Assembly: GCA_029006135.1 (NCBI GenBank)
Contig: JAQXGE010000022.1
Span: 1 to 58,554, forward strand
DNA: 58,554 nucleotides
Source: Oscillospiraceae bacterium
Lineage (GTDB): Bacteria > Bacillota > Clostridia > Oscillospirales > Ruminococcaceae
Reading direction: 5' to 3'
Shown here: positions 1 to 58,554 of the stretch, piece by piece
Position numbering within the stretch: position 1 is the stretch's first letter
Layout of the letters: the number at the start of each line of letters is the position of its first letter
Translations under genes and position numbers: made by a program
The notes under the pieces: generated by a model
Seen by the model: only the letters and a program-made list of their open reading frames with translations
The model's database searches: none
What the model was told of the DNA's origin: nothing

Positions 1-1079
1 ATGCCCGCAATCTGGCCGAGATAGAGCGTATTGTTGATGGTGTCTGCCGTGAGGGGGACCTCGGAGGAGACGGTCACGGCGCTGTCACAGCCGCGGTCGC
101 TCAGATGTTCAAGCATCTGCTTGTAGGCAAAGATGCCAATATCCCCTGTCCGGTTCCCAAAATAGGGCGCATCACATTCGCGGACCAGAAGGTTCCAGTT
201 TTCATCCGCCAGCGGTTCGCCCAGAAGGGCACTGGACTGCTGGTAGGCTCTGGCGAGGTGGGTGTACTCATCGGGTGCCACAAGCGGCGGCGTCAGCACC
301 GAGAAAGCAGTGCCAAGCAATGCGCCGCAGACAAGCACAGTCTGCCACAGTTTGGTTCCATGGCTGAGCAGCACAAAGCCCAGCACCACGGCCGCCACCG
401 TTAGGATGCCCCAAATTGCGGAGAGTTTGCCGGACCAGCTGCCGGAATAATCAATCACATACTGAAAGGCCGCTGCGCCCGGCAGAGTTTCCTTCTTGCC
501 GGACACATCGACAGCGGTGAGCGAATAGCGTTCGTCCTCGCTCGCCCAGACGCTCAGTGTCTGGTTTCTGTCCTCCTCATCTTCCGCTGTATACCACAGC
601 CGAAGAGCCGCCGTTGGGTGGGAGAGGTCATAATTTTCCTCATCGCTCCCCTGCCCGGGCGCCGTATAGGGTTCATCAAAAATCAGGTCAGCGAAGGTGT
701 TATCGCGGATGGTGATGCAGTCAATCGTTCCGCCCGCTACCACCGTGCCGGAATCATCCAGCAGTTCCCCGTAAAGCGTTCCCGTTCGGAACGCCCAGTT
801 GCCGGTGGAAAGGTTGAGGCGAACACCGTATATCCGCTGCCCGGCATGAAGCGGCAGTGGCTGATAAAGTCCCGTATCCGGGTCGGATGGTGACTCCGCA
901 CGCGGAATGGTGACGGTGCGCGTGTAATCATCGTTGACAATCTCATACACCGGCTGATTGTCCACACGCTGTGAGAGGTCAAATCCCGCCCAGGCTGCCG
1001 CAAGCGCGGCACAAAGTGCCACAATTAAGGTCAGGAACAGCCGCCTGTGCCGTGCAAAAAAAGATTTGACGGTCTGCAA
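1..1079 (-). CDS. DUF2142 family membrane protein, partial (C-terminus beyond window)
   Basis: I translated this frame directly because it runs off the left edge. The start is TTG at 1079, preceded by a strong GGGAGGGA Shine-Dalgarno; no ATG fits. The N-terminus has a signal-anchor (residues about 12-32), then an extracellular beta-rich region of about 170 residues, then two hydrophobic segments. After the last of these comes PDEYTHLARAYQQS, close to the P-D-E-x-x-H-x-x-R-A-Y motif typical of DUF2142 predicted membrane proteins (an acidic/His loop resembling GT-C glycosyltransferases). By family analogy it may act on cell-surface polymers; substrate unknown. The remaining membrane segments lie outside the window. 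Confidence 0.75.
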   Translation of the reverse strand, partial: MQTVKSFFARHRRLFLTLIVALCAALAAAWAGFDLSQRVDNQPVYEIVNDDYTRTVTIPRAESPSDPDTGLYQPLPLHAGQRIYGVRLNLSTGNWAFRTGTLYGELLDDSGTVVAGGTIDCITIRDNTFADLIFDEPYTAPGQGSDEENYDLSHPTAALRLWYTAEDEEDRNQTLSVWASEDERYSLTAVDVSGKKETLPGAAAFQYVIDYSGSWSGKLSAIWGILTVAAVVLGFVLLSHGTKLWQTVLVCGALLGTAFSVLTPPLVAPDEYTHLARAYQQSSALLGEPLADENWNLLVRECDAPYFGNRTGDIGIFAYKQMLEHLSDRGCDSAVTVSSEVPLTADTINNTLYLGQIAG

Positions 1080-1118
1080 GGCAGTCCCTCCCTTCCAAAA
1101 TCTTGTACGGACAAAGTT

Positions 1119-1147
1119 ATTATACACAAAGCAATACAAAAGTGCAA
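1119..1147 (-). promoter_or_regulatory. Promoter of the DUF2142 gene
   Basis: On the minus strand TTGCAC (1142-1147) is followed after 17 bp by TATAAT (1119-1124), about 40 bp upstream of the TTG start at 1079. So the gene need not depend on read-through from the aldo/keto reductase. Confidence 0.6.
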
Positions 1148-1198
1148 CCGGAACAAAAACCGGGAGAAAGGCAGAGAAATCCGTGCTTTTCCCCCGAG

Positions 1199-2212
1199 TT
1201 ACTCGCCAAAATCGGCCGCCACTTTTTTGAGCATTTCGCGGATGGGAAGATTGTAGGGGCAGCGCGTCTCACACTTGCCGCAGCCGATGCAGGCGCTCGC
1301 CTTGACCTTGAGCGTATTGTACCGCTCGTGCGCCCATCCTTCGAGGCCGTAGCGGTCAAGATACCCCTGGAACAAAAAGCAGCTGGGAATCTGGATGCCC
1401 ACCGTGCAGGGCGCACAGTAGTTGCAGCGGCGGCAGAACTGGGTGCCGAGGGAATCGCGGACCTTTTGGCAGGCTTCCTGCTCTTCCGGGGTGAGCGGCG
1501 CGGTGTTCTCGCTGCCTGCAATATTGCCCTCAAGTTCCTCAAGATCTGCCATACCGGGGATGGCCACCGTGACATCGGGGTTGGACAGAACATAGCGCAG
1601 TGCCAGACGCCCGTCCTCAATGGCGCCGCCAGCGAGCGGCTTCATTGCGATAAAGCCTTTGCCGGCCTCGGCACAGCGATGAATCAGCTCCGCGCCCTGC
1701 TGCTCCACAATATTATAAGGGAACATGACGGTCTCGATTTCCTCAACGTCCAGCGCGCGCTCAAAGACGGCGGCCAGGTGCGCGGTCAGGCCGATATGCC
1801 CCACAACGCCCGCCGCCTTTGCCTCAAGCAGCGCTTCCATTGCGCCGCCGGGTGCAAGAATCTTGTCAAGGTCCGCAAGGCTGGGGTTGTGGAACTGGTA
1901 AAGTTCAATATGGTCGGTGCGCAGGTTTTTCAGGCTCACAGCCAGTTCCGCCTGCATATCTTCCTTTGTGAGCGCGCGGCATTTGGTGGCAAGAACAAAA
2001 CGGTCCCGCAGGCCGAGTTCCTCAAGGGCCTGACCAATCCATTCCTCGCTGACCGTATAGGCGCGGGCGGTGTCAATATAATTCACGCCCGCTTCGCTTG
2101 CCGCCTTGAGGATGGCACGGGTGCCGGCCTCATCAATGCGCTGGATGGGGATGCCCCCAAAGCCCAAACGGGAAATTTTAAGGCCGGTACGGCCCAATTC
2201 ACGATATTCCAT
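1199..2212 (-). CDS. Aldo/keto reductase with C-terminal 4Fe-4S ferredoxin domain
   Basis: 337 residues. The ATG at 2212 follows AAGGGGGAG; the longer open frame upstream has no ribosome site and is unlikely to be coding. It opens with MEYRELGRTGLKISRLGFGG, the classic N-terminus of the AKR barrel, with YIDTAR and the Lys of LATKC at the expected active-site places. The last 90 residues carry CNYC-x2-C and then CIGCGKCETRCPYN, a clostridial-type ferredoxin signature. This architecture is common in anaerobes and implies an electron-linked oxidoreductase; the physiological substrate cannot be told from sequence. It appears monocistronic. Confidence 0.9.
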   Translation of the reverse strand: MEYRELGRTGLKISRLGFGGIPIQRIDEAGTRAILKAASEAGVNYIDTARAYTVSEEWIGQALEELGLRDRFVLATKCRALTKEDMQAELAVSLKNLRTDHIELYQFHNPSLADLDKILAPGGAMEALLEAKAAGVVGHIGLTAHLAAVFERALDVEEIETVMFPYNIVEQQGAELIHRCAEAGKGFIAMKPLAGGAIEDGRLALRYVLSNPDVTVAIPGMADLEELEGNIAGSENTAPLTPEEQEACQKVRDSLGTQFCRRCNYCAPCTVGIQIPSCFLFQGYLDRYGLEGWAHERYNTLKVKASACIGCGKCETRCPYNLPIREMLKKVAADFGE

Positions 2213-2372
2213 AATGCTCCCCCTTTTGCTGGTCGCTTTTTCCTTATTATAGCAGTTCCGTGCAGGATTGTCACGGAAAAATACAGGGCAGAGCCTGATT
2301 CGATGAATAGAAAGCAGGGGCCGCGGGAACCAGGGGGGCAGGAAAACACCCGCCCCATTTTTTGAAAAATTC

Positions 2373-2401
2373 TTGCTGCACCGCATCATCCATGGTATAG
2401 T
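2373..2401 (+). promoter_or_regulatory. Promoter of the small secreted protein gene
   Basis: TTGCTG (2373-2378), 17-bp spacer, TATAGT (2396-2401), 55 bp upstream of the ATG at 2456. Confidence 0.5.
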
Positions 2402-2455
2402 GTAAGCGAAATCTTCTTTTTCATAACGCAGTGCCATCCGGGAGGTGTACGAATC

Positions 2456-2845
2456 ATGAAAGCAAAGCGCATCGCAGTCCTTGCCGTTTCCGTCCTTGTG
2501 CTGCTGATTGGTTTTATTTGGGTCGCGACAGGACTCACGAAACGGACAGACATCGTGCTGGGCGAATATTCCGTATCACAGGACGGCACAAAGCTGACTT
2601 TCAGCGCCGGTGCAGCATCCTCGATGGGATACACAAGGGGTTTTAAGGATGTAGGCGGCGGCGTAAAGCCGCATTACCTTGATTTTTATTCAACCTTTGG
2701 CGGGCTGAACAGTTCTTTCGGCGCAAAAAGCGAATTCCAGCTGGATTTGGACGAGCAAGACACCGAGATTTATTTCGGCCGCGGGGATGGGTATGAACTT
2801 GTCCTGTACAAAGACGCTGCATCCGGCGAATGGAAACGGCCGTAG
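2456..2845 (+). CDS. Small membrane-anchored protein of unknown function
   Basis: 129 residues starting MKAKRIAVLAV behind GGGAGG. Residues about 5-26 form one hydrophobic helix with no lipobox Cys, so a signal anchor or uncleaved signal peptide is expected. The outer part is Gly/Ser/Asp-rich with alternating beta-like segments (tracts around YSVSQDGTKLTFSAG and LDEQDTEIYFGRG). I recognise no family. It has its own promoter and a strong terminator, so it is a single-gene unit divergent from the aldo/keto reductase. Confidence 0.7.
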   Translation: MKAKRIAVLAVSVLVLLIGFIWVATGLTKRTDIVLGEYSVSQDGTKLTFSAGAASSMGYTRGFKDVGGGVKPHYLDFYSTFGGLNSSFGAKSEFQLDLDEQDTEIYFGRGDGYELVLYKDAASGEWKRP

Positions 2846-2863
2846 CCCTTGTATATTATAAGG

Positions 2864-2897
2864 AACTCCGCGGGATTTGTGCCCCGCGGAGTTTTTT
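2864..2897 (+). terminator. Intrinsic terminator
   Basis: AACTCCGCGGG (2864-2874) pairs perfectly with CCCGCGGAGTT (2883-2893), followed by a run of T. Confidence 0.85.
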
Positions 2898-2971
2898 CAA
2901 CGAATGGAGCGAAAAAAGTTGAACATTGCCGGCATCTTTTCTGTTTTTTCCCGGATTCACGCGGTTTTTTC

Positions 2972-3000
2972 TTGACTTTGCGTCCCGAACGCGCTACGAT
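2972..3000 (+). promoter_or_regulatory. Promoter of the proC-proB-proA operon
   Basis: TTGACT (2972-2977), 17 bp, TACGAT (2995-3000); start codon 53 bp downstream. The short leader leaves no room for a T-box. Confidence 0.6.
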
Positions 3001-3052
3001 AAACAATATTATCAACCCGGGAATTTTATAAGGACAAGAGAGGGACGTTTTT

Positions 3053-3853
3053 ATGCGTTACGGCTTTATTGGATGCGGCAACATGGGCGGTGCCATTGCC
3101 CGCGCGGTATGCAAAGGCGCAGGACCGGAAAATGTGGTGCTTGCCAACCGCACTGCTGCCAAAGCGGAAAAGCTGGCCGCGGAGCTTGGCTGCACAGCCG
3201 CTTCCAACGCCGATGTTGCCGCGGACTGTGATGTGATTTTTCTTGGCGTCAAGCCGCAGATGATGGCACAAATGCTCAGCGGCATTGCGCCGATTTTGGC
3301 ACGGCGCAGCGGAAAGTTCCTGCTTGTCACAATGGCCGCAGGGCTTACGATGGCCCGCGTGCGGGAGATGGCGGGCGGCAGTTACCCCATCATCCGCATC
3401 ATGCCCAACACCCCCGCCGCGCTGGGTGCAGGGATGATTCAATACTGTGCCGATGGCGTGAGCGATGACCAGATGTTTGGATTCCTGGGCGCCATGGCCC
3501 CCGCCGGGCGGCTGGATGCCATTCCGGAAAACCTGATTGACGCGGCAAGCTGCGTCTCGGGCTGCGGGCCGGCGTGGGTTTATCAGTTCATCGAAGCACT
3601 GGCGGACGGCGGTGTGGCGGCTGGTCTGCCCCGCGCCAAGGCGCAGGAATATGCCACCCAGATGGTGATGGGCAGTGCACGCATGGTGCTGGAAAGCGGC
3701 AAACACCCTGGCCAGCTCAAGGACGAGGTGTGCAGCCCGGGAGGCTCAACCATTCAGGGGGTCCGGGTGCTCGAGGAGCGCGCGTTCCGCGGTGCCGTGA
3801 CTGACGCCGTTCTGGCCGCCTTTGACAAAACAAAAGAAATGGGGAAGGGCTGA
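3053..3853 (+). CDS. proC: Pyrroline-5-carboxylate reductase
   Basis: 266 residues, the usual length. Catalyses the NAD(P)H-dependent last step of proline synthesis in the cytoplasm. The N-terminal Rossmann motif GFIGCGNMGGAIARA, the KPQMM segment and RIMPNTPAALGAG are diagnostic, and the C-terminal helical dimer domain carries LKDEVCSPGGSTIQG. The start follows AGAGGGACG. It is the first gene of a compact operon; proB begins 3 nt after its stop. Having proC first with proB and proA places the whole glutamate-to-proline pathway in one transcript. Confidence 0.96.
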   Translation: MRYGFIGCGNMGGAIARAVCKGAGPENVVLANRTAAKAEKLAAELGCTAASNADVAADCDVIFLGVKPQMMAQMLSGIAPILARRSGKFLLVTMAAGLTMARVREMAGGSYPIIRIMPNTPAALGAGMIQYCADGVSDDQMFGFLGAMAPAGRLDAIPENLIDAASCVSGCGPAWVYQFIEALADGGVAAGLPRAKAQEYATQMVMGSARMVLESGKHPGQLKDEVCSPGGSTIQGVRVLEERAFRGAVTDAVLAAFDKTKEMGKG

Positions 3854-3856
3854 ACC

Positions 3857-4651
3857 ATGCGCATCGTTGTAAAAATCGGTACGAGCACACTGGCCCATCC
3901 GGGCGGACGGATGAATATCCGCCATGTGGAGGAGCTGGTCAAGGTCCTCAGCGATTTGAAAAACGCCGGTCATGAACTCATCGTGGTATCCTCGGGTGCC
4001 ATCGGCATGGGTGCGGGCAAGCTGGGCATTGCCCGGCCCAAGGATATGCCCACCAAACAGGCCGCGGCCAGCGTGGGGCAGTGCGAACTGATGTACACCT
4101 ATGACCGGCTGTTCAGCGAGTACAATCATATTGTGGGGCAGATTCTTGTCACACGCGAGGACTTTGACAGCGCCGCAAGGCTGATGAACCTTGAAAATAC
4201 GCTGTATCGTCTGCTTCAGCTTGGCACCATCCCCATCATCAACGAAAACGACAGTGTTTCCACCGAGGAAATCTCGGTGGGCGACAATGACACGATGGGT
4301 GCCATCGTTGCCAAATACATGGCGGCGGATCTGCTGGTTGTGCTCAGTGATATTGACGGGCTGTACACCGCCGACCCCCGCAGCCATCCCGATGCCTCCC
4401 TTATTCATACGGTAGAGGAAATCACGCCGGAGATTGAGGCGCTTGCAGGCGGAGCCGGCTCGGGACTTGGAACCGGCGGCATGGCAACTAAGCTGATGGC
4501 CGCCCGCATTGCCACCGGTGCAGGGGTCGAGATGGTGATTGCCAACGGTGAGCATCCGAGCATCCTGTACGACATTCTGGAGGGCAAAGAGGCGGGGACC
4601 CGGTTCCTGCCAAAGACAAAGCCCGGAACCAAAAAGGAGGCCGACCAATGA
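3857..4651 (+). CDS. proB: Glutamate 5-kinase (short form without PUA domain)
   Basis: 264 residues. Phosphorylates glutamate to gamma-glutamyl phosphate, the first step of proline synthesis. Amino-acid-kinase-fold motifs are clear: VVKIGTSTL at the N-terminus, [15 protein letters not shown], and ENDSVSTEE followed by FGDNDTM-like [11 protein letters not shown]. The protein ends shortly after the kinase core, so the C-terminal PUA domain of the E. coli enzyme (about 100 residues) is absent, as in many Gram-positives. The stop overlaps the proA start (ATGA), implying translational coupling of two enzymes that pass on a labile intermediate. Confidence 0.95.
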
Positions 4652-5940
4652 CCACCCATGAGATTCTTCTGTCCGCCCAGCAGGCGCGCACGCCGCTGGC
4701 TCTGGCTGGAACCGATGTCAAAAATTCCGCACTTGAGGCGATGGCGGTCGCTTTGGTGGAAGCTACGGATGAGATTCTTGCCGCCAACCGAAGCGATGTG
4801 GAGGCCGCACGGGGCCGCATCAGTGACGTAATGCTGGACCGTCTGGCTCTGACCCCCACCCGCCTGACCGATATGGCAAAAGGCATCCGGGAGGTTGCGG
4901 CGCTGCCCGACCCTGTCGGCACAGTGCTGCACCGCGTTGTGCGGCCTAACGGTCTGCTGATTGAAAAGACCGCCGTCCCGATGGGTGTTATCGCCATTAT
5001 CTATGAGAGCCGCCCCAATGTGACCTCCGATGCGGCCGCGCTCGCCCTCAAGGCGGGCAGTGCCTGTGTGCTGCGCTGCGGGCGGGATGCCTGGGCAAGC
5101 TGCCACGCCATTGTGAAGGCTCTGCGCCGCGGCATTGAGCATGCCGGGCTGCCCGGATGTGCGGTGAGCCTGATTGAGGATACCTCCCACGACTCCGCCA
5201 ACGAACTGATGACCGCCGATGGGCTGGTGGATCTGCTGATTCCGCGCGGCGGCGCCGGGCTGATCCGCGCCTGCGTGCAGAACGCCACTGTGCCCTGCAT
5301 CCAGACCGGGACTGGAATCTGCCATGTCTATGTGGACAAAGCCGCCGATCTTGCCATGGCGCTGAACATTGTGGAGAACGCCAAGACAAGCCGTCCAAGC
5401 GTCTGCAATGCCGAGGAGGTCTGTCTGGTTCACAGGGACATCGCGCCGGAATTTTTGCCCCGGCTGAAAGAACGGCTGGTGGATGCCCGCGCCCAGGCCG
5501 GCCTGACCCCCGTGGAACTGCGGCTGGACGAGCGCGCCGCCGCCATCATTGCGGGTACTCCTGCCGGACCACAGGATTTTGACACGGAGTTTCTTGACTA
5601 TAAACTGGCGGTAGCGGTCGTGGACGATGTGGACGCCGCCATTGCGCATATCGCCCGCCATTCCACCCACCACAGTGAGAGCATCGTCACCGCCGACCCC
5701 GATGCGGCGGACCGTTTTGTGAACTGTGTGGACAGCGCGGCAGTGTATGTGAACGCCTCCACTCGTTTTACTGACGGCGGGGAGTTCGGTCTGGGATGCG
5801 AGATGGGCATCAGCACCCAGAAACTGCACGCACGCGGTCCCATGGGGCTTGCGGAACTTTGTTCCTACAAATATGTGATTCATGGCAGCGGCCAGACGCG
5901 CGGCGGCTCCTCCGCGCGGATCCAGAATCCCTGCCAGTAA
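4648..5940 (+). CDS. proA: Gamma-glutamyl phosphate reductase
   Basis: 430 residues. Reduces gamma-glutamyl phosphate to glutamate semialdehyde with NADPH. The aldehyde-dehydrogenase-like fold is shown by [26 protein letters not shown], the catalytic Cys in [12 protein letters not shown] and the C-terminal [23 protein letters not shown]. The ATG at 4648 overlaps the proB stop by 4 nt and lies in GGAGGCCGACCA context. The last 20 or so residues ([13 protein letters not shown]) extend slightly beyond the usual end. It is the last gene of the proline operon, followed at once by a strong hairpin. Confidence 0.96.
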
Positions 5941-5941
5941 A

Positions 5942-5977
5942 AAACAGCCTCTGTCCGTTTTTGGGCAGAGGCTGTTT
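5942..5977. terminator. Bidirectional terminator between proA and the DUF3810 gene
   Basis: AAACAGCCTCTG (5942-5953) pairs with CAGAGGCTGTTT (5966-5977). A- and T-runs on both sides let it serve the convergent genes. Confidence 0.8.
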
Positions 5978-5979
5978 GA

Positions 5980-7089
5980 TTATTGACCGCAGGCAAGCGG
6001 ATAATAGTATTCAACAAGCAAATCCACACAGGCGCCGTAGCTTTTCATGCCAAGTTCCTGGTCATACCCCTTGAGGAACCCGGTGTAGACCGTCTCCCCT
6101 GCCGTGCGCGCCGGGCCTTCCCACCGTGCCCAGTAGGCGTTGTTTTCGGCCATATCCGCCTGCGCGGATGCGCTCAAGGTCCGGTAATGGGCCGAGGCCG
6201 CCTGCGGGTCCGCACTGTACCAGGCATTTGAGAGGTGCAGATAGCCGAACAGCCAGCCGGAATACGCCCAGAGGGCTTCATTGGAGGAAACGGCAGCGCG
6301 GATGCCCACAAAGTTGGCCTCCTGCTCCGCCGCCACGCCGCGCTGATGGCTGATTTCATGCGCGACCGTCACGGGCAGGAACACGGTGGGACAGTCCACA
6401 TTGAGGGTGCTCTCGCCAAAGAGCGGGCAGAGGTAGCCGGTGAAGCCCGCAGCGCTCATCAGTTTGGAATAAAAGGCCGGTTTGGCACGGCGGGCAGGGC
6501 CTTGCAGGAAAGGATAGTCCCCGATCACACCGTCAAAGTTCGCGGCGCCGTCTTCGAGAATCTGTACCTTATCTGCGGCGATGGAGCCGTCCGCATTGCG
6601 GGGAACCGCATCGGCCAGAGCGTTTGCCTGCTGTGCAAAATAGTCCGCCGTCACGGCAAGGCTCTCAACACTCAAAGGCGGGGCGGTCATGCCAGCCTGT
6701 GATGCAAAGCCGGGCACATAGTATTGGGTTCCCCACAGTGCGCAGACTGCCGCGTAAATCCAGACAGCGGCTGCGGCGGTGTGGAGTGCCCAGGTTCCAA
6801 AGCGGTACCGATGCATCCGAACCGCCTGCCAAATGCACCGCGCCAGCATGACAAGGCAGAAAAGGATTGCGGCCGTGGCCGCCAGTTCACAAAAGCTGAA
6901 TGGGAGCGGGTCCACCAGTGCCGAAACCGCGCGCTTGATGGGCATTGAGATGGTTTCCACCCACCACTGCATGGCCGTCTGCCGGCCGCGCAGGGTGCGG
7001 AACAGCGCAATCGCCGCCAAACCTGCGGCAAAAACCGTCAGTGCGAAGCGGTGAGCGGCAAGATTTTTGCAAATCGTTCGGCGTTTCAT
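5980..7089 (-). CDS. DUF3810 family membrane protein with HExxH metalloprotease-like motif
   Basis: 369 residues; ATG at 7089 behind AAAGGAGAA (the longer upstream frame has no ribosome site). Three hydrophobic helices occupy roughly residues 14-35, 60-85 and 100-125; the rest is predicted outside. Around residue 250 VAHEISHQRG is followed by EQEANF, an HExxH...E arrangement resembling a zinc peptidase, as in DUF3810 proteins. Function unproven; a membrane-bound peptidase is a reasonable guess. Transcribed divergently from the branching-enzyme-like gene, with overlapping promoters. Confidence 0.8.
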   Translation of the reverse strand: MKRRTICKNLAAHRFALTVFAAGLAAIALFRTLRGRQTAMQWWVETISMPIKRAVSALVDPLPFSFCELAATAAILFCLVMLARCIWQAVRMHRYRFGTWALHTAAAAVWIYAAVCALWGTQYYVPGFASQAGMTAPPLSVESLAVTADYFAQQANALADAVPRNADGSIAADKVQILEDGAANFDGVIGDYPFLQGPARRAKPAFYSKLMSAAGFTGYLCPLFGESTLNVDCPTVFLPVTVAHEISHQRGVAAEQEANFVGIRAAVSSNEALWAYSGWLFGYLHLSNAWYSADPQAASAHYRTLSASAQADMAENNAYWARWEGPARTAGETVYTGFLKGYDQELGMKSYGACVDLLVEYYYPLACGQ

Positions 7090-7135
7090 GACAGAGTGTT
7101 CTCCTTTTCGGCGGAATCGGACACGGTTGTTCTTT

Positions 7136-7164
7136 ATTATAGAATTTTTACCGGGTTTACGCAA
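7136..7164 (-). promoter_or_regulatory. Promoter of the DUF3810 gene
   Basis: Minus strand TTGCGT (7159-7164), 17 bp, TATAAT (7136-7141). It overlaps the plus-strand promoter of the divergent gene. Confidence 0.55.
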
Positions 7165-7184
7165 GCGGGCCGGCATGATATACT
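7156..7184 (+). promoter_or_regulatory. Promoter of the branching-enzyme-like gene
   Basis: TTTACG (7156-7161), 17 bp, TATACT (7179-7184). Its -35 overlaps the -35 of the opposite promoter, so the two may compete for polymerase. Confidence 0.55.
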
Positions 7185-7230
7185 GAACTGGACTGGCCGC
7201 AGACGGCGGCGGGAAGGGAGAGAGTTGGTC

Positions 7231-8931
7231 ATGCGGCCTGACGTAGCGGATTTTTACAGCGGCATCAGCTTTGACGCGTACCGTCTGCTCGGTGCACACC
7301 CGGCAGGTTCTGAGCGGGGCTGGCTCTTTACCGTCTGGGCGCCCCACGCCAAGCGGGTACAGGCGGTGGGCGACTGGAACGGCTGGGACCTTTACCACTG
7401 CGATGAACTGGCCATGTGCGAGGACGGGCTGTGGCGCGGCCGAGCACCGATGGCCCGAGCAGGACAGCTCTACAAATATAATATTCAAGGCCCGGACGGC
7501 GTGTGGCGGATGCGGCCCGACCCTTTTGCGTTCAGCTTTGAATCCCCGCCCGGAACGGCTTCCCGGCTTGAGGAGCCGGGTGAAGCGCTGCCTTCCCTGC
7601 GCGGGAAACTGCCCGGTGGCGCTCTGCGTCTCTATGAGGTTCACGCGGCCAGTTGGCGGCGGCACTGGGACGGGCGGTATTATTCCGGCGGCGAACTGGC
7701 CAGCGCGCTGGTCCCCTACGCAAAAAAGCGGGGGTTTACCCACGTGGAATTTCTGCCGCTGGCGGAATATCCTTATGACGGCAGCTGGGGCTACCAGGGC
7801 TGCGGCTATTTTGCGCCTACCCATCGCATTGGCGGCGCGGCAGGTTTCCGCACCTTGGTGCAGGCGCTGCACGCCGCGGGTCTTGGCGTGGTGATGGACT
7901 TTGTGCCGGGGCATTTTGCGCCCGATGAGGGACGTCTTTCCCGTTTTGACGGCGCGCCGCTGCTGGAATCAGGATTGAGCGGCTGGGGCAGCCCCGAGTT
8001 CAGCCTGTCAAGCGGGCCGGTACGGAGTTTTCTTTTGAGTTCGGCGGCCTACTGGGTCTGGCAGTGCGGCTGTGACGGGCTGCGCGTGGACGCGGTGAGC
8101 AGTGTGCTGCGCAGTCAGGGGCGGGACGGTGCGGAGTTTTTCCGCACGCTCACCGCCGGGCTGCACGCGCGGTTCCCCGGCGTCCTGCTGATTGCGGAGG
8201 ACACCGAGCGGGGCACCCCCGCCACCGCGCCCACGCATCGGGGCGGGCTGGGGTTTGATCGGGTTTGGGATTTGAACTGGAGCGGGGCAACGCTCGGTTA
8301 TTTTTCGCTTTCCTTTGGTAGCCGCGCCGCACAGTTCAGCGCGTTCGCAGCCGCACAATTTTCCGCCGGGACAGAGCGGGGATTGAGCTGCCTGAGCCAC
8401 GATGACTGCCCCCCGCCGCACGCAACGGTTTGGCAGAGCGTATACGGGGATGAGCGGCAGCGGTTCGCGCAGGTTCGTCTTATTTTGCTGCTTCAGGCGG
8501 TGCGGCCGGGCGGGTGCCTGCTCTTTGCGGGTACTGAGTTCGGTTCACGCCGCCCCTTTGACGCCTCACGCGAACCCGACTGGGAGCGCCTTGGGGAGGA
8601 ACCCTGCCGCACATTGGACGATTTCTGCACTGCGCTGGGCCGATTTGTTCCCTCCCATCCGGCGCTTTGCTGTGCAGGCAGGATGGAACCGGCGGGTCAG
8701 GACCCCTCACACGGCCTATTGGGTTTTGTGCGCCGGGGCGGCGGGGAAACACTGCTCATCGCCGTCAACGCCGGCGATCGGGAGGCACGGGGCGTTTTCC
8801 GGGTGCCGGGATGCACGGCGCGGCAGGTGTTTGCGGCCAGTTTTCGGGACGGTGTCCGCCATGCCGCTGACGGCGGGATTTTGCGCCTGACGATGCCCGC
8901 ACTGAGCGGAGGAATCTGGGTAATAGAGTAA
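7231..8931 (+). CDS. 1,4-alpha-glucan branching enzyme-like GH13 protein (short)
   Basis: 566 residues from ATG 7231, preceded by GGGAAGGGAGAGAG. An N-terminal CBM48 module (LFTVWAPHAKRVQAVGDWNGW) is followed by a GH13 barrel with recognisable regions: DFVPGHF (I), DGLRVDAVSSVL with the Asp nucleophile (II), LLIAEDT with the Glu acid (III) and LSHDD (IV). This pattern is GlgB-like. It is shorter than typical GlgB (630-750), lacks an N1 module, and region IV reads HDDCPPPH where GlgB has HDEVVHG, so specificity may differ. No other glg gene is nearby. High GC and Arg-rich, like the surrounding core genes. Confidence 0.8.
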   Translation: MRPDVADFYSGISFDAYRLLGAHPAGSERGWLFTVWAPHAKRVQAVGDWNGWDLYHCDELAMCEDGLWRGRAPMARAGQLYKYNIQGPDGVWRMRPDPFAFSFESPPGTASRLEEPGEALPSLRGKLPGGALRLYEVHAASWRRHWDGRYYSGGELASALVPYAKKRGFTHVEFLPLAEYPYDGSWGYQGCGYFAPTHRIGGAAGFRTLVQALHAAGLGVVMDFVPGHFAPDEGRLSRFDGAPLLESGLSGWGSPEFSLSSGPVRSFLLSSAAYWVWQCGCDGLRVDAVSSVLRSQGRDGAEFFRTLTAGLHARFPGVLLIAEDTERGTPATAPTHRGGLGFDRVWDLNWSGATLGYFSLSFGSRAAQFSAFAAAQFSAGTERGLSCLSHDDCPPPHATVWQSVYGDERQRFAQVRLILLLQAVRPGGCLLFAGTEFGSRRPFDASREPDWERLGEEPCRTLDDFCTALGRFVPSHPALCCAGRMEPAGQDPSHGLLGFVRRGGGETLLIAVNAGDREARGVFRVPGCTARQVFAASFRDGVRHAADGGILRLTMPALSGGIWVIE

Positions 8932-9011
8932 AGCCGTATTTTCTCTTTGTACTGATATAGACTTATCCGCCAGCCCTTTTGTCGGCTTTTCGATATTTTA
9001 AGTATAGAAGA

Positions 9012-9045
9012 AGGCTCCTCAAGATTTTTACATCTTGGGGAGCCT
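9012..9045. terminator. Hairpin between the branching-enzyme-like gene and the lipoprotein gene
   Basis: AGGCTCCTCAAGAT (9012-9025) pairs with ATCTTGGGGAGCCT (9032-9045), 14 bp with wobbles. Flanking T content is modest on both strands, so it is a plausible bidirectional terminator for the convergent genes. Confidence 0.6.
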
Positions 9046-9063
9046 TTGAAATTTACGATTAAC

Positions 9064-9972
9064 TTAGAAAGTGATAGTAACCACTTCGGTGTCTGCAATG
9101 GTGTTCCAATCATTCATATCAAACACATGGAAAGACAATTCAACATCGTTAATGGCAGTAATTTCATTTTCCGTAAGGTCAGATTCCATGAAAGTGATGG
9201 CATCCACTGCACGCTTGCCTGCAACCACATCACAGGAGAACATGGCTTCTACCATAAAACCATCGATGGACACATCTCTGGTCTGCACAGTGATATTCTT
9301 GTCACTATTGTTCTCAATGTAAACCACAATACTGGGACCAAAGACAGACGCATCCTCTGCAAGCCCCTTGACTACAATTTTTATGTCATTTCCTTCATAA
9401 ACCAGGTCACCGCTATCGTCATAGGTGTACTCATAGGTATCGGCAATAGAAGTCTTAATCTGGATTGCATCAGTGTCCAGATAGGTTTCCCAGCCCGCCG
9501 TATCAAAAATGTGGAAAGCAATTTCGATATCTGCGATTTCTTCAATACCGCAGGCTTCAAAATCAGATTCCATAAAAGTCAAACTGTCATTTGCCTTTTT
9601 CCCGTTCACAACATCAACTGACATCATGGTTTCCACCATATATCCATTGACAGAAGCGTTGCGGCACTGGAAAGTCAGGTCTTTACCAGAATTGTTCTCG
9701 ATGAGAAGCTTGATTTCTGGGCCAAAAATTCCATCAGTCTCAAGGCTCTTTGCAGTAATTTTTACACCAGCCTCATCAACAAGAACAGCCTCGCTTATAG
9801 TTACATCCGTTTTCTCAGGTTCTTTTACTTGTTCCTCCAGCTGAATATCCTCGGTGCTGCTGGCATTGCTAACACTATCCGGTTCTTTAACTTCTCCACT
9901 AGAAGAACCACTACAGGCTGCCAATGATATAGACATTATAAGTGCAAGGATAATCGCTACCGTTCTTTTCAT
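9064..9972 (-). CDS. Lipoprotein with two tandem copies of a beta-rich domain
   Basis: 302 residues from ATG 9972 behind AAGGAGAAG. A signal peptide ends in SLAACSG, a clear lipobox with the Cys near residue 19. After an acidic spacer come two homologous halves of about 105 residues, roughly 85-190 and 200-302. Both contain FGP-x-I-x-x-x-IENNS-x-K, V-x-GYMVE or V-x-GFMVE, TFMESD and FHIFD or FHVFD, so an internal duplication is visible. Such extracytoplasmic Ig-like domains occur in many Firmicute lipoproteins; ligand unknown. Codon use is AT-rich compared with the flanking genes. Confidence 0.75.
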   Translation of the reverse strand: MKRTVAIILALIMSISLAACSGSSSGEVKEPDSVSNASSTEDIQLEEQVKEPEKTDVTISEAVLVDEAGVKITAKSLETDGIFGPEIKLLIENNSGKDLTFQCRNASVNGYMVETMMSVDVVNGKKANDSLTFMESDFEACGIEEIADIEIAFHIFDTAGWETYLDTDAIQIKTSIADTYEYTYDDSGDLVYEGNDIKIVVKGLAEDASVFGPSIVVYIENNSDKNITVQTRDVSIDGFMVEAMFSCDVVAGKRAVDAITFMESDLTENEITAINDVELSFHVFDMNDWNTIADTEVVTITF

Positions 9973-10023
9973 GTTTTCTTCTCCTTTGTTATTTATTTTT
10001 TTGATGTCAAGCAGCAAAATGCC

Positions 10024-10185
10024 TCATGCGCCTGCTATACAGACGATGCTGATATCGCCAAACAGCATTAACCCCAGAATTTCCATGATCACAATGACAA
10101 TCAGCGATGCGCCAATATTTCCTGCTTTATCTTCACCTTCTTTCTTATATTTGATATCATATAACGAATCAGTGCATAACAGACG
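10024..10185 (-). pseudogene. Possible remnant of a small membrane protein
   Basis: A 53-codon open stretch upstream of the lipoprotein gene encodes DIKYKKEGEDKAG followed by one hydrophobic helix (IGASLIVIVIMEILGLMLFG) and stops at TGA 10024-10026. There is no convincing start codon or ribosome site, so I read it as the decayed C-terminal end of a membrane protein, or chance. The rest of 9973-10328 is AT-rich and shows no other gene. Confidence 0.25.
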
Positions 10186-10328
10186 CTATTTTATCACAGA
10201 AGGTATTTTGTTTGTTGGTTAAGTATACCATCATTCAAAATATGTGTCAATAATCGCATATACGAATTATCGTAGATACTAAAATTTGTACATACTTCCT
10301 ATACTTGACACAGTAGGAGGTATTGCAG

Positions 10329-10529
10329 ATGATAAGCTATGAACCGCTATTTCAGACTATGAAAGAAAAGGGTATTACATCTTATCGATTAGGAAAAATG
10401 GGCTTTCCACTGTCAAATTATTATGCTATGAAGCGCGGTGAAAACATCTCCACACATACGCTCAACCAGCTTTGCAAGCTTCTCCAATGCAGGGTAGAAG
10501 ATGTATTGGAATATGTGGATAAAGAATAA
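10329..10529 (+). CDS. Small XRE/Cro-type helix-turn-helix protein
   Basis: 66 residues; ATG 10329 sits 8 nt after AGGAGG (10315-10320), better than the TTG at 10323. ITSYRLGKMGFPLSNYYAMKRGENISTHTLNQLC matches the HTH of single-domain XRE/YozG-like regulators, and LLQCRVEDVLEYV is the typical last helix. No ligand domain is present. It lies in the AT-rich island and is followed by a perfect 15-bp terminator, so it is a complete monocistronic gene. Confidence 0.8.
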   Translation: MISYEPLFQTMKEKGITSYRLGKMGFPLSNYYAMKRGENISTHTLNQLCKLLQCRVEDVLEYVDKE

Positions 10530-10572
10530 ACTGCAGATGCGGAAAATGGGCTTACCGCATCTGCAGTTTTTT
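10528..10572 (+). terminator. Intrinsic terminator of the small HTH gene
   Basis: AAACTGCAGATGCGG (10528-10542) pairs perfectly with CCGCATCTGCAGTTT (10555-10569), followed by T residues; it begins inside the stop codon. Confidence 0.9.
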
Positions 10573-10645
10573 ATAGGCATTGGTAAAATTGACGAAGATT
10601 TATCTATTAGCACAAAAGGTAAAAGGAACTTCTGTATCTTCGCTC

Positions 10646-10673
10646 TTGACAAATCCGAAAAAGTGTCTATACT
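10646..10673 (+). promoter_or_regulatory. Promoter of the TPP riboswitch-thiT unit
   Basis: Consensus TTGACA (10646-10651), 16 bp, TATACT (10668-10673); transcription should start just before the riboswitch. Confidence 0.75.
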
Positions 10674-10689
10674 GAAAACAGACATAAGA

Positions 10690-10815
10690 ACAGGGGCGCT
10701 GGGGGGCATCCTCGGCTGAGATCAGAGCAACTGCAGCTCTGAGTACCCTTTGGCTCTGCTCAATCTCGTGCGCGGGCCTTCACCTGATCCGGAGAAGGCC
10801 GGCGTAGGAAGTTTG
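10690..10815 (+). promoter_or_regulatory. TPP (thiamine pyrophosphate) riboswitch
   Basis: The conserved blocks are present in order: AGGGGCGC, then GGCTGAGAT, then ACCC, then CACCTGATCCGGAGAAGG and CCGGCGTAGGAAG. A hairpin CAGAGC/GCTCTG lies right after CTGAGA. Between ACCC and CCTGATC there is about 30 nt where most family members have fewer than 10, an unusual insertion. It precedes an intrinsic terminator and thiT, so TPP binding should end transcription early. Confidence 0.92.
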
Positions 10816-10837
10816 ACTGATCTGTTGTCATATTTTT

Positions 10838-10870
10838 GCGTCCGCATTTTCTGCGGGCGCTTTTGTTTTT
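10838..10870 (+). terminator. Regulatory terminator of the TPP riboswitch
   Basis: GCGTCCGC (10838-10845) pairs with GCGGGCGC (10853-10860), followed by TTTTGTTTTT. It lies between the aptamer and the thiT ribosome site, the expected place for an expression platform. Confidence 0.75.
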
Positions 10871-10900
10871 GTGCGGAACCTAAAAAAGGAGCGGAATGCC

Positions 10901-11527
10901 ATGACAAACACATCCAACCATTATTCCCGGACCCGCACAATGGTGGAGGGCGCCCTGATGATTGCCCTGTCCACCGTGCTGAGCATGATTCAGATTCCTT
11001 TGATGCCCCACGGCGGTTCCATCACGCTGGTGAGTATGCTGCCCATCCTGATGATGAGCTACCGGCACGGTGTGTCCTGGGGACTTCTGACTGCCTTTCT
11101 CAACAGTATGATTCAGTTTGTGCTGGGCATTGACAATCTTGCCTACTGCCAGACGCTGGGTGCCCAGCTTGGCTGCGTATTGCTTGACTACCTGCTGGCT
11201 TTCACGGCACTGGGCCTGGCCGGGGCCATTGCAAAGCCGTTTTCCAACCGCACGGCGGGCATCGGCGTGAGCGCTTTCGCCGTTTGCCTGCTGCGGTACC
11301 TGTGCAGTTTCCTTTCGGGCTATATTGTCTGGAAAGACTACGACTATGCGTTCAGCTGGATGAGCGAAGTCGGATTTTCCGGCATCGCCTCGATGGGCGA
11401 AAACGCCCTTTGCTGGCTGTACAGCGCCGTGTACAACGCCACCTACATGATTCCCGAGGCCATCATCACGACCGCTGCCGCCGTGATTCTTTACAAGGCC
11501 GCCCCCAAACTGTTTGAAAAAGACTGA
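10901..11527 (+). CDS. thiT: Thiamine-specific ECF transporter S component ThiT
   Basis: 208 residues; ATG 10901 after AAAAAGGAGCGG. Six hydrophobic helices span the whole chain, the N-terminal part showing GALMIALSTVLSMIQIPLMPHGGSIT, which matches ThiT/YuaJ. Trp and Tyr residues in the C-terminal third (VWKDYDYAFSWM, LYSAVYNATYMIPE) match the thiamine-binding region. ThiT captures thiamine outside and works with a shared ECF module (EcfA/A'/T) not encoded here. Control by the upstream TPP riboswitch supports the assignment strongly. Confidence 0.93.
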   Translation: MTNTSNHYSRTRTMVEGALMIALSTVLSMIQIPLMPHGGSITLVSMLPILMMSYRHGVSWGLLTAFLNSMIQFVLGIDNLAYCQTLGAQLGCVLLDYLLAFTALGLAGAIAKPFSNRTAGIGVSAFAVCLLRYLCSFLSGYIVWKDYDYAFSWMSEVGFSGIASMGENALCWLYSAVYNATYMIPEAIITTAAAVILYKAAPKLFEKD

Positions 11528-11546
11528 ATTTTTGTTCCCTGCAGGC

Positions 11547-11576
11547 AAGCCGGAAATCAGATTTCCGGCTTTTTTC
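11547..11576 (+). terminator. Intrinsic terminator of thiT
   Basis: AAGCCGGAAAT (11547-11557) pairs with ATTTCCGGCTT (11561-11571), followed by TTTTT. Confidence 0.85.
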
Positions 11577-11650
11577 ATTGCGGGCAAAAAGGCGCTGTGG
11601 TATGATGAAGGCAGCAAAATCCCTTTTTATTATATAAAGGAGCGCTTTTC

Positions 11651-12358
11651 ATGCTCAATACCGAATCCATCATGGCCCGGCTCACATCCATGGCAGAACC
11701 GGAATACGCCGTATTCTCCGCGCATCTAATTCCAAACCCGCCCCCTGTGCTGGGCGTCCGGCTGCCGCTGCTGCGGCGGTATGCTGCCGAATTGGCAAAA
11801 GACCCTGCCGGGGTGGACCGCGTGCTGGAAGTTCTGGAAGCGCTTGATCCTGCGCCGCTTGAAACGCGGATGCTGCGCGGCATGGTACTCGGCTGCGTCA
11901 AGCTGCCTGATGAGGAGCGCTGGCAGCACCTTGAATCTTTCCTGCCGCTGGCAGACAACTGGAGTCTTTGCGATTCCACCGCCGCAGGCTGCAAGTTCAT
12001 GCGCAGGGCCCCTTCGTTCTGGCTGCCGAAGCTGGAGGAACTGGCAGGGCGGAATGAGGAATTTCCCGCCCGGTTCGGTCTTGTCTGCCTGACCGACCAT
12101 TTTACCGCCGACCCCGAGGGGCGCCGCCGCACGCTGGCCGCCTGTGCCGCTGCACCCTGCCCCGCGCTTTACACCCGCCTTGGCGCCGCATGGGCCATCT
12201 GTGAGGTTGCTGTGCGGGAGCCCGAACTTGGACTTGCTTTCCTTAAAGAGGATTCTCTTGACGATTTCACCCACAACAAGGCCATTCAGAAGATTCGGGA
12301 GAGCCACCGGGCTTCGCCCGAATACCGCGCCGCCGTGCAGCTGCTCAAGCGGGGATGA
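11651..12358 (+). CDS. AlkD-like DNA alkylation repair protein
   Basis: 235 residues; ATG 11651 after AAAGGAGCG. All-helical HEAT-like protein with GVRLPLLRRYA near the N-terminus, DNWSLCDS in the middle and THNKAIQKIRES near the C-terminus. These are the hallmark segments of the AlkC/AlkD family, whose members remove alkylated purines. The NWSLCDS stretch aligns with the NW-x-L-CD substrate pocket. Many short Firmicute members are untested as glycosylases, so the activity is inferred. Single gene. Confidence 0.85.
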   Translation: MLNTESIMARLTSMAEPEYAVFSAHLIPNPPPVLGVRLPLLRRYAAELAKDPAGVDRVLEVLEALDPAPLETRMLRGMVLGCVKLPDEERWQHLESFLPLADNWSLCDSTAAGCKFMRRAPSFWLPKLEELAGRNEEFPARFGLVCLTDHFTADPEGRRRTLAACAAAPCPALYTRLGAAWAICEVAVREPELGLAFLKEDSLDDFTHNKAIQKIRESHRASPEYRAAVQLLKRG

Positions 12359-12532
12359 ATAGGATACAATCTTATCTCCACCTTTTGTACCGCAGACTAC
12401 AGTTCTCTGACATGATTTTGTTATACAGCCATTGTCAACCCCAAATGCATTGTCATAATCAACAAATTTTGCTTCTTGTATTTGGTAGGTTTTCCAATTC
12501 CTTGAAAAAGTCTTTCTTTTTTATGTACAAGG

Positions 12533-12609
12533 TGTTAAAATAAAGACAAAGAGCTGTTTTTGCGCGGAACCAGAGCGCAGACAGCCCTCCGGGGCGCACC
12601 GGCGTTCCG
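12533..12609 (+). promoter_or_regulatory. nagE promoter and structured leader
   Basis: An extended -10 (TG at 12533-12534, TAAAAT at 12536-12541) is the best promoter in the 286-bp gap before nagE. The leader then holds CGGAAC (12565-12570) pairing with GTTCCG (12604-12609) around a GC-rich loop, just before the AGGAGG at 12629. The stem could be a protein-binding or RNA-stability element. The rest of the gap (12359-12530) is AT-rich with no gene. Confidence 0.4.
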
Positions 12610-12644
12610 GAAAATGTATATGGTTTACAGGAGGAATGTTTCTT

Positions 12645-14117
12645 ATGATGAAATGGCTGCAAAAGCTCGGCAAGGCCATGATGCTGCCTGTCGCCGCGCT
12701 GCCTATCTGCGGTATCCTTATGGGTATCGGCTACGCACTTGCTCCCGCCGTCATGGGTGCTGAAGGTGCCACGACCGGTGTTGCTTACACGATCGGTTTC
12801 CTGCTCATCAAGGCAGGCGGCGCCCTGATCGACAACATGGCATGGCTGTTCGCCATCGGTACTGCCGTTGGTCTGGCTGATGACCATGACGGCACCGCCG
12901 GTCTGGCTGGCCTTGTCAGCTTCCTGATGATGCAGCAGCTCCTCAACCCCGGTGTTGTGGGTGCTGTCCGCGCTCTGGAAGAGGGCACTGTTGAGTACAT
13001 CGCTTACAGCAAGGTTGCCGGCAACTCCTTTATCGGCATCCTGGCCGCTGTCATCGGTGCTACCTGCTACAACAAGTTCAAGAACACCAAGCTGCCTGAC
13101 TGGCTGGCTTTCTTCAGCGGCAAGCGCTTTGTTGCTATTGCCACCGGCCTGATCTCCATCCTGGTTTCCGTTGTGCTGATCTTCGTCTGGCCCGTTATCT
13201 TCGGTGCTCTGGTTGCTCTGGGCAACGGCATCTCCAATCTGGCCGGCATCGGCGCCGGTATCTACGCGTTCCTGAACCGTCTGCTCATCCCCACCGGCCT
13301 GCATCACGCGCTCAACAACGTGTTCTGGTTTGACACGATTGGTCTGGGCGACCTGTCCAACTTCTGGGCCGGCAAGACTTCCGCCGATGTGGTCTGGAGC
13401 CTCGGCATGTACATGTCCGGCTTCTTCCCCTGCATGATGTTCGGTATCCCCGGCGCTGCTCTGGCTATCGTTAAGACCGCCAAGAACAAGAAGGCTGCTA
13501 TCGGTCTGGTTCTCTCCGCCGCTATCTGCGCTTTCATCTGCGGCGTTACCGAGCCGTTCGAGTTCGGCTTCATGTTCCTGTGCTTCCCGCTGTACGTTGT
13601 CTACGCTCTTCTGTACGGCATCTTCACCGTCATCACCTACTACACCGGCTTCCGTGCAGGCTTCTGCTTCTCCGCCGGTGCGTGTGACTTGGTGTTCTCC
13701 GCTTCCCTGCCCGCCGCAAACAATACCTGGATGATCAGTCCTCTGGGCATTGCCGCTTTCGTTGTGTTCTACCTGGTGTTCTACTTTGCCATCACCAAGT
13801 TCGACCTCAAGACCCCCGGCCGTGAGGATGAGGACGATGAGATGGAAGCTGAGAAGTCCATCAAGCTGGCGAACAACAACTACACCGATGTCGCTTCTGC
13901 CGTTCTGGCTGCCGTCGGCGGTAAGGACAATGTCACCGGTGCTGATTACTGCGCCACCCGTATTCGCTTTGAAGTGAAGGATTCCACCCTCGTCAACGAG
14001 AAGGCTGTCAAGGCCGCTGGCGCTGCGGGCGTTATCCGTCCTTCCAAGACTGCCTGCCAGGTGGTTATCGGCACGCAGGTTCAGTTCGTCTATGACGAGC
14101 TGAAGAAGATGCTGTAA
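12645..14117 (+). CDS. nagE: PTS N-acetylglucosamine transporter, fused IIC-IIB
   Basis: 490 residues from ATG 12645, 10 nt after AGGAGG; the ATG at 12636 is too close to it. About ten membrane helices form the IIC domain (residues 1-395), with GLHHALNNVFWFDT and GVTEPFEFGFMF as typical glucose/GlcNAc-family IIC motifs. After an acidic linker (EDEDDEME) the IIB domain contains GADYCATRIRF, whose Cys receives the phosphate. There is no IIA domain, so a separate IIA is needed. Codon choice is strongly biased, suggesting high expression. nagB and nagA follow, so GlcNAc is the likely sugar. Confidence 0.92.
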   Translation: MMKWLQKLGKAMMLPVAALPICGILMGIGYALAPAVMGAEGATTGVAYTIGFLLIKAGGALIDNMAWLFAIGTAVGLADDHDGTAGLAGLVSFLMMQQLLNPGVVGAVRALEEGTVEYIAYSKVAGNSFIGILAAVIGATCYNKFKNTKLPDWLAFFSGKRFVAIATGLISILVSVVLIFVWPVIFGALVALGNGISNLAGIGAGIYAFLNRLLIPTGLHHALNNVFWFDTIGLGDLSNFWAGKTSADVVWSLGMYMSGFFPCMMFGIPGAALAIVKTAKNKKAAIGLVLSAAICAFICGVTEPFEFGFMFLCFPLYVVYALLYGIFTVITYYTGFRAGFCFSAGACDLVFSASLPAANNTWMISPLGIAAFVVFYLVFYFAITKFDLKTPGREDEDDEMEAEKSIKLANNNYTDVASAVLAAVGGKDNVTGADYCATRIRFEVKDSTLVNEKAVKAAGAAGVIRPSKTACQVVIGTQVQFVYDELKKML

Positions 14118-14178
14118 CAGCATCGATCCCTTCATAAGGGACTCTTGTTCAGTGGGTCTGGTTCCCTGCTGCACATCC

Positions 14179-14216
14179 GCCGCGGGCGGGGCTTTGCCCG
14201 CCCGCGGCATTTATTT
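14179..14216 (+). terminator. Terminator or attenuating hairpin between nagE and nagB
   Basis: GCCGCGGGCGGG (14179-14190) pairs with CCCGCCCGCGGC (14197-14208), 12 bp, followed by ATTTATTTTG. Probably partial termination within the GlcNAc cluster. Confidence 0.7.
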
Positions 14217-14297
14217 TGTCGGCTTTTGTTTTCCGCAGGGACTGTGCCGTTTTCGGCACCTTCCCTATTCATTCCATCATATCAAGGAGAATATCTT

Positions 14298-15029
14298 ATG
14301 AAAATCATCCGCGCGACCGATTACTATGATATGTCCCGCAAGGCTGCCAACATCATCTCCGCCCAGGTCATCATGAAGCCCAACTGTGTTCTGGGTCTGG
14401 CGACCGGCGGTACCCCCGTTGGAACGTACAAGCAGCTTGTGGAATGGTACAACAAGGGCGATCTGGATTTCAGCGAAGTCACCACCGTCAACCTGGACGA
14501 GTACCGCGGCCTGCCCCGCGAGCATCCTGAAAGCTACTGGTCCTTCATGCACCGGAATCTGTTCGATTTGGTGAACATCCGTCCTGAGGCCATCCATCTG
14601 CCGGACGGCACCAACATGGATTCCGCCGCTGAGTGCGCCCACTATGACGAGATTATCCGCCGTCTGGGCGGCGTGGACCTGCAGCTGCTGGGCATTGGCC
14701 ATGACGGACACATCGGCTTCAATGAGCCTGGTGCCGCTTTTGAGCTGGGCACCCACTGCGTCAGCCTGACCGAGGAGACCATTGAGGCCAACAAGCGCTT
14801 CTTTGACGGTGATGTGAACCAGGTTCCCAAGCAGGCGTACACGATGGGCATCAAGACCATCATGCAGGCCCGCAAGGTGCTGATGGTTGCCAACGGCGCC
14901 GGCAAAGCGGAGATTGTCAAGAAGGCGTTCTTCGGCCCCGTCACGCCGGAAGTTCCCGCCTCCATCCTGCAGATGCACCCCGACTTCACCCTTGTTCTGG
15001 ATTCTGAAGCCGCTTCGATGCTGGACTGA
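14298..15029 (+). CDS. nagB: Glucosamine-6-phosphate deaminase
   Basis: 243 residues, the usual length; ATG 14298 after AAGGAGAAT. Converts glucosamine-6-phosphate to fructose-6-phosphate and ammonia. Clear motifs: LGLATGGTPVGTY for phosphate binding, NLDEYRGLPREHPESY with the catalytic Asp, and GIGHDGHIGFNEPG with the ring-opening His. It works after NagA in cytoplasmic GlcNAc catabolism. Codon bias resembles nagE. nagA follows after 24 nt. Confidence 0.96.
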   Translation: MKIIRATDYYDMSRKAANIISAQVIMKPNCVLGLATGGTPVGTYKQLVEWYNKGDLDFSEVTTVNLDEYRGLPREHPESYWSFMHRNLFDLVNIRPEAIHLPDGTNMDSAAECAHYDEIIRRLGGVDLQLLGIGHDGHIGFNEPGAAFELGTHCVSLTEETIEANKRFFDGDVNQVPKQAYTMGIKTIMQARKVLMVANGAGKAEIVKKAFFGPVTPEVPASILQMHPDFTLVLDSEAASMLD

Positions 15030-15053
15030 TTTTTACCCGGAGGGTAACGAGTC

Positions 15054-16190
15054 ATGATTATCAAAAATGCGAAAATCTATACGCCGGAGCACACGTTCCG
15101 CACCGGTGACCTGATTATCCGGGAAGGGCGCATTGTGTACGGCGCTGCCCCGGAGCAGGGCGAGGAAGTCCTGGACGCGGACGGCGCATACGCACTGCCG
15201 GGCCTTGTGGACATTCATTTTCATGGCGCAGTCGGTCACGATTTCTGTGACGGGGACGAGGCAGGGCTTCAGGCCATTGCGGACTTTGAGGCGAGCAAAG
15301 GCGTGCTTGCCATCTGCCCCGCCACGATGACCTTCAGCGAGGAAATCCTGAACGGCATCATGGATATGGCGGCAGCGCACAAAAATGGTTCCGGCGCAGA
15401 CCTTGTGGGCATCAACATGGAAGGGCCGTATATCAGCCCGAGCAAAATCGGCGCTCAGAATCCCAAATATGTTCAGGGCGCAGACGTTGGGATGTTCCAC
15501 CGGCTTCAGGCGCGCAGCGGCGGGCTGATTAAGCTCGTTGACATTGCGCCTGAGGAGCCGGGCAATCTGGATTTTATTCGGGCGTGCTCGGAGGAAGTGC
15601 GCATCTCGATTGCTCACACCTGCACGGACTATGCCACCGCTAAGGAGGCGTTTGCGGCGGGTGCAAGCCACATGACCCACCTCTACAACGCCATGCCGGG
15701 CATCACGCACCGCGAACCTGGTCCCATCATTGCGGCGCTGGAGGATCACGCCGAGGTAGAGCTTATCACCGATGGCGTTCACATTCATCCCGCGATGGTT
15801 CGGTTCACCTTCAACACTTTCGGGGATGACCGCGTCATCCTGATTGCTGACAGCATGATGGCCTGCGGACTGCCGGACGGTTCGTACAGCCTGGGCGGTC
15901 AGGCCGTGACGGTGCGCGGACCGCGTGCCACCCTGACCGAGCATCCCGATGTCATTGCGGGCAGTGCAACCTGCCTGTATGACTGTATGCGCCATGCCGT
16001 CAAGGAAATGGGCGTTCCGCTGGAAAGCGCCGTGCGCGCCGCGAGTGAGAACCCGGCCAAGAGTATCGGCGTGGATTCCGACTACGGTTCCCTCGCCGCC
16101 GGGCGCTATGGCAACGTCATTCTGGCCGATGAGGATCTGAACATCCTCACCGTTGTGCAGAAAGGCAAGGTTATTTCCTCCGCACAGTGA
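15054..16190 (+). CDS. nagA: N-acetylglucosamine-6-phosphate deacetylase
   Basis: 378 residues. Removes acetate from GlcNAc-6-phosphate delivered by the PTS. Amidohydrolase landmarks are in place: LVDIHFHGAVGHDF near residue 50, NMEGPYISP with the metal Glu, SIAHTCTDYATA and SHMTHLYNAMPG with metal His residues, and ILIADSMMACGLPDG with the catalytic Asp. The start follows GGAGGGTAACG. Together with nagE and nagB it completes the route from GlcNAc to fructose-6-phosphate. A strong terminator closes the cluster. Confidence 0.96.
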   Translation: MIIKNAKIYTPEHTFRTGDLIIREGRIVYGAAPEQGEEVLDADGAYALPGLVDIHFHGAVGHDFCDGDEAGLQAIADFEASKGVLAICPATMTFSEEILNGIMDMAAAHKNGSGADLVGINMEGPYISPSKIGAQNPKYVQGADVGMFHRLQARSGGLIKLVDIAPEEPGNLDFIRACSEEVRISIAHTCTDYATAKEAFAAGASHMTHLYNAMPGITHREPGPIIAALEDHAEVELITDGVHIHPAMVRFTFNTFGDDRVILIADSMMACGLPDGSYSLGGQAVTVRGPRATLTEHPDVIAGSATCLYDCMRHAVKEMGVPLESAVRAASENPAKSIGVDSDYGSLAAGRYGNVILADEDLNILTVVQKGKVISSAQ

Positions 16191-16212
16191 GTGCGTAATT
16201 TAATAATGACAG

Positions 16213-16251
16213 GCATCCCCGGGCTTTGCGTCCCGGGGATGCTTTACTTTT
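16213..16251 (+). terminator. Intrinsic terminator of nagA
   Basis: GCATCCCCGGG (16213-16223) pairs with CCCGGGGATGC (16232-16242), followed by TTTACTTTT. Confidence 0.85.
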
Positions 16252-16271
16252 CAACAAAATCGCCGTATAAT
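16243..16271 (+). promoter_or_regulatory. Promoter of the threonine aldolase gene
   Basis: TTTACT (16243-16248), 17 bp, TATAAT (16266-16271). The -35 begins directly at the foot of the nagA terminator. Confidence 0.6.
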
Positions 16272-16309
16272 GTGGAAAGTGATAAATTGCGCGAAAGAAG
16301 GACAAACCA

Positions 16310-17362
16310 ATGATTCGTTTTGAATGTGACTACGGCGAGGGCGCGGCGCAGCCGGTCCTTGACCTGCTGCAAAAGACCAACCTCGTTCAGACCCCCGGTT
16401 ACGGCACGGATGACTACTGTGAACAGGCGCGGGAACAGATTCGCCGCCTGTGCGATGCGCCGGACGCAGGCGTTCACTTTTTTGTAGGAGCCACGCAGGC
16501 CAACTTCACCTTCATTGATGCGGCGCTCAAGCCGTGGCAGGGCGTTCTCTGCGCGGACAGCGCACACATCCACGTTCATGAGACCGGTGCAGTCGAAGCG
16601 ACCGGCCACAAGTGTCTGGCACTGCCCTCGGTGCAGGGCAAGATTACGGCGGAGCAGATTCAGCGTGCCTACGATGAGCATTGGGCCAATGACTCTCATG
16701 AACACATTGTCCAGCCGGGCATGGTCTATCTCTCCAACCCCACCGAGGACGGCACTCTTTACTCTAAAGAGGAACTGACCGACATCTCCGCTGTCTGCTA
16801 TGCCTGCGGGCTGTACCTCTTTGTGGACGGCGCACGGATGGCCTACGGTCTGACCAGCCCGGCAAATGACCTGAGCCTTCAGGATTATGCCAACCTCTGC
16901 GATGCGTTCTATCTGGGCGGAACCAAGTGCGGCGCTCTGTTCGGGGAAGCGCTTGTCATTATCAACGAGGAGCTGAACGAGGATTTCCGTTATGCCATCA
17001 AACAGCACGGCGGTATGCTGGCCAAGGGCCGTCTGCTGGGGCTTCAGTTCCTGGCACTGCTCGACGGTGAGGACGGCAGCGGGTGCAGCCCCTATTACCG
17101 GATGGCGGCCCGGGCAAACAAACAGGCACTGCGCATCCGTGCCGCCTTTGAGGCGAAGGGCTGCCCGATGCTGTTTGACTCCCCCACCAACCAGCAGTTC
17201 CCCATCATCCCGGACGAGTGGCTGGAAAAGCTGAATGAGAAATACGCCACCACCTGGACCGCCAAGCCGGATGAAACGCACACTGCCGTGCGCTTCTGCA
17301 CAAGCTGGGCCACCCGCGAAGAGGATGTGGAAACTCTGCTTGCAGACATTGCCGCACTGTGA
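16310..17362 (+). CDS. Low-specificity threonine aldolase family PLP enzyme
   Basis: 350 residues; ATG 16310 after AAGAAGGA. A fold-type-I PLP enzyme: HFFVGATQANFTFIDAAL for phosphate and ring contacts, HIHVHETGAVEATGHK, the pyridine-N Asp in LFVDGARMAYG, and the Schiff-base Lys in LGGTKCGALFGEA. This set matches the beta-eliminating lyase/threonine aldolase group, which cleaves threonine or allo-threonine to glycine and acetaldehyde. Substrate range is not decidable from sequence. Its 3' end contains the promoter of the following cobalamin riboswitch. Confidence 0.88.
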   Translation: MIRFECDYGEGAAQPVLDLLQKTNLVQTPGYGTDDYCEQAREQIRRLCDAPDAGVHFFVGATQANFTFIDAALKPWQGVLCADSAHIHVHETGAVEATGHKCLALPSVQGKITAEQIQRAYDEHWANDSHEHIVQPGMVYLSNPTEDGTLYSKEELTDISAVCYACGLYLFVDGARMAYGLTSPANDLSLQDYANLCDAFYLGGTKCGALFGEALVIINEELNEDFRYAIKQHGGMLAKGRLLGLQFLALLDGEDGSGCSPYYRMAARANKQALRIRAAFEAKGCPMLFDSPTNQQFPIIPDEWLEKLNEKYATTWTAKPDETHTAVRFCTSWATREEDVETLLADIAAL

Positions 17363-17368
17363 TATAAT
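17340..17368 (+). promoter_or_regulatory. Promoter of the cobalamin-riboswitch operon
   Basis: TTGCAG (17340-17345), 17 bp, TATAAT (17363-17368). The -35 is inside the threonine aldolase coding sequence and the -10 begins right after its stop codon. Confidence 0.65.
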
Positions 17369-17381
17369 ACCTTTCGCAAAC

Positions 17382-17545
17382 TGAATACGCTCTTTTGTTG
17401 TGTGCCGCGTGGATCAGCCCCGATCCGCCGGAGAAGCAGGGTGAAATCCCCTCACAGTCCCGCTACTGTACAGTCAGATCGCCGGGCGGCGCACAGGGCT
17501 TCTTCACGATGGATGAGGAGGGCTGCTGTCTTTACAGGATAACTG
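17382..17545 (+). promoter_or_regulatory. Cobalamin (B12) riboswitch
   Basis: The hallmark B12-box region is present: GAAGCAGGGTGAAATCCC, then CACAGTCCCGCTACTGTA, preceded by TGTGCCGCG and followed by GCCGGGCGGC and CACGATGGATGAGG. It lies between a promoter and two genes consistent with corrinoid uptake. Confidence 0.9.
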
Positions 17546-17554
17546 TGCCCTTTT

Positions 17555-17580
17555 GCCATGGCAGAATGGCGTTTTTATTT
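17555..17580 (+). terminator. Probable regulatory terminator of the B12 riboswitch
   Basis: GCCAT (17555-17559) pairs with ATGGC (17566-17570), followed by GTTTTTATTTT. It lies just before the ribosome site AAAGGAG. The short stem may be extended by upstream pairing. Confidence 0.5.
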
Positions 17581-17611
17581 TGCAGAAAAATAAAGGAGTG
17601 TTTATAAACCA

Positions 17612-18022
17612 ATGGACAATCAGAAGAAAAAAAGCAACAAAAAAATAATTATTGCCATCGTTGCACTCATTGCTGCGATTGCAATTCTCCTGGGCATCTA
17701 CACAGTGACCCGCCCCGAGACGCAGGACGGAACCAAAACCATCACGGTGGACGTTGTGATGCTTGACGGAAGCGACAGTTCTTCCACCCTTACCACGGAC
17801 GAAGAATACCTGCGCGGCGCTCTTGAGGAAGCCGGCATGATTGAGGGCACCGAGAGCGAATACGGACTGTTTGTCACCACCGTGAACGGCGTGACAGCGG
17901 ACGACTCCAAACAGCAGTGGTGGTGCTTTACCAAGGGCGGCGAATCTCTGGAGACCGGCGTGGACACCACCCCGATTGCGGACGGTGACACCTTTGAAAT
18001 CACGCTGATGGAAGGCTACTGA
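17612..18022 (+). CDS. DUF4430 (transcobalamin C-terminal-like) membrane-anchored protein
   Basis: 136 residues. A Lys-rich N-terminus is followed by one membrane helix (about residues 12-32), then an extracellular domain of about 95 residues with TKTITVDVVMLDG, LRGALEEAGMI, YGLFVTTVNGV, QWWCFTKGGES and DGDTFEITLMEGY. This is the pattern of DUF4430, related to the C-terminal domain of vertebrate intrinsic factor/transcobalamin. Under a B12 riboswitch and overlapping the next gene by one base (TGATG), it probably captures corrinoid at the surface for the ECF component. That role is inference from context and family. Confidence 0.85.
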   Translation: MDNQKKKSNKKIIIAIVALIAAIAILLGIYTVTRPETQDGTKTITVDVVMLDGSDSSSTLTTDEEYLRGALEEAGMIEGTESEYGLFVTTVNGVTADDSKQQWWCFTKGGESLETGVDTTPIADGDTFEITLMEGY

Positions 18023-18522
18023 TGCCCCGCAGGCTGTCCACCCGGCAGATTGTGATGGCTGGGCTGATGGGCGCACTGCTCATGGTCCTCAAGGAGGTTC
18101 TGGCGCCGGTTCCGGGCATTGAACCCGTGTCCGCGCTCATCATCCTCTATACGCTGGAATTTCCCGTACTGGCGCCGTGGGCGATTGCGGTATTCGTTGT
18201 GCTGGAATTTGTGCTTTACGGGTTCGGGATGTGGAGTTGGATGTATTTGTACATCTGGCTGGTTCTCTATGCTGCGGTACGGTTCCTGCACGGCATGGAC
18301 AGCGCGCTCGGTTGGGCCGTGGTGAGCGGCGTATACGGACTGGCGTTTGGGGCACTTTGTGCGCCGGTCTATCTGTTTACCCAGGGTCCGGGCGGTGCGC
18401 TGGCATGGTGGATTGCCGGGATTCCTACCGACATTGGGCACTGCATCGGCAATTTCTGCGTGATGCTGCTCGTCTACCGCCCGCTGCGCCGGGTTTTTCA
18501 CCGTATTTCCGCACAGCTGTAA
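18022..18522 (+). CDS. ECF transporter S component, probably cobalamin/corrinoid specific
   Basis: 166 residues, about six hydrophobic helices. The N-terminal TRQIVMAGLMGALLMVLKEVLA includes the A-x-x-x-A-like helix by which S components contact EcfT. The remaining helices contain EFPVLAPWAIAVFVVLEF and IAGIPTDIGHCIGNF. Translationally coupled to the DUF4430 gene and downstream of a B12 riboswitch, it is best read as a CbrT-like B12 S component. The shared ECF ATPase module is not in the window. Confidence 0.8.
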   Translation: MPRRLSTRQIVMAGLMGALLMVLKEVLAPVPGIEPVSALIILYTLEFPVLAPWAIAVFVVLEFVLYGFGMWSWMYLYIWLVLYAAVRFLHGMDSALGWAVVSGVYGLAFGALCAPVYLFTQGPGGALAWWIAGIPTDIGHCIGNFCVMLLVYRPLRRVFHRISAQL

Positions 18523-18535
18523 AAGGAAGTATAAA

Positions 18536-18573
18536 GACAGCCGTCGTATCGTTTTGCGATGCGGCGGCTGTCC
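18536..18573 (+). terminator. Terminator of the corrinoid uptake operon
   Basis: GACAGCCGTCG (18536-18546) pairs with CGGCGGCTGTC (18562-18572); an inner ATCG/CGAT pair extends the stem. Confidence 0.75.
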
Positions 18574-18593
18574 TTATGTCTGTCTCTTTATAT

Positions 18594-18735
18594 AAAAGCC
18601 GGGGGCCGGCCTTATTGGTTGTCTGGCCTTCCGCCGACACCTGCCGCGATTGCGGCGGGCACTTCGCATGGCGAAAGGGCGCAGTGTTTTTGAATCGGGC
18701 TTCACAGCCCGAACTTTTTACTTCCTTGTTGCTAC
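18594..18735 (-). ncRNA. Candidate small structured RNA
   Basis: Between the converging corrinoid operon and metI there is no open frame. The minus strand shows a promoter (18742-18769) and then three tight hairpins: TCGGGCT/AGCCCGA (18695-18712, GUGA loop on this strand), TTCGC/GCGAA (18663-18675) and GCCGC/GCGGC (18643-18656). It ends with GCCGG/CCGGC (18598-18610) followed by TTTTATATA. The GNRA-type loop favours the minus strand. I do not recognise it as 6S, SRP, tmRNA or RNase P. The first hairpin could alternatively be a plus-strand terminator, as it is followed there by ACTTTTTAC. Confidence 0.4.
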
Positions 18736-18741
18736 GGTTTA

Positions 18742-18769
18742 AGTATACCGCCCCTTTATGGCAAAGCAA
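18742..18769 (-). promoter_or_regulatory. Promoter of the candidate small RNA
   Basis: Minus strand TTGCTT (18764-18769), 16 bp, TATACT (18742-18747). Confidence 0.5.
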
Positions 18770-18818
18770 TGAAAGAGTTATAAACGATTTGGTAAAATTT
18801 GGTGAACAAAAATTGAAC

Positions 18819-18844
18819 AGCCCCCTGCCTGACGGCAGAGGGCT
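18819..18844 (-). terminator. Terminator of the metQ-metN-metI operon
   Basis: AGCCC-x-CTGCC (18819-18829) pairs with GGCAG-x-GGGCT (18834-18844); on the minus strand a T-run follows after GTTCAA. Confidence 0.7.
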
Positions 18845-18858
18845 AAAATGTGCTGTAA

Positions 18859-19557
18859 TTATTTGCGCAGGCGCTTATCGCATTTCTGGGCGAGGCGGGT
18901 TCCGAAAGACTGGAACACCTGCACCAGCACGACCAGCAATGCCGTGGCAAAAATTTCAAGAATCAGATTGTAGCGGTAGTAACCGTAGTTGATGGCCACC
19001 TTGCCGAGACCGCCGCCGCCGATAATGCCGGCCATAGCGCCGTATCCAAGGATAGTCGTGGCGGCAATCGTCGCGTTGGCAATCAGGCTGGGCAGGCTTT
19101 CGGGAATCATGACCTTGAGGATAATCTGCATCGGGGTTGCGCCCATGCTCTGAGCGGCTTCAACGACACCGGCATCCACCTCGCGGATGCTCGTTTCCAC
19201 CAGACGGGAAACAAACGGGAAGGACGCAATGACAAGCGGCACAATGGCAGCCACCGTACCGATGGACGTACCCACAATCATGCGGGAGAGCGGAATGACG
19301 ATGATCATCAAAATCAGGAACGGCACGCTGCGAAGCATATTGATAAAGCCGTTCAGCAGCTTCATGAACCAGCGCGGCAGGGGGCAGATGGAGCCCTTTT
19401 CCCCTACCACGAGCAGCACACCGAGCGGCAGACCGATGGCAAGCGCCAGCAGTGTGGAGATAACAGTGGAGTAGAAAGTTTCCCAAGTTTCCATCGGGAT
19501 GGTGGGCAGAACTTCAAGGAAGGTCTGCCAGTCCTTTGATGCAAAAAACTCTGCCAT
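18859..19557 (-). CDS. metI: D/L-methionine ABC transporter permease
   Basis: 232 residues, five or six membrane helices. MetI-type motifs include ETFYSTVISTLLALAIGLPLG near the N-terminus and the EAA loop VVEAAQSMGATPMQIILKVMIPE, which docks onto the ATPase, followed by ATTILGYGAMAGIIGGGGLG. The start codon overlaps the metN stop by one base (TAATG), so the two are coupled. Imports methionine together with MetN and MetQ. Last gene of the operon. Confidence 0.94.
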   Translation of the reverse strand: MAEFFASKDWQTFLEVLPTIPMETWETFYSTVISTLLALAIGLPLGVLLVVGEKGSICPLPRWFMKLLNGFINMLRSVPFLILMIIVIPLSRMIVGTSIGTVAAIVPLVIASFPFVSRLVETSIREVDAGVVEAAQSMGATPMQIILKVMIPESLPSLIANATIAATTILGYGAMAGIIGGGGLGKVAINYGYYRYNLILEIFATALLVVLVQVFQSFGTRLAQKCDKRLRK

Positions 19558-20558
19558 TATTCTTCCACCTCCTCGCAGGAAATTCCGGGATAACTGCGGA
19601 TATAGGCGAGCGCTTTCTCGGCCTCCGCATCATTTTCGGGCAGGGCGAGCAGCATACTGCCCAGCGTCTGGCCGTTGACAAGGCGGGTATCGGCGGACAC
19701 AATCGAGACGAGCGCACCGCATTCAATGGCGAGACTGGCAACAAGCGGCTTGTCGGTCGTCTGGGTGCCGTTGAAGGCCACACGGACCATCCGCCGTCCG
19801 GGCAGGAGTTCATGTTCGGGCGTACCTGAAGGGAACACGAGGCGCTTGGCGGCCTCGGAATGGGGATTGGAGAAGATTGCGCTCACCGGCCCCTGCTCCA
19901 CAACCGTGCCGTTGTCAAGGATGGCAACGTTGTTGCAGACCTGCTCCACAACGCTCATCTGGTGGGTGATGATGACCACCGTGATGCCAAGTTCGCGGTT
20001 GATCTTCTGAATCAGCTGCAGGATGGACTGGGTGGTCTTGGGGTCGAGCGCGCTGGTCGCCTCATCGCAGAGCAGCACCTTGGGATCGGTTGCAAGGGCG
20101 CGGGCGATGGCGATGCGCTGTTTCTGACCGCCGGAAAGCTGAGCAGGGTAAGCCTCTGCCTTGTCAGGCAGGCCGACGAGTTCCAGAAGTTCCCGGGCGC
20201 GGGCTTCGGCCTTGGACTTTTCCACGCCGGCCAGCTCCATGGGGAAACAGATGTTCTTCAGGCAATTGCGCTGCATGAGCAGGTTGAACTGCTGGAAGAT
20301 CATCGTGATTTCCCGTCTTGCGGCGCGCAGCTCCGCAGGCTTCAGGTCCTGCATCCGGCGGCCGTGGACGGTCACGCTGCCCTCATCCGGGCGCTCAAGC
20401 ATATTGATACAGCGCACCAGCGTGGATTTGCCGGCGCCGGACATACCGATAATGCCGTAGATGTCTCCATCGGCAATCTCCAGGTTGATGTCATTGAGCG
20501 CCACAAGCGTACCGGAGGCCGTGTCGAAGCGCTTTGTCAGGTGTTCGATCTGGATCAT
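19557..20558 (-). CDS. metN: Methionine ABC transporter ATP-binding protein
   Basis: 333 residues from ATG 20558, behind TTAAGGAGAAGTG; the longer frame starting at 20579 overruns this ribosome site. Walker A GMSGAGKSTL, signature LSGGQKQRIAIARAL and Walker B VLLCDEATSALD are intact. The C-terminal 90 residues form the NIL/ACT-like domain that binds methionine and inhibits transport in MetN proteins, giving feedback at protein level in addition to the leader attenuator upstream of metQ. Confidence 0.95.
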   Translation of the reverse strand: MIQIEHLTKRFDTASGTLVALNDINLEIADGDIYGIIGMSGAGKSTLVRCINMLERPDEGSVTVHGRRMQDLKPAELRAARREITMIFQQFNLLMQRNCLKNICFPMELAGVEKSKAEARARELLELVGLPDKAEAYPAQLSGGQKQRIAIARALATDPKVLLCDEATSALDPKTTQSILQLIQKINRELGITVVIITHQMSVVEQVCNNVAILDNGTVVEQGPVSAIFSNPHSEAAKRLVFPSGTPEHELLPGRRMVRVAFNGTQTTDKPLVASLAIECGALVSIVSADTRLVNGQTLGSMLLALPENDAEAEKALAYIRSYPGISCEEVEE

Positions 20559-20632
20559 TTCACTTCTCCTTAACCCCAAAATTCCCTGCGCCGGTCAGGG
20601 CGCAGGGGAGCATTTCAGGTCTTGTTCAGAAA

Positions 20633-21577
20633 TCAGAAAATAGCAACCACAGCGCCGTCATAGGTGGCGTTGATGTAGTCCTTGACGGCCTGGCTGGTCA
20701 GAGCGGCAGCGAGAGCCTTGATGGCGGGGTTCTCCTCGTTGCCTTCCTTGACGACGAGAATGTTGGCGTAAGTCTGAGCGGCTTCGCTGGAGGCATCCTC
20801 CACGGCGATGGCGTCCTTGCCGACGGAGAAGCCGGCTTCCTGTGCGTAGTTGCCGTTGATGACAGCATAATCCACATCGGCGAGGGTGCGGGGCAGCTGA
20901 GCGGCTTCCATCTCAACAATCTCAACGTTGTGGGGGTTCTCGATGATATCGTTCTTGGTAGCGGTCAGGCCAGCGCCTTCCTTGACGGTGATGATGCCCT
21001 GAGCGGAGAGCAGCTGCAGAGCGCGGGCTTCGTTGGTGGTATCGTTGGGAACGGCAATCTTGGCGCCCTCAGGCAGTTCTTCCAGGGTCTTGGTCTTGCC
21101 CGGGTAGAGGCCGAACGGCTCGTAGTGGATCGCCGCCACGCTCACAAGGTGGGTGCCGTTTTCGGCATTGAAGTTCTCAAGGTAGGGACCATGCTGGAAG
21201 TAGTTGGCATCGACCTCACCATTCTCGGTCACGAGGTTGGGCTGGACGTAGTCGGTAAATTCCTTGATTTCCAGCGTGATGTCAGCCTTGGCGAGAATAT
21301 CTTTGGCAACGTTCAGAATTTCGGCATGAGGCACCGGGGAGGCAGCCACCGTGATGGTGGTGCCGGCCAGAGCGGCGTAGTCAACAGTGGCATCGTAGCC
21401 ATCGCCGGTGAAATCAGCGGCAGCCTCGGAGGAAGCGGCCTCGGAGGAAGCGGCCTCAGAAGAAACAGCCTCGGAAGAGGCGGGCTCAGAGGAGGCGGCA
21501 GAGGAAGCGGTGGAACCGCAGGCAGCCAGGCTCAGGGTCAGCGTTGCGGCGAGCAGAGCAGAAAGAAACTTTTTCAT
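20633..21577 (-). CDS. metQ: Methionine-binding lipoprotein
   Basis: 314 residues; ATG 21577 after AAAGGAGAT. The signal peptide ends in TLSLAACGS (lipobox). A linker made of repeated SSEAA units (about residues 25-50) leads to the NlpA/MetQ solute-binding domain: GTTITVAASPVPHAEIL, FTDYVQPN, NYFQHGPYLENFN, IAVPNDTTNEARAL and VDYAVINGNYAQEAG. It delivers methionine to MetI/MetN. Unusually for the family it comes first in the operon. A leader of about 375 nt upstream holds a regulatory peptide and a terminator. Confidence 0.94.
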   Translation of the reverse strand: MKKFLSALLAATLTLSLAACGSTASSAASSEPASSEAVSSEAASSEAASSEAAADFTGDGYDATVDYAALAGTTITVAASPVPHAEILNVAKDILAKADITLEIKEFTDYVQPNLVTENGEVDANYFQHGPYLENFNAENGTHLVSVAAIHYEPFGLYPGKTKTLEELPEGAKIAVPNDTTNEARALQLLSAQGIITVKEGAGLTATKNDIIENPHNVEIVEMEAAQLPRTLADVDYAVINGNYAQEAGFSVGKDAIAVEDASSEAAQTYANILVVKEGNEENPAIKALAAALTSQAVKDYINATYDGAVVAIF

Positions 21578-21684
21578 GATCAAATCTCCTTTATAATTGT
21601 TTGGACAGTCTTTTGTTTTGTGTTTGGGCTGTACAGCGAGCTTGCGGGGCGCTGTGCGGCCCAAAGTCATGGCGGGTACTCCCC

Positions 21685-21744
21685 TCAAAGCACCGTTTTG
21701 CACATTCGCACCCCGGGCTGTCCACATTTGGGGCTGTAGTTCAT
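21685..21744 (-). CDS. Second leader mini-ORF between attenuator and metQ
   Basis: 19 codons from ATG 21744, preceded by a very strong AAAGGAGGGAAGGG. The product (MNYSPKCGQPG...MCKTVL) contains two Cys and an internal Met. It lies after the intrinsic terminator, so it is translated only when transcription reads through. It is too small to be enzymatic; it could be a second sensor or a ribosome-loading site. No homologue is known to me. Confidence 0.4.
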   Translation of the reverse strand: MNYSPKCGQPGVRMCKTVL

Positions 21745-21768
21745 AGCCCTTCCCTCCTTTCAGGTAAA

Positions 21769-21804
21769 CAAAAAGAGCGGAACACCGCTCCGGCGTTCCG
21801 CTCT
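21769..21804 (-). terminator. Attenuator terminator in the metQ leader
   Basis: On the minus strand AGAGCGGAAC (21795-21804) pairs with GTTCCGCTCT (21774-21783), followed by TTTTTGTTT. It starts 17 nt after the stop of the Met/Cys-rich leader peptide. Its loop segment GCCGGAGC (21787-21794 on the plus strand as GCTCCGGC) is exactly complementary to a segment inside the leader-peptide gene. Confidence 0.8.
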
Positions 21805-21820
21805 GTGTTTGCCTCAGGCG

Positions 21821-21913
21821 TTAAAAACGCACAGGACAAGCAAGCGCAGGCTGCCGGAGCATACTGCACATGCACATCATCATGCCATCACGGCGTTCAA
21901 AAATATTAGTCAT
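21821..21913 (-). CDS. Met/Cys-rich leader peptide controlling metQ-metN-metI
   Basis: 30 codons from ATG 21913, behind GGGAAAGGAAG and about 40 nt after a consensus promoter. Residues 11-18 read MMMCMCSM, a run of five Met and two Cys codons in eight, with two more Cys-region residues later (LACP). The run ends exactly where GCTCCGGC (plus coordinates 21853-21860) begins, and that segment can pair with the terminator loop. This is the layout of an amino-acid attenuator. A ribosome stalled for Met-tRNA or Cys-tRNA would leave the antiterminator segment free and permit expression of the methionine transporter. No S-box or T-box was seen in the leader. Confidence 0.7.
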   Translation of the reverse strand: MTNIFERRDGMMMCMCSMLRQPALACPVRF

Positions 21914-21960
21914 GACGGCACTTCCTTTCCCTGTGGCGTTTTGTGAATTGCTATGGCGAC

Positions 21961-21989
21961 AGTATAGTCTTTTTCCGCCGCGATGTCAA
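21961..21989 (-). promoter_or_regulatory. Promoter of the metQ leader/operon
   Basis: Minus strand consensus TTGACA (21984-21989), 17 bp, TATACT (21961-21966). Confidence 0.8.
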
Positions 21990-22004
21990 GCGCTTTCCCA
22001 AAAA

Positions 22005-22020
22005 TTGTGAATTCCCACAA
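22005..22020. promoter_or_regulatory. Possible Rrf2 operator in the metQ/rrf2 intergenic region
   Basis: Inverted repeat TTGTG (22005-22009), 6 bp, CACAA (22016-22020), lying between the two divergent promoters. A binding site for the adjacent Rrf2 regulator is plausible by position only. Confidence 0.3.
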
Positions 22021-22047
22021 ACTTTGTAGGAAAGTTGCTTTACTCCC

Positions 22048-22076
22048 TTGCCCGGATGACAAAAATCTGCTATGAT
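22048..22076 (+). promoter_or_regulatory. Promoter of the Rrf2 regulator gene
   Basis: TTGCCC (22048-22053), 17 bp, TATGAT (22071-22076). Confidence 0.5.
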
Positions 22077-22109
22077 GAGGAAAACAAATCCAGGAGGAAG
22101 GCAGCATCC

Positions 22110-22529
22110 ATGAAGTTTTCAACCAAAGACCGGTATGCACTGCGACTCATGGTAGAGCTGGCAAACAATAAACCGGAGGAATATCTTCCGCTCAAAGCCG
22201 TAGCGGACAGTCAGAACATCAGCGCCAAGTATCTGGAACAGATTGTCTCTCCTCTGTCCCGGGCCGGGCTGGTGGAGAGCGGGCGCGGCAGTCAGGGCGG
22301 TTACCGCCTGACCCGCCCCGCCGCATCCATCACAGCAGGGGATATCCTGCGGGCGGTGGAGGGCGAGATTGTGCCCATCCCGTGCCTGGCTTCCTCCGCC
22401 GGGGACTGCCCGCGCCGCAGCAAATGTGAGACGCTGGGGTTCTGGGCCGGGCTGAATGACGTCATTAACAACTACCTGGACGGTGTGACGCTCGAGCAGC
22501 TGCGCGGCGTCTCGCTGGAAGAGCCTTAA
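22110..22529 (+). CDS. Rrf2 family transcriptional regulator (CymR/IscR-like)
   Basis: 139 residues; ATG 22110 after CCAGGAGGAAGG. The N-terminus MKFSTKDRYALRLMVELA and the winged helix SQNISAKYLEQIVSPLSRAGLVESGRGSQGGYRL are typical Rrf2. Three Cys (CLASSAGDC, then CPRRSKC) lie where IscR/NsrR bind a cluster, but the spacing is C-x7-C-x5-C, so Fe-S binding is possible, not certain. Divergence from the methionine transporter suggests a CymR-like role in sulfur-amino-acid control, or an IscR-like role. Confidence 0.88.
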   Translation: MKFSTKDRYALRLMVELANNKPEEYLPLKAVADSQNISAKYLEQIVSPLSRAGLVESGRGSQGGYRLTRPAASITAGDILRAVEGEIVPIPCLASSAGDCPRRSKCETLGFWAGLNDVINNYLDGVTLEQLRGVSLEEP

Positions 22530-22551
22530 CAGCATACGGTAAAAAATAACA

Positions 22552-22596
22552 AAAACCGGCGTCCCTTGCCTTTGTCTGGGCAGGAACGCCGGTTTT
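22552..22596. terminator. Bidirectional terminator
   Basis: AAAACCGGCGT (22552-22562) pairs with ACGCCGGTTTT (22586-22596), with GCC/GGC inside. It serves the Rrf2 gene and the convergent SGNH hydrolase gene. Confidence 0.85.
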
Positions 22597-22609
22597 GCTG
22601 ATTCAGGTG

Positions 22610-23971
22610 TCAGGAAATTTCATCCGTTGGGGCGCTGTCTGCCTCAGCAGAAGAGTCCGGGGTGGTATCCCCTGCGTTCTTATAATTCGGATCCTCAGCG
22701 CCGCAATTCGTACAGACGCCGTTGACATAGTTGTGACCAGTCGGATTCACATAGCTGTCGCGGTAATCCTTGGAAGGATCCTCATTGCAGTGGTGAAGGG
22801 TGTATCCCTGCTCGGTGCAGGTAGGTGCGATAACTTCATCCCAGTAAGTCAATACCGGCTCCGGGCTGGCAGTGGGCTCTGCGGTCGGCGTGGGGGACGG
22901 TGTGGCAGTCGGCGTCGCGGTCGGGGTAGGACTCAGGGTTGCAGTGGGAGTTGCGGTGGGAGTTGCAGTTGGCGTAGCTGTGGGTTCCGGCTCCTCGGTA
23001 GGCTCCGGTTCGCGGGTCGGCTCCGGTGTCGCCGCCACGGAAGGCATCACGCTGACATCCTTATCACCAATGTGCGCCGGGGCCGAGGTGAGGGTGGGAC
23101 GGTCATCCTCGGTGATATAGCTGTGGGTGCGAATATAATCAAACATCACATCCATGGCGGCAGAAGTGAGATGAATCCCGTCACTGCTCTCCACATAGCC
23201 ATTCTTTGCATAGCCGGTGGAGGAATCCTTGAGCACCTCGGCGCTGTTGAGGAACTTCCAATCATTCTCCTGACACAGTTCCACAAGTGCCTGGTTGTAT
23301 TCATCCAGCTGGGTCTGGGTCAGACGGGAGTTGGAGTGTTTCTGTCCGATCGGCGGGATAGAATTCACGATGATATCCACGCTCGGGTAGGCCTGAACGA
23401 TGGCGCGGATGCCCTCAGCGTAGTTTTCGGCAAAGCTGGCAGCAGAATAGCTCGGGTCAAGGTCATTGGTGCCAAACGTCAGGATTACGCGGCGGGGCTG
23501 CATGATGGCCACCGCCTGAGGCATCGTTTTATAGCTGCTGTACCCCGAGAACTGAACACAGGCATAGCTGGCCAGCGAACGGGCCGACATTCCCACCGAG
23601 CCGATGGCATTGTCATAGGAGCAGTAATCGAACATCCGGTACATCCGGGCGGTATTGGAATCGCCAAGGAACAGTGTCTCATCAATATAACTCTGCCCGG
23701 CGTCGTCCGTCTGTGCAAGGATGGTGGAGCTGTACTCTTCGGTATTTATGGTATTTTCATCTTTATTGTAGCCGCTCTCACTCACCATGGATGAGGAGGA
23801 GACAGAGTCAGTCTCCTCCTTTTCAGCCGCAGAGAGATCACCGCGCACAATAAAAAAAGCGGCAATCACCGTGAAGAACAGTGCGGCACAGCAAAGCGCC
23901 AGCACAAAATACATTCGCTCTCTTTGATCAAGACCGGCCCAAAAACCCGGTCCATTTTTCTTTTTAGCCAT
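22610..23971 (-). CDS. Membrane-anchored SGNH hydrolase with Thr-Pro linker and C-terminal Cys-rich repeat
   Basis: 453 residues from ATG 23971 (AAAGGA 6 nt upstream). One membrane helix at about residues 20-45. The SGNH/GDSL hydrolase domain (about 100-300) has GDSNT with the nucleophile Ser, TFGTND and DGIHLT with the catalytic Asp/His. A low-complexity linker of T-A-T-P and E-P-T repeats (about 325-385) follows, then CTEQGYTLHHC...GHNYVNGVCTNCG, a small Cys-pair domain often repeated in gut Firmicute surface proteins. A wall-polysaccharide or peptidoglycan deacetylase/esterase is the most likely role. Confidence 0.85.
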   Translation of the reverse strand: MAKKKNGPGFWAGLDQRERMYFVLALCCAALFFTVIAAFFIVRGDLSAAEKEETDSVSSSSMVSESGYNKDENTINTEEYSSTILAQTDDAGQSYIDETLFLGDSNTARMYRMFDYCSYDNAIGSVGMSARSLASYACVQFSGYSSYKTMPQAVAIMQPRRVILTFGTNDLDPSYSAASFAENYAEGIRAIVQAYPSVDIIVNSIPPIGQKHSNSRLTQTQLDEYNQALVELCQENDWKFLNSAEVLKDSSTGYAKNGYVESSDGIHLTSAAMDVMFDYIRTHSYITEDDRPTLTSAPAHIGDKDVSVMPSVAATPEPTREPEPTEEPEPTATPTATPTATPTATLSPTPTATPTATPSPTPTAEPTASPEPVLTYWDEVIAPTCTEQGYTLHHCNEDPSKDYRDSYVNPTGHNYVNGVCTNCGAEDPNYKNAGDTTPDSSAEADSAPTDEIS

Positions 23972-24109
23972 GCTCAATCCTTTCCGTTGTCTCTATCCTT
24001 AAGGCTCCGGTGCAGTGCCGGAACGTTTATGTATTTTCGTATAAAGAGTATTTTACACCATTCTGTCTCATTTCACCAGTGGTTTTCTTGTTTTTCATAT
24101 TTTTTGCAC

Positions 24110-24139
24110 AAAAAAAGCACCTGCCATTTAGACAGGTGC
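24110..24139 (-). terminator. Terminator of the ECF S component gene
   Basis: GCACCTG (24117-24123) pairs with CAGGTGC (24133-24139); on the minus strand a run of seven T follows. Confidence 0.85.
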
Positions 24140-24163
24140 CACAAGATACAACAAAAGTAACTC

Positions 24164-24832
24164 TCAGCTGCCGGACTTTTCCGTTTTGGGCAGCAGGTTG
24201 GCTTTTTGCAGCGCAGGGCGCAGGGCCAAATACAGCACCACGGCGCAGACCGTAGAGAGCAGCGAGTTCACAAGCGTTACACCGCTGCTGATTTTTGCCA
24301 CAACGGAAGCAAGGGAGGCTTCCTGACCGAAAATATAACGGTTGCGGAAATAGCCGAGGAACGGGTCGGTGAACACATTGACCAGCAGGCCGCTGAACGC
24401 CGAGCCGATGACTGCCGCAAGATACCGTCCTTTGTTGGCGGAATCAAGTTCATTGAGTTTGAACACGCGGTGCGCAAAGAAGCCGCAGACCAGACCGATG
24501 ATGAATTTGAGAATGAAGGTTGTGATTGCGTAGCCCGGATCGCCGGCCATAACATCCGCCAGTGCAAGGCCGATGGCGCCCGCCAGGCCGCCCGAAACGC
24601 CGTCAAGCAGCATCGCCGTCAGCGCCGTGAAGGTATTGCCCAGATGGAAAGAAGATCCGGTGCCGAACACGTTGGGAATCCGGAAAAAGTCATAGGCGAT
24701 CAGGCTGAGCGCAGCCATCACACCGATGATGGCAATTTTTTTGGTCGTGAATTTGGTTTTGGTGAGCGCCGCCACAAGCAGAGCGAGCGCCACCACAACG
24801 AAGAACAGAAGCCACATGGTTGTTGTTGACAT
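24164..24832 (-). CDS. ECF transporter S component, possibly vitamin B6
   Basis: 222 residues with about six hydrophobic helices. KIAIIGVMAALSLIAYDFFRIP and SSFHLGNTFTALTAMLLDGVSGGLAGAIGLALADV are typical of integral ECF S components (ECF-S_comp family). Substrate cannot be read directly, but it is transcribed divergently from a MocR/PdxR-type PLP-binding regulator, which makes a PdxU-like B6-vitamer transporter a good hypothesis. The start at 24832 follows AGAGGGGAAA. It needs a shared ECF energising module from elsewhere. Confidence 0.75.
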   Translation of the reverse strand: MSTTTMWLLFFVVVALALLVAALTKTKFTTKKIAIIGVMAALSLIAYDFFRIPNVFGTGSSFHLGNTFTALTAMLLDGVSGGLAGAIGLALADVMAGDPGYAITTFILKFIIGLVCGFFAHRVFKLNELDSANKGRYLAAVIGSAFSGLLVNVFTDPFLGYFRNRYIFGQEASLASVVAKISSGVTLVNSLLSTVCAVVLYLALRPALQKANLLPKTEKSGS

Positions 24833-24904
24833 GGATGATTTCCCCTCTCATAAATGCTTTCCCCTGCCGGTCTTGACAAACCCGTCCGCAAAGGGTATGC
24901 TCCC

Positions 24905-24941
24905 ATTATAGAGTTTTCTGGCATCGTTAAAATAGCCAGAA
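24905..24941. promoter_or_regulatory. Inverted repeat over the divergent ECF/MocR promoters
   Basis: TTCTGGC (24916-24922), 12 bp, GCCAGAA (24935-24941). A minus-strand TATAAT (24905-24910) lies immediately beside it and a plus-strand TAAAAT (24928-24933) within it. Good candidate operator for the MocR regulator. Confidence 0.45.
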
Positions 24942-24976
24942 CAAAACTTTTTTATGGGGCCAGAGGAGGATTATCC

Positions 24977-26377
24977 ATGATTACACTGCACCCGGAGGAG
25001 AAAGTACCGCTCTACGAACAGCTCTATGAGGCATTGGCGGCGGACATCCGCAGCGGCACGCTGCTCCCCGGCAAACCGCTTCCCGGCCGTCGCACCATGG
25101 CCGCCCAGCTGGGCGTGAGCACAAACACGGTGGACGCAGCCTACCAGATGCTCGCCGCCGAGGGGTTGGCCGAGCCGCGCCCCCGCAGCGGCTTTTTTGT
25201 GCAGGAAACCGGCGGTATGCTCCACACCCGCACCGCGCGCAGTGCCTCGGCGCCCGCGAACGCAAATACGCAGGGTAAAAGCAGCGATATATTATACGAT
25301 TTGTCAACCGGAAGTATTGACACAAGCCTGTTCCCTGCCCGGAGCTGGGGACGAATTCAGAAAGAATTGATGTATCAGCGCCCCGAACTGCTTCAGCGCG
25401 GTGAGATGCAGGGGGATGCCAATCTGCGCGCAGGCATTGCGGACTATCTGAGCGAATACCGGGGTGTGGACTGCACGCCGGAACAGATTGTGGTCGGCGC
25501 GGGGATTGAGTATCTTCTCGGCTGTCTGGCACACCTCTTTGCGGGCAGCACCGCAGCCATTGAGAATCCCGGCTACGGACGAACCCGGGCGGTGCTGGAG
25601 AACAGCGGCATCCCCTGTGTACCGGTCGATATCGACCGCAGCGGTCTGCCCGCCGATGCGCTGGAGCACTCCGGCGCAAACCTGTGCTATATCACACCGA
25701 GCCACCACTTCCCCACCGGCGTAACCATGCCGGCTCCCCGCCGCGCGCAGCTGCTGGCTTGGGCCGCGGAAAAGCCGGGGCGGTACATATTGGAGGACGA
25801 CTATGACTCGGAGTTCCGTTTTGACACCCGCCCCCTGCCCAGTCTGCAGGGTATGGCAGGGCCGGATGGACCGGTTGTCTACCTGACCACCTTCTCAAAA
25901 AGTCTGGCACCGGGGATGCGCATTGCCTGCATGGTGCTGCCGTACAGTCTTTTGGCGCAGTACCGCCGGGATTTTGCCGTCTACGCCAACACGGTGAGCC
26001 GATACGAGCAGCAAACGCTCTGCGCTTTTATGGAAAAGGGCTGCTTTACCCGCCACATTGCCCGGATGCGGCTTGCCTACAAGCGGCGGATGGAGGATTT
26101 TGCGGGACAGCTGCGCGGCGAATTCGGACCGCGGCTCAAGCTGAAAGGCGAACACTCGGGGCTGCACTTTCTGCTGACGCTGCCCGGGGCCGGTGGCGAG
26201 GAGGTCATGGTTCGGGCTGCCGCCGCACAGGGGGTGCGCCTGCGTGGGCTGAGCGAATATTACATGGCTCGGCCGGAAAACTGCCAGCCCGACACGGTGG
26301 TTGCGGGCTACGCGGGCCTTGATGCGAAAGAGATCCCAAACGTCTGCGCCGCACTCGGTAAAGCCTGGAAAAAATAA
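24977..26377 (+). CDS. MocR/PdxR family regulator (GntR HTH fused to aminotransferase fold)
   Basis: 466 residues; ATG 24977 after AGAGGAGGATT. Residues 1-75 are a GntR winged helix (VPLYEQLYEALAADIRSG, LGVSTNTVDAAYQMLAAEGL); after a linker the rest is a fold-type-I aminotransferase domain. ILEDDYDSEFRFD holds the pyridine-binding Asp and TTFSKSLAPGMRIA the PLP Lys. Such proteins sense PLP or PLP-amino acid adducts and control genes for vitamin B6 and related metabolism. Its likely target is the divergent ECF component and itself. Confidence 0.92.
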   Translation: MITLHPEEKVPLYEQLYEALAADIRSGTLLPGKPLPGRRTMAAQLGVSTNTVDAAYQMLAAEGLAEPRPRSGFFVQETGGMLHTRTARSASAPANANTQGKSSDILYDLSTGSIDTSLFPARSWGRIQKELMYQRPELLQRGEMQGDANLRAGIADYLSEYRGVDCTPEQIVVGAGIEYLLGCLAHLFAGSTAAIENPGYGRTRAVLENSGIPCVPVDIDRSGLPADALEHSGANLCYITPSHHFPTGVTMPAPRRAQLLAWAAEKPGRYILEDDYDSEFRFDTRPLPSLQGMAGPDGPVVYLTTFSKSLAPGMRIACMVLPYSLLAQYRRDFAVYANTVSRYEQQTLCAFMEKGCFTRHIARMRLAYKRRMEDFAGQLRGEFGPRLKLKGEHSGLHFLLTLPGAGGEEVMVRAAAAQGVRLRGLSEYYMARPENCQPDTVVAGYAGLDAKEIPNVCAALGKAWKK

Positions 26378-26384
26378 CGTTTTA

Positions 26385-27245
26385 TCATTGCAATATTTCC
26401 AAAAGCTGCTCGGTTCCTTCCTGCGTCAGTTCCCATTCCTGTCCCGGGCAGGAGGTCATGGACGGGACTGCGGCGGTGATGGTCAGCGAGGGGGACGCGC
26501 AAAGATATTCCATTGTCTGTTCGACCGTGTTGAGGTCCTGCGCGCGCAAATCGGTGAGGGTCCGGGCGGACGCGGCCCGCAGGCCCCCAATCAGTTCCGG
26601 CATCTGCGCGGGGTTCTGGCGCAGCAGTGCCGACCAGATGCTCACACGCAGGCGGGCCGCGGCGGGTGCGTTCTGACCAAGGGAAAGCTGCGCCAACAGC
26701 GATGCGGCATCCTCAGGGCCAAACTCCACCACAGGGTCACCGGACAGGCCTTTGTCCCGCCGGGCATCCGCATCCAATAAAGCGGAAGTGTCGAGCCGGG
26801 CCGCCGTTCCCTGTTCCCACAGCCCGGCCAGACAGGCGGGCGTTGCGGCAAGATAGAACTGCGGTGCGGCGCCCACCGTCTGACCCAATAGCTGTGCAGC
26901 CCGGGCCGGACCGGCGCTCTGGCTGCAATCCGCCAGCGTGGTGGTGCCGGAGGGTGCATTGACCCGCAGGGAAGAAGGCAGACCGCAGAGCGTCAGGGAC
27001 GCAGCGGGAGCATCCAGGCGCAGCAGGACAAAGCCGGGTTCCTCCTGCTGAACCACCACCAGTACCGTCGCGGTGAACTGCGCGCCCGGTTCCACCGTGA
27101 CGCCTGAGGTCACTGTGTTGGCCTGTCTTACCCTCTCCTGTGCTGACCGCTGAGCGGAAAAATACGTCACTGCCCCGATGAGCGGGAGGATGAGCAGCAG
27201 CGTCAGGCCAAGGCTTGACCAGAATAATGCGGCGCGTGAACGCAT
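26385..27245 (-). CDS. Membrane-anchored protein, weakly LCP-like
   Basis: 286 residues; ATG 27245 after a perfect AAAGGAGGT. A signal anchor at about residues 7-29 is followed by an extracellular domain. LRLDAPAASLTLCGLPSSL, GTTTLADCSQSAGPARAAQLL and FYLAATPACLAGL loosely resemble the core strands and the G-G-P/active-site helix of LytR-CpsA-Psr proteins. The conserved Arg residues that bind polyprenyl phosphate are not seen, so a transferase role is doubtful. Divergent from a small acidic protein. Confidence 0.5.
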   Translation of the reverse strand: MRSRAALFWSSLGLTLLLILPLIGAVTYFSAQRSAQERVRQANTVTSGVTVEPGAQFTATVLVVVQQEEPGFVLLRLDAPAASLTLCGLPSSLRVNAPSGTTTLADCSQSAGPARAAQLLGQTVGAAPQFYLAATPACLAGLWEQGTAARLDTSALLDADARRDKGLSGDPVVEFGPEDAASLLAQLSLGQNAPAAARLRVSIWSALLRQNPAQMPELIGGLRAASARTLTDLRAQDLNTVEQTMEYLCASPSLTITAAVPSMTSCPGQEWELTQEGTEQLLEILQ

Positions 27246-27281
27246 AAAAGTACCTCCTTTGCGGCAAAGTATACTTACAGT

Positions 27282-27299
27282 TTGGGCGGCTTTGCCCAA
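27282..27299. promoter_or_regulatory. Inverted repeat between the LCP-like gene and the acidic protein gene
   Basis: TTGGGC (27282-27287), 6 bp, GCCCAA (27294-27299), flanked by AGTATACT and GGTATAC promoter-like sequences. Possible shared operator. Confidence 0.3.
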
Positions 27300-27324
27300 C
27301 GGTATACGCAAAGGAGTGAAGTGT

Positions 27325-27648
27325 ATGCATCATGAAATTTACGGTCCCCGGGGCGCCGAGGAGGAACACAGCGATTTCTGGACAGATCTGGCCGAGGGCG
27401 CTGATATGCTGCCCGGCGTTCTCCCCGCGGAGGAGGAGCAGGAGAAAAGCGATTTGTTCTCCGGCCTGAGTGCACAGGAGCCTTACGGCCCGGCCGCAGC
27501 ACACCGGACAGGCAGAACACTGAACCGGCGTGACGGTGCCATCGTGCCCGAAACGCCGCTGCCCAGCGAAAACGACCCTCTTGGCAGCTGGACCGGTGTG
27601 CCGGAAAACGCCAATGAAATCCCGACACAGGATCAGGACGACCTGTAA
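27325..27648 (+). CDS. Small acidic protein of unknown function
   Basis: 107 residues; ATG 27325 after AAAGGAGTG. Very acidic and Pro/Gly-rich (EEEHSDFW, PAEEEQEKSDLF, QDQDDL), with no hydrophobic segment or Cys. Probably largely disordered and cytoplasmic. No family recognised. It shares its promoter region with the divergent LCP-like gene and ends at a strong terminator. Confidence 0.6.
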   Translation: MHHEIYGPRGAEEEHSDFWTDLAEGADMLPGVLPAEEEQEKSDLFSGLSAQEPYGPAAAHRTGRTLNRRDGAIVPETPLPSENDPLGSWTGVPENANEIPTQDQDDL

Positions 27649-27670
27649 ACGGCAGTTCCCCGCAGGCAAA

Positions 27671-27702
27671 AGGCGGCTCCCCGGCAAAGCGGGGAGCCGC
27701 CT
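27671..27702. terminator. Bidirectional terminator
   Basis: AGGCGGCTCCCCG (27671-27683) pairs with CGGGGAGCCGCCT (27690-27702), 13 bp perfect, between convergent genes. Confidence 0.85.
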
Positions 27703-27710
27703 GTATTTTG

Positions 27711-28292
27711 TCAATTTGTCTGCGCTGAGGTTACAATTTTGAAAAAGAGTGCGCCGAGCGTATTGCCCAGAATGACCATGGGGAAATAGTACCAGGCGGG
27801 CAGGGTGCGGGCGGCCGCAAAATAGAACGCATCCGCTACGCAGTGGTCAAAGCCGCAGAAGATAAACGTTGCCACCGGCAGGCTGAGCAGAATCAGTTTG
27901 CCGGTCTTTTTGTAGCCGCTCACCGCCAGATACATCATCATGCCGCAGCCAAATCCGAGAGCCAGTGCTTTGAGCGGGGACTGAGCAAGTTTTGCCTCCA
28001 TGCTCATCCCGGCAAACCCGAACAGTTCGGACGCCGCCAGACCGGTCAGGGCCGCACCGAGCAGATTGAACAAAAGCATCAGGGCATAATCAGCAATATG
28101 ACGGGCAAGGCCGGTTTTTTCCAGCGGGAAATCTCCGATGCGTCCTGTATAGAGCGGCGACCCGGTCAGCACCACAGCAATCAGGCCGACAGAAAAGAGG
28201 AACGGCGAGACCAGTGGGTCCCCCGTGTGCAGATAGGTAATCCCGCCGATGCCGATCAGGATGCCGGCGAGCAGTTCCTTGCAGTATTTCAA
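27711..28292 (-). CDS. Short formate/nitrite transporter (FNT) family channel
   Basis: 193 residues if it starts at TTG 28292 after AAGGGGGAGACTG; the open frame upstream lacks a ribosome site. Five or six hydrophobic helices. CGFDHCVADAFYFAA matches the G-F-E-H-x-x-A-N-M-F signature of FNT proteins and GILIGIGGITYL their first helix. It is 60-80 residues shorter than FocA/NirC because of short loops and tails. Likely a monocarboxylate or small-anion channel; substrate unknown. Confidence 0.7.
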   Translation of the reverse strand: MKYCKELLAGILIGIGGITYLHTGDPLVSPFLFSVGLIAVVLTGSPLYTGRIGDFPLEKTGLARHIADYALMLLFNLLGAALTGLAASELFGFAGMSMEAKLAQSPLKALALGFGCGMMMYLAVSGYKKTGKLILLSLPVATFIFCGFDHCVADAFYFAAARTLPAWYYFPMVILGNTLGALFFKIVTSAQTN

Positions 28293-28495
28293 GACAGTCT
28301 CCCCCTTTATTTTACGATGCGCACAGTATACCATGAGGGGAAGGGATTTGTACAGAGCAGAAATGCAGGGATTTTTGCGCAAATTTTGAGTCAAACCTAT
28401 GGCATACGGCGCATAAATATGGTATGATATTATACTGTAACATTGTGCCATAGACCGGCGGAAAGCCGGATTCAAGCGGAAGGGATGAACGCTGA

Positions 28496-29614
28496 ATGGG
28501 GAACTTGAACGAAGCAGGGCAGAAAATCCGTGTCGGACTGCTGTTCGGCAGCGTTTCCAGTGAACACGAAGTCAGTCTGGTCTCGGCGGCAGCATGGGCG
28601 GAAGCGCTGAGCGAATTAGACAAAAAATACGAAGTTATTCTTGTAGGAATCACCAAAGCCGGGCACTGGCTGCGGTACAGCGGCCCGATTGCCGCCATCC
28701 GGGACGGTTCCTGGGAGCAGGATGCCTCCTGCGTGCCCTGTGTGCTCAGCCCCGACCGAGGCGACCACGGTCTGCTCGTCCGCGGCAAAGACGGATGCTT
28801 TGTGGAGCGGCTGGATGCAGTCGCGCCGATCCTGCACGGAAAGAACGGCGAGGACGGAACGATTCAGGGGCTTTTGGAGCTGGCCGGCATCCCCTATGTG
28901 GGCTGCGGTGTGCTGGCTTCCGCCGTCTGCATGGACAAAGCGGCCGCCAACACGATGATGGATGCCGCCGGGGTCCCGCACTGCAAGTGGTGCTATGCCG
29001 TCCGGCCCGAAGCAGAACAATCGATGGGTACACTGCTTGACCGTGTGGAAAAGCAGCTGTGCTATCCGGTCTTTGTCAAGCCCGCCAACGCGGGGTCAAG
29101 CGTGGGCATCAGCAAGGCGCATAACCGCGCCGAGCTGGAAACAGCCATTGCCGTAGCTCTGCGCGAGGATGACAAAGTAGTCTTTGAGGAGTTCATTGAC
29201 GGGCAGGAAGTGGAGTGCGCCGCCATCGGAAACCCTGATGACCCGGACTCCGTGACCGCCACCCGCCCCGGCGAAATTCTGGCGGGCGCGGAATTTTATA
29301 CCTACGATGACAAATACAAAAATGGCGTGTCTCAGGTTGTCATTCCCGCACATCTTCCGGAAGAAAAGCTGGACGAAGTGCGCAATGCGGCCATTCACGC
29401 TTATCTGGCACTGGGCTGTACGGGTCTTGCCCGCTGCGATTTCTTTGTGGAGCGCGGCACCGGGCGGGTTCTGTGCAACGAGCTGAACACCATGCCGGGC
29501 TTTACCCCCATTAGTATGTATCCCAAACTGATGGAGCAGGAAGGTCTGAGCTTTGCCGCGCTGACCGATCGGCTGATTGGTCTGGCGCTGGCCAAAAAGA
29601 AAGGTGCGTATTGA
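28496..29614 (+). CDS. ddl: D-alanine-D-alanine ligase
   Basis: 372 residues. Joins two D-Ala for peptidoglycan precursors using ATP. The N-terminal GLLFGSVSSEHEVSL, HGKNGEDGTIQGLLELAGIPYVGCGV, the ATP-grasp FVKPANAGSSVGISKA and C-terminal CNELNTMPGFTPIS identify it clearly. The GEDGTIQ loop is normal for Ddl. First gene of a wall/translation operon; murI overlaps its stop by one base. Confidence 0.95.
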   Translation: MGNLNEAGQKIRVGLLFGSVSSEHEVSLVSAAAWAEALSELDKKYEVILVGITKAGHWLRYSGPIAAIRDGSWEQDASCVPCVLSPDRGDHGLLVRGKDGCFVERLDAVAPILHGKNGEDGTIQGLLELAGIPYVGCGVLASAVCMDKAAANTMMDAAGVPHCKWCYAVRPEAEQSMGTLLDRVEKQLCYPVFVKPANAGSSVGISKAHNRAELETAIAVALREDDKVVFEEFIDGQEVECAAIGNPDDPDSVTATRPGEILAGAEFYTYDDKYKNGVSQVVIPAHLPEEKLDEVRNAAIHAYLALGCTGLARCDFFVERGTGRVLCNELNTMPGFTPISMYPKLMEQEGLSFAALTDRLIGLALAKKKGAY

Positions 29615-30429
29615 TGGACACACGACCCATCGGCGTATTTGACAGCGGCCTGGGCGGTCTGACCGCAGTGCGCCAGCTGCGCAGGCAGCTGCCCGGCGAA
29701 GATATCATCTACTTCGGCGATACCGGCCGCGTTCCTTACGGCCCGCGCGGGCGGGATACCATCGTGCAGTATGCACGGCAGGACATCAATTTTCTGCTGT
29801 CCTGCAACGTCAAATTCATCATGGCCGCCTGCGGGACTGTCTCCTCAACCTATCCGTCTGCCGAAGCGGCAAAGTTGCCCGTACCCTATACCGGCGTGAT
29901 CGGCGCGGCATCCCGCGCGGCGGCACAGGCGACCCGCAGCGGATGCATCGGCGTGATCGGAACGCCGGCCACCATCCGAAGCGGCTCTTATGCCAACCTG
30001 TTGAAAGAACTGGTGCCGGGGGTCCGCATTGTGGCAAAGGCCTGCCCGATGTTCGTTCCGCTTGTTGAGAACGGCTATGTCAATGACGGCAACCCGGTCA
30101 CACGGCTCATCATTGAGGAATACCTCACCGAGGTGCGCGATGCAGGGGTGGACACCCTGATTTTGGGCTGCACCCACTATCCCCTGCTGAAAAAGATGAT
30201 CGGCGATTTTATGGGGGACAACGTGACCCTGATCGACCCCGGCAAGCTCACCGCCATTGCCGCCGCAAAGGCGCTCGATGATTTGGAGCTGAGCAGCGGG
30301 AAGAAGGACGGCGGGACCGTGCGCTTTTTTGTCAGCGACACGCCGGAAGGGTTTGACGAACAGGAACGTCTTTTCATGGGGGACTGCGCAGGCGGGACCG
30401 TGGAACAGATTGCCATTGAAAATTATTGA
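29614..30429 (+). CDS. murI: Glutamate racemase, with an altered first active-site motif
   Basis: 271 residues; ATG 29614 inside the ddl stop (TGATG). Makes D-glutamate for peptidoglycan. GVFDSGLGGLTAV, IYFGDTGRVPYG and the second catalytic Cys in ILGCTHYPLL are standard. The first catalytic Cys lies in MAACGTVSST, where most racemases have C-N-T; the Asn that contacts substrate is Gly here. Both Cys are present, so activity is likely, but the change deserves attention. Coupled with ddl, as expected for wall synthesis. Confidence 0.9.
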   Translation: MDTRPIGVFDSGLGGLTAVRQLRRQLPGEDIIYFGDTGRVPYGPRGRDTIVQYARQDINFLLSCNVKFIMAACGTVSSTYPSAEAAKLPVPYTGVIGAASRAAAQATRSGCIGVIGTPATIRSGSYANLLKELVPGVRIVAKACPMFVPLVENGYVNDGNPVTRLIIEEYLTEVRDAGVDTLILGCTHYPLLKKMIGDFMGDNVTLIDPGKLTAIAAAKALDDLELSSGKKDGGTVRFFVSDTPEGFDEQERLFMGDCAGGTVEQIAIENY

Positions 30430-30443
30430 AGGAACGCTCAATT

Positions 30444-30926
30444 ATGTCAAAAGCAGTGGAAGAAAATTACCTAATCACCATTCGGGGAACCATGGAGCAG
30501 AACGGTGACACCGACTCGGTGGAACTGATGACCAAGGGCAACTTTGCCCAGCGCGGCAGTTCCTATTACATTGTCTACGCCGAGACGGAGGCCACCGGCT
30601 ACGCGGGCTGCACCACGGCGGTGCGCGTCTCGCTCGATGCACGGCAGGTCACAATGACCCGCTACGGCAAGGTGCCCAGCCAGCTTGTGATTGAAAAGGG
30701 CGTGCGCCATCTCTGCCACTATGAGACGGGTTACGGCTCAATCACGCTCGGCGTGGCCGCCGATGAGATTGAGCACCGGCTCCATTCCGAGGGTGGCACG
30801 CTGCGGTTCAGCTACACGCTGGATTCCGGCGCTGAAACGCTCATCAGCCGCAACCTGGTGGAGATTCAGGTGGAGAAACTCAACAAGAACCCGGAGGACC
30901 GGGAAAACCCAACGCAGGAGGAGTAA
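30444..30926 (+). CDS. DUF1934 (calycin-like beta-barrel) protein
   Basis: 160 residues; ATG 30444 after GAAGGAACG. Beta-rich, opening with EENYLITIRGTMEQNGDTDSVEL and containing SSYYIVYAETEATGY and GSITLGVAADEIEH, the DUF1934/YwiB pattern. In Firmicutes ywiB commonly lies directly upstream of argS, exactly as here (argS starts 5 nt after the stop). Function unknown; cytoplasmic. Confidence 0.88.
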   Translation: MSKAVEENYLITIRGTMEQNGDTDSVELMTKGNFAQRGSSYYIVYAETEATGYAGCTTAVRVSLDARQVTMTRYGKVPSQLVIEKGVRHLCHYETGYGSITLGVAADEIEHRLHSEGGTLRFSYTLDSGAETLISRNLVEIQVEKLNKNPEDRENPTQEE

Positions 30927-30930
30927 AATC

Positions 30931-32688
30931 ATGAACTACCAATACTACAATCCCCGCAAAGCTGCCCTTGATGCCGCGCGGGAACTGCTGACGGGCGCAG
31001 CCCATGCCGCCATGGCCGCCGGAACGCTGCCCGAGGCGGAACTCCCGGATTTCATCGTGGAGATTCCTGCCGATGTGAAGAACGGCGACATTGCCTCCAA
31101 CCTGGCCATGGCGGGCGCACGGGCATTCCACCGCGCACCGCGTCAGATTGCGCAGGCCATTGTGGACGCTCTGGACCTGACCGGTTCCCCGTTTGCGAAA
31201 GTCGAGATTGCCGGGCCGGGATTCATCAACCTGTTCCTCGGCGAGGCCTGGTTCACCGATGTGCTGCGTGCCGCCTGCTCCGAACCGGAGTACGGGCGCA
31301 CGCAGACCGGCAAGGGTAAGCGCTATAACGTTGAATTTGTTTCCGCCAACCCCACCGGACCGATGCACATGGGCAACGCGCGCGGCGGTGCGCTGGGTGA
31401 CTGTCTGGCCGCCTGCCTGGACTGGGCCGGCTACGATGTGACCCGTGAGTTCTATATCAACGATGCGGGCAACCAGATTCAGAAGTTCGGCAAGAGTCTG
31501 GCCATCCGGTATTTGCAGCTCTACCGCGGCGAGGAGGCTGTGCCTCTGCCGGAGGAGTGCTACCAGGGTGCCGACATCATCGAGCGCGCCAAAGAGTTTG
31601 CCGCCGTGCATGGGGATTCCTATATCAACCGCGACTTTGAGGAACTCAAGCAGGCGCTCATTGATGACGCACTGCCCAAGAATATTGCGGGGCTTCAGCG
31701 TGACCTTGGCAAGTACCGCATCGAATACGATGTCTGGTTCCATGAGAGTGACCTGCACAAGAGCGGTGCCGTGGACGAGGTCATTCAGATTCTGATGGAC
31801 AAAGGTGCCTGCTACCGTGCCGAGGACGGTGCCATCATGTACCGCAGTGCCCAGTACGCCGCCAAATACGGCGTTGCCAACCGCAAAAAGAGCGAGGACG
31901 GCAGCGAGGAGGAGGCCAAGGACGAGGTTCTGGTCCGTGCAAACGGAATTCCCACCTACTTTGCCGCTGACATTGCCTACCATTACAACAAGCTGAAGGT
32001 CCGCGGCTTTGATCGTGCCATCGACATTTGGGGTGCCGACCACCACGGCCATGTAGCCCGCATGAAGGGTGCCATGGACGCCGTGGGGCTTGACGGAACC
32101 AAGCTGGATGTTGTGCTGATGCAGATGGTCAATCTCATGCGTGACGGCAAGCCGGTCCGCATGAGCAAGCGCACCGGCAAGGCCATCACGCTGACCGATC
32201 TGCTGGACGAAGTGCCGATTGATTCCGCGCGCTTCTTCTTCAATCAGCGCGAAAGTTCCTCCACGCTGGACTTTGACCTTGATCTTGCCGTGCGCAATGA
32301 CAGCGAGAACCCCGTGTACTATGTCCAGTACGCGCACGCCCGCATCTGCTCGGTTCTGAAAAAGCTCGAGAGCGAAGGCATCACCTTTGCCGGCGCGCAG
32401 GCCGTGGATGCCTCGGTCCTGACTGACCCGTCTGAGCAGGCATTGCTTCGGATGCTGTCCGCTTTCCCGGCAGAGATTGCCGCCGCCGCAGAGAAGTACG
32501 ATCCGGCGCGCATCACCCGCTTTGTCATTGACCTGGCAACCGGCTTCCACCGTTTCTACAATGCCTGCCGGATCCTGGATGCCGAGCCGGCTGTCCAGCA
32601 GGGACGCATCGCGCTGTGCCTGGCCGTTCGCGGCGTGATCCGCAACGTGCTGACTATGTTTAAGGTCACGGTTCCGGAGAGTATGTAA
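30931..32688 (+). CDS. argS: Arginyl-tRNA synthetase
   Basis: 585 residues; ATG 30931 after GGAGGAGT. Class I synthetase: the HIGH-type motif NPTGPMHMGNARGGALGD and the KMSKS-type MSKRTGKA are both clear, with an N-terminal additional domain (residues 1-100) and a C-terminal DALR anticodon domain beginning at YVQYAHARICSVL. Charges tRNA-Arg. Last gene of the ddl-murI-DUF1934-argS string; a long hairpin follows. Confidence 0.96.
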   Translation: MNYQYYNPRKAALDAARELLTGAAHAAMAAGTLPEAELPDFIVEIPADVKNGDIASNLAMAGARAFHRAPRQIAQAIVDALDLTGSPFAKVEIAGPGFINLFLGEAWFTDVLRAACSEPEYGRTQTGKGKRYNVEFVSANPTGPMHMGNARGGALGDCLAACLDWAGYDVTREFYINDAGNQIQKFGKSLAIRYLQLYRGEEAVPLPEECYQGADIIERAKEFAAVHGDSYINRDFEELKQALIDDALPKNIAGLQRDLGKYRIEYDVWFHESDLHKSGAVDEVIQILMDKGACYRAEDGAIMYRSAQYAAKYGVANRKKSEDGSEEEAKDEVLVRANGIPTYFAADIAYHYNKLKVRGFDRAIDIWGADHHGHVARMKGAMDAVGLDGTKLDVVLMQMVNLMRDGKPVRMSKRTGKAITLTDLLDEVPIDSARFFFNQRESSSTLDFDLDLAVRNDSENPVYYVQYAHARICSVLKKLESEGITFAGAQAVDASVLTDPSEQALLRMLSAFPAEIAAAAEKYDPARITRFVIDLATGFHRFYNACRILDAEPAVQQGRIALCLAVRGVIRNVLTMFKVTVPESM

Positions 32689-32720
32689 AAATTTCGTTCT
32701 TTCGTCAAATATATAAAGCA

Positions 32721-32775
32721 AAAACCGCCAGGAGTGTGGGGGGGCACGCTGCCCCGCCGCTCCCGGCGGTTTTAT
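32721..32775 (+). terminator. Terminator of argS
   Basis: AAAACCGCC (32721-32729) pairs with GGCGGTTTT (32765-32773), with further GGAG/CTCC pairing inside; T-run follows. Confidence 0.8.
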
Positions 32776-32850
32776 TTTGGCAAAAGAAAAAGTTGGATGC
32801 GCACAGACACCCAACAGGTATATTATATCATATCTGTCAACGGGCTTTCC

Positions 32851-32876
32851 ATTCGTAAGATGCACGAATAATTCGT
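32851..32876. promoter_or_regulatory. Upstream repeat ATTCGT-N7-ACGAAT-A-ATTCGT before the large RNA promoter
   Basis: Perfect 6-bp inverted repeat ATTCGT (32851-32856) and ACGAAT (32864-32869), plus a third half-site ATTCGT (32871-32876), about 60-85 bp upstream of the predicted start of the large RNA. Looks like an activator or repressor site. Confidence 0.4.
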
Positions 32877-32899
32877 AATTTGTTTAGCGGTTCTGCGAA

Positions 32900-32928
32900 T
32901 AGACAAACTCTTAAGCGTATTGTATATT
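32900..32928 (+). promoter_or_regulatory. Promoter of the large structured RNA
   Basis: TAGACA (32900-32905), 17 bp, TATATT (32923-32928), with TATTATAG overlapping. Transcription would start near 32936. Confidence 0.6.
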
Positions 32929-32935
32929 ATAGTCA

Positions 32936-34030
32936 CAGAAAGAAAACAGCCGGAGATAAGGAACCAGCAGTTCCAAGAAAAAGCCGCTTTCAAAGGAAAC
33001 GGAAAAGGCTCGGCAGCATCCCCAATGATTCAGCAGGAAGATTTTTCAAAGGCTTTCAAAGGAAAGTCTCAATGGAAACACCTGATGATACAGGGAATCT
33101 GAAACCGAAAGGCCGCCGAATAAACTTGAAAGAGAAAAGGCAAAGCCGGCAGGATTTCGTAAGGAAGGAGGCTCAAGTCCAATGGCTAATTGTAAAGATC
33201 CCATTCATCACCGGCGGGCCTGGGCCTGCTGAAAAAGACGAACCACATCGACAGCCAAAGGTCATTACCTGAGTGAAAGAGAAAAGATTGATGGATCGGT
33301 TCGGCAAACTTTGAAGCAGCAGACCCAGGGACCCGTCAAAAGAAGTCCCCGCATTGAAGATAGATTGGATGAAGTTTTCAGCAAAGAGTATGACCGAATA
33401 AAACGCATAAAAGCGTTGGTTCTGATGAGAAACGGATAATTTTCGGACACATAACCCGACTTGAATATATCCCGAAAAAGAATCATTAGACAGTAAAGGG
33501 AAATTCCAATGAGCTGAAATAATTTCCCCTGACACAAGGAGATGTCAGGAGGTCAATACAAACGAAGCATTGTAAGGTTACCGGTGATCTTTATGAAAGA
33601 ATCCACCCCGCCGAACAGTTCGTTCTTCACCTGATCAGCAAGGAGAAACTCCAATGTACTAAGAGTAAAGAGGAGACAATCCTCTGGCATCAGACCCGCT
33701 GATTGCACTGTATCCCCGTTCCAGAGATGCTATCCCAATCGGAAATGTCAATTCAGTGGCTCCGTTCGCAAGAATCCAGTTCATTGAAAACCGAAGACCT
33801 TGATTGGAACTGCAAATAACGAACCAAAGGGATTGCAATCCATGACCGAAACTGACCGTCATTCAACGGAATAAAATCCATCGAGTGCATAAGCAATCGA
33901 AAGTAAGGATGAGGTTGCCATGAAAATGAGCAAACAGTCCGAAAAATGATGACCAAGGGTATGAGGCTATGACTCCAATTAAGTAGAACCGCCCCGGCAC
34001 CACAAGGGTAGAAGGTGCCGGGGCTTTTTT
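32936..34030 (+). ncRNA. Candidate large (about 1.1 kb) structured non-coding RNA
   Basis: About 1,095 nt between a promoter and a perfect intrinsic terminator with no credible coding frame; it is A/G-rich on this strand and much less GC-rich than its neighbours. Many local helices are visible: GGAAC/GTTCC (32960-32974), CCTG/CAGG (33081-33094), AACGC/GCGTT (33402-33417), GGATA..TCGG/CCGA..TATCC (33434-33472), GGGAAATT/AATTTCCC (33498-33528), CTGAC/GTCAG (33529-33548), GGAG/CTCC (33642-33652), AGAGGA/TCCTCT (33669-33685), ATCAG/CTGAT (33689-33703), and nested GTTCG..CAGTTC/GAACTG..CGAAC (33764-33824). GAAA-type loops and A-rich joints are frequent. I find no group II domain V and no match to OLE, GOLLD or ROOL as I remember them. 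Role unknown. Confidence 0.65.
33991..34030 (+). terminator. Intrinsic terminator of the large RNA
   Basis: GCCCCGGCACC (33991-34001) pairs perfectly with GGTGCCGGGGC (34014-34024), followed by six T. Confidence 0.92.
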
Positions 34031-34164
34031 GCGGCTTGTGTCGGCTTTTTTCGTCCGCCCTTCCCTGCCCGAAATCCGCCTGCGGCTATGATTGCCGCCA
34101 TGCCGGACACAGGAATCATTCCGCCGCCGGCATAGCAAAAACGCCGCCGCATAAAAATCAACCA

Positions 34165-34218
34165 AAAGCAAAAAATCCCCGATTCCCGGGCTGTCATGCT
34201 CAGGTATCGGGGATTTTT
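34165..34218 (-). terminator. Terminator of the XRE repressor gene
   Basis: AAAAATCCCCGAT (34171-34183) pairs with ATCGGGGATTTTT (34206-34218) around a 22-nt loop; on the minus strand TTTTTGCTTTT follows. Positions 34031-34164 and 34219-34323 show no gene. Confidence 0.7.
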
Positions 34219-34323
34219 AACATCTTTTGCCATAAGATTCAGTATCTTATCCGCGGGCCTGCCGCAGACAGCGTCCCGACAAGTCGAGGCGGGCACCGCG
34301 GCGTACAGGCCGATTTATAAAAT

Positions 34324-34680
34324 TCACTCTTTATCGCCCTTACTTTGGTTCAGTTCCGCGCGCAGGCGGATCAGCATGGCAATATCTTCCTTATCCTGTT
34401 CGGTGAGGGAACCGCGCAGCCCCTGATAGGCCGCAATCGGCTCATCCCGGATGAGGTCATCCAGTGTACTTGTGCTGTCCGTCATGCCGTACAGCTCGTT
34501 GGGTGTCAGGTCCAGCACTTCACAGAGTTGGCGAATCAAATCTCCGTTCGGTTCGGTGAGATTGTTTTCCCAGTTGCTGACGGTTGTGTTCTGCACGCCA
34601 AGACGGTCGGCAAGTTCCTTTTGGGTTAGCCCCTTTGCCTTGCGCGCCGCCTGAATCCGCGGTCCAAAATTGATTGACAT
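34324..34680 (-). CDS. XRE family repressor of the phage-tail module
   Basis: 118 residues; ATG 34680 with AGGAGGTGA upstream (better than the GTG at 34689). The N-terminal HTH reads IQAARKAKGLTQKELADRLGVQNTTVSNWENNLTEP, followed by LIRQLCEVLDLTPNELYG, a lambda-CI/Cro-type DNA-binding domain. The C-terminal 50 residues are helical and charged (LTEQDKEDIAMLIRLRAELNQ), probably for dimerisation; there is no S24 peptidase domain, so RecA-driven self-cleavage is not expected. It faces the tail-gene operon across a 157-bp region containing two palindromes and divergent promoters. Confidence 0.88.
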   Translation of the reverse strand: MSINFGPRIQAARKAKGLTQKELADRLGVQNTTVSNWENNLTEPNGDLIRQLCEVLDLTPNELYGMTDSTSTLDDLIRDEPIAAYQGLRGSLTEQDKEDIAMLIRLRAELNQSKGDKE

Positions 34681-34698
34681 CTGCCTCACCTCCTCTTA

Positions 34699-34727
34699 AC
34701 TTTACCACAGCGCAGAGAAATTGTAAA
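34699..34727 (-). promoter_or_regulatory. Promoter of the XRE repressor gene
   Basis: Minus strand TTTACA (34722-34727), 17 bp, TAAAGT (34699-34704). Confidence 0.55.
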
Positions 34728-34740
34728 GAAAAAAATCCAG

Positions 34741-34752
34741 ATTTCATGAAAT
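34741..34752. promoter_or_regulatory. Operator-like palindrome 1
   Basis: Perfect 12-bp palindrome ATTTCATGAAAT, upstream of both divergent promoters. Probable repressor or co-regulator site. Confidence 0.4.
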
Positions 34753-34758
34753 TTTTGA

Positions 34759-34786
34759 TTGACATTCCATTTTTTATGAATATAAT
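34759..34786 (+). promoter_or_regulatory. Promoter of the phage-tail operon
   Basis: Consensus TTGACA (34759-34764), 16 bp, consensus TATAAT (34781-34786): the strongest promoter in the window, so tight repression would be expected. Confidence 0.8.
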
Positions 34787-34793
34787 TAAAGAT

Positions 34794-34814
34794 GATTCCA
34801 GAATTTATGGAATC
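34794..34814. promoter_or_regulatory. Operator-like palindrome 2 at the tail-operon start site
   Basis: GATTCCA (34794-34800), 7 bp, TGGAATC (34808-34814), perfect arms, beginning at the predicted transcription start. A repressor bound here would block the tail promoter. Confidence 0.6.
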
Positions 34815-34837
34815 GAAAATTATAAGGAGGAATGTCT

Positions 34838-35302
34838 ATGCAGAATCTTACCATTGACACCGGCGTGCAGTGTTTTGCCGTCAACGGAGGCCCCGAGAAC
34901 GGCGGCGGGGTGCTGCGCTTCAACCCCGGTGACCCGGGTGTGTACAGCCGTTTTCTTGCGCTGGAACCCGAGATGAAGGAACTGGAACACAGCCTGAGCG
35001 AAAAAGGTCAGCAGCTGCCCGAGAAAGACGGCAAGGGCGCGCTTGAGCTTTTGGACGAGGCGGACCGCCGTGCCAAGGCACTGCTGGCGGAAGTGTTCGG
35101 TCCCGGGAATGACTTTGACTCCATTTTGGGCGGTGCGAGCCTGATGGCGGTGGCATCCAACGGGGAGCGGGTCATTACCAACCTGTTTGCCGCCCTGCAG
35201 CCCATTTTGGAGCAGGGTGCGCAAACCTGCGCACAGCAGCGCGCCGAGACGGCTGTGGCACAGGCCAACGCCCGCCGCGCCGCGCGGGGAGACAGTGAAT
35301 GA
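34838..35302 (+). CDS. Phage tail assembly chaperone-like protein
   Basis: 154 residues; ATG 34838 is 7 nt after AAGGAGG (the ATG at 34832 is too close). VLRFNPGDPGVYSRF near residue 30 and FDSILGGASLMAVASNGERVITNLFAALQPIL in the C-terminal half match the small alpha-helical chaperones (gpG-like, DUF6673 type) that lie before the tape measure in siphophages. It is the first gene of the tail operon. The major tail tube gene that normally precedes it is absent. Confidence 0.7.
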   Translation: MQNLTIDTGVQCFAVNGGPENGGGVLRFNPGDPGVYSRFLALEPEMKELEHSLSEKGQQLPEKDGKGALELLDEADRRAKALLAEVFGPGNDFDSILGGASLMAVASNGERVITNLFAALQPILEQGAQTCAQQRAETAVAQANARRAARGDSE

Positions 35303-35868
35303 CAGATGCCTGGTGCCTGCCGAGCTGCCTGACGGTGGAGGGGAAAAGCTACGGAATCCACGCGGATTACCGGGATGTTCTGGACGTAATCCAGTGCCTG
35401 AACGGCAAAGACGAGCCGGAATTTATCCGCTGGTATGTAGCTTTGTCGCTTTTCTACAAGGAGGAGGTCCCGGTCTGTCACCGAAGTGCGGCGATGAATG
35501 CCATGGCAGATTTCATCGCCTGCGGTCAGCCGCAGTCCTGTGCGCCGGGGCCAAAATTGCTGGATTGGCAGCGGGATGCCGCGGTGATTGTGGCGGACGT
35601 GAACCGGGTCGCCGGGCAGGAAGTGCGTGCGCTCCCCTTTTTGCACTGGTGGACCTTTATCGCCTACTTCAATGCTATCGGGGAGGGACAGCTCTCCACC
35701 CTGCTGCGTGTGCGCGGCAAATTGCGGCGCGGGCGCAAACTTGAACCTTGGGAGATGGATTATTACCGCGAAAATCGTGCTCTTGTGGACGGCCGCGAAC
35801 CGCCGACCGTCCAGGAGCAGCAGGAAAAAGCCCGGCTGGAACGGATTTTGGCCGGAAAAGAACCATAA
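35299..35868 (+). CDS. Gp15-like second tail assembly chaperone
   Basis: 189 residues, overlapping the previous gene by 4 nt (ATGA). The segment LPFLHWWTFIAYFNAIGEGQLSTLL followed by R-G-K-x-R-R-G-R-K-L-E-P-W-E is the core of bacteriophage Gp15 proteins, which occupy the gpT position between the first chaperone and the tape measure. In many phages the second chaperone is made by frameshift; here it is a separate overlapping gene. Probably works with the preceding product on the tape measure. Confidence 0.8.
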   Translation: MTDAWCLPSCLTVEGKSYGIHADYRDVLDVIQCLNGKDEPEFIRWYVALSLFYKEEVPVCHRSAAMNAMADFIACGQPQSCAPGPKLLDWQRDAAVIVADVNRVAGQEVRALPFLHWWTFIAYFNAIGEGQLSTLLRVRGKLRRGRKLEPWEMDYYRENRALVDGREPPTVQEQQEKARLERILAGKEP

Positions 35869-35879
35869 GGAGGTGACGT

Positions 35880-37601
35880 ATGGCAAATACTTATGCGGGT
35901 TCAATCAATGTTGACACTTCATCCGGCAATCAAAGTTCGAGCGTGCGTGTGCTCTCAGAGGAATTGAGCGGGCTTGAGGACCAGCTGCAGAAGGTTAGTC
36001 AGGCAATGGATACCGCTTTTGCCGCGCAGCAGGTACAGGCGCTGGCAAAAGGCACCACTGCCGCCGCCAAGGCTCAGAACCAACTGGCATCCGCCGTCCG
36101 CAAGGCCGGGCAGTCAGCCCGTCATTCCCTTGCAGATTTTGATGAACTGAACCGTTTGGCGAGCGCGGCCACCTCGAGCAGCAGTTCCTCGAGCCGATCC
36201 AGCAAAAAAAATACCAAAAGCACTGCGGAGAAAAGCGCAGAGATGCAGGAAGCGCCCACCGAGAGTGCTCTGGATGGGCTGAAAGATTTTTTCTCCGTTC
36301 TGCGTGAAAATCTTGAACCCTCCGCCGTTCTATGGCAAAACACCTGGGCGCAGATGAAACAGACCGCCGCCGAGGTCTGGCCGCAGATTCGGCAGGCGGC
36401 ACAGGATTGTTGGGACAATGCGCTCTCTCCCCTGCTGCTCAATCTGCGGGACGTTTTTCTTCCCGGGGTTATCAACAGTTTCTCGGCCGCTTTTGCGCCG
36501 CTTGTCAGCGGGGCAGGCATCACCGCGATTCAGGCATTTGGAGAAGGATTTGTCTGGAGCTGCGGGATTCTCAGTGAGGCGGTAAACAGTGTGGTCATTC
36601 CTGCGCTCAACCTGCTGCTGACGGTTTGGCAGGGAATGATGGAGGGGATTTCCTCCGCCTGGGCCACCTACGGGGAGCCGCTGGCACAGGGTATCCTGCT
36701 GGCGTTCACCAATTTTGAGGAAATCCTCACTCTGGTGTGGCAGAACACGCTTCAGCCTTTTTTCCAGTTCTGTATCGAGAGTGTTGGCACGCTCTGGGAG
36801 CAGCATCTGCAGCCGCTCTGGAATAACCTGACGATGCTTTTCAGCGAAATTGGCCTGTGTGTGCTGAATTTCTGGAACGGTGTGCTCGCACCGCTGGCCG
36901 CGTGGCTGGCGGAAAATTTCGGTCCCGTATTTGAACTGGTATTTGAGGCCATTGCAGGGGCCGTAATCGGGACTGTGGGTGTTCTTTCTGATTTGATGAA
37001 CACCGCAGTTGAACTGTTCCGGGGCGTGACGGAGTTCCTGAACGCCGTGTTCCGCCATGACTGGGATGCCGCCTGGATTGCCGTGCAAAGCACGGTGATT
37101 GGCGTGTGGGAAGGCATTACCTCTGCGGTAAAAGGTGCGGTGAACACCGTTATCGGCTTTGTCAACGGGATGATTTCCGCCGTTGTGGCCGGTGTAAACA
37201 CCGTCACACGGGCCCTCAACGGCCTTTCTTTCACCATCCCGGACTGGGTGCCGGGAATCGGCGGGAACCATTTTGGGTTTAATATCGGCACTGTCACCGC
37301 ACCGCAGATTCCCTACCTTGCGCAGGGTGCAGTCATTCCTCCCAACCGGGAATTTCTGGCCGTACTGGGTGACCAGACAAGCGGCACCAACGTGGAAGCG
37401 CCGCTCTCCACCATCCAGCAGGCTGTGGCTGAGGTCATGGATGACAATATTACCGCCATGATGGCCGGATTTGAAGCGCTCCGCGATGAGCTGAGCGCCC
37501 TGCGCGGCGATGTGCAGAGCATCGAGGTTGGCGATGAAGTCATCGGGCGTGCCGCCAGACGCTGGAACCGAAAGATGGCAATTCTGGGAGGTGCACTCTG
37601 A
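35880..37601 (+). CDS. Short phage tail tape measure protein
   Basis: 573 residues; ATG 35880 after AAGGAGGTG. An N-terminal helical part with a Ser-rich stretch (about 95-115) leads to long amphipathic/hydrophobic segments rich in Trp (repeated W-x-x-x-x-x-P, about 140-420). The tail-end motif IPDWVPGIGGNHFGFNIG, PYLAQGAVIPPNREFLAVLGDQ is typical of Firmicute siphophage tape measures. At roughly 1.5 Angstrom per residue this predicts a tail of only about 85 nm. No peptidase or lysozyme domain seen. The stop overlaps the next start (TGATG). Confidence 0.85.
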   Translation: MANTYAGSINVDTSSGNQSSSVRVLSEELSGLEDQLQKVSQAMDTAFAAQQVQALAKGTTAAAKAQNQLASAVRKAGQSARHSLADFDELNRLASAATSSSSSSSRSSKKNTKSTAEKSAEMQEAPTESALDGLKDFFSVLRENLEPSAVLWQNTWAQMKQTAAEVWPQIRQAAQDCWDNALSPLLLNLRDVFLPGVINSFSAAFAPLVSGAGITAIQAFGEGFVWSCGILSEAVNSVVIPALNLLLTVWQGMMEGISSAWATYGEPLAQGILLAFTNFEEILTLVWQNTLQPFFQFCIESVGTLWEQHLQPLWNNLTMLFSEIGLCVLNFWNGVLAPLAAWLAENFGPVFELVFEAIAGAVIGTVGVLSDLMNTAVELFRGVTEFLNAVFRHDWDAAWIAVQSTVIGVWEGITSAVKGAVNTVIGFVNGMISAVVAGVNTVTRALNGLSFTIPDWVPGIGGNHFGFNIGTVTAPQIPYLAQGAVIPPNREFLAVLGDQTSGTNVEAPLSTIQQAVAEVMDDNITAMMAGFEALRDELSALRGDVQSIEVGDEVIGRAARRWNRKMAILGGAL

Positions 37602-37975
37602 TGCTGACAAAGACCGAGCTTTTCAAGATTGACGGTGCCGCCATGTATGCACCCGCAAACGAACAGGCACACAGTTTTGAGGACCTCGACAGCGCCGACA
37701 GCGGACGCGATGAGAGCGGTATTATGCACCGCTTCCGTGTGCGTGAGAAGGTCGGAAGCTGGAGTTTTGAATACCCCATCTGCACCGAAGCGGAGAAAAA
37801 TGCCATTCTGGCGCAGTTCGCAGGGAAGGAGACTTTTTCCTTCACACATCCCGGAAAAAACGACAGCACTGTGCCCGAAACCTGCACCGCTTACATGAGC
37901 AAGTACAGCATTGCCTGGCACAGTGCAAAAAACGGACTGTGGCACAACCTGAAATTCAACATTATTGAATGTTAA
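37601..37975 (+). CDS. Phage tail protein next to the hub (DUF6711-like)
   Basis: 124 residues. Beta-rich small protein with LFKIDGAAMYAP, RVREKVGSWSFEYP, FSFTHPGKND and WHNLKFNIIEC. Size and position between tape measure and hub match the distal-tail-associated proteins of Firmicute prophages. The assignment rests on position and overall look; no catalytic motif. Its stop codon overlaps the Shine-Dalgarno of the following gene. Confidence 0.6.
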   Translation: MLTKTELFKIDGAAMYAPANEQAHSFEDLDSADSGRDESGIMHRFRVREKVGSWSFEYPICTEAEKNAILAQFAGKETFSFTHPGKNDSTVPETCTAYMSKYSIAWHSAKNGLWHNLKFNIIEC

Positions 37976-40202
37976 AGGAGGTGCGCGTATCAGACACATC
38001 ATTGTACTTCCTGACGGCAGTGAGCTTTCTTCCGGTTCGATTGGGGCGGATGCTCTGCAGGAAGTGACGCTGACTGAAAGCCTCAGCGCAGACCCGCCCG
38101 AGGATGCAGAGCTGGAGCCGGGCGGCGCGAGTACGGCTTGTCTTGAGTTTTCCGTCCTGACGAACGGTTCAGCCCGGCTCATGACGGCCGGCACGGAATT
38201 TGACCTTTACCGCGAAGAGGACGGTGCGCGAACACTCCTCGGGCATTTCACGGCCGAAAAGCCTGTAAAATCCGGGCGCAGCGCTTACAAAACCACTGCG
38301 TGGGACAACGTCACCAAGCTCGACAAAAATCTTTCGCCCTGGCTGTATGACAATCAAAGTGCCTTCCCCATGCCGCTTCTCGATTTTGCCAAGGCCGTCT
38401 GTGCGCAGTGCGGCGTGACGCTTCTCTGCGATGACCTGCCCAATGCCGGTTTTTCCGTCTCTGCCTTTTACGCGGACGACCTGACCGGTCTTCTGCTCAT
38501 GCAGTGGGTCGGTCAGGCGGCGGGGCGGTTTTTGCGCGCGCGGCCGGATGGTCAGCTTGAATTTTCCTGGTACGCTGACCGTACCACGCAGGCCGGTGCG
38601 GCACCGCGTGACAGCCGTACCGTCACGCTTTTGGCGGCTCAGCCGGACGGGAAAATTCTTCAGGCGAGCGGCGGGAAGTTCCTCGCCTTAAAAGACAATT
38701 TCGGCATTGCCTACCCTTACGCCATGGACGGCCTGAGCTTTGAAGACTATGAGACCGCTCCGCCCGACAAGGTGCAAATCCGGCAGTCCGACTCGGACAT
38801 TGGCGTGATTTACCCGCCTGATGCCACCGGCACCAACACCTACGTCATACAGGGCAATATGCTGCTTGCCTCTGCATCGGCGGCAGCGCTCGAACCGGTA
38901 GCGGCATCGCTGTACACCCTGCTGCGCGGCATCACTTATACCCCGGCAAAAATCAAGCTGCTGGCGCGCGATGTCATCCACCCCGGTGACATTGTTCGTG
39001 TCCGTGACGCTTCCGGCCGGGTCTTTACCACTGCGGTCATGACCCGGACCGCTTCCGGCGGATGCGACACCCTCGAGAGCACCGGTTCCCCGAGCCGCGA
39101 CAGCGTTTCGGCCGTCAACCGGAAAGGCTACAAAAACCTGCAGGGCAAAATGCTCGAAATCGCCGCCGACATTGACGGGCTGAACATCAAGGCGTCCGAA
39201 CTGAGCGGGAATTATTCCGCGCTCGAACAGAAAGTGGACGGCTTTACCCTGACAGTGACAAACGGGGACAGCACTTCCACCCTGAAGCTCAAGAGCGGCA
39301 GTACCGAGCTGTCCAGCGCAGAAATCAAGTTCAGCGGCATGGTCACCATCTCGAACCTGAAAACCGCTGGAAGTTCCGTCATTAACGGTTCCAACATCAC
39401 GACCGGAACCATCGCCAACGCAGACCGCTCTGCGCTCTTTGACTTAGACGGAAAAAGATTCCGGATGGGCACTTCCTCGGGCGACCGTGTTCTCATCACC
39501 AAAAGCGGCATTGAGTGGTACGGCGGAAACAGTTACAGCTCCACGGCCTCCGCACAGGGCATCATCAAGAACGGCCTGACTACAGGAGCGACCGGCGATA
39601 CCTGCGTAATCGGGGCCGATACGCGCTACCAGAAGTACGGATGGTACCATGATGGGGAGTTTTCCGGCATTACCGTTGAGCAAATAGACAAAGAGGTGGC
39701 CGTGCCGAACCTTTTGTCGGTAGGCGGAAAAGTCTCCTGCCGCGCGCTGTCTGCTTGGGAGAGCAAGGAACGCATTGTACCAACCGTATTCGGCAACATC
39801 GGCATGGAAGCACTCGAGACCCCGCAGCCCACCTTTGCCGATTGGGGCGAGGGCGTCTGCAACGAGGATGGCCTGTGTCTGGCCGTGCCGGATGCCCGCT
39901 TTGCTGAAACGGTGAGCGCTTCCCAGCGCCCCGCCTGGATTGTGACCGACCGCAGCGGCGAAGGCTCGCTCTGGGCGCAGGATTATGCGGACAGCGCACT
40001 CATCCACGGCAAGCCCGGGCAGCGCTTTGCCTGGCTCTGCCTGAACGCACAGCGCGGGTTTGAGGGGCAGTATGCAGTGCTCAGCGATGCAAAGGAGCCG
40101 TCCAGCGAGGACGGAGATTGGCTGCTGTGCTACACCGGCGACCTTGCACAGCAGGAAGAAAAAAATCTGGAAGAATTACTACTGAAGGAGGCAGAAACAT
40201 GA
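37965..40202 (+). CDS. Phage tail hub/baseplate protein
   Basis: 745 residues if begun at TTG 37965. A strong AAAGGAGGTG (37974-37983) has no ATG, GTG or TTG in frame at normal spacing; ATC or ATT codons lie there, so the true start is uncertain. The N-terminal half resembles siphophage hub (Tal/gp27-like) folds: LEFSVLTNGSARLMTAGTEF, TAWDNVTKLDKNLS, LARDVIHPGDIVRVRD. The middle has fibre-like repeats (DIDGLNIKASELSGNYSALEQKV, INGSNITTGTIANADRS). The C-terminal 150 residues are an extra domain, possibly receptor-binding. No lytic-enzyme domain seen. Confidence 0.75.
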   Translation: MNVKGGARIRHIIVLPDGSELSSGSIGADALQEVTLTESLSADPPEDAELEPGGASTACLEFSVLTNGSARLMTAGTEFDLYREEDGARTLLGHFTAEKPVKSGRSAYKTTAWDNVTKLDKNLSPWLYDNQSAFPMPLLDFAKAVCAQCGVTLLCDDLPNAGFSVSAFYADDLTGLLLMQWVGQAAGRFLRARPDGQLEFSWYADRTTQAGAAPRDSRTVTLLAAQPDGKILQASGGKFLALKDNFGIAYPYAMDGLSFEDYETAPPDKVQIRQSDSDIGVIYPPDATGTNTYVIQGNMLLASASAAALEPVAASLYTLLRGITYTPAKIKLLARDVIHPGDIVRVRDASGRVFTTAVMTRTASGGCDTLESTGSPSRDSVSAVNRKGYKNLQGKMLEIAADIDGLNIKASELSGNYSALEQKVDGFTLTVTNGDSTSTLKLKSGSTELSSAEIKFSGMVTISNLKTAGSSVINGSNITTGTIANADRSALFDLDGKRFRMGTSSGDRVLITKSGIEWYGGNSYSSTASAQGIIKNGLTTGATGDTCVIGADTRYQKYGWYHDGEFSGITVEQIDKEVAVPNLLSVGGKVSCRALSAWESKERIVPTVFGNIGMEALETPQPTFADWGEGVCNEDGLCLAVPDARFAETVSASQRPAWIVTDRSGEGSLWAQDYADSALIHGKPGQRFAWLCLNAQRGFEGQYAVLSDAKEPSSEDGDWLLCYTGDLAQQEEKNLEELLLKEAET

Positions 40203-40396
40203 ATAAAATCACCGGCGTATCGGTGCGCACGGCCGCGGAGGGCAAGTGCGTGAGTTATGCGTTCCGCGAAATGGATGAGGCGGGCAACATTACCTCGGCC
40301 CAGAAAATCGGCAGCTTTATTGCGCTGGATTCGGCCCTGCTCGATGCCATTGCCGCACTTGAGCAGGCCGCCGCGGACCATCTTGGGGAGGAATGA
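40199..40396 (+). CDS. Small protein of the tail operon
   Basis: 65 residues; ATG 40199 overlaps the hub stop (ATGA) and follows AAGGAGGCAG. The sequence (VRTAAEGKCVSYAFREMDEAGNI...LLDAIAALEQAAADHLGEE) predicts a short beta part and a C-terminal helix. Comparable small proteins sit after the hub in many Firmicute prophages; function unknown. Confidence 0.65.
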   Translation: MNKITGVSVRTAAEGKCVSYAFREMDEAGNITSAQKIGSFIALDSALLDAIAALEQAAADHLGEE

Positions 40397-40398
40397 GG

Positions 40399-40596
40399 AT
40401 GGACAGTAAGGAAAGCGCCCGGCCCCTGAACGATGACGAACGCATTGAGCGCGAGCGCAGTGAGATTGTGGCCGCAATGAACCGGGCCGGGATGCCGTAC
40501 AGCGTGCACGAACTGATTCTGCTCACCCTGCTCAGCGATGTGCAGAAGCAGAAAGCCGCGGCTTTGCGCGGCGGGGAGGAGAGCACCGATGGCTGA
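40399..40596 (+). CDS. Small charged protein of the tail operon
   Basis: 65 residues; ATG 40399 is 7 nt after GGGGAGG (the alternative ATG at 40393 is too close). Highly charged N-terminus (DDERIERERSEIVAAMNRAG) and a helical C-terminus (ELILLTLLSDVQKQK). No family recognised. Its 3' end overlaps the next gene by 8 nt, so it is a true member of the operon. Confidence 0.6.
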   Translation: MDSKESARPLNDDERIERERSEIVAAMNRAGMPYSVHELILLTLLSDVQKQKAAALRGGEESTDG

Positions 40597-41158
40597 TGCT
40601 TATGAAATTTACAATATGAGCCACACCGGCGAAGAAATTGACGCGGCGGTGGATAAGGCAAACGCGGCGGTGCCGCAAACCCGCACGGTAAACGGCAAGG
40701 CGCTGAGCGCTGATATAACGCTGTCCGCTAAGGATGTGGGGGCACTGGTAAAGTCTAACCTGCTGGACTATGTGTACCCCGTGGGCAGTATCTATATGAG
40801 CGTGAACTCGACCAATCCAGCGTCTTTCCTCGGCGGGACATGGGCAAGAATCCAGGACCGCTTTTTGCTGGCGGCGGGCAGCAGCTACTCGGCGGGAAGC
40901 ACAGGCGGTGAAGCAACGCACAAGATTACTCAAAATGAGTTGCCGAGCCATTGCCACGCCGGTTTGTACTGGAGCGGAGACAGCACCAACGGAACGCCAA
41001 TCAACTTGAACGGCGGAACCGGAAATGTGTACCTAACTCCATCCTGGACTGGCGGCGGCAGCGGCAGTCCCATCTATACAGGCTTTACCGGCGCCGATGC
41101 GGCTCACAACAATATGCCGCCATACTTGGCGGTGTATGTGTGGAAACGTACAGCATAA
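40589..41158 (+). CDS. Phage tail fibre/collar-domain protein
   Basis: 189 residues. The N-terminal 60 residues (VNGKALSADITLSAKDVGA) form a short fibre-attachment segment. From LDYVYPVGSIYMSVNSTNPASFLGGTWARI onward it is the collar-type domain found at fibre tips, including HKITQNELPSHCHAG and the ending NNMPPYLAVYVWKR. These are hallmarks of tail-collar or baseplate tip proteins that contact the host. It ends the operon; no holin, endolysin or integrase follows. Confidence 0.85.
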   Translation: MADAYEIYNMSHTGEEIDAAVDKANAAVPQTRTVNGKALSADITLSAKDVGALVKSNLLDYVYPVGSIYMSVNSTNPASFLGGTWARIQDRFLLAAGSSYSAGSTGGEATHKITQNELPSHCHAGLYWSGDSTNGTPINLNGGTGNVYLTPSWTGGGSGSPIYTGFTGADAAHNNMPPYLAVYVWKRTA

Positions 41159-41244
41159 AACATCAAAAATTTCCGTGCGTGAAAAGAACCTGTCTTGCGT
41201 TCAACAATTGACTCAAAAGCATTTTTGAAAACTGACGGCAGGAA

Positions 41245-41282
41245 AAAAGCGGGGACTGTAAAAATTCGGTCCTCGCTTTTTT
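41245..41282 (+). terminator. Terminator of the tail operon
   Basis: AAAAGCGGGGAC (41245-41256) pairs with GTCCTCGCTTTT (41269-41280), 12 bp with one wobble, followed by T. Confidence 0.85.
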
Positions 41283-41324
41283 CACATTGCGTCAGCCGAT
41301 AAACAGACAGTCCGCAAAAGACTC

Positions 41325-41353
41325 TTGCCAAGAAAAGAAAAAGGCGGTATAAT
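41325..41353 (+). promoter_or_regulatory. Promoter of the rfbA-rfbD-rfbB operon
   Basis: TTGCCA (41325-41330), 17 bp, TATAAT (41348-41353). Confidence 0.65.
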
Positions 41354-41449
41354 TAGTCATAATTATTGTGCGGGATTATGCCCCAAGGGATGGGCGGCGA
41401 CGCACGGCAATGATGCAGCGCAAACGACCACACGAAAGGAGCGTTTATC

Positions 41450-42334
41450 ATGAAAGGAATTATCCTCGCCGGCGGCGCCGGAACACGGCTCTACCCGCTG
41501 ACCATGGTCACATCCAAACAGCTTCTGCCTGTCTACGATAAACCCATGATCTACTATCCCCTGTCCACCCTGATGCTGGCGGGTATTCAGGACATTCTTA
41601 TTATCTCCACTCCTACGGACACCCCCCGCTTTGAGGCACTGCTCGGGGATGGAAGCCAGTACGGCATTCATCTGCAATACAAGGTTCAGCCCTCACCGGA
41701 CGGTCTGGCTCAGGCCTTCATCCTGGGCGCCGACTTTATTGCCGGCGAACCCTGCGCGATGGTTCTGGGCGACAATATCTTCTACGGTGCCGGGTTCTCC
41801 AAGCGCCTCAAGGCCGCGGCGGCCAACGCCGAAGCCGGACGCAGCACGGTGTTCGGATACTATGTCAATGACCCTGAGCGTTTCGGCGTGGTGGCCTTTG
41901 ATGAAAACGGCCAGGCGACCTCCATTGAGGAAAAGCCCTCCGAACCCAAGAGCAATTACGCAGTGACCGGCCTTTACTTCTACAATAAGGACGTCACCTC
42001 GATGGCCGCTCAGGTCAAGCCCAGCGCACGCGGGGAGCTTGAAATTACCACTCTCAATGAGATGTATCTCAAGCAGGGACTTTTGGATGTGCAGCTTCTC
42101 GGCCGCGGTTATGCCTGGCTGGACACCGGAACGATGGACAGCCTGGTGGAGGCCGCTGACTTTGTGCGAATGATTGAGAAGCGGCAGGGCATTAAGATTT
42201 CCGCCCCTGAGGAGATTGCCTACAAATATGGCTGGATCAGCCGTGATAAACTGCTCGAGAGCGCTGAGCGCTACGGCAAGAGCCCTTATGGGCAGCACCT
42301 CAAGAATGTCGCAAATGACAAACTGCGTTACTGA
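41450..42334 (+). CDS. rfbA: Glucose-1-phosphate thymidylyltransferase
   Basis: 294 residues; ATG 41450 after AAAGGAGCG. Makes dTDP-glucose from glucose-1-phosphate and dTTP. The nucleotidyltransferase signature [11 protein letters not shown] with [26 protein letters not shown] and ITTLNEMYL are diagnostic of RmlA. First gene of the dTDP-sugar operon; rfbD and rfbB follow, while rfbC (the 3,5-epimerase) is not in the window. Confidence 0.96.
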
Positions 42335-42367
42335 GCCGTACTGAATGCACAAGAAAGAGAGACTGAT

Positions 42368-43270
42368 ATGAAAATCCTCATTACCGGCTGCCGTGGGCAG
42401 CTTGGCACAGAGCTGCAAAAGCAGCTTGCCGACGAGGGCTGCGCGCTTGGACCTCTGCCTGAACGGCTGCGCAAGGCCACCGTCATTGCGGTGGATGTGG
42501 ACGAGTTGGACATCACCGACCGGGAAGCGACCGTGACCTATATTCGGCGCACCCAGCCCGATACCGTCATCAACTGCGCCGCCTTCACCAACGTGGACGG
42601 CTGCGAGACCAACCGGGATGCCGCTTACCGCGTCAACGCCCTTGGCCCGCGCAATCTGGCAATGGCCTGTGAAAAGGTCAACGCCCGCCTGATTCATATT
42701 TCCACCGATTATGTGTTCCCCGGCACCCCCAACGGCGGCGTGCCGCTGGACGAGTGTGCCATTCCTGCGCCCATCTCGGCCTACGGGCAGACCAAGCTGC
42801 TCGGTGAGCAGTATGTACAGCGGTTCTGCCGCCGTCACTTCATCGTGCGCACTGCCTGGCTGTACAGCTATTACGGCAAGAACTTTGTCAAGACGATGGT
42901 CAATCTGGCCAAGACCCATGACCGCATCACGGTGGTCAATGACCAACTGGGCAACCCCACCAACGCGGTGGATTTGGCTTACCACATCCTCAAATTGGCC
43001 GTCAGTCACGATTACGGCACCTACCACTGCACCGGAACCGGCATTTGCAGCTGGTATGATTTTGCTTCGGAAATCATCCGTCTTTCCGGTCTGCCGTGCG
43101 AGGTCGTTCCCGTCACGAGCGAGCAGTACAAGGCCATGAACCCCAAATCCGCCGACCGCCCTGCCTGGAGTGCGCTGGAAAACCGTGCTCTACGCTGCAG
43201 CGTAGGCGATGAAATGCGCCCGTGGCAGGACGCAATCCAGGATTTTTTCAAGAATTGGAATGGTGAATAA
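42368..43270 (+). CDS. rfbD: dTDP-4-dehydrorhamnose reductase
   Basis: 300 residues. A short-chain reductase: ITGCRGQLGTEL for NAD(P)H, ISTDYVFPGTPNGG with the catalytic Thr/Ser, and SAYGQTKLLGE with the Tyr-x-x-x-Lys pair. It catalyses the final reduction to dTDP-L-rhamnose, which needs the RfbC epimerase encoded elsewhere. The start lies about 10 nt after AAGAAAGAG. rfbB starts directly at the base after its stop. Confidence 0.94.
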   Translation: MKILITGCRGQLGTELQKQLADEGCALGPLPERLRKATVIAVDVDELDITDREATVTYIRRTQPDTVINCAAFTNVDGCETNRDAAYRVNALGPRNLAMACEKVNARLIHISTDYVFPGTPNGGVPLDECAIPAPISAYGQTKLLGEQYVQRFCRRHFIVRTAWLYSYYGKNFVKTMVNLAKTHDRITVVNDQLGNPTNAVDLAYHILKLAVSHDYGTYHCTGTGICSWYDFASEIIRLSGLPCEVVPVTSEQYKAMNPKSADRPAWSALENRALRCSVGDEMRPWQDAIQDFFKNWNGE

Positions 43271-44335
43271 ATGAAAACGTATCTTGTAACCGGCTGTGCC
43301 GGATTTATCGGCTCCAACTTTGTCCATTATATGCTGGACAAATATGAGGACATCCGCCTTGTCAATCTCGACAAGCTCACCTATGCGGGCAACCTCGAAA
43401 ATCTGGCGGATGTGGAAAACGACCCCCGCCACATCTTTGTTCAGGGCGACATCTGCGACAAGGCTCTTGTAACCCGCCTGATTGCTGAATATGATCCTGA
43501 TTATGTGATCAACTTTGCAGCGGAGAGCCACGTTGACCGCAGCATCAAGAACCCCGAGATTTTTGTGGAGTCCAACGTGCTGGGCACCGTCAACCTGCTC
43601 CAGTGCTGCAAGGATGCCTGGTACGATGCCGCTGCCAAGACCTGGAAAGAGGGCAAGAAGTACCTTCAGGTCTCCACCGATGAGGTCTACGGTGCCCTGG
43701 GCGCTGAGGGGTATTTTATGGAGACAACGCCTCTTTGCCCCCACAGCCCCTACTCAGCCAGCAAGGCCAGCGCCGATATGTTCGTCAAGGCATTCCATGA
43801 CACCTACGGGATGCCCGTCAACATCACCCGCTGCTCCAACAACTACGGTCCTTATCAGTTCCCCGAGAAACTCATTCCGCTGCTCATCAACAATGCCAAT
43901 CAGCACAAGAACCTGCCGGTCTACGGTGACGGGATGCAGGTACGCGACTGGCTGTATGTGATGGACCACTGCAAGGCCATCGACATGGTCGCTAACGGCG
44001 GCAAGGATGGCGAGGTGTACAACGTGGGCGGTCACAACGAGCGCCCCAATCTCTTCATCGTCAAGACTGTTATCGCACAGCTTCATGACCGCCTCAAGGA
44101 CGATGGAATCAGCGAGGATCTCATCACCCATGTGGAGGATCGTCTGGGCCATGACCGCCGCTACGGCATTGACCCCACCAAGATCAAGAATGATCTGGGC
44201 TGGTACCCCGAGACGCCGTTTGAGAAGGGCATCGTGCTCACCATCGACTGGTATCTTGCTCATGAGGAATGGATGAGCCATGTAACCAGCGGCGACTATC
44301 AGAAATACTACGAACAGATGTACAAAAACAAATAA
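43271..44335 (+). CDS. rfbB: dTDP-glucose 4,6-dehydratase
   Basis: 354 residues. Converts dTDP-glucose to dTDP-4-keto-6-deoxyglucose. VTGCAGFIGSNF binds NAD; VSTDEVYG provides the catalytic Thr-Asp-Glu, and PYSASKASAD the Tyr-x-x-x-Lys. NITRCSNNYGPYQFPEKLIP and VRDWLYVMDHCKA are also conserved. Its product is the branch point for rhamnose (RfbC/D) and for 4-amino sugars via the WecE-like aminotransferase encoded about 1.2 kb away on the other strand. Confidence 0.96.
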   Translation: MKTYLVTGCAGFIGSNFVHYMLDKYEDIRLVNLDKLTYAGNLENLADVENDPRHIFVQGDICDKALVTRLIAEYDPDYVINFAAESHVDRSIKNPEIFVESNVLGTVNLLQCCKDAWYDAAAKTWKEGKKYLQVSTDEVYGALGAEGYFMETTPLCPHSPYSASKASADMFVKAFHDTYGMPVNITRCSNNYGPYQFPEKLIPLLINNANQHKNLPVYGDGMQVRDWLYVMDHCKAIDMVANGGKDGEVYNVGGHNERPNLFIVKTVIAQLHDRLKDDGISEDLITHVEDRLGHDRRYGIDPTKIKNDLGWYPETPFEKGIVLTIDWYLAHEEWMSHVTSGDYQKYYEQMYKNK

Positions 44336-44413
44336 TTTTTTTTGCAGAATTCCGAGCACTTTTGCTCCGTCTGTAAGATTTTTCCGTTTTTTCCAAAGGT
44401 ACGTCTGTTCCCT

Positions 44414-44442
44414 TTGCAGTGGGACCGCAGATGTGGTATACT
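44414..44442 (+). promoter_or_regulatory. Promoter of the membrane-anchored protein gene
   Basis: TTGCAG (44414-44419), 17 bp, TATACT (44437-44442), 62 bp before the ATG at 44504. Confidence 0.6.
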
Positions 44443-44503
44443 GTCTGCCGGAACCGCATGACGGTCCAGAAATAAATTTATCTGTACACAGCGAGGCTTT
44501 TTC

Positions 44504-45331
44504 ATGGCAATTTCCAAAGAAGAACAACTCCGCAACAATCGCCGGCTTTCCCGTCAGATTGTCGGTGCGGTGGCGCTGCTCCTGATCCTCATCGGTCTGT
44601 TCACCGTGTTGGGTTGGGTTGTTGGAGTTGTGCGCTCCGCGCTTGATGACACCGATCGCCGAAAAGAATACGAGGACCGGCTTTACGGCATGGTTCTGTT
44701 CGATACACTGCCTTTTGATGATGTAAACAGCGTGGACCCCACGATTTTCCGTGAGGCTGCCATCTGGGGCACGGTCTATCAGATTCAGAAAAACGGCGGC
44801 AGTCTGGACGACTACGAGCGGGATGAGGAGACCGGCTCTGTCATCCTGCCCAAACTGGAAGTCGATACCTACATTGCCAGTCTGCTCGGTCCCGATTACC
44901 CCATCACGGACGGTTCCTTCGAGACGAGTCAGTTCAATTATCTCTACGATGAGGAGCGGCAGGGTTATCTTGTACCCGTCACCGGTGCCGTGGGCCTTTA
45001 CACGCCAGAAGTCGAAAAGATCCGCACCCAGAGCGGACGCACCTATGTGACAGTCGGCTACATTCCCACGCTGAACAACCCGAGCAGCGGCGAACTGACG
45101 ATGACGGCCGCCACCGAACCGACCAAGTACATGGATTATGTGTTTGAGCGCGGCGCAAACCGCAAATGGTATCTCTGCGGACTGCAGGATAGTGAGATGC
45201 AGACCGCCGCAGCCGCCGCAACGCCTGCTCCCACCGCAGACTCGCAGGATCCTCAGACGCTTGTTGAAAACAATCTGGATTCCTCCATGACCGATGCCGT
45301 TTCGGGCATCAGTTCCGGCAGTGCCGACTGA
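44504..45331 (+). CDS. Membrane-anchored protein of unknown function
   Basis: 275 residues. A charged cytoplasmic N-terminus (EEQLRNNRRLSRQ), one membrane helix (about residues 19-42) and an extracellular alpha/beta domain containing GMVLFDTLPFDDVNSVDP, REAAIWGTVYQIQKNGG, KLEVDTYIASLLGPDYPI and YVTVGYIP. The C-terminal 45 residues are an Ala/Pro/Thr-rich tail. Topology suggests a surface protein. No enzymatic motif recognised. It has its own promoter, so its link to the sugar genes is only by position. Confidence 0.7.
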   Translation: MAISKEEQLRNNRRLSRQIVGAVALLLILIGLFTVLGWVVGVVRSALDDTDRRKEYEDRLYGMVLFDTLPFDDVNSVDPTIFREAAIWGTVYQIQKNGGSLDDYERDEETGSVILPKLEVDTYIASLLGPDYPITDGSFETSQFNYLYDEERQGYLVPVTGAVGLYTPEVEKIRTQSGRTYVTVGYIPTLNNPSSGELTMTAATEPTKYMDYVFERGANRKWYLCGLQDSEMQTAAAAATPAPTADSQDPQTLVENNLDSSMTDAVSGISSGSAD

Positions 45332-45367
45332 TTTTTGTTGGGACGCATCACACATTCAAAAAACTTT

Positions 45368-45404
45368 GCCGCCGAGCGCTGTTTGCCCGGCGGCTTTGTA
45401 TTTT
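45368..45404 (+). terminator. Terminator of the membrane-anchored protein gene
   Basis: GCCGCCG (45368-45374) pairs with CGGCGGC (45388-45394), followed by TTTGTATTTT. Confidence 0.75.
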
Positions 45405-45439
45405 CAGCGCTATCAAAAAACGCGCATCAATATGCAACA

Positions 45440-45475
45440 AATTCCCCGGTCATTTTGTGACCAGGGAATTTTGTT
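45440..45475. terminator. Terminator of the WecE-like gene (works on both strands)
   Basis: AATTCCC-x-GGTCA pairs with TGACC-x-GGGAATT (arms within 45440-45470), with T-rich flanks on both strands. Confidence 0.75.
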
Positions 45476-45484
45476 TTGTCAATA

Positions 45485-46624
45485 TCAGGATTTTTCATCC
45501 CACGGGAAGGAGAGAACCGCGTCAATCACGGTTCTGAGGTCCTGCGGGTCCATGCCATAATACATCGGCAGACGAACCAGGCGCTCACTTTCGCGAGTGG
45601 TATACTCGTCCGTTCCATCAAAGCGTCCAAATTTGAGGCCTGCGGGCGCAGAGTGGAGCGGAACATAGTGGAACACGCACTGAACACCTTTTTCCTTCAT
45701 GTACCGGATAAACTTTGTGCGCTGCGCAAGATCACGGCACTTAATGTAAAACATATGTGCATTATGAACACAGCCTTCAGGGATGGTCTGCCAGTCAATC
45801 TTGCCGGCATCATGGAGCGGCTGCAAGGCTTTCCGGTAGGTATTCCAGGAGAGAATCCGATCCTCATTGATCTTGTCTGCCTGCTCAAGCTGTGCCCAGA
45901 GATAGGCCGCATTCAGTTCGCTGGGAAGGTAGCTGTCGCCAAAATCCACCCAGGTATACTTATCCACCTGACCGCGGAAAAATTTGGCGCGGTCGGTTCC
46001 CTTTTCCCGCAGGATCTCGGCCCGCTCGTTGTAGGCAGGGTTATTGATCAGCAGGGCACCGCCCTCCCCCATCGAGTAGTTTTTCGTCTCATGGAAGGAA
46101 TAGCACCCAAAATCCCCGATAGTGCCCAGCGCACGGCCCTTGTAGGTACTCATCACACCGTGGGCGGCATCCTCCACTACCTTGAGGCCGTGGCGGCGGG
46201 CAATCTCCATAATGGTATCCATCTCACAGGCCACGCCTGCGTTGTGCATAACAATGATTGCCTTGGTGCGGTCGGTGATGGCCGCCTCAATCTTGCGCTC
46301 ATCAATATTCATCGTGTCAGGGCGGATATCCACAAAGACCAGCCGCGCACCCACCAGCACAGCGGAGGTCGCCGTGCTGGAGAAGGTGTAGCTGGGCAGA
46401 ATCACCTCGTCACCGGGCTGAAGCCCGCACAGCAGCATAGCCATATCCAGCGCCGTGGTGCCGCTCGTCGTCAACAGAACCTTCTGTGCGCCGAAACGTT
46501 CCTCCATCCATGCGTTGCACTTTTTGGTAAACGCGCCGTCTCCGCTGATTTCGTGAGATGCGATTGCCTGTTCGATGTAGCCAATCTCATTCCCGGTACA
46601 GGGCGGGACATTAAACTTAATCAT
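45485..46624 (-). CDS. wecE: dTDP-4-amino-4,6-dideoxygalactose transaminase (WecE/RffA type)
   Basis: 379 residues; ATG 46624 with AAGGAG upstream. A DegT/DnrJ/EryC1/StrS aminotransferase whose whole N-terminal half follows RffA/WecE: IKFNVPPCTGNEIGYIEQAI, DGAFTKKCNAWMEERFG, GDEVILPSYTFSSTA, FVDIRPDTMNID. The PLP Lys lies in CYSFHETKNYSMGEGGAL. It uses glutamate to aminate dTDP-4-keto-6-deoxyglucose, the product of the neighbouring rfbB, giving dTDP-Fuc4N for a surface glycan. Its own promoter lies about 150 bp upstream. Confidence 0.9.
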   Translation of the reverse strand: MIKFNVPPCTGNEIGYIEQAIASHEISGDGAFTKKCNAWMEERFGAQKVLLTTSGTTALDMAMLLCGLQPGDEVILPSYTFSSTATSAVLVGARLVFVDIRPDTMNIDERKIEAAITDRTKAIIVMHNAGVACEMDTIMEIARRHGLKVVEDAAHGVMSTYKGRALGTIGDFGCYSFHETKNYSMGEGGALLINNPAYNERAEILREKGTDRAKFFRGQVDKYTWVDFGDSYLPSELNAAYLWAQLEQADKINEDRILSWNTYRKALQPLHDAGKIDWQTIPEGCVHNAHMFYIKCRDLAQRTKFIRYMKEKGVQCVFHYVPLHSAPAGLKFGRFDGTDEYTTRESERLVRLPMYYGMDPQDLRTVIDAVLSFPWDEKS

Positions 46625-46773
46625 GCCGACTTCCACTCCTTGTGAACATCTGCCGCCGCGCTGCCAGCCTACTGTGCGGCAGTGCGTTTTCAACAGCTTT
46701 TTCGCGGGACAGCGAACAGGGAAGGTTCCGAATCCCGCATCAGGCTTTTCCATGCGTGCAAAAAACCTATTGT

Positions 46774-46802
46774 ATTATACGGCAAAAAAATCTTCTTTTC
46801 AA
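46774..46802 (-). promoter_or_regulatory. Promoter of the WecE-like gene
   Basis: Minus strand TTGAAA (46797-46802), 17 bp, TATAAT (46774-46779). The leader of about 145 nt shows no recognised riboswitch. Confidence 0.6.
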
Positions 46803-46854
46803 GAGAAACCAACTGGGCCGTGCCCGATATTTTCCCGGAATATCCCATTTTTTC

Positions 46855-48003
46855 TTATATGGCGTCCGTCTGCCGGGAGACCGAGAGGACGATGCCCATC
46901 TCCCCGAGCAGCATGAGCAAACTGGTACCGCCGGAAGAGAAAAATGGCAGGCTGATGCCGGTATTGGGGATCGTGTTGGTAACCACTGCGATATTGAGGA
47001 TTGCCTGAAGCACCACCTGAACCACAAAACCAACAACAAGCAAGGCACCGAATTTATCCCGCGAGCGCACGGCGATATTCATTCCGCGCAGAAAGAGCAA
47101 AAGGAACAGCAGAATGACCGCTGCCGCGCCGATAAAACCCAGTTCCTCGCAGAGAATGGAAAAGATAAAATCATTCTGTGGTTCCGGCACATAGAGGTAT
47201 TTCTGGCGGCTGTTGCCAAGTCCCAGCCCCGCCGCACCGCCCGAAGCGATGGCGTAAAGGCTTTGAATGGTCTGGTGGCCTTCCCCGAGCGGATCGGCAA
47301 ACGGGTCGCGCCAGGATGCAAGGCGGTCCATCGCATAGGGTACAAGCTCCGGCAGCAGCACAACCGCCGCGCCGATGGCGCCCACCGCCGCCGCACCCGC
47401 CATAGCAAACCAGCGAAGCCCCGTGCCGCCCACAAACATCAGCACCGCGCCAATGCCAAGGATCAGCACCGTTCCGGACAGATGCGGTTCCAACAGCATG
47501 AGGACCGCCACAGTGCCTAAAATAAGGGCAAAGGGCAGCACCCCCGTGCGGAAAGTTGCCATCCTATCATGGTTGAGCGAGATGATATGGGAAAAGACCA
47601 GCACAACGGCGAACTTGGCAATCTCGCTGGGTTGAAGCGTGCCAAGGCCAGGAATGACAATCCAGCGCTTACAGCCGTTATATTCCGGCATGAAGAGAAC
47701 GATTGTCAGCAGAACCAGCGATACGCCGAGGATGGGCCATGCCAGCTTGTGCCAGACATGGTAGTCTACCAGACTGGCCGCATACATGGCCGTCACGCCA
47801 AGCGCCGCAAAAAGGAGTTGGGGACGGATGTAGGTGTAAGCATCGCCGCGCCGGTAAAGTGCAACCGCATACCCGGCTGAAAAGAGCATCAACAGTCCAA
47901 ACGAGAGGAGCAGCAGCAGAATCACAAGAAAGACGAGGTCTAGCCCGGGTTGTCCTTCCACGCGTTTTTTGAGCGTGGCACGGCGGGAGATGCGTTCCTG
48001 CAT
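46855..48003 (-). CDS. ftsW: FtsW/RodA/SpoVE family peptidoglycan glycosyltransferase
   Basis: 382 residues, about ten membrane helices (SEDS family). LQPSEIAKFAVVL, the catalytic-loop region GEGHQTIQSLYAIASGGAAGLGLGNSRQK with Y-x-P-E-P-Q-N-D-F-I-F, and ISLPFFSSGGTSLL are hallmark segments and favour FtsW/SpoVE over RodA. It polymerises lipid II with a partner class B PBP, not in view. Its ribosome site (AAAGGGGG) lies in the 3' arm of a 12-bp hairpin. Last gene of the apparent five-gene minus-strand operon. Confidence 0.92.
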   Translation of the reverse strand: MQERISRRATLKKRVEGQPGLDLVFLVILLLLLSFGLLMLFSAGYAVALYRRGDAYTYIRPQLLFAALGVTAMYAASLVDYHVWHKLAWPILGVSLVLLTIVLFMPEYNGCKRWIVIPGLGTLQPSEIAKFAVVLVFSHIISLNHDRMATFRTGVLPFALILGTVAVLMLLEPHLSGTVLILGIGAVLMFVGGTGLRWFAMAGAAAVGAIGAAVVLLPELVPYAMDRLASWRDPFADPLGEGHQTIQSLYAIASGGAAGLGLGNSRQKYLYVPEPQNDFIFSILCEELGFIGAAAVILLFLLLFLRGMNIAVRSRDKFGALLVVGFVVQVVLQAILNIAVVTNTIPNTGISLPFFSSGGTSLLMLLGEMGIVLSVSRQTDAI

Positions 48004-48009
48004 GACAAA

Positions 48010-48047
48010 GCCCCCTTTCCCGTTTAGTATACGCAGGGAAAGGGGGC
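48010..48047 (-). promoter_or_regulatory. 12-bp hairpin covering the ftsW ribosome-binding site
   Basis: GCCCCCTTTCCC and GGGAAAGGGGGC (48010-48021 with 48036-48047) form a perfect stem around a 14-nt loop. In the mRNA the purine arm is the Shine-Dalgarno of ftsW, ending 6 nt before its ATG. No T-run follows on either strand, so it is more likely a translational or stability element than a terminator. Confidence 0.6.
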
Positions 48048-48057
48048 ATTAGTCCGA

Positions 48058-51000
48058 TCAATAGGTAACGAGCGTTGTTCCGGGGTAGTAATGGGTCAGA
48101 ATGGAGGCGTAGTCCCAGCCGTTGCGGGCATAGCCGATGGCACCCCACTGGCTCATGCCGCAGCCGTGACCGTAGCCGTAAACATCAAAGATAAAGCAGT
48201 CCAGTCCGGCATCATAAGTAACGGTGAAGCAGTGGCTGCGCAGGCTGCGCCCGTCCACGCTCTGCCCGGCAAGGAGCGTTTCACGGAACCAGCGGCCGGA
48301 GCAGGTGTCATTCCCGCTGGCGTTGGGACCAATCTGAATCTTGGTAACCCAGCCGTACGGATTTGTCGAGAGGATTTTGAACCACTCGTTGGGGTCCACG
48401 CCGCTCAAATCGACGTTCATTTTCTCAAGGATGCGCTTCTGAAGTGTCTCGCGGCTGAACCGCGCGGTTCCGCTCGTGGCGCCGTTGGTGTTCCAGTTGC
48501 TGGCAACCTGCTGGTCGTAGGGGCTGTCCACCGGCTGGAGCCAGGCGCGATCATTGCCCCAGACATCCTTTGCGGAAGCTGTTCCGGTGGAGGCCGAGGC
48601 AAAATACGGCGTGAAGCAAACCTGCCCGTTGTAGGTTACCAGCACATGAGCCACCTCGCGGGCCGCCGCAAGCGCTGTCTCGCCGGGGGTAACACCCGCA
48701 ACCGATGGGTAACCGCTCTGACTGAGAATCCAGCAATGTGTTGCCACGCACTGTGCCTTGTATGCCTCAATGGGCGCATTGGGGCCAAGTTCGTTCTGGG
48801 CAACCATGGCAAGGCACTGCACCAGTTCCATTGTCTGAGCCGTACCGTTCATCGTGACGTTGATGGTTTCCACCATCGGCTGCGGAGTCGGGGCCGGCGT
48901 GGGCTGCGGTGTGCTTTGCGGAGCGGCGGACGAGTCACCCGAGGGCACATCGGTGGGCGCAGGGGTATCCTGCACAGCGGGCGGTTCAGTGGGCGCAGGA
49001 GTCGCGGAAATGCCCGCCTGCTGAATGACCTGATCAACCGTCAGAGTCTGTTCCGGCAGTTTGCCTTCCGCTCCCTGCCCCAAATCGGCCTCGACAGCAT
49101 TGGTGCTTCCTCCCACATCGGTCAGACCTTCCATCAGCTTATCGGCCGACTGCAAAAGTTCCTCCGTGCGGTTTGTCAGGTCATCAATTTTCTCCTGAAG
49201 GTCATCACTGCTGCCGGCGGACGCAGCGGACGAGGAGGAGGATTCTTTATTGCCGATTTCCTGCGCGGAATTATTGCGGCGATGCAGCAGTGTTGTCGCA
49301 ATGCCAGCAGTCATTCCGTCCTCACCGCTGACCATTGCCCCTGCCGACTGCCGGATGGCAGACGGGTTCAGGCTGGCAATCTGCCCTTCCTCAACGATTT
49401 CTGCCGTCACGCAGATGCTGCTGTTGTTTTGCCCGCCGCTCGACATGAGGGTGATGAAGCTGTTGTCATCCCCGGGGATAACGCCGGTATCAAAGATGCT
49501 GCGCGCTTCAATGCCCAGTGTAAAATCCAAATATTCGTAGTAGCTCGAAAGGTCTCCAAACGCGCAGGGGTCAAAGCCTGTGCCCTCCCCGCCGTAATAG
49601 ACTGCCACTGTCTTGCAGCGGTAGACGGCATTGCGAAGATAAAGCGTAAAACCGCTGTTCTCCTTAAAGCTGTCCAGCTGGGTCATATCGGCGAGGGCAT
49701 CGCGGCCAAAGAACAGCACCGTATGGCCGGGTGTATCGGAGCCAAGATAACTGATGCCCGCAAGGACAGGTTTTTCCTCCCCGCTCCCATCATAGACAAA
49801 GCAGCCATCCCAGCCGGGGAAGCCGAGGTATCCAAGTACGCCTTCCTTCTTTTGCTGCGCGGCGGCAAGATAATCCGCCGCTGTCTCATCGTACAGGACC
49901 GTCCCGTAACTCTTGGCGGCAGGTGCAACGCCAAGGTCATTGCGGAACCACATGATAATTCCCGCCGCTGCGGCCACGACAATCAGCACGACAATGACAA
50001 GCGCAACAATTCCATTGCGGCGGCGGCGCTTTTCGGCCTTCTCAATCATAGCAAGACTGCGGTTGCGGATAGGTCCGCCCTGAGCGGCCCGATGCACCGA
50101 AGGTTCGTCCGTTTTGTCCTGCGCAGTGGTATTGGGTTCCTCATCGTCCTCGAAAAGGCGGTCGACCGCCTCCTGAAATTCCTTCAGCGAGCGGTTGGGC
50201 GCTTCCTCATCCGCTGCGCGCGCAGCCTCCATCGTCTTTGGGTCCAGCGTGGCCGAAAAATCCGGGATGTCCCCATCAAGCAGCGAGGGGGCCGGTTCTT
50301 TGGTGCCGGATTCCGGCTGCGCAGCGGGAGCCGCACGGAGCGGTTTGGACGAAGGTGCGGCGGGCGCTTCCGCTTTGCGGCGGGCGCGGGAGGCAGCGGC
50401 CGCCGCTGCGCCCATTGTTGTCAATTCGGTCGGGTCGGGCGTATCGGTATTTGCCTGTGCGGACGCTTCGTCCGCAGTTGGCAGCGGTTTTTCAAAGGTG
50501 ATGGTGCCCACCGGGGCCGGGCCGTCTGCGGCCGGTTTGGGTGCTTTGGCAGGCGCAGAGGTTCCGGCCTTGCGCCGCAGGGTAAAGCGGGTGCCGGTGC
50601 GGGGCTGCCCCTCACCGCTCACAAGCAGCAGCGGATGCTCACGGCCCGGGCGGAACGCAATGGTAGAAGCGCTCAGATGCAGCCCCAGCGCACGGCGACG
50701 CACAAGGTCAAGAATATTGTTGGCGATAGCGGCATCGCTCAGTTCAGGGCTGAGCGCGCAGGCCGCTGCGCCCTGCTTGCTGCAAACCAGCACGAACGGT
50801 GCCTGCCCAACGGTAGCGGGCATATAGACGGCGGCATAGTCCGCACCTGCCAGTTCCATGGCGCTCTGTGCGCGGCCGGCAGCGGCCTGCACCACATCGC
50901 CGGGGAATTTTTTGAGGAGTGCGGCCGGCGTTGCAATGCGTCTGGCCTTTTCCGGGTCAGAATAGCTCTGCGTGCCGAAATCGAACACCGCCTCGCTGTG

Positions 51001-51354
51001 TTGAAGTCCGCGCAGGGCACTGCCAAGCAGACGTCCGGTCTGCTCATCGGCAGCCACCAGCAGACGGCGTTTTTTGAGCAGGGCTTCGAGTGCGGCCTGG
51101 GCCAGCGAGGTATTCTCTGTCCCGTAGACCGCATCACCAAAGCGGCTGCGCAGCTTGCGCACCCACTGGTCACAGTATTCATCAGCCATGGACTGGGTAG
51201 GCGCGGAGGCCTGAACGCAGACAAGGTATTCGCCGTCCCGCTCTTTCAGGCGGATGCTGGGGCAGCCTTCCTCGCGTGCCGTGCGCACAATGGAGGCTAC
51301 CTCCGCCGAGGGCAGGCCAAAAACGCGCAGGATACGCATTTGAATTTGCAGCAT
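48058..51354 (-). CDS. Transmembrane fusion: degenerate CinA C-terminal-like domain plus SpoIID/LytB domain
   Basis: 1098 residues. Residues about 65-195 align along their length with the C-terminal (amidase) half of CinA from the next gene: FGDAVYG, ALLKKRRLLVAADEQTG in place of the AESCTGG motif, FDFGTQSYSDPEKARRI, and GADYAAVYM. The catalytic AESCTGG is lost, so this part is probably a non-enzymatic ligand-binding or partner domain. A Pro/Ala/acidic linker (250-440) leads to a membrane helix at about 448-470, an extracellular domain, Thr/Pro linkers and a SpoIID/LytB domain (842-1098) with VAQNELG, EAYKAQCVATHCWIL and GHGCGMSQWGA. SpoIID proteins are lytic transglycosylases of denuded glycan. 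Lies between cinA and ftsW in the same operon. Confidence 0.85.
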   Translation of the reverse strand: MLQIQMRILRVFGLPSAEVASIVRTAREEGCPSIRLKERDGEYLVCVQASAPTQSMADEYCDQWVRKLRSRFGDAVYGTENTSLAQAALEALLKKRRLLVAADEQTGRLLGSALRGLQHSEAVFDFGTQSYSDPEKARRIATPAALLKKFPGDVVQAAAGRAQSAMELAGADYAAVYMPATVGQAPFVLVCSKQGAAACALSPELSDAAIANNILDLVRRRALGLHLSASTIAFRPGREHPLLLVSGEGQPRTGTRFTLRRKAGTSAPAKAPKPAADGPAPVGTITFEKPLPTADEASAQANTDTPDPTELTTMGAAAAAASRARRKAEAPAAPSSKPLRAAPAAQPESGTKEPAPSLLDGDIPDFSATLDPKTMEAARAADEEAPNRSLKEFQEAVDRLFEDDEEPNTTAQDKTDEPSVHRAAQGGPIRNRSLAMIEKAEKRRRRNGIVALVIVVLIVVAAAAGIIMWFRNDLGVAPAAKSYGTVLYDETAADYLAAAQQKKEGVLGYLGFPGWDGCFVYDGSGEEKPVLAGISYLGSDTPGHTVLFFGRDALADMTQLDSFKENSGFTLYLRNAVYRCKTVAVYYGGEGTGFDPCAFGDLSSYYEYLDFTLGIEARSIFDTGVIPGDDNSFITLMSSGGQNNSSICVTAEIVEEGQIASLNPSAIRQSAGAMVSGEDGMTAGIATTLLHRRNNSAQEIGNKESSSSSAASAGSSDDLQEKIDDLTNRTEELLQSADKLMEGLTDVGGSTNAVEADLGQGAEGKLPEQTLTVDQVIQQAGISATPAPTEPPAVQDTPAPTDVPSGDSSAAPQSTPQPTPAPTPQPMVETINVTMNGTAQTMELVQCLAMVAQNELGPNAPIEAYKAQCVATHCWILSQSGYPSVAGVTPGETALAAAREVAHVLVTYNGQVCFTPYFASASTGTASAKDVWGNDRAWLQPVDSPYDQQVASNWNTNGATSGTARFSRETLQKRILEKMNVDLSGVDPNEWFKILSTNPYGWVTKIQIGPNASGNDTCSGRWFRETLLAGQSVDGRSLRSHCFTVTYDAGLDCFIFDVYGYGHGCGMSQWGAIGYARNGWDYASILTHYYPGTTLVTY

Positions 51355-51394
51355 GAAAACACCTCTTTTCCGGCTGAGCCGGTCAGGTCAAAAA

Positions 51395-52696
51395 TCAGAG
51401 AACCAGTGAATCGGCAGGCATATCGGAGCCGGAGAGGGGCAGTGCTTCCTCCACCGGGAGTTCGAGTGCCATATGGCGCAAAAGATCCAGCGCATAGAGC
51501 GCGGCGCGGGTGCGGATAATCCCGCGTTCCTGATAGCCGCCGAGTGTAAGCCGCCGCAGCCATCCCTTTCCGCTCCGCGCGTCCGCCCCGGCCAGATAGA
51601 CCGTTCCCACCGGCTTATCGGGCAGTGCGCCGCCGGGGCCAGCAAGCCCCGTGATGCCGATTGCAAGCTCCGCGCCCGAGGCGCGCAGCGCTCCATACGC
51701 CATGGCCGCCGCCACCGGACCGGAAACGACATTGTACTGTTGAATCAGTTCAGGGTCAACCCCGATCAGGCGGGATTTGGCATTTTCCGAGTAGGTCACA
51801 AACCCGTAGCCGAACACCTCACTGGAGCCCGGCACATTGGTGAGCATCTGCGCCACCATTCCGCCGGTGCAGCTCTCCGCTGTGGCGGCGTGCAGGCCTT
51901 TTTCCCGCAGGATACGAACCACCGTGTATTCCAGCCCCGGAACGTCCACATCGTAGGCGTTAGGACCAAGGATTCGGCGGAACTCGGCTATGCGGGCATC
52001 ACAGGCAGCTTCGGCCTCGTCCTGAGATGCGGCGCGGGCGGTGACACGGATTTCACTCTCTCCGGTTTTGCAGTAGATAGCGGCAGTGGGATTTTCACAC
52101 TCAAAAAGCGGCGCCACCTTGCTGGCAATGCTGCTCTCCCCGCCCAGAACGCGCAGGGTTTTTGAATGAATCGTACAGTTCTGCCGGGCAAGCAGCACAG
52201 GGCGGACCTGTTCGGCCCACATAGCTTTCATCTCACGCGGCACGCCGGGCATCAGCACCGCAATGCAGCCGTCCGCCTCAAACCACGCGCCGGGCGCGGT
52301 CCCATGGGTGTTGGGCAGCTTGTGCCCGTGGGTGGGAACAAGCGCCTGTTTGCGGTTGTTGGGCGTGGGGGTGCGGCCGGTACGGGCAAAAAACGAAAGG
52401 ATTTTCTGCCATTCTTCCTCATCAAAACGAAGGGTATCGCCGAAGGCCTGGGCCACGGTCTCCTTGGTCAGGTCATCCTGCGTGGGGCCAAGCCCGCCCG
52501 AAAAGACCAGCAGTTCACTGCGCGCTTTTGCCTGACAGACCAGTTCGCGCAGACGGTCGGGGTTGTCCCCGATGACGTGCTGATGCAGAACACTGATGCC
52601 AAGTTCGGCCAGTTCACGGCTCAGGAACTGGGCATTGGTGTTGACGATATCACCGAGCAGCAGTTCGGTTCCTACACAGATAATCTCCGCCGTCAC
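51395..52696 (-). CDS. cinA: CinA family protein (MoCF-type domain plus nicotinamide-nucleotide amidase domain)
   Basis: 433 residues. The N-terminal MoeA/MogA-like (COG1058) domain shows ICVGTELLLGDIVNTNAQFLS and LVFSGGLGPTQDDLT, linked to ADP-ribose pyrophosphatase-type activity in some CinA proteins. A KH-like middle has GESEIRVTARA. The C-terminal amidase has ATAESCTGGMVAQML (about residues 271-285), VTYSENAKSRLIGV and TGLAGPGGALPDKPVGTVYL, complete active-site motifs. Acts in pyridine-nucleotide salvage. The downstream SpoIID fusion carries a decayed copy of its C-terminal half. Confidence 0.93.
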   Translation of the reverse strand: MTAEIICVGTELLLGDIVNTNAQFLSRELAELGISVLHQHVIGDNPDRLRELVCQAKARSELLVFSGGLGPTQDDLTKETVAQAFGDTLRFDEEEWQKILSFFARTGRTPTPNNRKQALVPTHGHKLPNTHGTAPGAWFEADGCIAVLMPGVPREMKAMWAEQVRPVLLARQNCTIHSKTLRVLGGESSIASKVAPLFECENPTAAIYCKTGESEIRVTARAASQDEAEAACDARIAEFRRILGPNAYDVDVPGLEYTVVRILREKGLHAATAESCTGGMVAQMLTNVPGSSEVFGYGFVTYSENAKSRLIGVDPELIQQYNVVSGPVAAAMAYGALRASGAELAIGITGLAGPGGALPDKPVGTVYLAGADARSGKGWLRRLTLGGYQERGIIRTRAALYALDLLRHMALELPVEEALPLSGSDMPADSLVL

Positions 52697-52724
52697 GGTT
52701 ATCTCCCCTTTCGTTCAGATTCCA

Positions 52725-53918
52725 TCAAAAATCCGGGTCATCCCCGATGCGGATGGGAATCTTCTCAACATTTTCTGCCGCGATGCGCTCGAGTTCCGCA
52801 AGGCCCGGCATGGCGGCCTCGGCAGCCTCGATTTCGGCAAGGCTGGGTTTTGTCTTGGGATGTGCCGGCGTGAAGATCGTGCAGCAATCCTCATACGGCT
52901 CGATGGACGTTTCAAACGTGCCGATTTTGCGGGAAATGGCGATAATCTCGGTCTTGTCCATACCGATCAGCGGCCGCAGCACCGGCAGGTCCTGTGCGGC
53001 GTCGGTGCAGGCGATGGCTGCCATCGTCTGGCTGGCCACCTGCGCCAGGCTCTCACCCGTGATGAGAGCTTCCATATCACTCTGGGCAGCGACCATTGCG
53101 GCAATGCGCAGCATACTGCGGCGCATCAGCACAGTAAAAAGGACATCGGGCGCATTGTCCCGGATATACTCCTGCGGTTTGGTGTAGGGCACCACAAAAA
53201 GCTGGCAGTTTCCGGTGTACTCCGCCAGTTCGCGGGCCAGTGCGCGAACTTTGAGTTTGGCGCGCAGGCTCGTGTACGGCGGGCTGGCAAAGTGAATGTG
53301 GTGCAGCGCAAGTCCCCGGCGGGCCATGCAGTAAGCGGCCACAGGGCTGTCGATTCCGCCAGAAAGCATATTGAGTGCCCGGCCGCTGCTGCCCACCGGC
53401 AGGCCGCCCGCCGCCTCAACTTTGGGGCCGTGAATATAGGCACCCCGGTCGCGGATTTCTACCATGATTTCAAGGTCGGGGTGATGCACATCGACCCGCA
53501 GATGCGGATGACGGCTGAGCAGGTAGGCACCCACCTCACGGCAGATTTCAGGGCTTTTCATGGGATAAGCCTTGTCGGCACGCTTGGCTTCCACCTTGAA
53601 CGTCTTGATGCCGCGCAGCGTATCGCCGAGGTACTCCTCAGCGGTGGCGCAGATGGTGTCAAAGTCCTTTTCGCAGCAGGCGGCACGGCTCATCTTGACA
53701 ATGCCAAAAATCTTGGAGATGCGGCGGAACGCCTCATCCATATCCAGTCCCTCGGCCTGCGGTTCAATAAAAACGGTGGACTGCGCCTGCGTCACCTTGA
53801 AAGGACCAAGGTCCTCAAGACGGTAGCGGATGCTCTTGGCCAGCCGCGCCTCAAATTTGTTGCGGTTGAGACCCTTGAGGGTCATTTCGCCCTGATAGGC
53901 GAGGATCATCTCTTTCAT
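52725..53918 (-). CDS. thiI: tRNA 4-thiouridine synthetase ThiI (no rhodanese domain)
   Basis: 397 residues. A ferredoxin-like and THUMP region (1-170) is followed by the PP-loop ATPase with ALNMLSGGIDSPVAAY and RPLIGMDKTEIIAISRKIG. The C-terminal rhodanese domain of E. coli ThiI is missing, as in Firmicutes, where a dedicated desulfurase passes sulfur directly. That partner is the gene just upstream (16 nt apart). Makes s4U8 in tRNA; a thiamine-synthesis role is not expected for this short form. Confidence 0.94.
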   Translation of the reverse strand: MKEMILAYQGEMTLKGLNRNKFEARLAKSIRYRLEDLGPFKVTQAQSTVFIEPQAEGLDMDEAFRRISKIFGIVKMSRAACCEKDFDTICATAEEYLGDTLRGIKTFKVEAKRADKAYPMKSPEICREVGAYLLSRHPHLRVDVHHPDLEIMVEIRDRGAYIHGPKVEAAGGLPVGSSGRALNMLSGGIDSPVAAYCMARRGLALHHIHFASPPYTSLRAKLKVRALARELAEYTGNCQLFVVPYTKPQEYIRDNAPDVLFTVLMRRSMLRIAAMVAAQSDMEALITGESLAQVASQTMAAIACTDAAQDLPVLRPLIGMDKTEIIAISRKIGTFETSIEPYEDCCTIFTPAHPKTKPSLAEIEAAEAAMPGLAELERIAAENVEKIPIRIGDDPDF

Positions 53919-53934
53919 CTGTCGGAACCCTTTC

Positions 53935-55092
53935 TCAAATATGCTGTAATTCTTGTATGCCGTCCCGCAGGCCGTTCAGCAGGGCGTTCACATCCTCGGG
54001 GGTGTTGTCCGCGCAGAAACTCACACGGATGGCGGTGCGTACCGCCAATTCCGGGCAGCCCATAGCCATCAGCGTATGGCTCGGCTCGCCTTTATCGCAG
54101 GCGGAACCGCCCGAAACATAGATGCGGCGGCCGCTGAGGTATTCAATCATTGTCTGGCTATTGACACAATTTGTGGAGAAATTGAGCACCTCGGGCACAG
54201 CGTCTGATGGAGAGTTGAGCGTGATGCCGGGGATTTCGGCAAGGCCTGCCCGAAGCTGCTCATTGAGGGCACGAACGGCGGCATTGCGGGCCGGCATCGT
54301 CCGCGCACCCTGTTCAGCGGCAAGGCCGAGGCCCACAGCGTAAGGCACGTTTTCGGTGCCGGGACGGATGCCGCGTTCCTGGTGACCGCCCAGGCAGGGC
54401 GGGCGGTGATTCTGGCGCTGATTTTCCCGCAGGAACAGTGCACCGATGCCTTTGGGCGCGTGGACCTTGTGGCCGGAAACCGAAAGGCTGTCCACACAGG
54501 GCAGTGCGCTGAGCCGGATAGGAATGCGCAGCCACGCCTGTACCGCATCCACATGGACAAAGCAGCGGGGATTGCGGGCCTTGACGGCGGAGGAGAACGC
54601 CGCAATGTCCTGCATGGCGCCGGTCTCATTGTTGACTGCCATGCAGCAGGCAAGGACAGTATTTTTGTCCACCGCGGCGCTCAGGCGGTCAAGGTCGAGA
54701 TGTCCGTCCCACTCAGGGAGGATTTCGACCACTTCAAAACCGCGGTCGTGCAGCGCGCGGATGGGAAGCTGCACGCTGGGATGTTCAAATCCTGAAACAA
54801 CGATTTTATTGCCCCAGCTTTTGCGGGGAATGGCCGCGCCCTGGATGGCGATGTTGTTGCTCTCACTGCCGCAGGCGGTGAAATAGAGCTCTTTTGGCTG
54901 ACAGCCAAGGCTTTTTGCCACTTTTGCCCGTGCGGCGGAAAGTTCCTCATGGACCTCCACCGCCGGCTCGTACAAGCTGGACGGGTTGGCCCAGCAGCTT
55001 TGCAGCGCGTGGGAAATGGCATCCGCCACTGCCGGGTCCACCATCGTGGTAGCGGCATTGTCAAGATAGTGCAGTTCGGGGTTTGAACGCAT
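53935..55092 (-). CDS. Cysteine desulfurase (NifS/IscS-like, ThiI partner)
   Basis: 385 residues; ATG 55092 behind AGAGG, the frame upstream being unlikely. Class V aminotransferase: YLDNAATTMVDP, SGFEHPSVQLPI, FVHVDAVQAW, the PLP Lys in SVSGHKVHAPKGIGAL, and the flexible-loop Cys in VSGGSACDKGEPSHTL (SSGSAC in IscS). It removes sulfur from cysteine as persulfide. Directly upstream of thiI, so it corresponds in role to B. subtilis NifZ, the dedicated tRNA-thiolation desulfurase. First gene of the operon running to ftsW. Confidence 0.93.
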   Translation of the reverse strand: MRSNPELHYLDNAATTMVDPAVADAISHALQSCWANPSSLYEPAVEVHEELSAARAKVAKSLGCQPKELYFTACGSESNNIAIQGAAIPRKSWGNKIVVSGFEHPSVQLPIRALHDRGFEVVEILPEWDGHLDLDRLSAAVDKNTVLACCMAVNNETGAMQDIAAFSSAVKARNPRCFVHVDAVQAWLRIPIRLSALPCVDSLSVSGHKVHAPKGIGALFLRENQRQNHRPPCLGGHQERGIRPGTENVPYAVGLGLAAEQGARTMPARNAAVRALNEQLRAGLAEIPGITLNSPSDAVPEVLNFSTNCVNSQTMIEYLSGRRIYVSGGSACDKGEPSHTLMAMGCPELAVRTAIRVSFCADNTPEDVNALLNGLRDGIQELQHI

Positions 55093-55140
55093 GAAATGCG
55101 GCCTCTTTTCCTTACAGAAATACAAAGTAATACAGAATAG

Positions 55141-55169
55141 ATTATACACGCCAAAAGTCAAAAACACAA
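55141..55169 (-). promoter_or_regulatory. Promoter of the desulfurase-thiI-cinA-spoIID-ftsW operon
   Basis: Minus strand TTGTGT (55164-55169), 17 bp, TATAAT (55141-55146), about 50 bp before the ATG at 55092. Confidence 0.55.
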
Positions 55170-55309
55170 GGGGTTCGGGTGCCGCAGATTGGCGCGGGAG
55201 TCACACTGAGAGAACTTTTTCCCGGGCACTCTTTTGGATGCAAAAGAGTGGTGGCCGAGGCAGCGGATGCTATTAAAGATACATGGCAGTTGACGGCAAG
55301 GTTTACAGT

Positions 55310-55468
55310 CCCTCCGTCAAATCCTCGTTCCTCGGATTTGCCACCTCCCCTTGCACAGGGGAGGCTTTTCTCTAATCCCATTAACAACAGAATTTTTCAG
55401 CGGCTGCGCTCTGCACACCACTGCGGCGGCAGCCCTTGCACAGGGGAGCCAGTCTCTAATCCCATTAA
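55310..55468. repeat. REP-like intergenic element with two related copies
   Basis: The unit CCCTTGCACAGGGGAG followed by TCTCTAATCCCATTAA appears at 55348-55384 and again, slightly altered, at 55433-55468. The first copy is preceded by CCTCCCC and a hairpin AAATCC/GGATTT (55318-55339). Palindromic CTCCCCTTGCACAGGGGAG units resemble repetitive extragenic elements in related gut Firmicutes (from memory). The rest of 55170-55537 shows no gene. Confidence 0.55.
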
Positions 55469-55473
55469 AGAAC

Positions 55474-55511
55474 AAAAGAAAAGCCCGGCCGGCGGGGTGC
55501 CGGACGGGCTT
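55474..55511 (-). terminator. Terminator of dnaJ
   Basis: AAGCCCG (55481-55487) and CCGGC (55489-55493) pair with GCCGG (55499-55503) and CGGGCTT (55505-55511); on the minus strand TTTTCTTTTG follows. Confidence 0.8.
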
Positions 55512-55537
55512 GCGAGTTATTTGAGTGTACGCGGGAA

Positions 55538-56698
55538 TCAGGCGAAGCGGTCCTTCAGGTTCTTGAAGAAGCCCTTGCGCTTCTCGTAGTTTTCTTCCTT
55601 GAGACTGTCCTCAAAAGTCTTGAGGGCCTCGCGCTGGGCGCGGGTGAGCTTTTTGGGGATTTCCACATCCACGATAACATACTGGTCACCGCGGCCGCGG
55701 CCGTTGAGGTACTTGATACCCTGACCGCGCAGACGGAACTTGGTCCCGCTCTGGGTTCCCTCGGGGATATGCTGCAAAATGCGGCCGTCCACGGTGGGAA
55801 CTTCGATGTCATCGCCCAGCACTGCCTGACTGAAGGTGATGGGAACATGAATGGTGACATCATATCCATCGCGCTCAAACATGGCATCCGGTTTGACCGT
55901 GACATGGACAATCACATCACCGGCAGGGCCGCCGAAGCTGCCCGCATCACCCTGACCGCGCAGTGCGATGTTCTGATCATCGCTGATACCGGCGGGAATG
56001 TTAATCTCCAAATTCTTGCGGGAGGATGTCTTGCCGGTACCGCGGCAGGTCTTGCAGGGGTTGCGGATGATCGTGCCGCGCCCGCCGCAGTGACTGCAGG
56101 GCTGCTGGCTCTGCATAACGCCGAACGGCGTGCGCTGCTGGGTCACCACATAGCCGCGGCCGCCGCATTCGGGACAGGTCTCGGGGGAAGTGCCCCGAGC
56201 CGCACCGCTGCCGCCGCAGTCAGGGCAGGTTTCCTGCCGGTTGACAGTGACTTTTTTGGTACAGCCGTGCACCGCTTCCTCAAAAGTAAGAATGACACTT
56301 GCCTGAATATCATGGCCTTTGCGCGGCGAATTGGCGCTGCGGCTCGAAGCCCCTGTGCCAAAACCGCCGAACCCGCCGAATCCGCTGCCGAAAATATCGC
56401 CGAAAATATCACCAAAATCTACGCCGCCGCCAAAACCGCCGGCGCCGCCCTGACTGGCCGCATAGTTGGGATCCACCCCGGCAAAGCCGAACTGGTCATA
56501 ACGCTGGCGCTTCTGCGGGTCGGAGAGTACATCGTTGGCTTCGTTGACCTCCTTGAATTTTTCCTCGGCTTCCTTGTCGCCGGGATTGAGGTCAGGGTGA
56601 TATTTTTTGGCAAGCTTGCGGTAGGCGCTCTTAATCTCGGCATCGGTAGCGTTCTTGCCTACGCCGAGCACCTCGTAGTAATCTCTTTTATCTGCCAT
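55538..56698 (-). CDS. dnaJ: Chaperone protein DnaJ
   Basis: 386 residues; ATG 56698, the extra upstream frame having no ribosome site. The J-domain (1-70) contains the HPD tripeptide in [12 protein letters not shown] Gly/Phe-rich region (80-125) follows, then four zinc-finger repeats, [24 protein letters not shown] and CKTCRGTG, and the C-terminal substrate-binding domains. It stimulates DnaK ATPase and delivers unfolded clients. It lies downstream of dnaK, probably co-transcribed, with a hairpin between them. hrcA/grpE and any CIRCE site would be outside the window. Confidence 0.97.
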
Positions 56699-56802
56699 AC
56701 GATTCACACCTTTATGTGTTTCTGTCAGCACAGCCCGGTACTTTCATGGGCGCCTGCCGACGCAAATTCAATACTTTCCCTTTTGGGGATTAACCCCACA
56801 AT

Positions 56803-56830
56803 GGCCGCCGCCGGTTGCCTGGCGGCGGCC
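56803..56830 (-). other. Hairpin between dnaK and dnaJ
   Basis: GGCCGCCGCC (56803-56812) pairs perfectly with GGCGGCGGCC (56821-56830). There is no T-run, so it is more likely an RNA-processing or stabilising element that lets dnaK exceed dnaJ than a terminator. Confidence 0.5.
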
Positions 56831-56852
56831 TGGTTGGGTCAATGATTAGTTA

Positions 56853-58554
56853 TCAGACTTCGTGGAAGTCCGCATCCACGGCGCCGTCATCGCTGGCGCT
56901 GCTGCCGCCGGTGGGACCCTGCTGGGCATCGCCTGGGTTCGCCTGCTGCTGAGCAGCCTGAGCCTGCTGATAGACCTTCTCGCTGATGGCATAGAATGCC
57001 TTCTGCAGGTCATCCTGCTTAGCCTTGATGTCCTCAATGTCGGTGCCCTTGAGAGCTTCCTTCAGGGCATTGAGCTTGGCTTCGCACTCGCTCTTCTCGG
57101 AGGGGCTGACCTTGTCGCCCAGTTCGTTCAGAGCCTTCTCGGTCTGGAACACCATCTGGTCGGCGTTGTTGCGGGTATCCACATCTTCACGGCGCTTCTT
57201 GTCCTCAGCTGCGTACTGCTCGGCATCCTTCACAGCCTTGTCGATGTCGTCCTTGCTCATGTTGGTGGAAGCAGTGATGGTGATGCTCTGCTCCTTGCCG
57301 GTGCCCAGATCCTTCGCGCTTACATGGACAATGCCGTTGGCATCAATATCGAAGGTAACTTCGATCTGAGGCACGCCGCGGGGTGCCGGAGCAATGCCAT
57401 CCAGATGGAAGGTTCCGAGGCTCTTGTTGTCCTTAGCAAACTCACGCTCGCCCTGGAGAACATTGACCTCAACGCTGGGCTGATTGTCCGCAGCGGTGGA
57501 GAAGATCTGGCTCTTCTTGGTGGGGATGGTGGTGTTGCGGTCGATGATCTTGGTGCAGACGCCGCCCAGAGTCTCAATGCCGAGGCTCAGCGGGGTGACA
57601 TCGAGCAGCAGCAGGCCCTTGACATCGCCCTGCAGAACGCCGCCCTGGATAGCAGCGCCGACGGCAACGCACTCATCGGGGTTAATGCCCTTGAACGGCT
57701 CGCAGTTCAGTTCCTTCTTGACGGCATCGTAGACAGCGGGGATACGGGTAGAACCGCCAACCATCAGGACCTTGGCCAGGTCGGAAGCCTTGAGGCCGGC
57801 ATCAGCCAGAGCCTTGCGGACAGGGGTCATCGTGCGGTCAACCAGGTCGGCAGTCAGCTCGTTGAACTTGGCGCGGGTCAGCGTCATATCCAGATGCTTG
57901 GGGCCGGTGGCATCGGCGGTGATGAAGGGCAGGTTGATGTTGGTGGAAGTTGCGCTGGACAGCTCAATCTTGGCCTTCTCAGCCGCTTCCTTCAGGCGCT
58001 GAGCAGCCATCTTATCCTTGCGCAGGTCGATGTTGTTCTCACGCATAAAGTCCTCAGCCATCCAGTTGATGATGCGCTCATCGAAGTCATCGCCGCCCAG
58101 ATGGGTATCGCCGTTGGTGGCAAGAACTTCGGTAACGCCGTCGCCCATCTCGATGATGGAGACATCGAAGGTGCCGCCGCCGAGGTCGTAGACCATGATC
58201 TTCTGATCGGCTTCCTTATCAATGCCGTAGGCCAGAGAAGCGGCGGTAGGCTCGTTGATGATACGCTTGACGTTCAGGCCTGCAATGGTGCCGGCGTTCT
58301 TGGTTGCCTGACGCTGGCTGTCGTTGAAGTAAGCAGGAACCGTGATGACGGCCTCAGTGACAGGCTCGCCCAGATAAGCCTCGGCATCTGCCTTCAGCTT
58401 GGAAAGAATCATGGCGCTGATTTCCTCAGGGGTGTAGTCCTTGCCGCCTGCGTGAACCTTCTCGGCCGTGCCCATCTTACGCTTGATGGAGGAGATGGTG
58501 TTCTCCGGGTTGGTGATGGCCTGACGCTTTGCGACCTGACCAACCAGACGCTCG
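56853..58554 (-). CDS. dnaK: Chaperone protein DnaK, partial (N-terminus beyond window)
   Basis: The frame stays open to the right edge ([19 protein letters not shown]...), so roughly the first 35-40 residues are missing. The nucleotide-binding domain shows [45 protein letters not shown] and [11 protein letters not shown]; the substrate-binding domain begins around [16 protein letters not shown]. The C-terminal lid ends in a Gln/Ala/Gly-rich tail ([15 protein letters not shown]) and a final acidic segment. Codon bias indicates high expression. Hsp70 of the protein-folding and heat-shock system; dnaJ follows. Confidence 0.97.

Follow-up and report, generated by a model that had tools for sequence, protein, structure and literature searches.

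What does a stretch of about 1.1 kb, lying between argS and a set of phage-like genes in a Gemmiger genome, give rise to if it carries no frame of protein size? The stretch is part of a 58,554-nt piece of DNA (contig JAQXGE010000022.1, assembly GCA_029006135.1; here called the window), and an initial annotation made from the sequence alone had described it as an apparently non-coding, hairpin-rich transcript representing a new class of large structured RNA. Comparison with homologues points to an RNA in which the conserved parts are very short, putatively ribosome-engaging reading frames (micro-ORFs).

The locus and its borders

In the window, argS is located 0.2 kb upstream of 32936–34030 (+ strand), and phage-like genes lie downstream. 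The borders of the unit are defined by the following elements.

32894–32928, + strand: promoter, with a conserved TGCGAATAGAC that includes the −35 box TAGACA (32900–32905), a 17-nt spacer and the −10 box TATATT (32923–32928)
32936–34030, + strand: predicted transcript, its start assumed to be ~7 nt past the −10 box; the prediction is based on the promoter, the terminator and collinear homologues
33991–34030, + strand: intrinsic terminator, with perfect 11-bp arms (33991–34001 and 34014–34024) followed by six T

The initial annotation had placed a promoter (TAGACA-17-TATATT) at 32900–32928 and a perfect 11-bp terminator with six T at 33991–34030, and both are borne out. In homologues, the promoter at this position is much more strongly conserved, with TGCGAATRGAC followed by TATAGTATAG or TATAAT. 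This element is present in the aligned homologues and in the loci of two further genera, g143 and g114, while the pattern was not found in g114 loci L151–L154 and L162–L164. Promoter-like sites number nine in 32600–34900, against 2.8 expected. A second conserved stretch, ATGYACAAAT with TTG ~15 nt later, lies upstream of the −35 box (~32850–32905 in the window, and in homologues) and looks like a regulator site. A terminator-like hairpin of argS itself (32727–32775) precedes the promoter of the RNA. The low G+C content described earlier also stands: it is 0.44–0.45 inside the unit and about 0.55–0.63 in the flanking genes, and the strand is A-rich. Just past the RNA, the phage-like genes (34324–37975) include those for an HTH repressor-like protein (minus strand) and a Phage_Gp15 protein; Pfam gave no match for the other four proteins tested in this interval.

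The longest ATG/GTG/TTG frame on the strand of the RNA is 130 aa long and has a TTG start. A transposase-like frame seemed at first to follow micro-ORF 1; a transposase remnant was rejected because homologues close this frame after 16 codons (30 of 37, the 30 that were translated). The same counts give no sign of one conserved long frame, as a protein gene or a pseudogene would have. The low G+C content, broken long frames, length variation and tandem copies in two genomes (G046 and G202) might suggest that a gene or mobile element has decayed here, but the promoter, terminator, starts and stops are conserved in independent lineages. In addition, no match was found in viral contigs (searched with the pattern), in phages (queries W and L137) or in plasmids (query L137 only), which sets aside a phage- or plasmid-borne RNA and makes a decayed remnant extremely improbable.

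Comparison with known RNAs

At gathering score, the only Rfam 15 match in the whole window is an AdoCbl-II (cobalamin) riboswitch at 17417–17492 (+ strand, 44 bits). At E ≤ 10, the region 32660–34340 gave eight matches, all far below gathering and none credible. OLE, GOLLD and ROOL, the signature parts of which the initial annotation had failed to recognise, are likewise absent from the covariance-model matches at gathering score. The RNA is not 6S RNA, whose above-cut-off match lies elsewhere (G000:C26:3958-4163, 58.3 bits), nor tmRNA, for which ARAGORN reported 0 genes in the window. A search of titles and the beginnings of abstracts in PubMed Central, a collection that leaves out most subscription journals, gave nothing on such an RNA or on a micro-ORF array. 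Relative to Rfam 15 and to this literature, neither of which listed anything equivalent, the micro-ORF array RNA appears to be new.

An array of micro-ORFs

In the homologue alignment, conservation comes in blocks that correspond to AGGAG-type sites, AUGs and stops. They delimit five conserved micro-ORFs led by Shine–Dalgarno (SD) sites (1, a, 2, 3 and 4) in the window, where no credible frame had been seen before.

33182–33232, + strand: micro-ORF 1, 16 codons, MANCKDPIHHRRAWAC and stop, SD site AGGAGG 10 nt upstream
33509–33517, + strand: possible extra 2-codon micro-ORF, MS and stop, GGGA upstream; not conserved
33593–33634, + strand: micro-ORF a, 13 codons, MKESTPPNSSFFT and stop, the stop 19 nt ahead of micro-ORF 2
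33654–33662, + strand: micro-ORF 2, 2 codons, MY and stop, SD site AGGAG 8 nt upstream
33920–33949, + strand: micro-ORF 3, 9 codons, MKMSKQSEK and stop
33969–33986, + strand: micro-ORF 4, 5 codons, MTPIK and stop

A scan of 43 transcripts with a duplex-energy threshold found 178 SD-led frames of up to 20 codons, whereas the mean for dinucleotide shuffles is 38.2 and the antisense strand has 22; the threshold is strict and leaves 13 of the 43 transcripts with two or fewer such frames. Among 66 transcripts, micro-ORF 1 was recognised in 64, with 16 codons in 60 and 15 in four, and it ends in TGA (62) or TAA (2); the rule missed L036 and L162, of which L036 does carry it. The stop of micro-ORF 4 is at the same codon (codon 6) in 65 of 66 (TAA 50, TAG 11, TGA 4; open in L027); five g114 genomes were recruited with a pattern already demanding TRR at the last stop. 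Micro-ORF 3 was found in 57 of 66 transcripts and ends in TGA (23), TAG (18) or TAA (16); having a stop is part of its definition, and the 57 of 57 stops are not independent of it.

Each of the 66 transcripts contains at least one conserved SD-led frame of 2–4 codons, the feature by which a minigene was recognised. These frames are mostly MY, MI or similar to MYN, MYR or MYS. The bar minigenes of lambda are a known two-codon counterpart. The g114 RNA has micro-ORF 1 (MVDMEPAQFGQTVGVR-like) first, followed by a (MK...FE), MY or MI, b (MKFI...PHSNS-like in its short form), MY, 3 and MTPKK, and locus L136 has a duplicated block. The sequence of micro-ORF 1 differs from genus to genus, while its length is similar.

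The initial annotation had treated a conserved protein in one frame as one of the findings that would overturn it. No such protein emerged; conservation is instead seen in many tiny frames. The label "non-coding" is nevertheless inaccurate in its details, as the conserved part consists of successive SD-led micro-ORFs with kept stops and near-fixed spacers. A purely non-coding structured RNA, in which AUGs and stops are accidental, would account for the lack of a long frame, the hairpins and the missing protein family. Set against it are the excess of SD-led micro-ORFs over shuffled and antisense sequence, the near-fixed spacers and the exchange of one stop codon for another in micro-ORF 4 and in the stop-defined micro-ORF 3, so this reading is highly improbable.

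Spacing between micro-ORFs

The distance from the stop of micro-ORF 3 to the start of micro-ORF 4 is 19–23 nt in 56 of 57 pairs. Short frames starting with ATGTAC, ATGATT or ATGATC number 110, and for 87 of them a frame of 8–20 codons ends 6–60 nt upstream. The spacer is 15–22 nt long in 68 of these 87 pairs (mode 19), counts that are to be read with the rules behind them, which choose a frame within 6–60 nt or about 9–42 nt. The RNA, as sliced, spans lengths of 458–1485 nt, while the paired spacers are nearly fixed (mostly 16–23 nt). This near-constancy suggests that a ribosome on the first stop would cover the second SD site.

Selection on the encoded peptides

Codon changes were scored as synonymous:non-synonymous in the true frame and in the two shifted frames. 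Synonymous changes are in excess in Gemmiger micro-ORF 1 (10:10 in frame, 3:17 and 5:10 shifted), micro-ORF 4 (6:5; 1:6 and 0:16) and g114 micro-ORF b (11:9; 5:14 and 1:21). The excess is weak in Gemmiger micro-ORF a (15:40; 10:54 and 9:38), and little or none is seen in g114 micro-ORF 1 (8:18; 9:28 and 9:32). It is absent from micro-ORF 3 of both Gemmiger (2:14; 7:16 and 5:13) and g114 (4:17; 9:24 and 7:19), and from g114 micro-ORF a (7:25; 6:21 and 5:23). The homologues are related, so counts across them, here and above, do not represent independent events. Given this mixture, starts and stops are the common denominator and the peptides are conserved only in part. The conserved micro-ORFs are very probably under selection for start and stop, and the missing excess in, for example, micro-ORF 3 fits, without proving it, a need for the ribosome but not for the peptide.

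Of 34 Gemmiger transcripts, 21 have a short frame that encodes PPN or PPD, which counts as evidence for micro-ORF a, and PPN occurs in g143 and L136; these frames were counted by searching for the motif itself, without a control. In one E. coli data set, PPD and PPN are reported solely among those diprolyl sites that pause (PMC4140641). We regard the PPN/PPD frames as a lead to possible pausing sites.

The RNA could also be a micropeptide mRNA, an operon of tiny peptides that act themselves, for example as signals, on the membrane or on the ribosome. The peptide-level conservation of Gemmiger micro-ORF 1, micro-ORF 4 and micro-ORF b and the recurrent PPN/PPD frames speak for it. The two-residue products MY, MI and MF, the unlike sequences of micro-ORF 1 in different genera and the drift of micro-ORF 3 and g114 micro-ORF a are hard to reconcile with it, and we consider it unlikely.

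RNA structure

The minimum free energy of 32936–33985 is 3.0 sd below that of 60 dinucleotide shuffles. Six family members give fold z-scores from −0.8 to −3.4, and because of this span the description "hairpin-rich" is valid only partly. The helices named in the initial annotation (33434–33472, 33498–33548 and 33764–33824) fall in length-variable stretches that do not align across homologues, and are not conserved. Two small hairpins near micro-ORF 1 were compared between homologues.

33212–33231, + strand: hairpin covering the 3' part of micro-ORF 1, CGGCGGGC/GCCUGCUG with loop CUGG; pairs retained mostly by one-sided changes
33257–33272, + strand: hairpin after micro-ORF 1, AGGUCAUUACCU; four pairs changed on both sides, in one sequence each

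Around micro-ORF 1 (alignment A2), 4 of 20 pairs show both-sided changes, each in one sequence. In the Gemmiger micro-ORF a module (A1), 3 of 25 pairs do, with CAGG/CCUG replaced by CAGA/UCUG in 3 of 14 sequences. In g114, the stem surrounding micro-ORF a (A3) shows no covariation (0 of 15 pairs), and in the fold of 15 g114 sequences, one of which (L155) is empty in the alignment, 18 of 153 pairs changed on both sides. Internal covariation thus appears modest, and these pair counts suggest local structure, not a rigid large RNA. The terminator is present in 64 of 66 homologues (one, L030, was wrongly sliced) with 40 different 5' arms, which indicates compensatory turnover.

The claim of a structured RNA has some support in the local hairpins, with their few compensatory changes, and in the terminators; the long variable inserts folded in the initial annotation are not conserved. 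These data bear on another reading, that of a regulatory RNA acting in trans through its structure or by base pairing, with its micro-ORFs translated only to protect or remodel it. Its own promoter and terminator, the fold z-scores, the few compensatory pairs and the long inserts between micro-ORFs are compatible with such an RNA; the scant covariation beyond terminators and the location of the best-conserved sequence in SD sites, starts and stops are not what it leads one to expect. We rate it as rather improbable.

Distribution

Searched at the DNA level, 35 of 100 genomes gave a match. In Gemmiger, the genus of the window, 33 of 35 genomes carry the RNA (its own and 32 of 34 others; G013 and G030 lack a match). 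Two of 26 genomes from other genera of the family were matched, one of them (G056) by a 27-nt match that was not accepted, and none of 39 genomes from the rest of the order. A conserved-block pattern retrieved 28 stretches, mostly from Gemmiger and a few from Subdoligranulum, Faecalibacterium or Acutalibacter. In the second genus, g114 (probably Faecalibacterium), the RNA is present in 28 of 31 genomes and in all 22 good ones. A match with one mismatch in G151 was not accepted. The G046 copy used as a DNA query against the family matched 33 of 297 genomes at E ≤ 0.01, the weak matches being mostly 20–50 nt long at E > 0.0001 and not accepted.

Some genomes have more than one copy. In genus g13, G046 (L056) and G202 (L139) each contain two tandem copies, every one with a promoter, micro-ORFs and a terminator. 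G005 and G027 have extra copies elsewhere: L036 and L037 (G005) and L039 (G027) are second or third copies away from argS, much shorter (~0.46–0.55 kb), and possibly a minimal form of the RNA.

Model R1, built on the 3' end of the RNA, matched 26 of 396 family genomes, 17 strongly (E < 1e-8; only in g1, g13, g86 and g114) and nine weakly. Six of eight weak loci were inspected (L186 and L187 were left out); L188 is a true match and five are coding or chance. The true match, in G260 of g143 (E = 0.008), has the same promoter, MKSEEPVQFWQVCAD, MVRANLPPNNI, MY, MTFKVQSEK, MY, MKPII and a terminator, and is not beside argS. The motif of the two-codon MY unit occurs at 30 sites in 26 of 396 family genomes from nine further genera, compared to six sites in five genomes for the reversed-pattern control. 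The 15 MY-motif loci inspected have further micro-ORFs, less clearly so in g102 and g138. At 18 MY loci, micro-ORFs besides that of the motif number 50 on the sense strand, five on the antisense strand, eight in equal stretches upstream and 18 in block shuffles. No MY motif was matched in 370 of 396 family genomes, and the RNA is therefore either patchy or mostly too divergent to be seen. Outside the family, the motif occurs in 2 of 252 genomes against six control sites, so the numbers alone give no support there. By inspection only, L219 is a candidate compact member (MKGFLRYRQNT, MG, MY, a GTG-started frame and a terminator; three further micro-ORFs at threshold), and L220, with a promoter-like site and a final hairpin seen by eye and 0 further micro-ORFs at threshold, is less so.

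The RNA lies within ~0.5 kb downstream of argS at 29 of 36 Gemmiger loci, 10 of 28 g114 loci and 2 of 2 g13 loci. This raises the question of whether it is a 3' element of argS or a leader or attenuator of the next gene. Synteny with argS is common, not universal: adjacency is missing at 18 of 28 g114 loci, at all seven more distant loci tested and at the second copies in G005 and G027, although some flanks are short (six loci have <650 nt of upstream sequence, one of them still positive). The RNA has its own promoter, the terminator follows the last micro-ORF in 64 of 66, and no downstream gene cluster is common to all loci. A role in regulating argS was set aside, and we regard a leader or 3' element as very unlikely.

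Proposed mode of action

As for the new class of large structured RNA proposed at the outset, an independent, conserved transcription unit without an Rfam 15 match that is found across the family is upheld. Transcription, translation and function of the RNA we infer from sequence. Our main reading, with a probability of roughly 45%, is that the locus yields an independently transcribed, dedicated ribosome-engaging RNA built of micro-ORF modules. The repeated unit would consist of an SD site, a micro-ORF of ~7–17 codons, a stop, a ~16–23-nt spacer containing the next SD site, and a micro-ORF of 2–5 codons, typically MY, or MTPKK at the 3' end. Ribosomes would initiate at the micro-ORF starts, and a ribosome at the first stop would cover, or hand over to, the next SD site, where the very short frame would lead to near-immediate termination; local stems may gate access. 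The RNA would then act via ribosome occupancy, sensing or buffering translation capacity, with ribosomes also shielding it. The peptides, which drift between genera, would not be the chief agents, and the array would amount to a succession of many minigene-like elements, the RNA being a product in its own right. Candidate effects are ribosome titration, sensing of initiation or termination and exposure of parts of the RNA.

A wider and more doubtful proposal is that of a new class of bacterial RNA, an order-wide, stand-alone micro-ORF array with fixed modules (a longer micro-ORF, 16–23 nt and a 2–5-codon micro-ORF) that might be a sink for ribosomes or might sense or count initiation and termination events; the PPN/PPD pause codons of some members would then perhaps report on elongation factor P status.

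Screens for bacterial RNAs place a transcript in one of two classes, protein genes or non-coding structured RNAs. A micro-ORF array RNA belongs to neither class: a frame of protein size is missing, yet SD sites, starts, stops and spacers are its best-conserved features. If ribosomes do work along it, this would be a transcript whose product is ribosome traffic and, its hosts being common gut bacteria, a natural system in which to study re-initiation, termination on minigenes and ribosome protection of RNA. Such loci would be missed by gene finders because the frames are too short, and by RNA-family searches because there is little covariation.

Comparison with known systems

Two-codon leader minigenes (axe-txe, LEE1) and strong SD sites are reported to work through ribosome occupancy and to protect RNA; the minigenes act in cis, and how far away the next start lies is of importance (PMC8708949). 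The elements are alike in build (SD site, AUG, one codon, stop), but those minigenes are single and stand ahead of a gene, whereas here an array is found in a stand-alone transcript without a gene. OLE, ROOL and GOLLD, as presented in PMC12286853, are large ornate bacterial RNAs without a long frame and are thought to be independently transcribed, both of which apply here too. Unlike them, the RNA described here has no Rfam match, and its micro-ORFs are conserved while its inserts are not.

RNAIII is a dual-function small RNA, regulatory and holding a small frame. The present RNA resembles it in being regulatory-looking with small frames, but contains several micro-ORFs of 2–17 codons and no long frame. 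Leader-peptide attenuators share short frames with a stop in or near a stem; here, no regulated gene follows and the terminator is at the very end. The animal tarsal-less RNA is polycistronic for micropeptides and likewise has several micro-ORFs on one apparently non-coding RNA, but the array described here differs in its bacterial SD sites, two-codon frames, near-fixed spacers and drifting peptides. Some of its start regions (GAGGTGATCC-N-ATG and GGAGTGAGTCCGATG, e.g. in L144 and L209) resemble what we take to be a long complement of the 16S rRNA 3' end, extending beyond the usual SD core.
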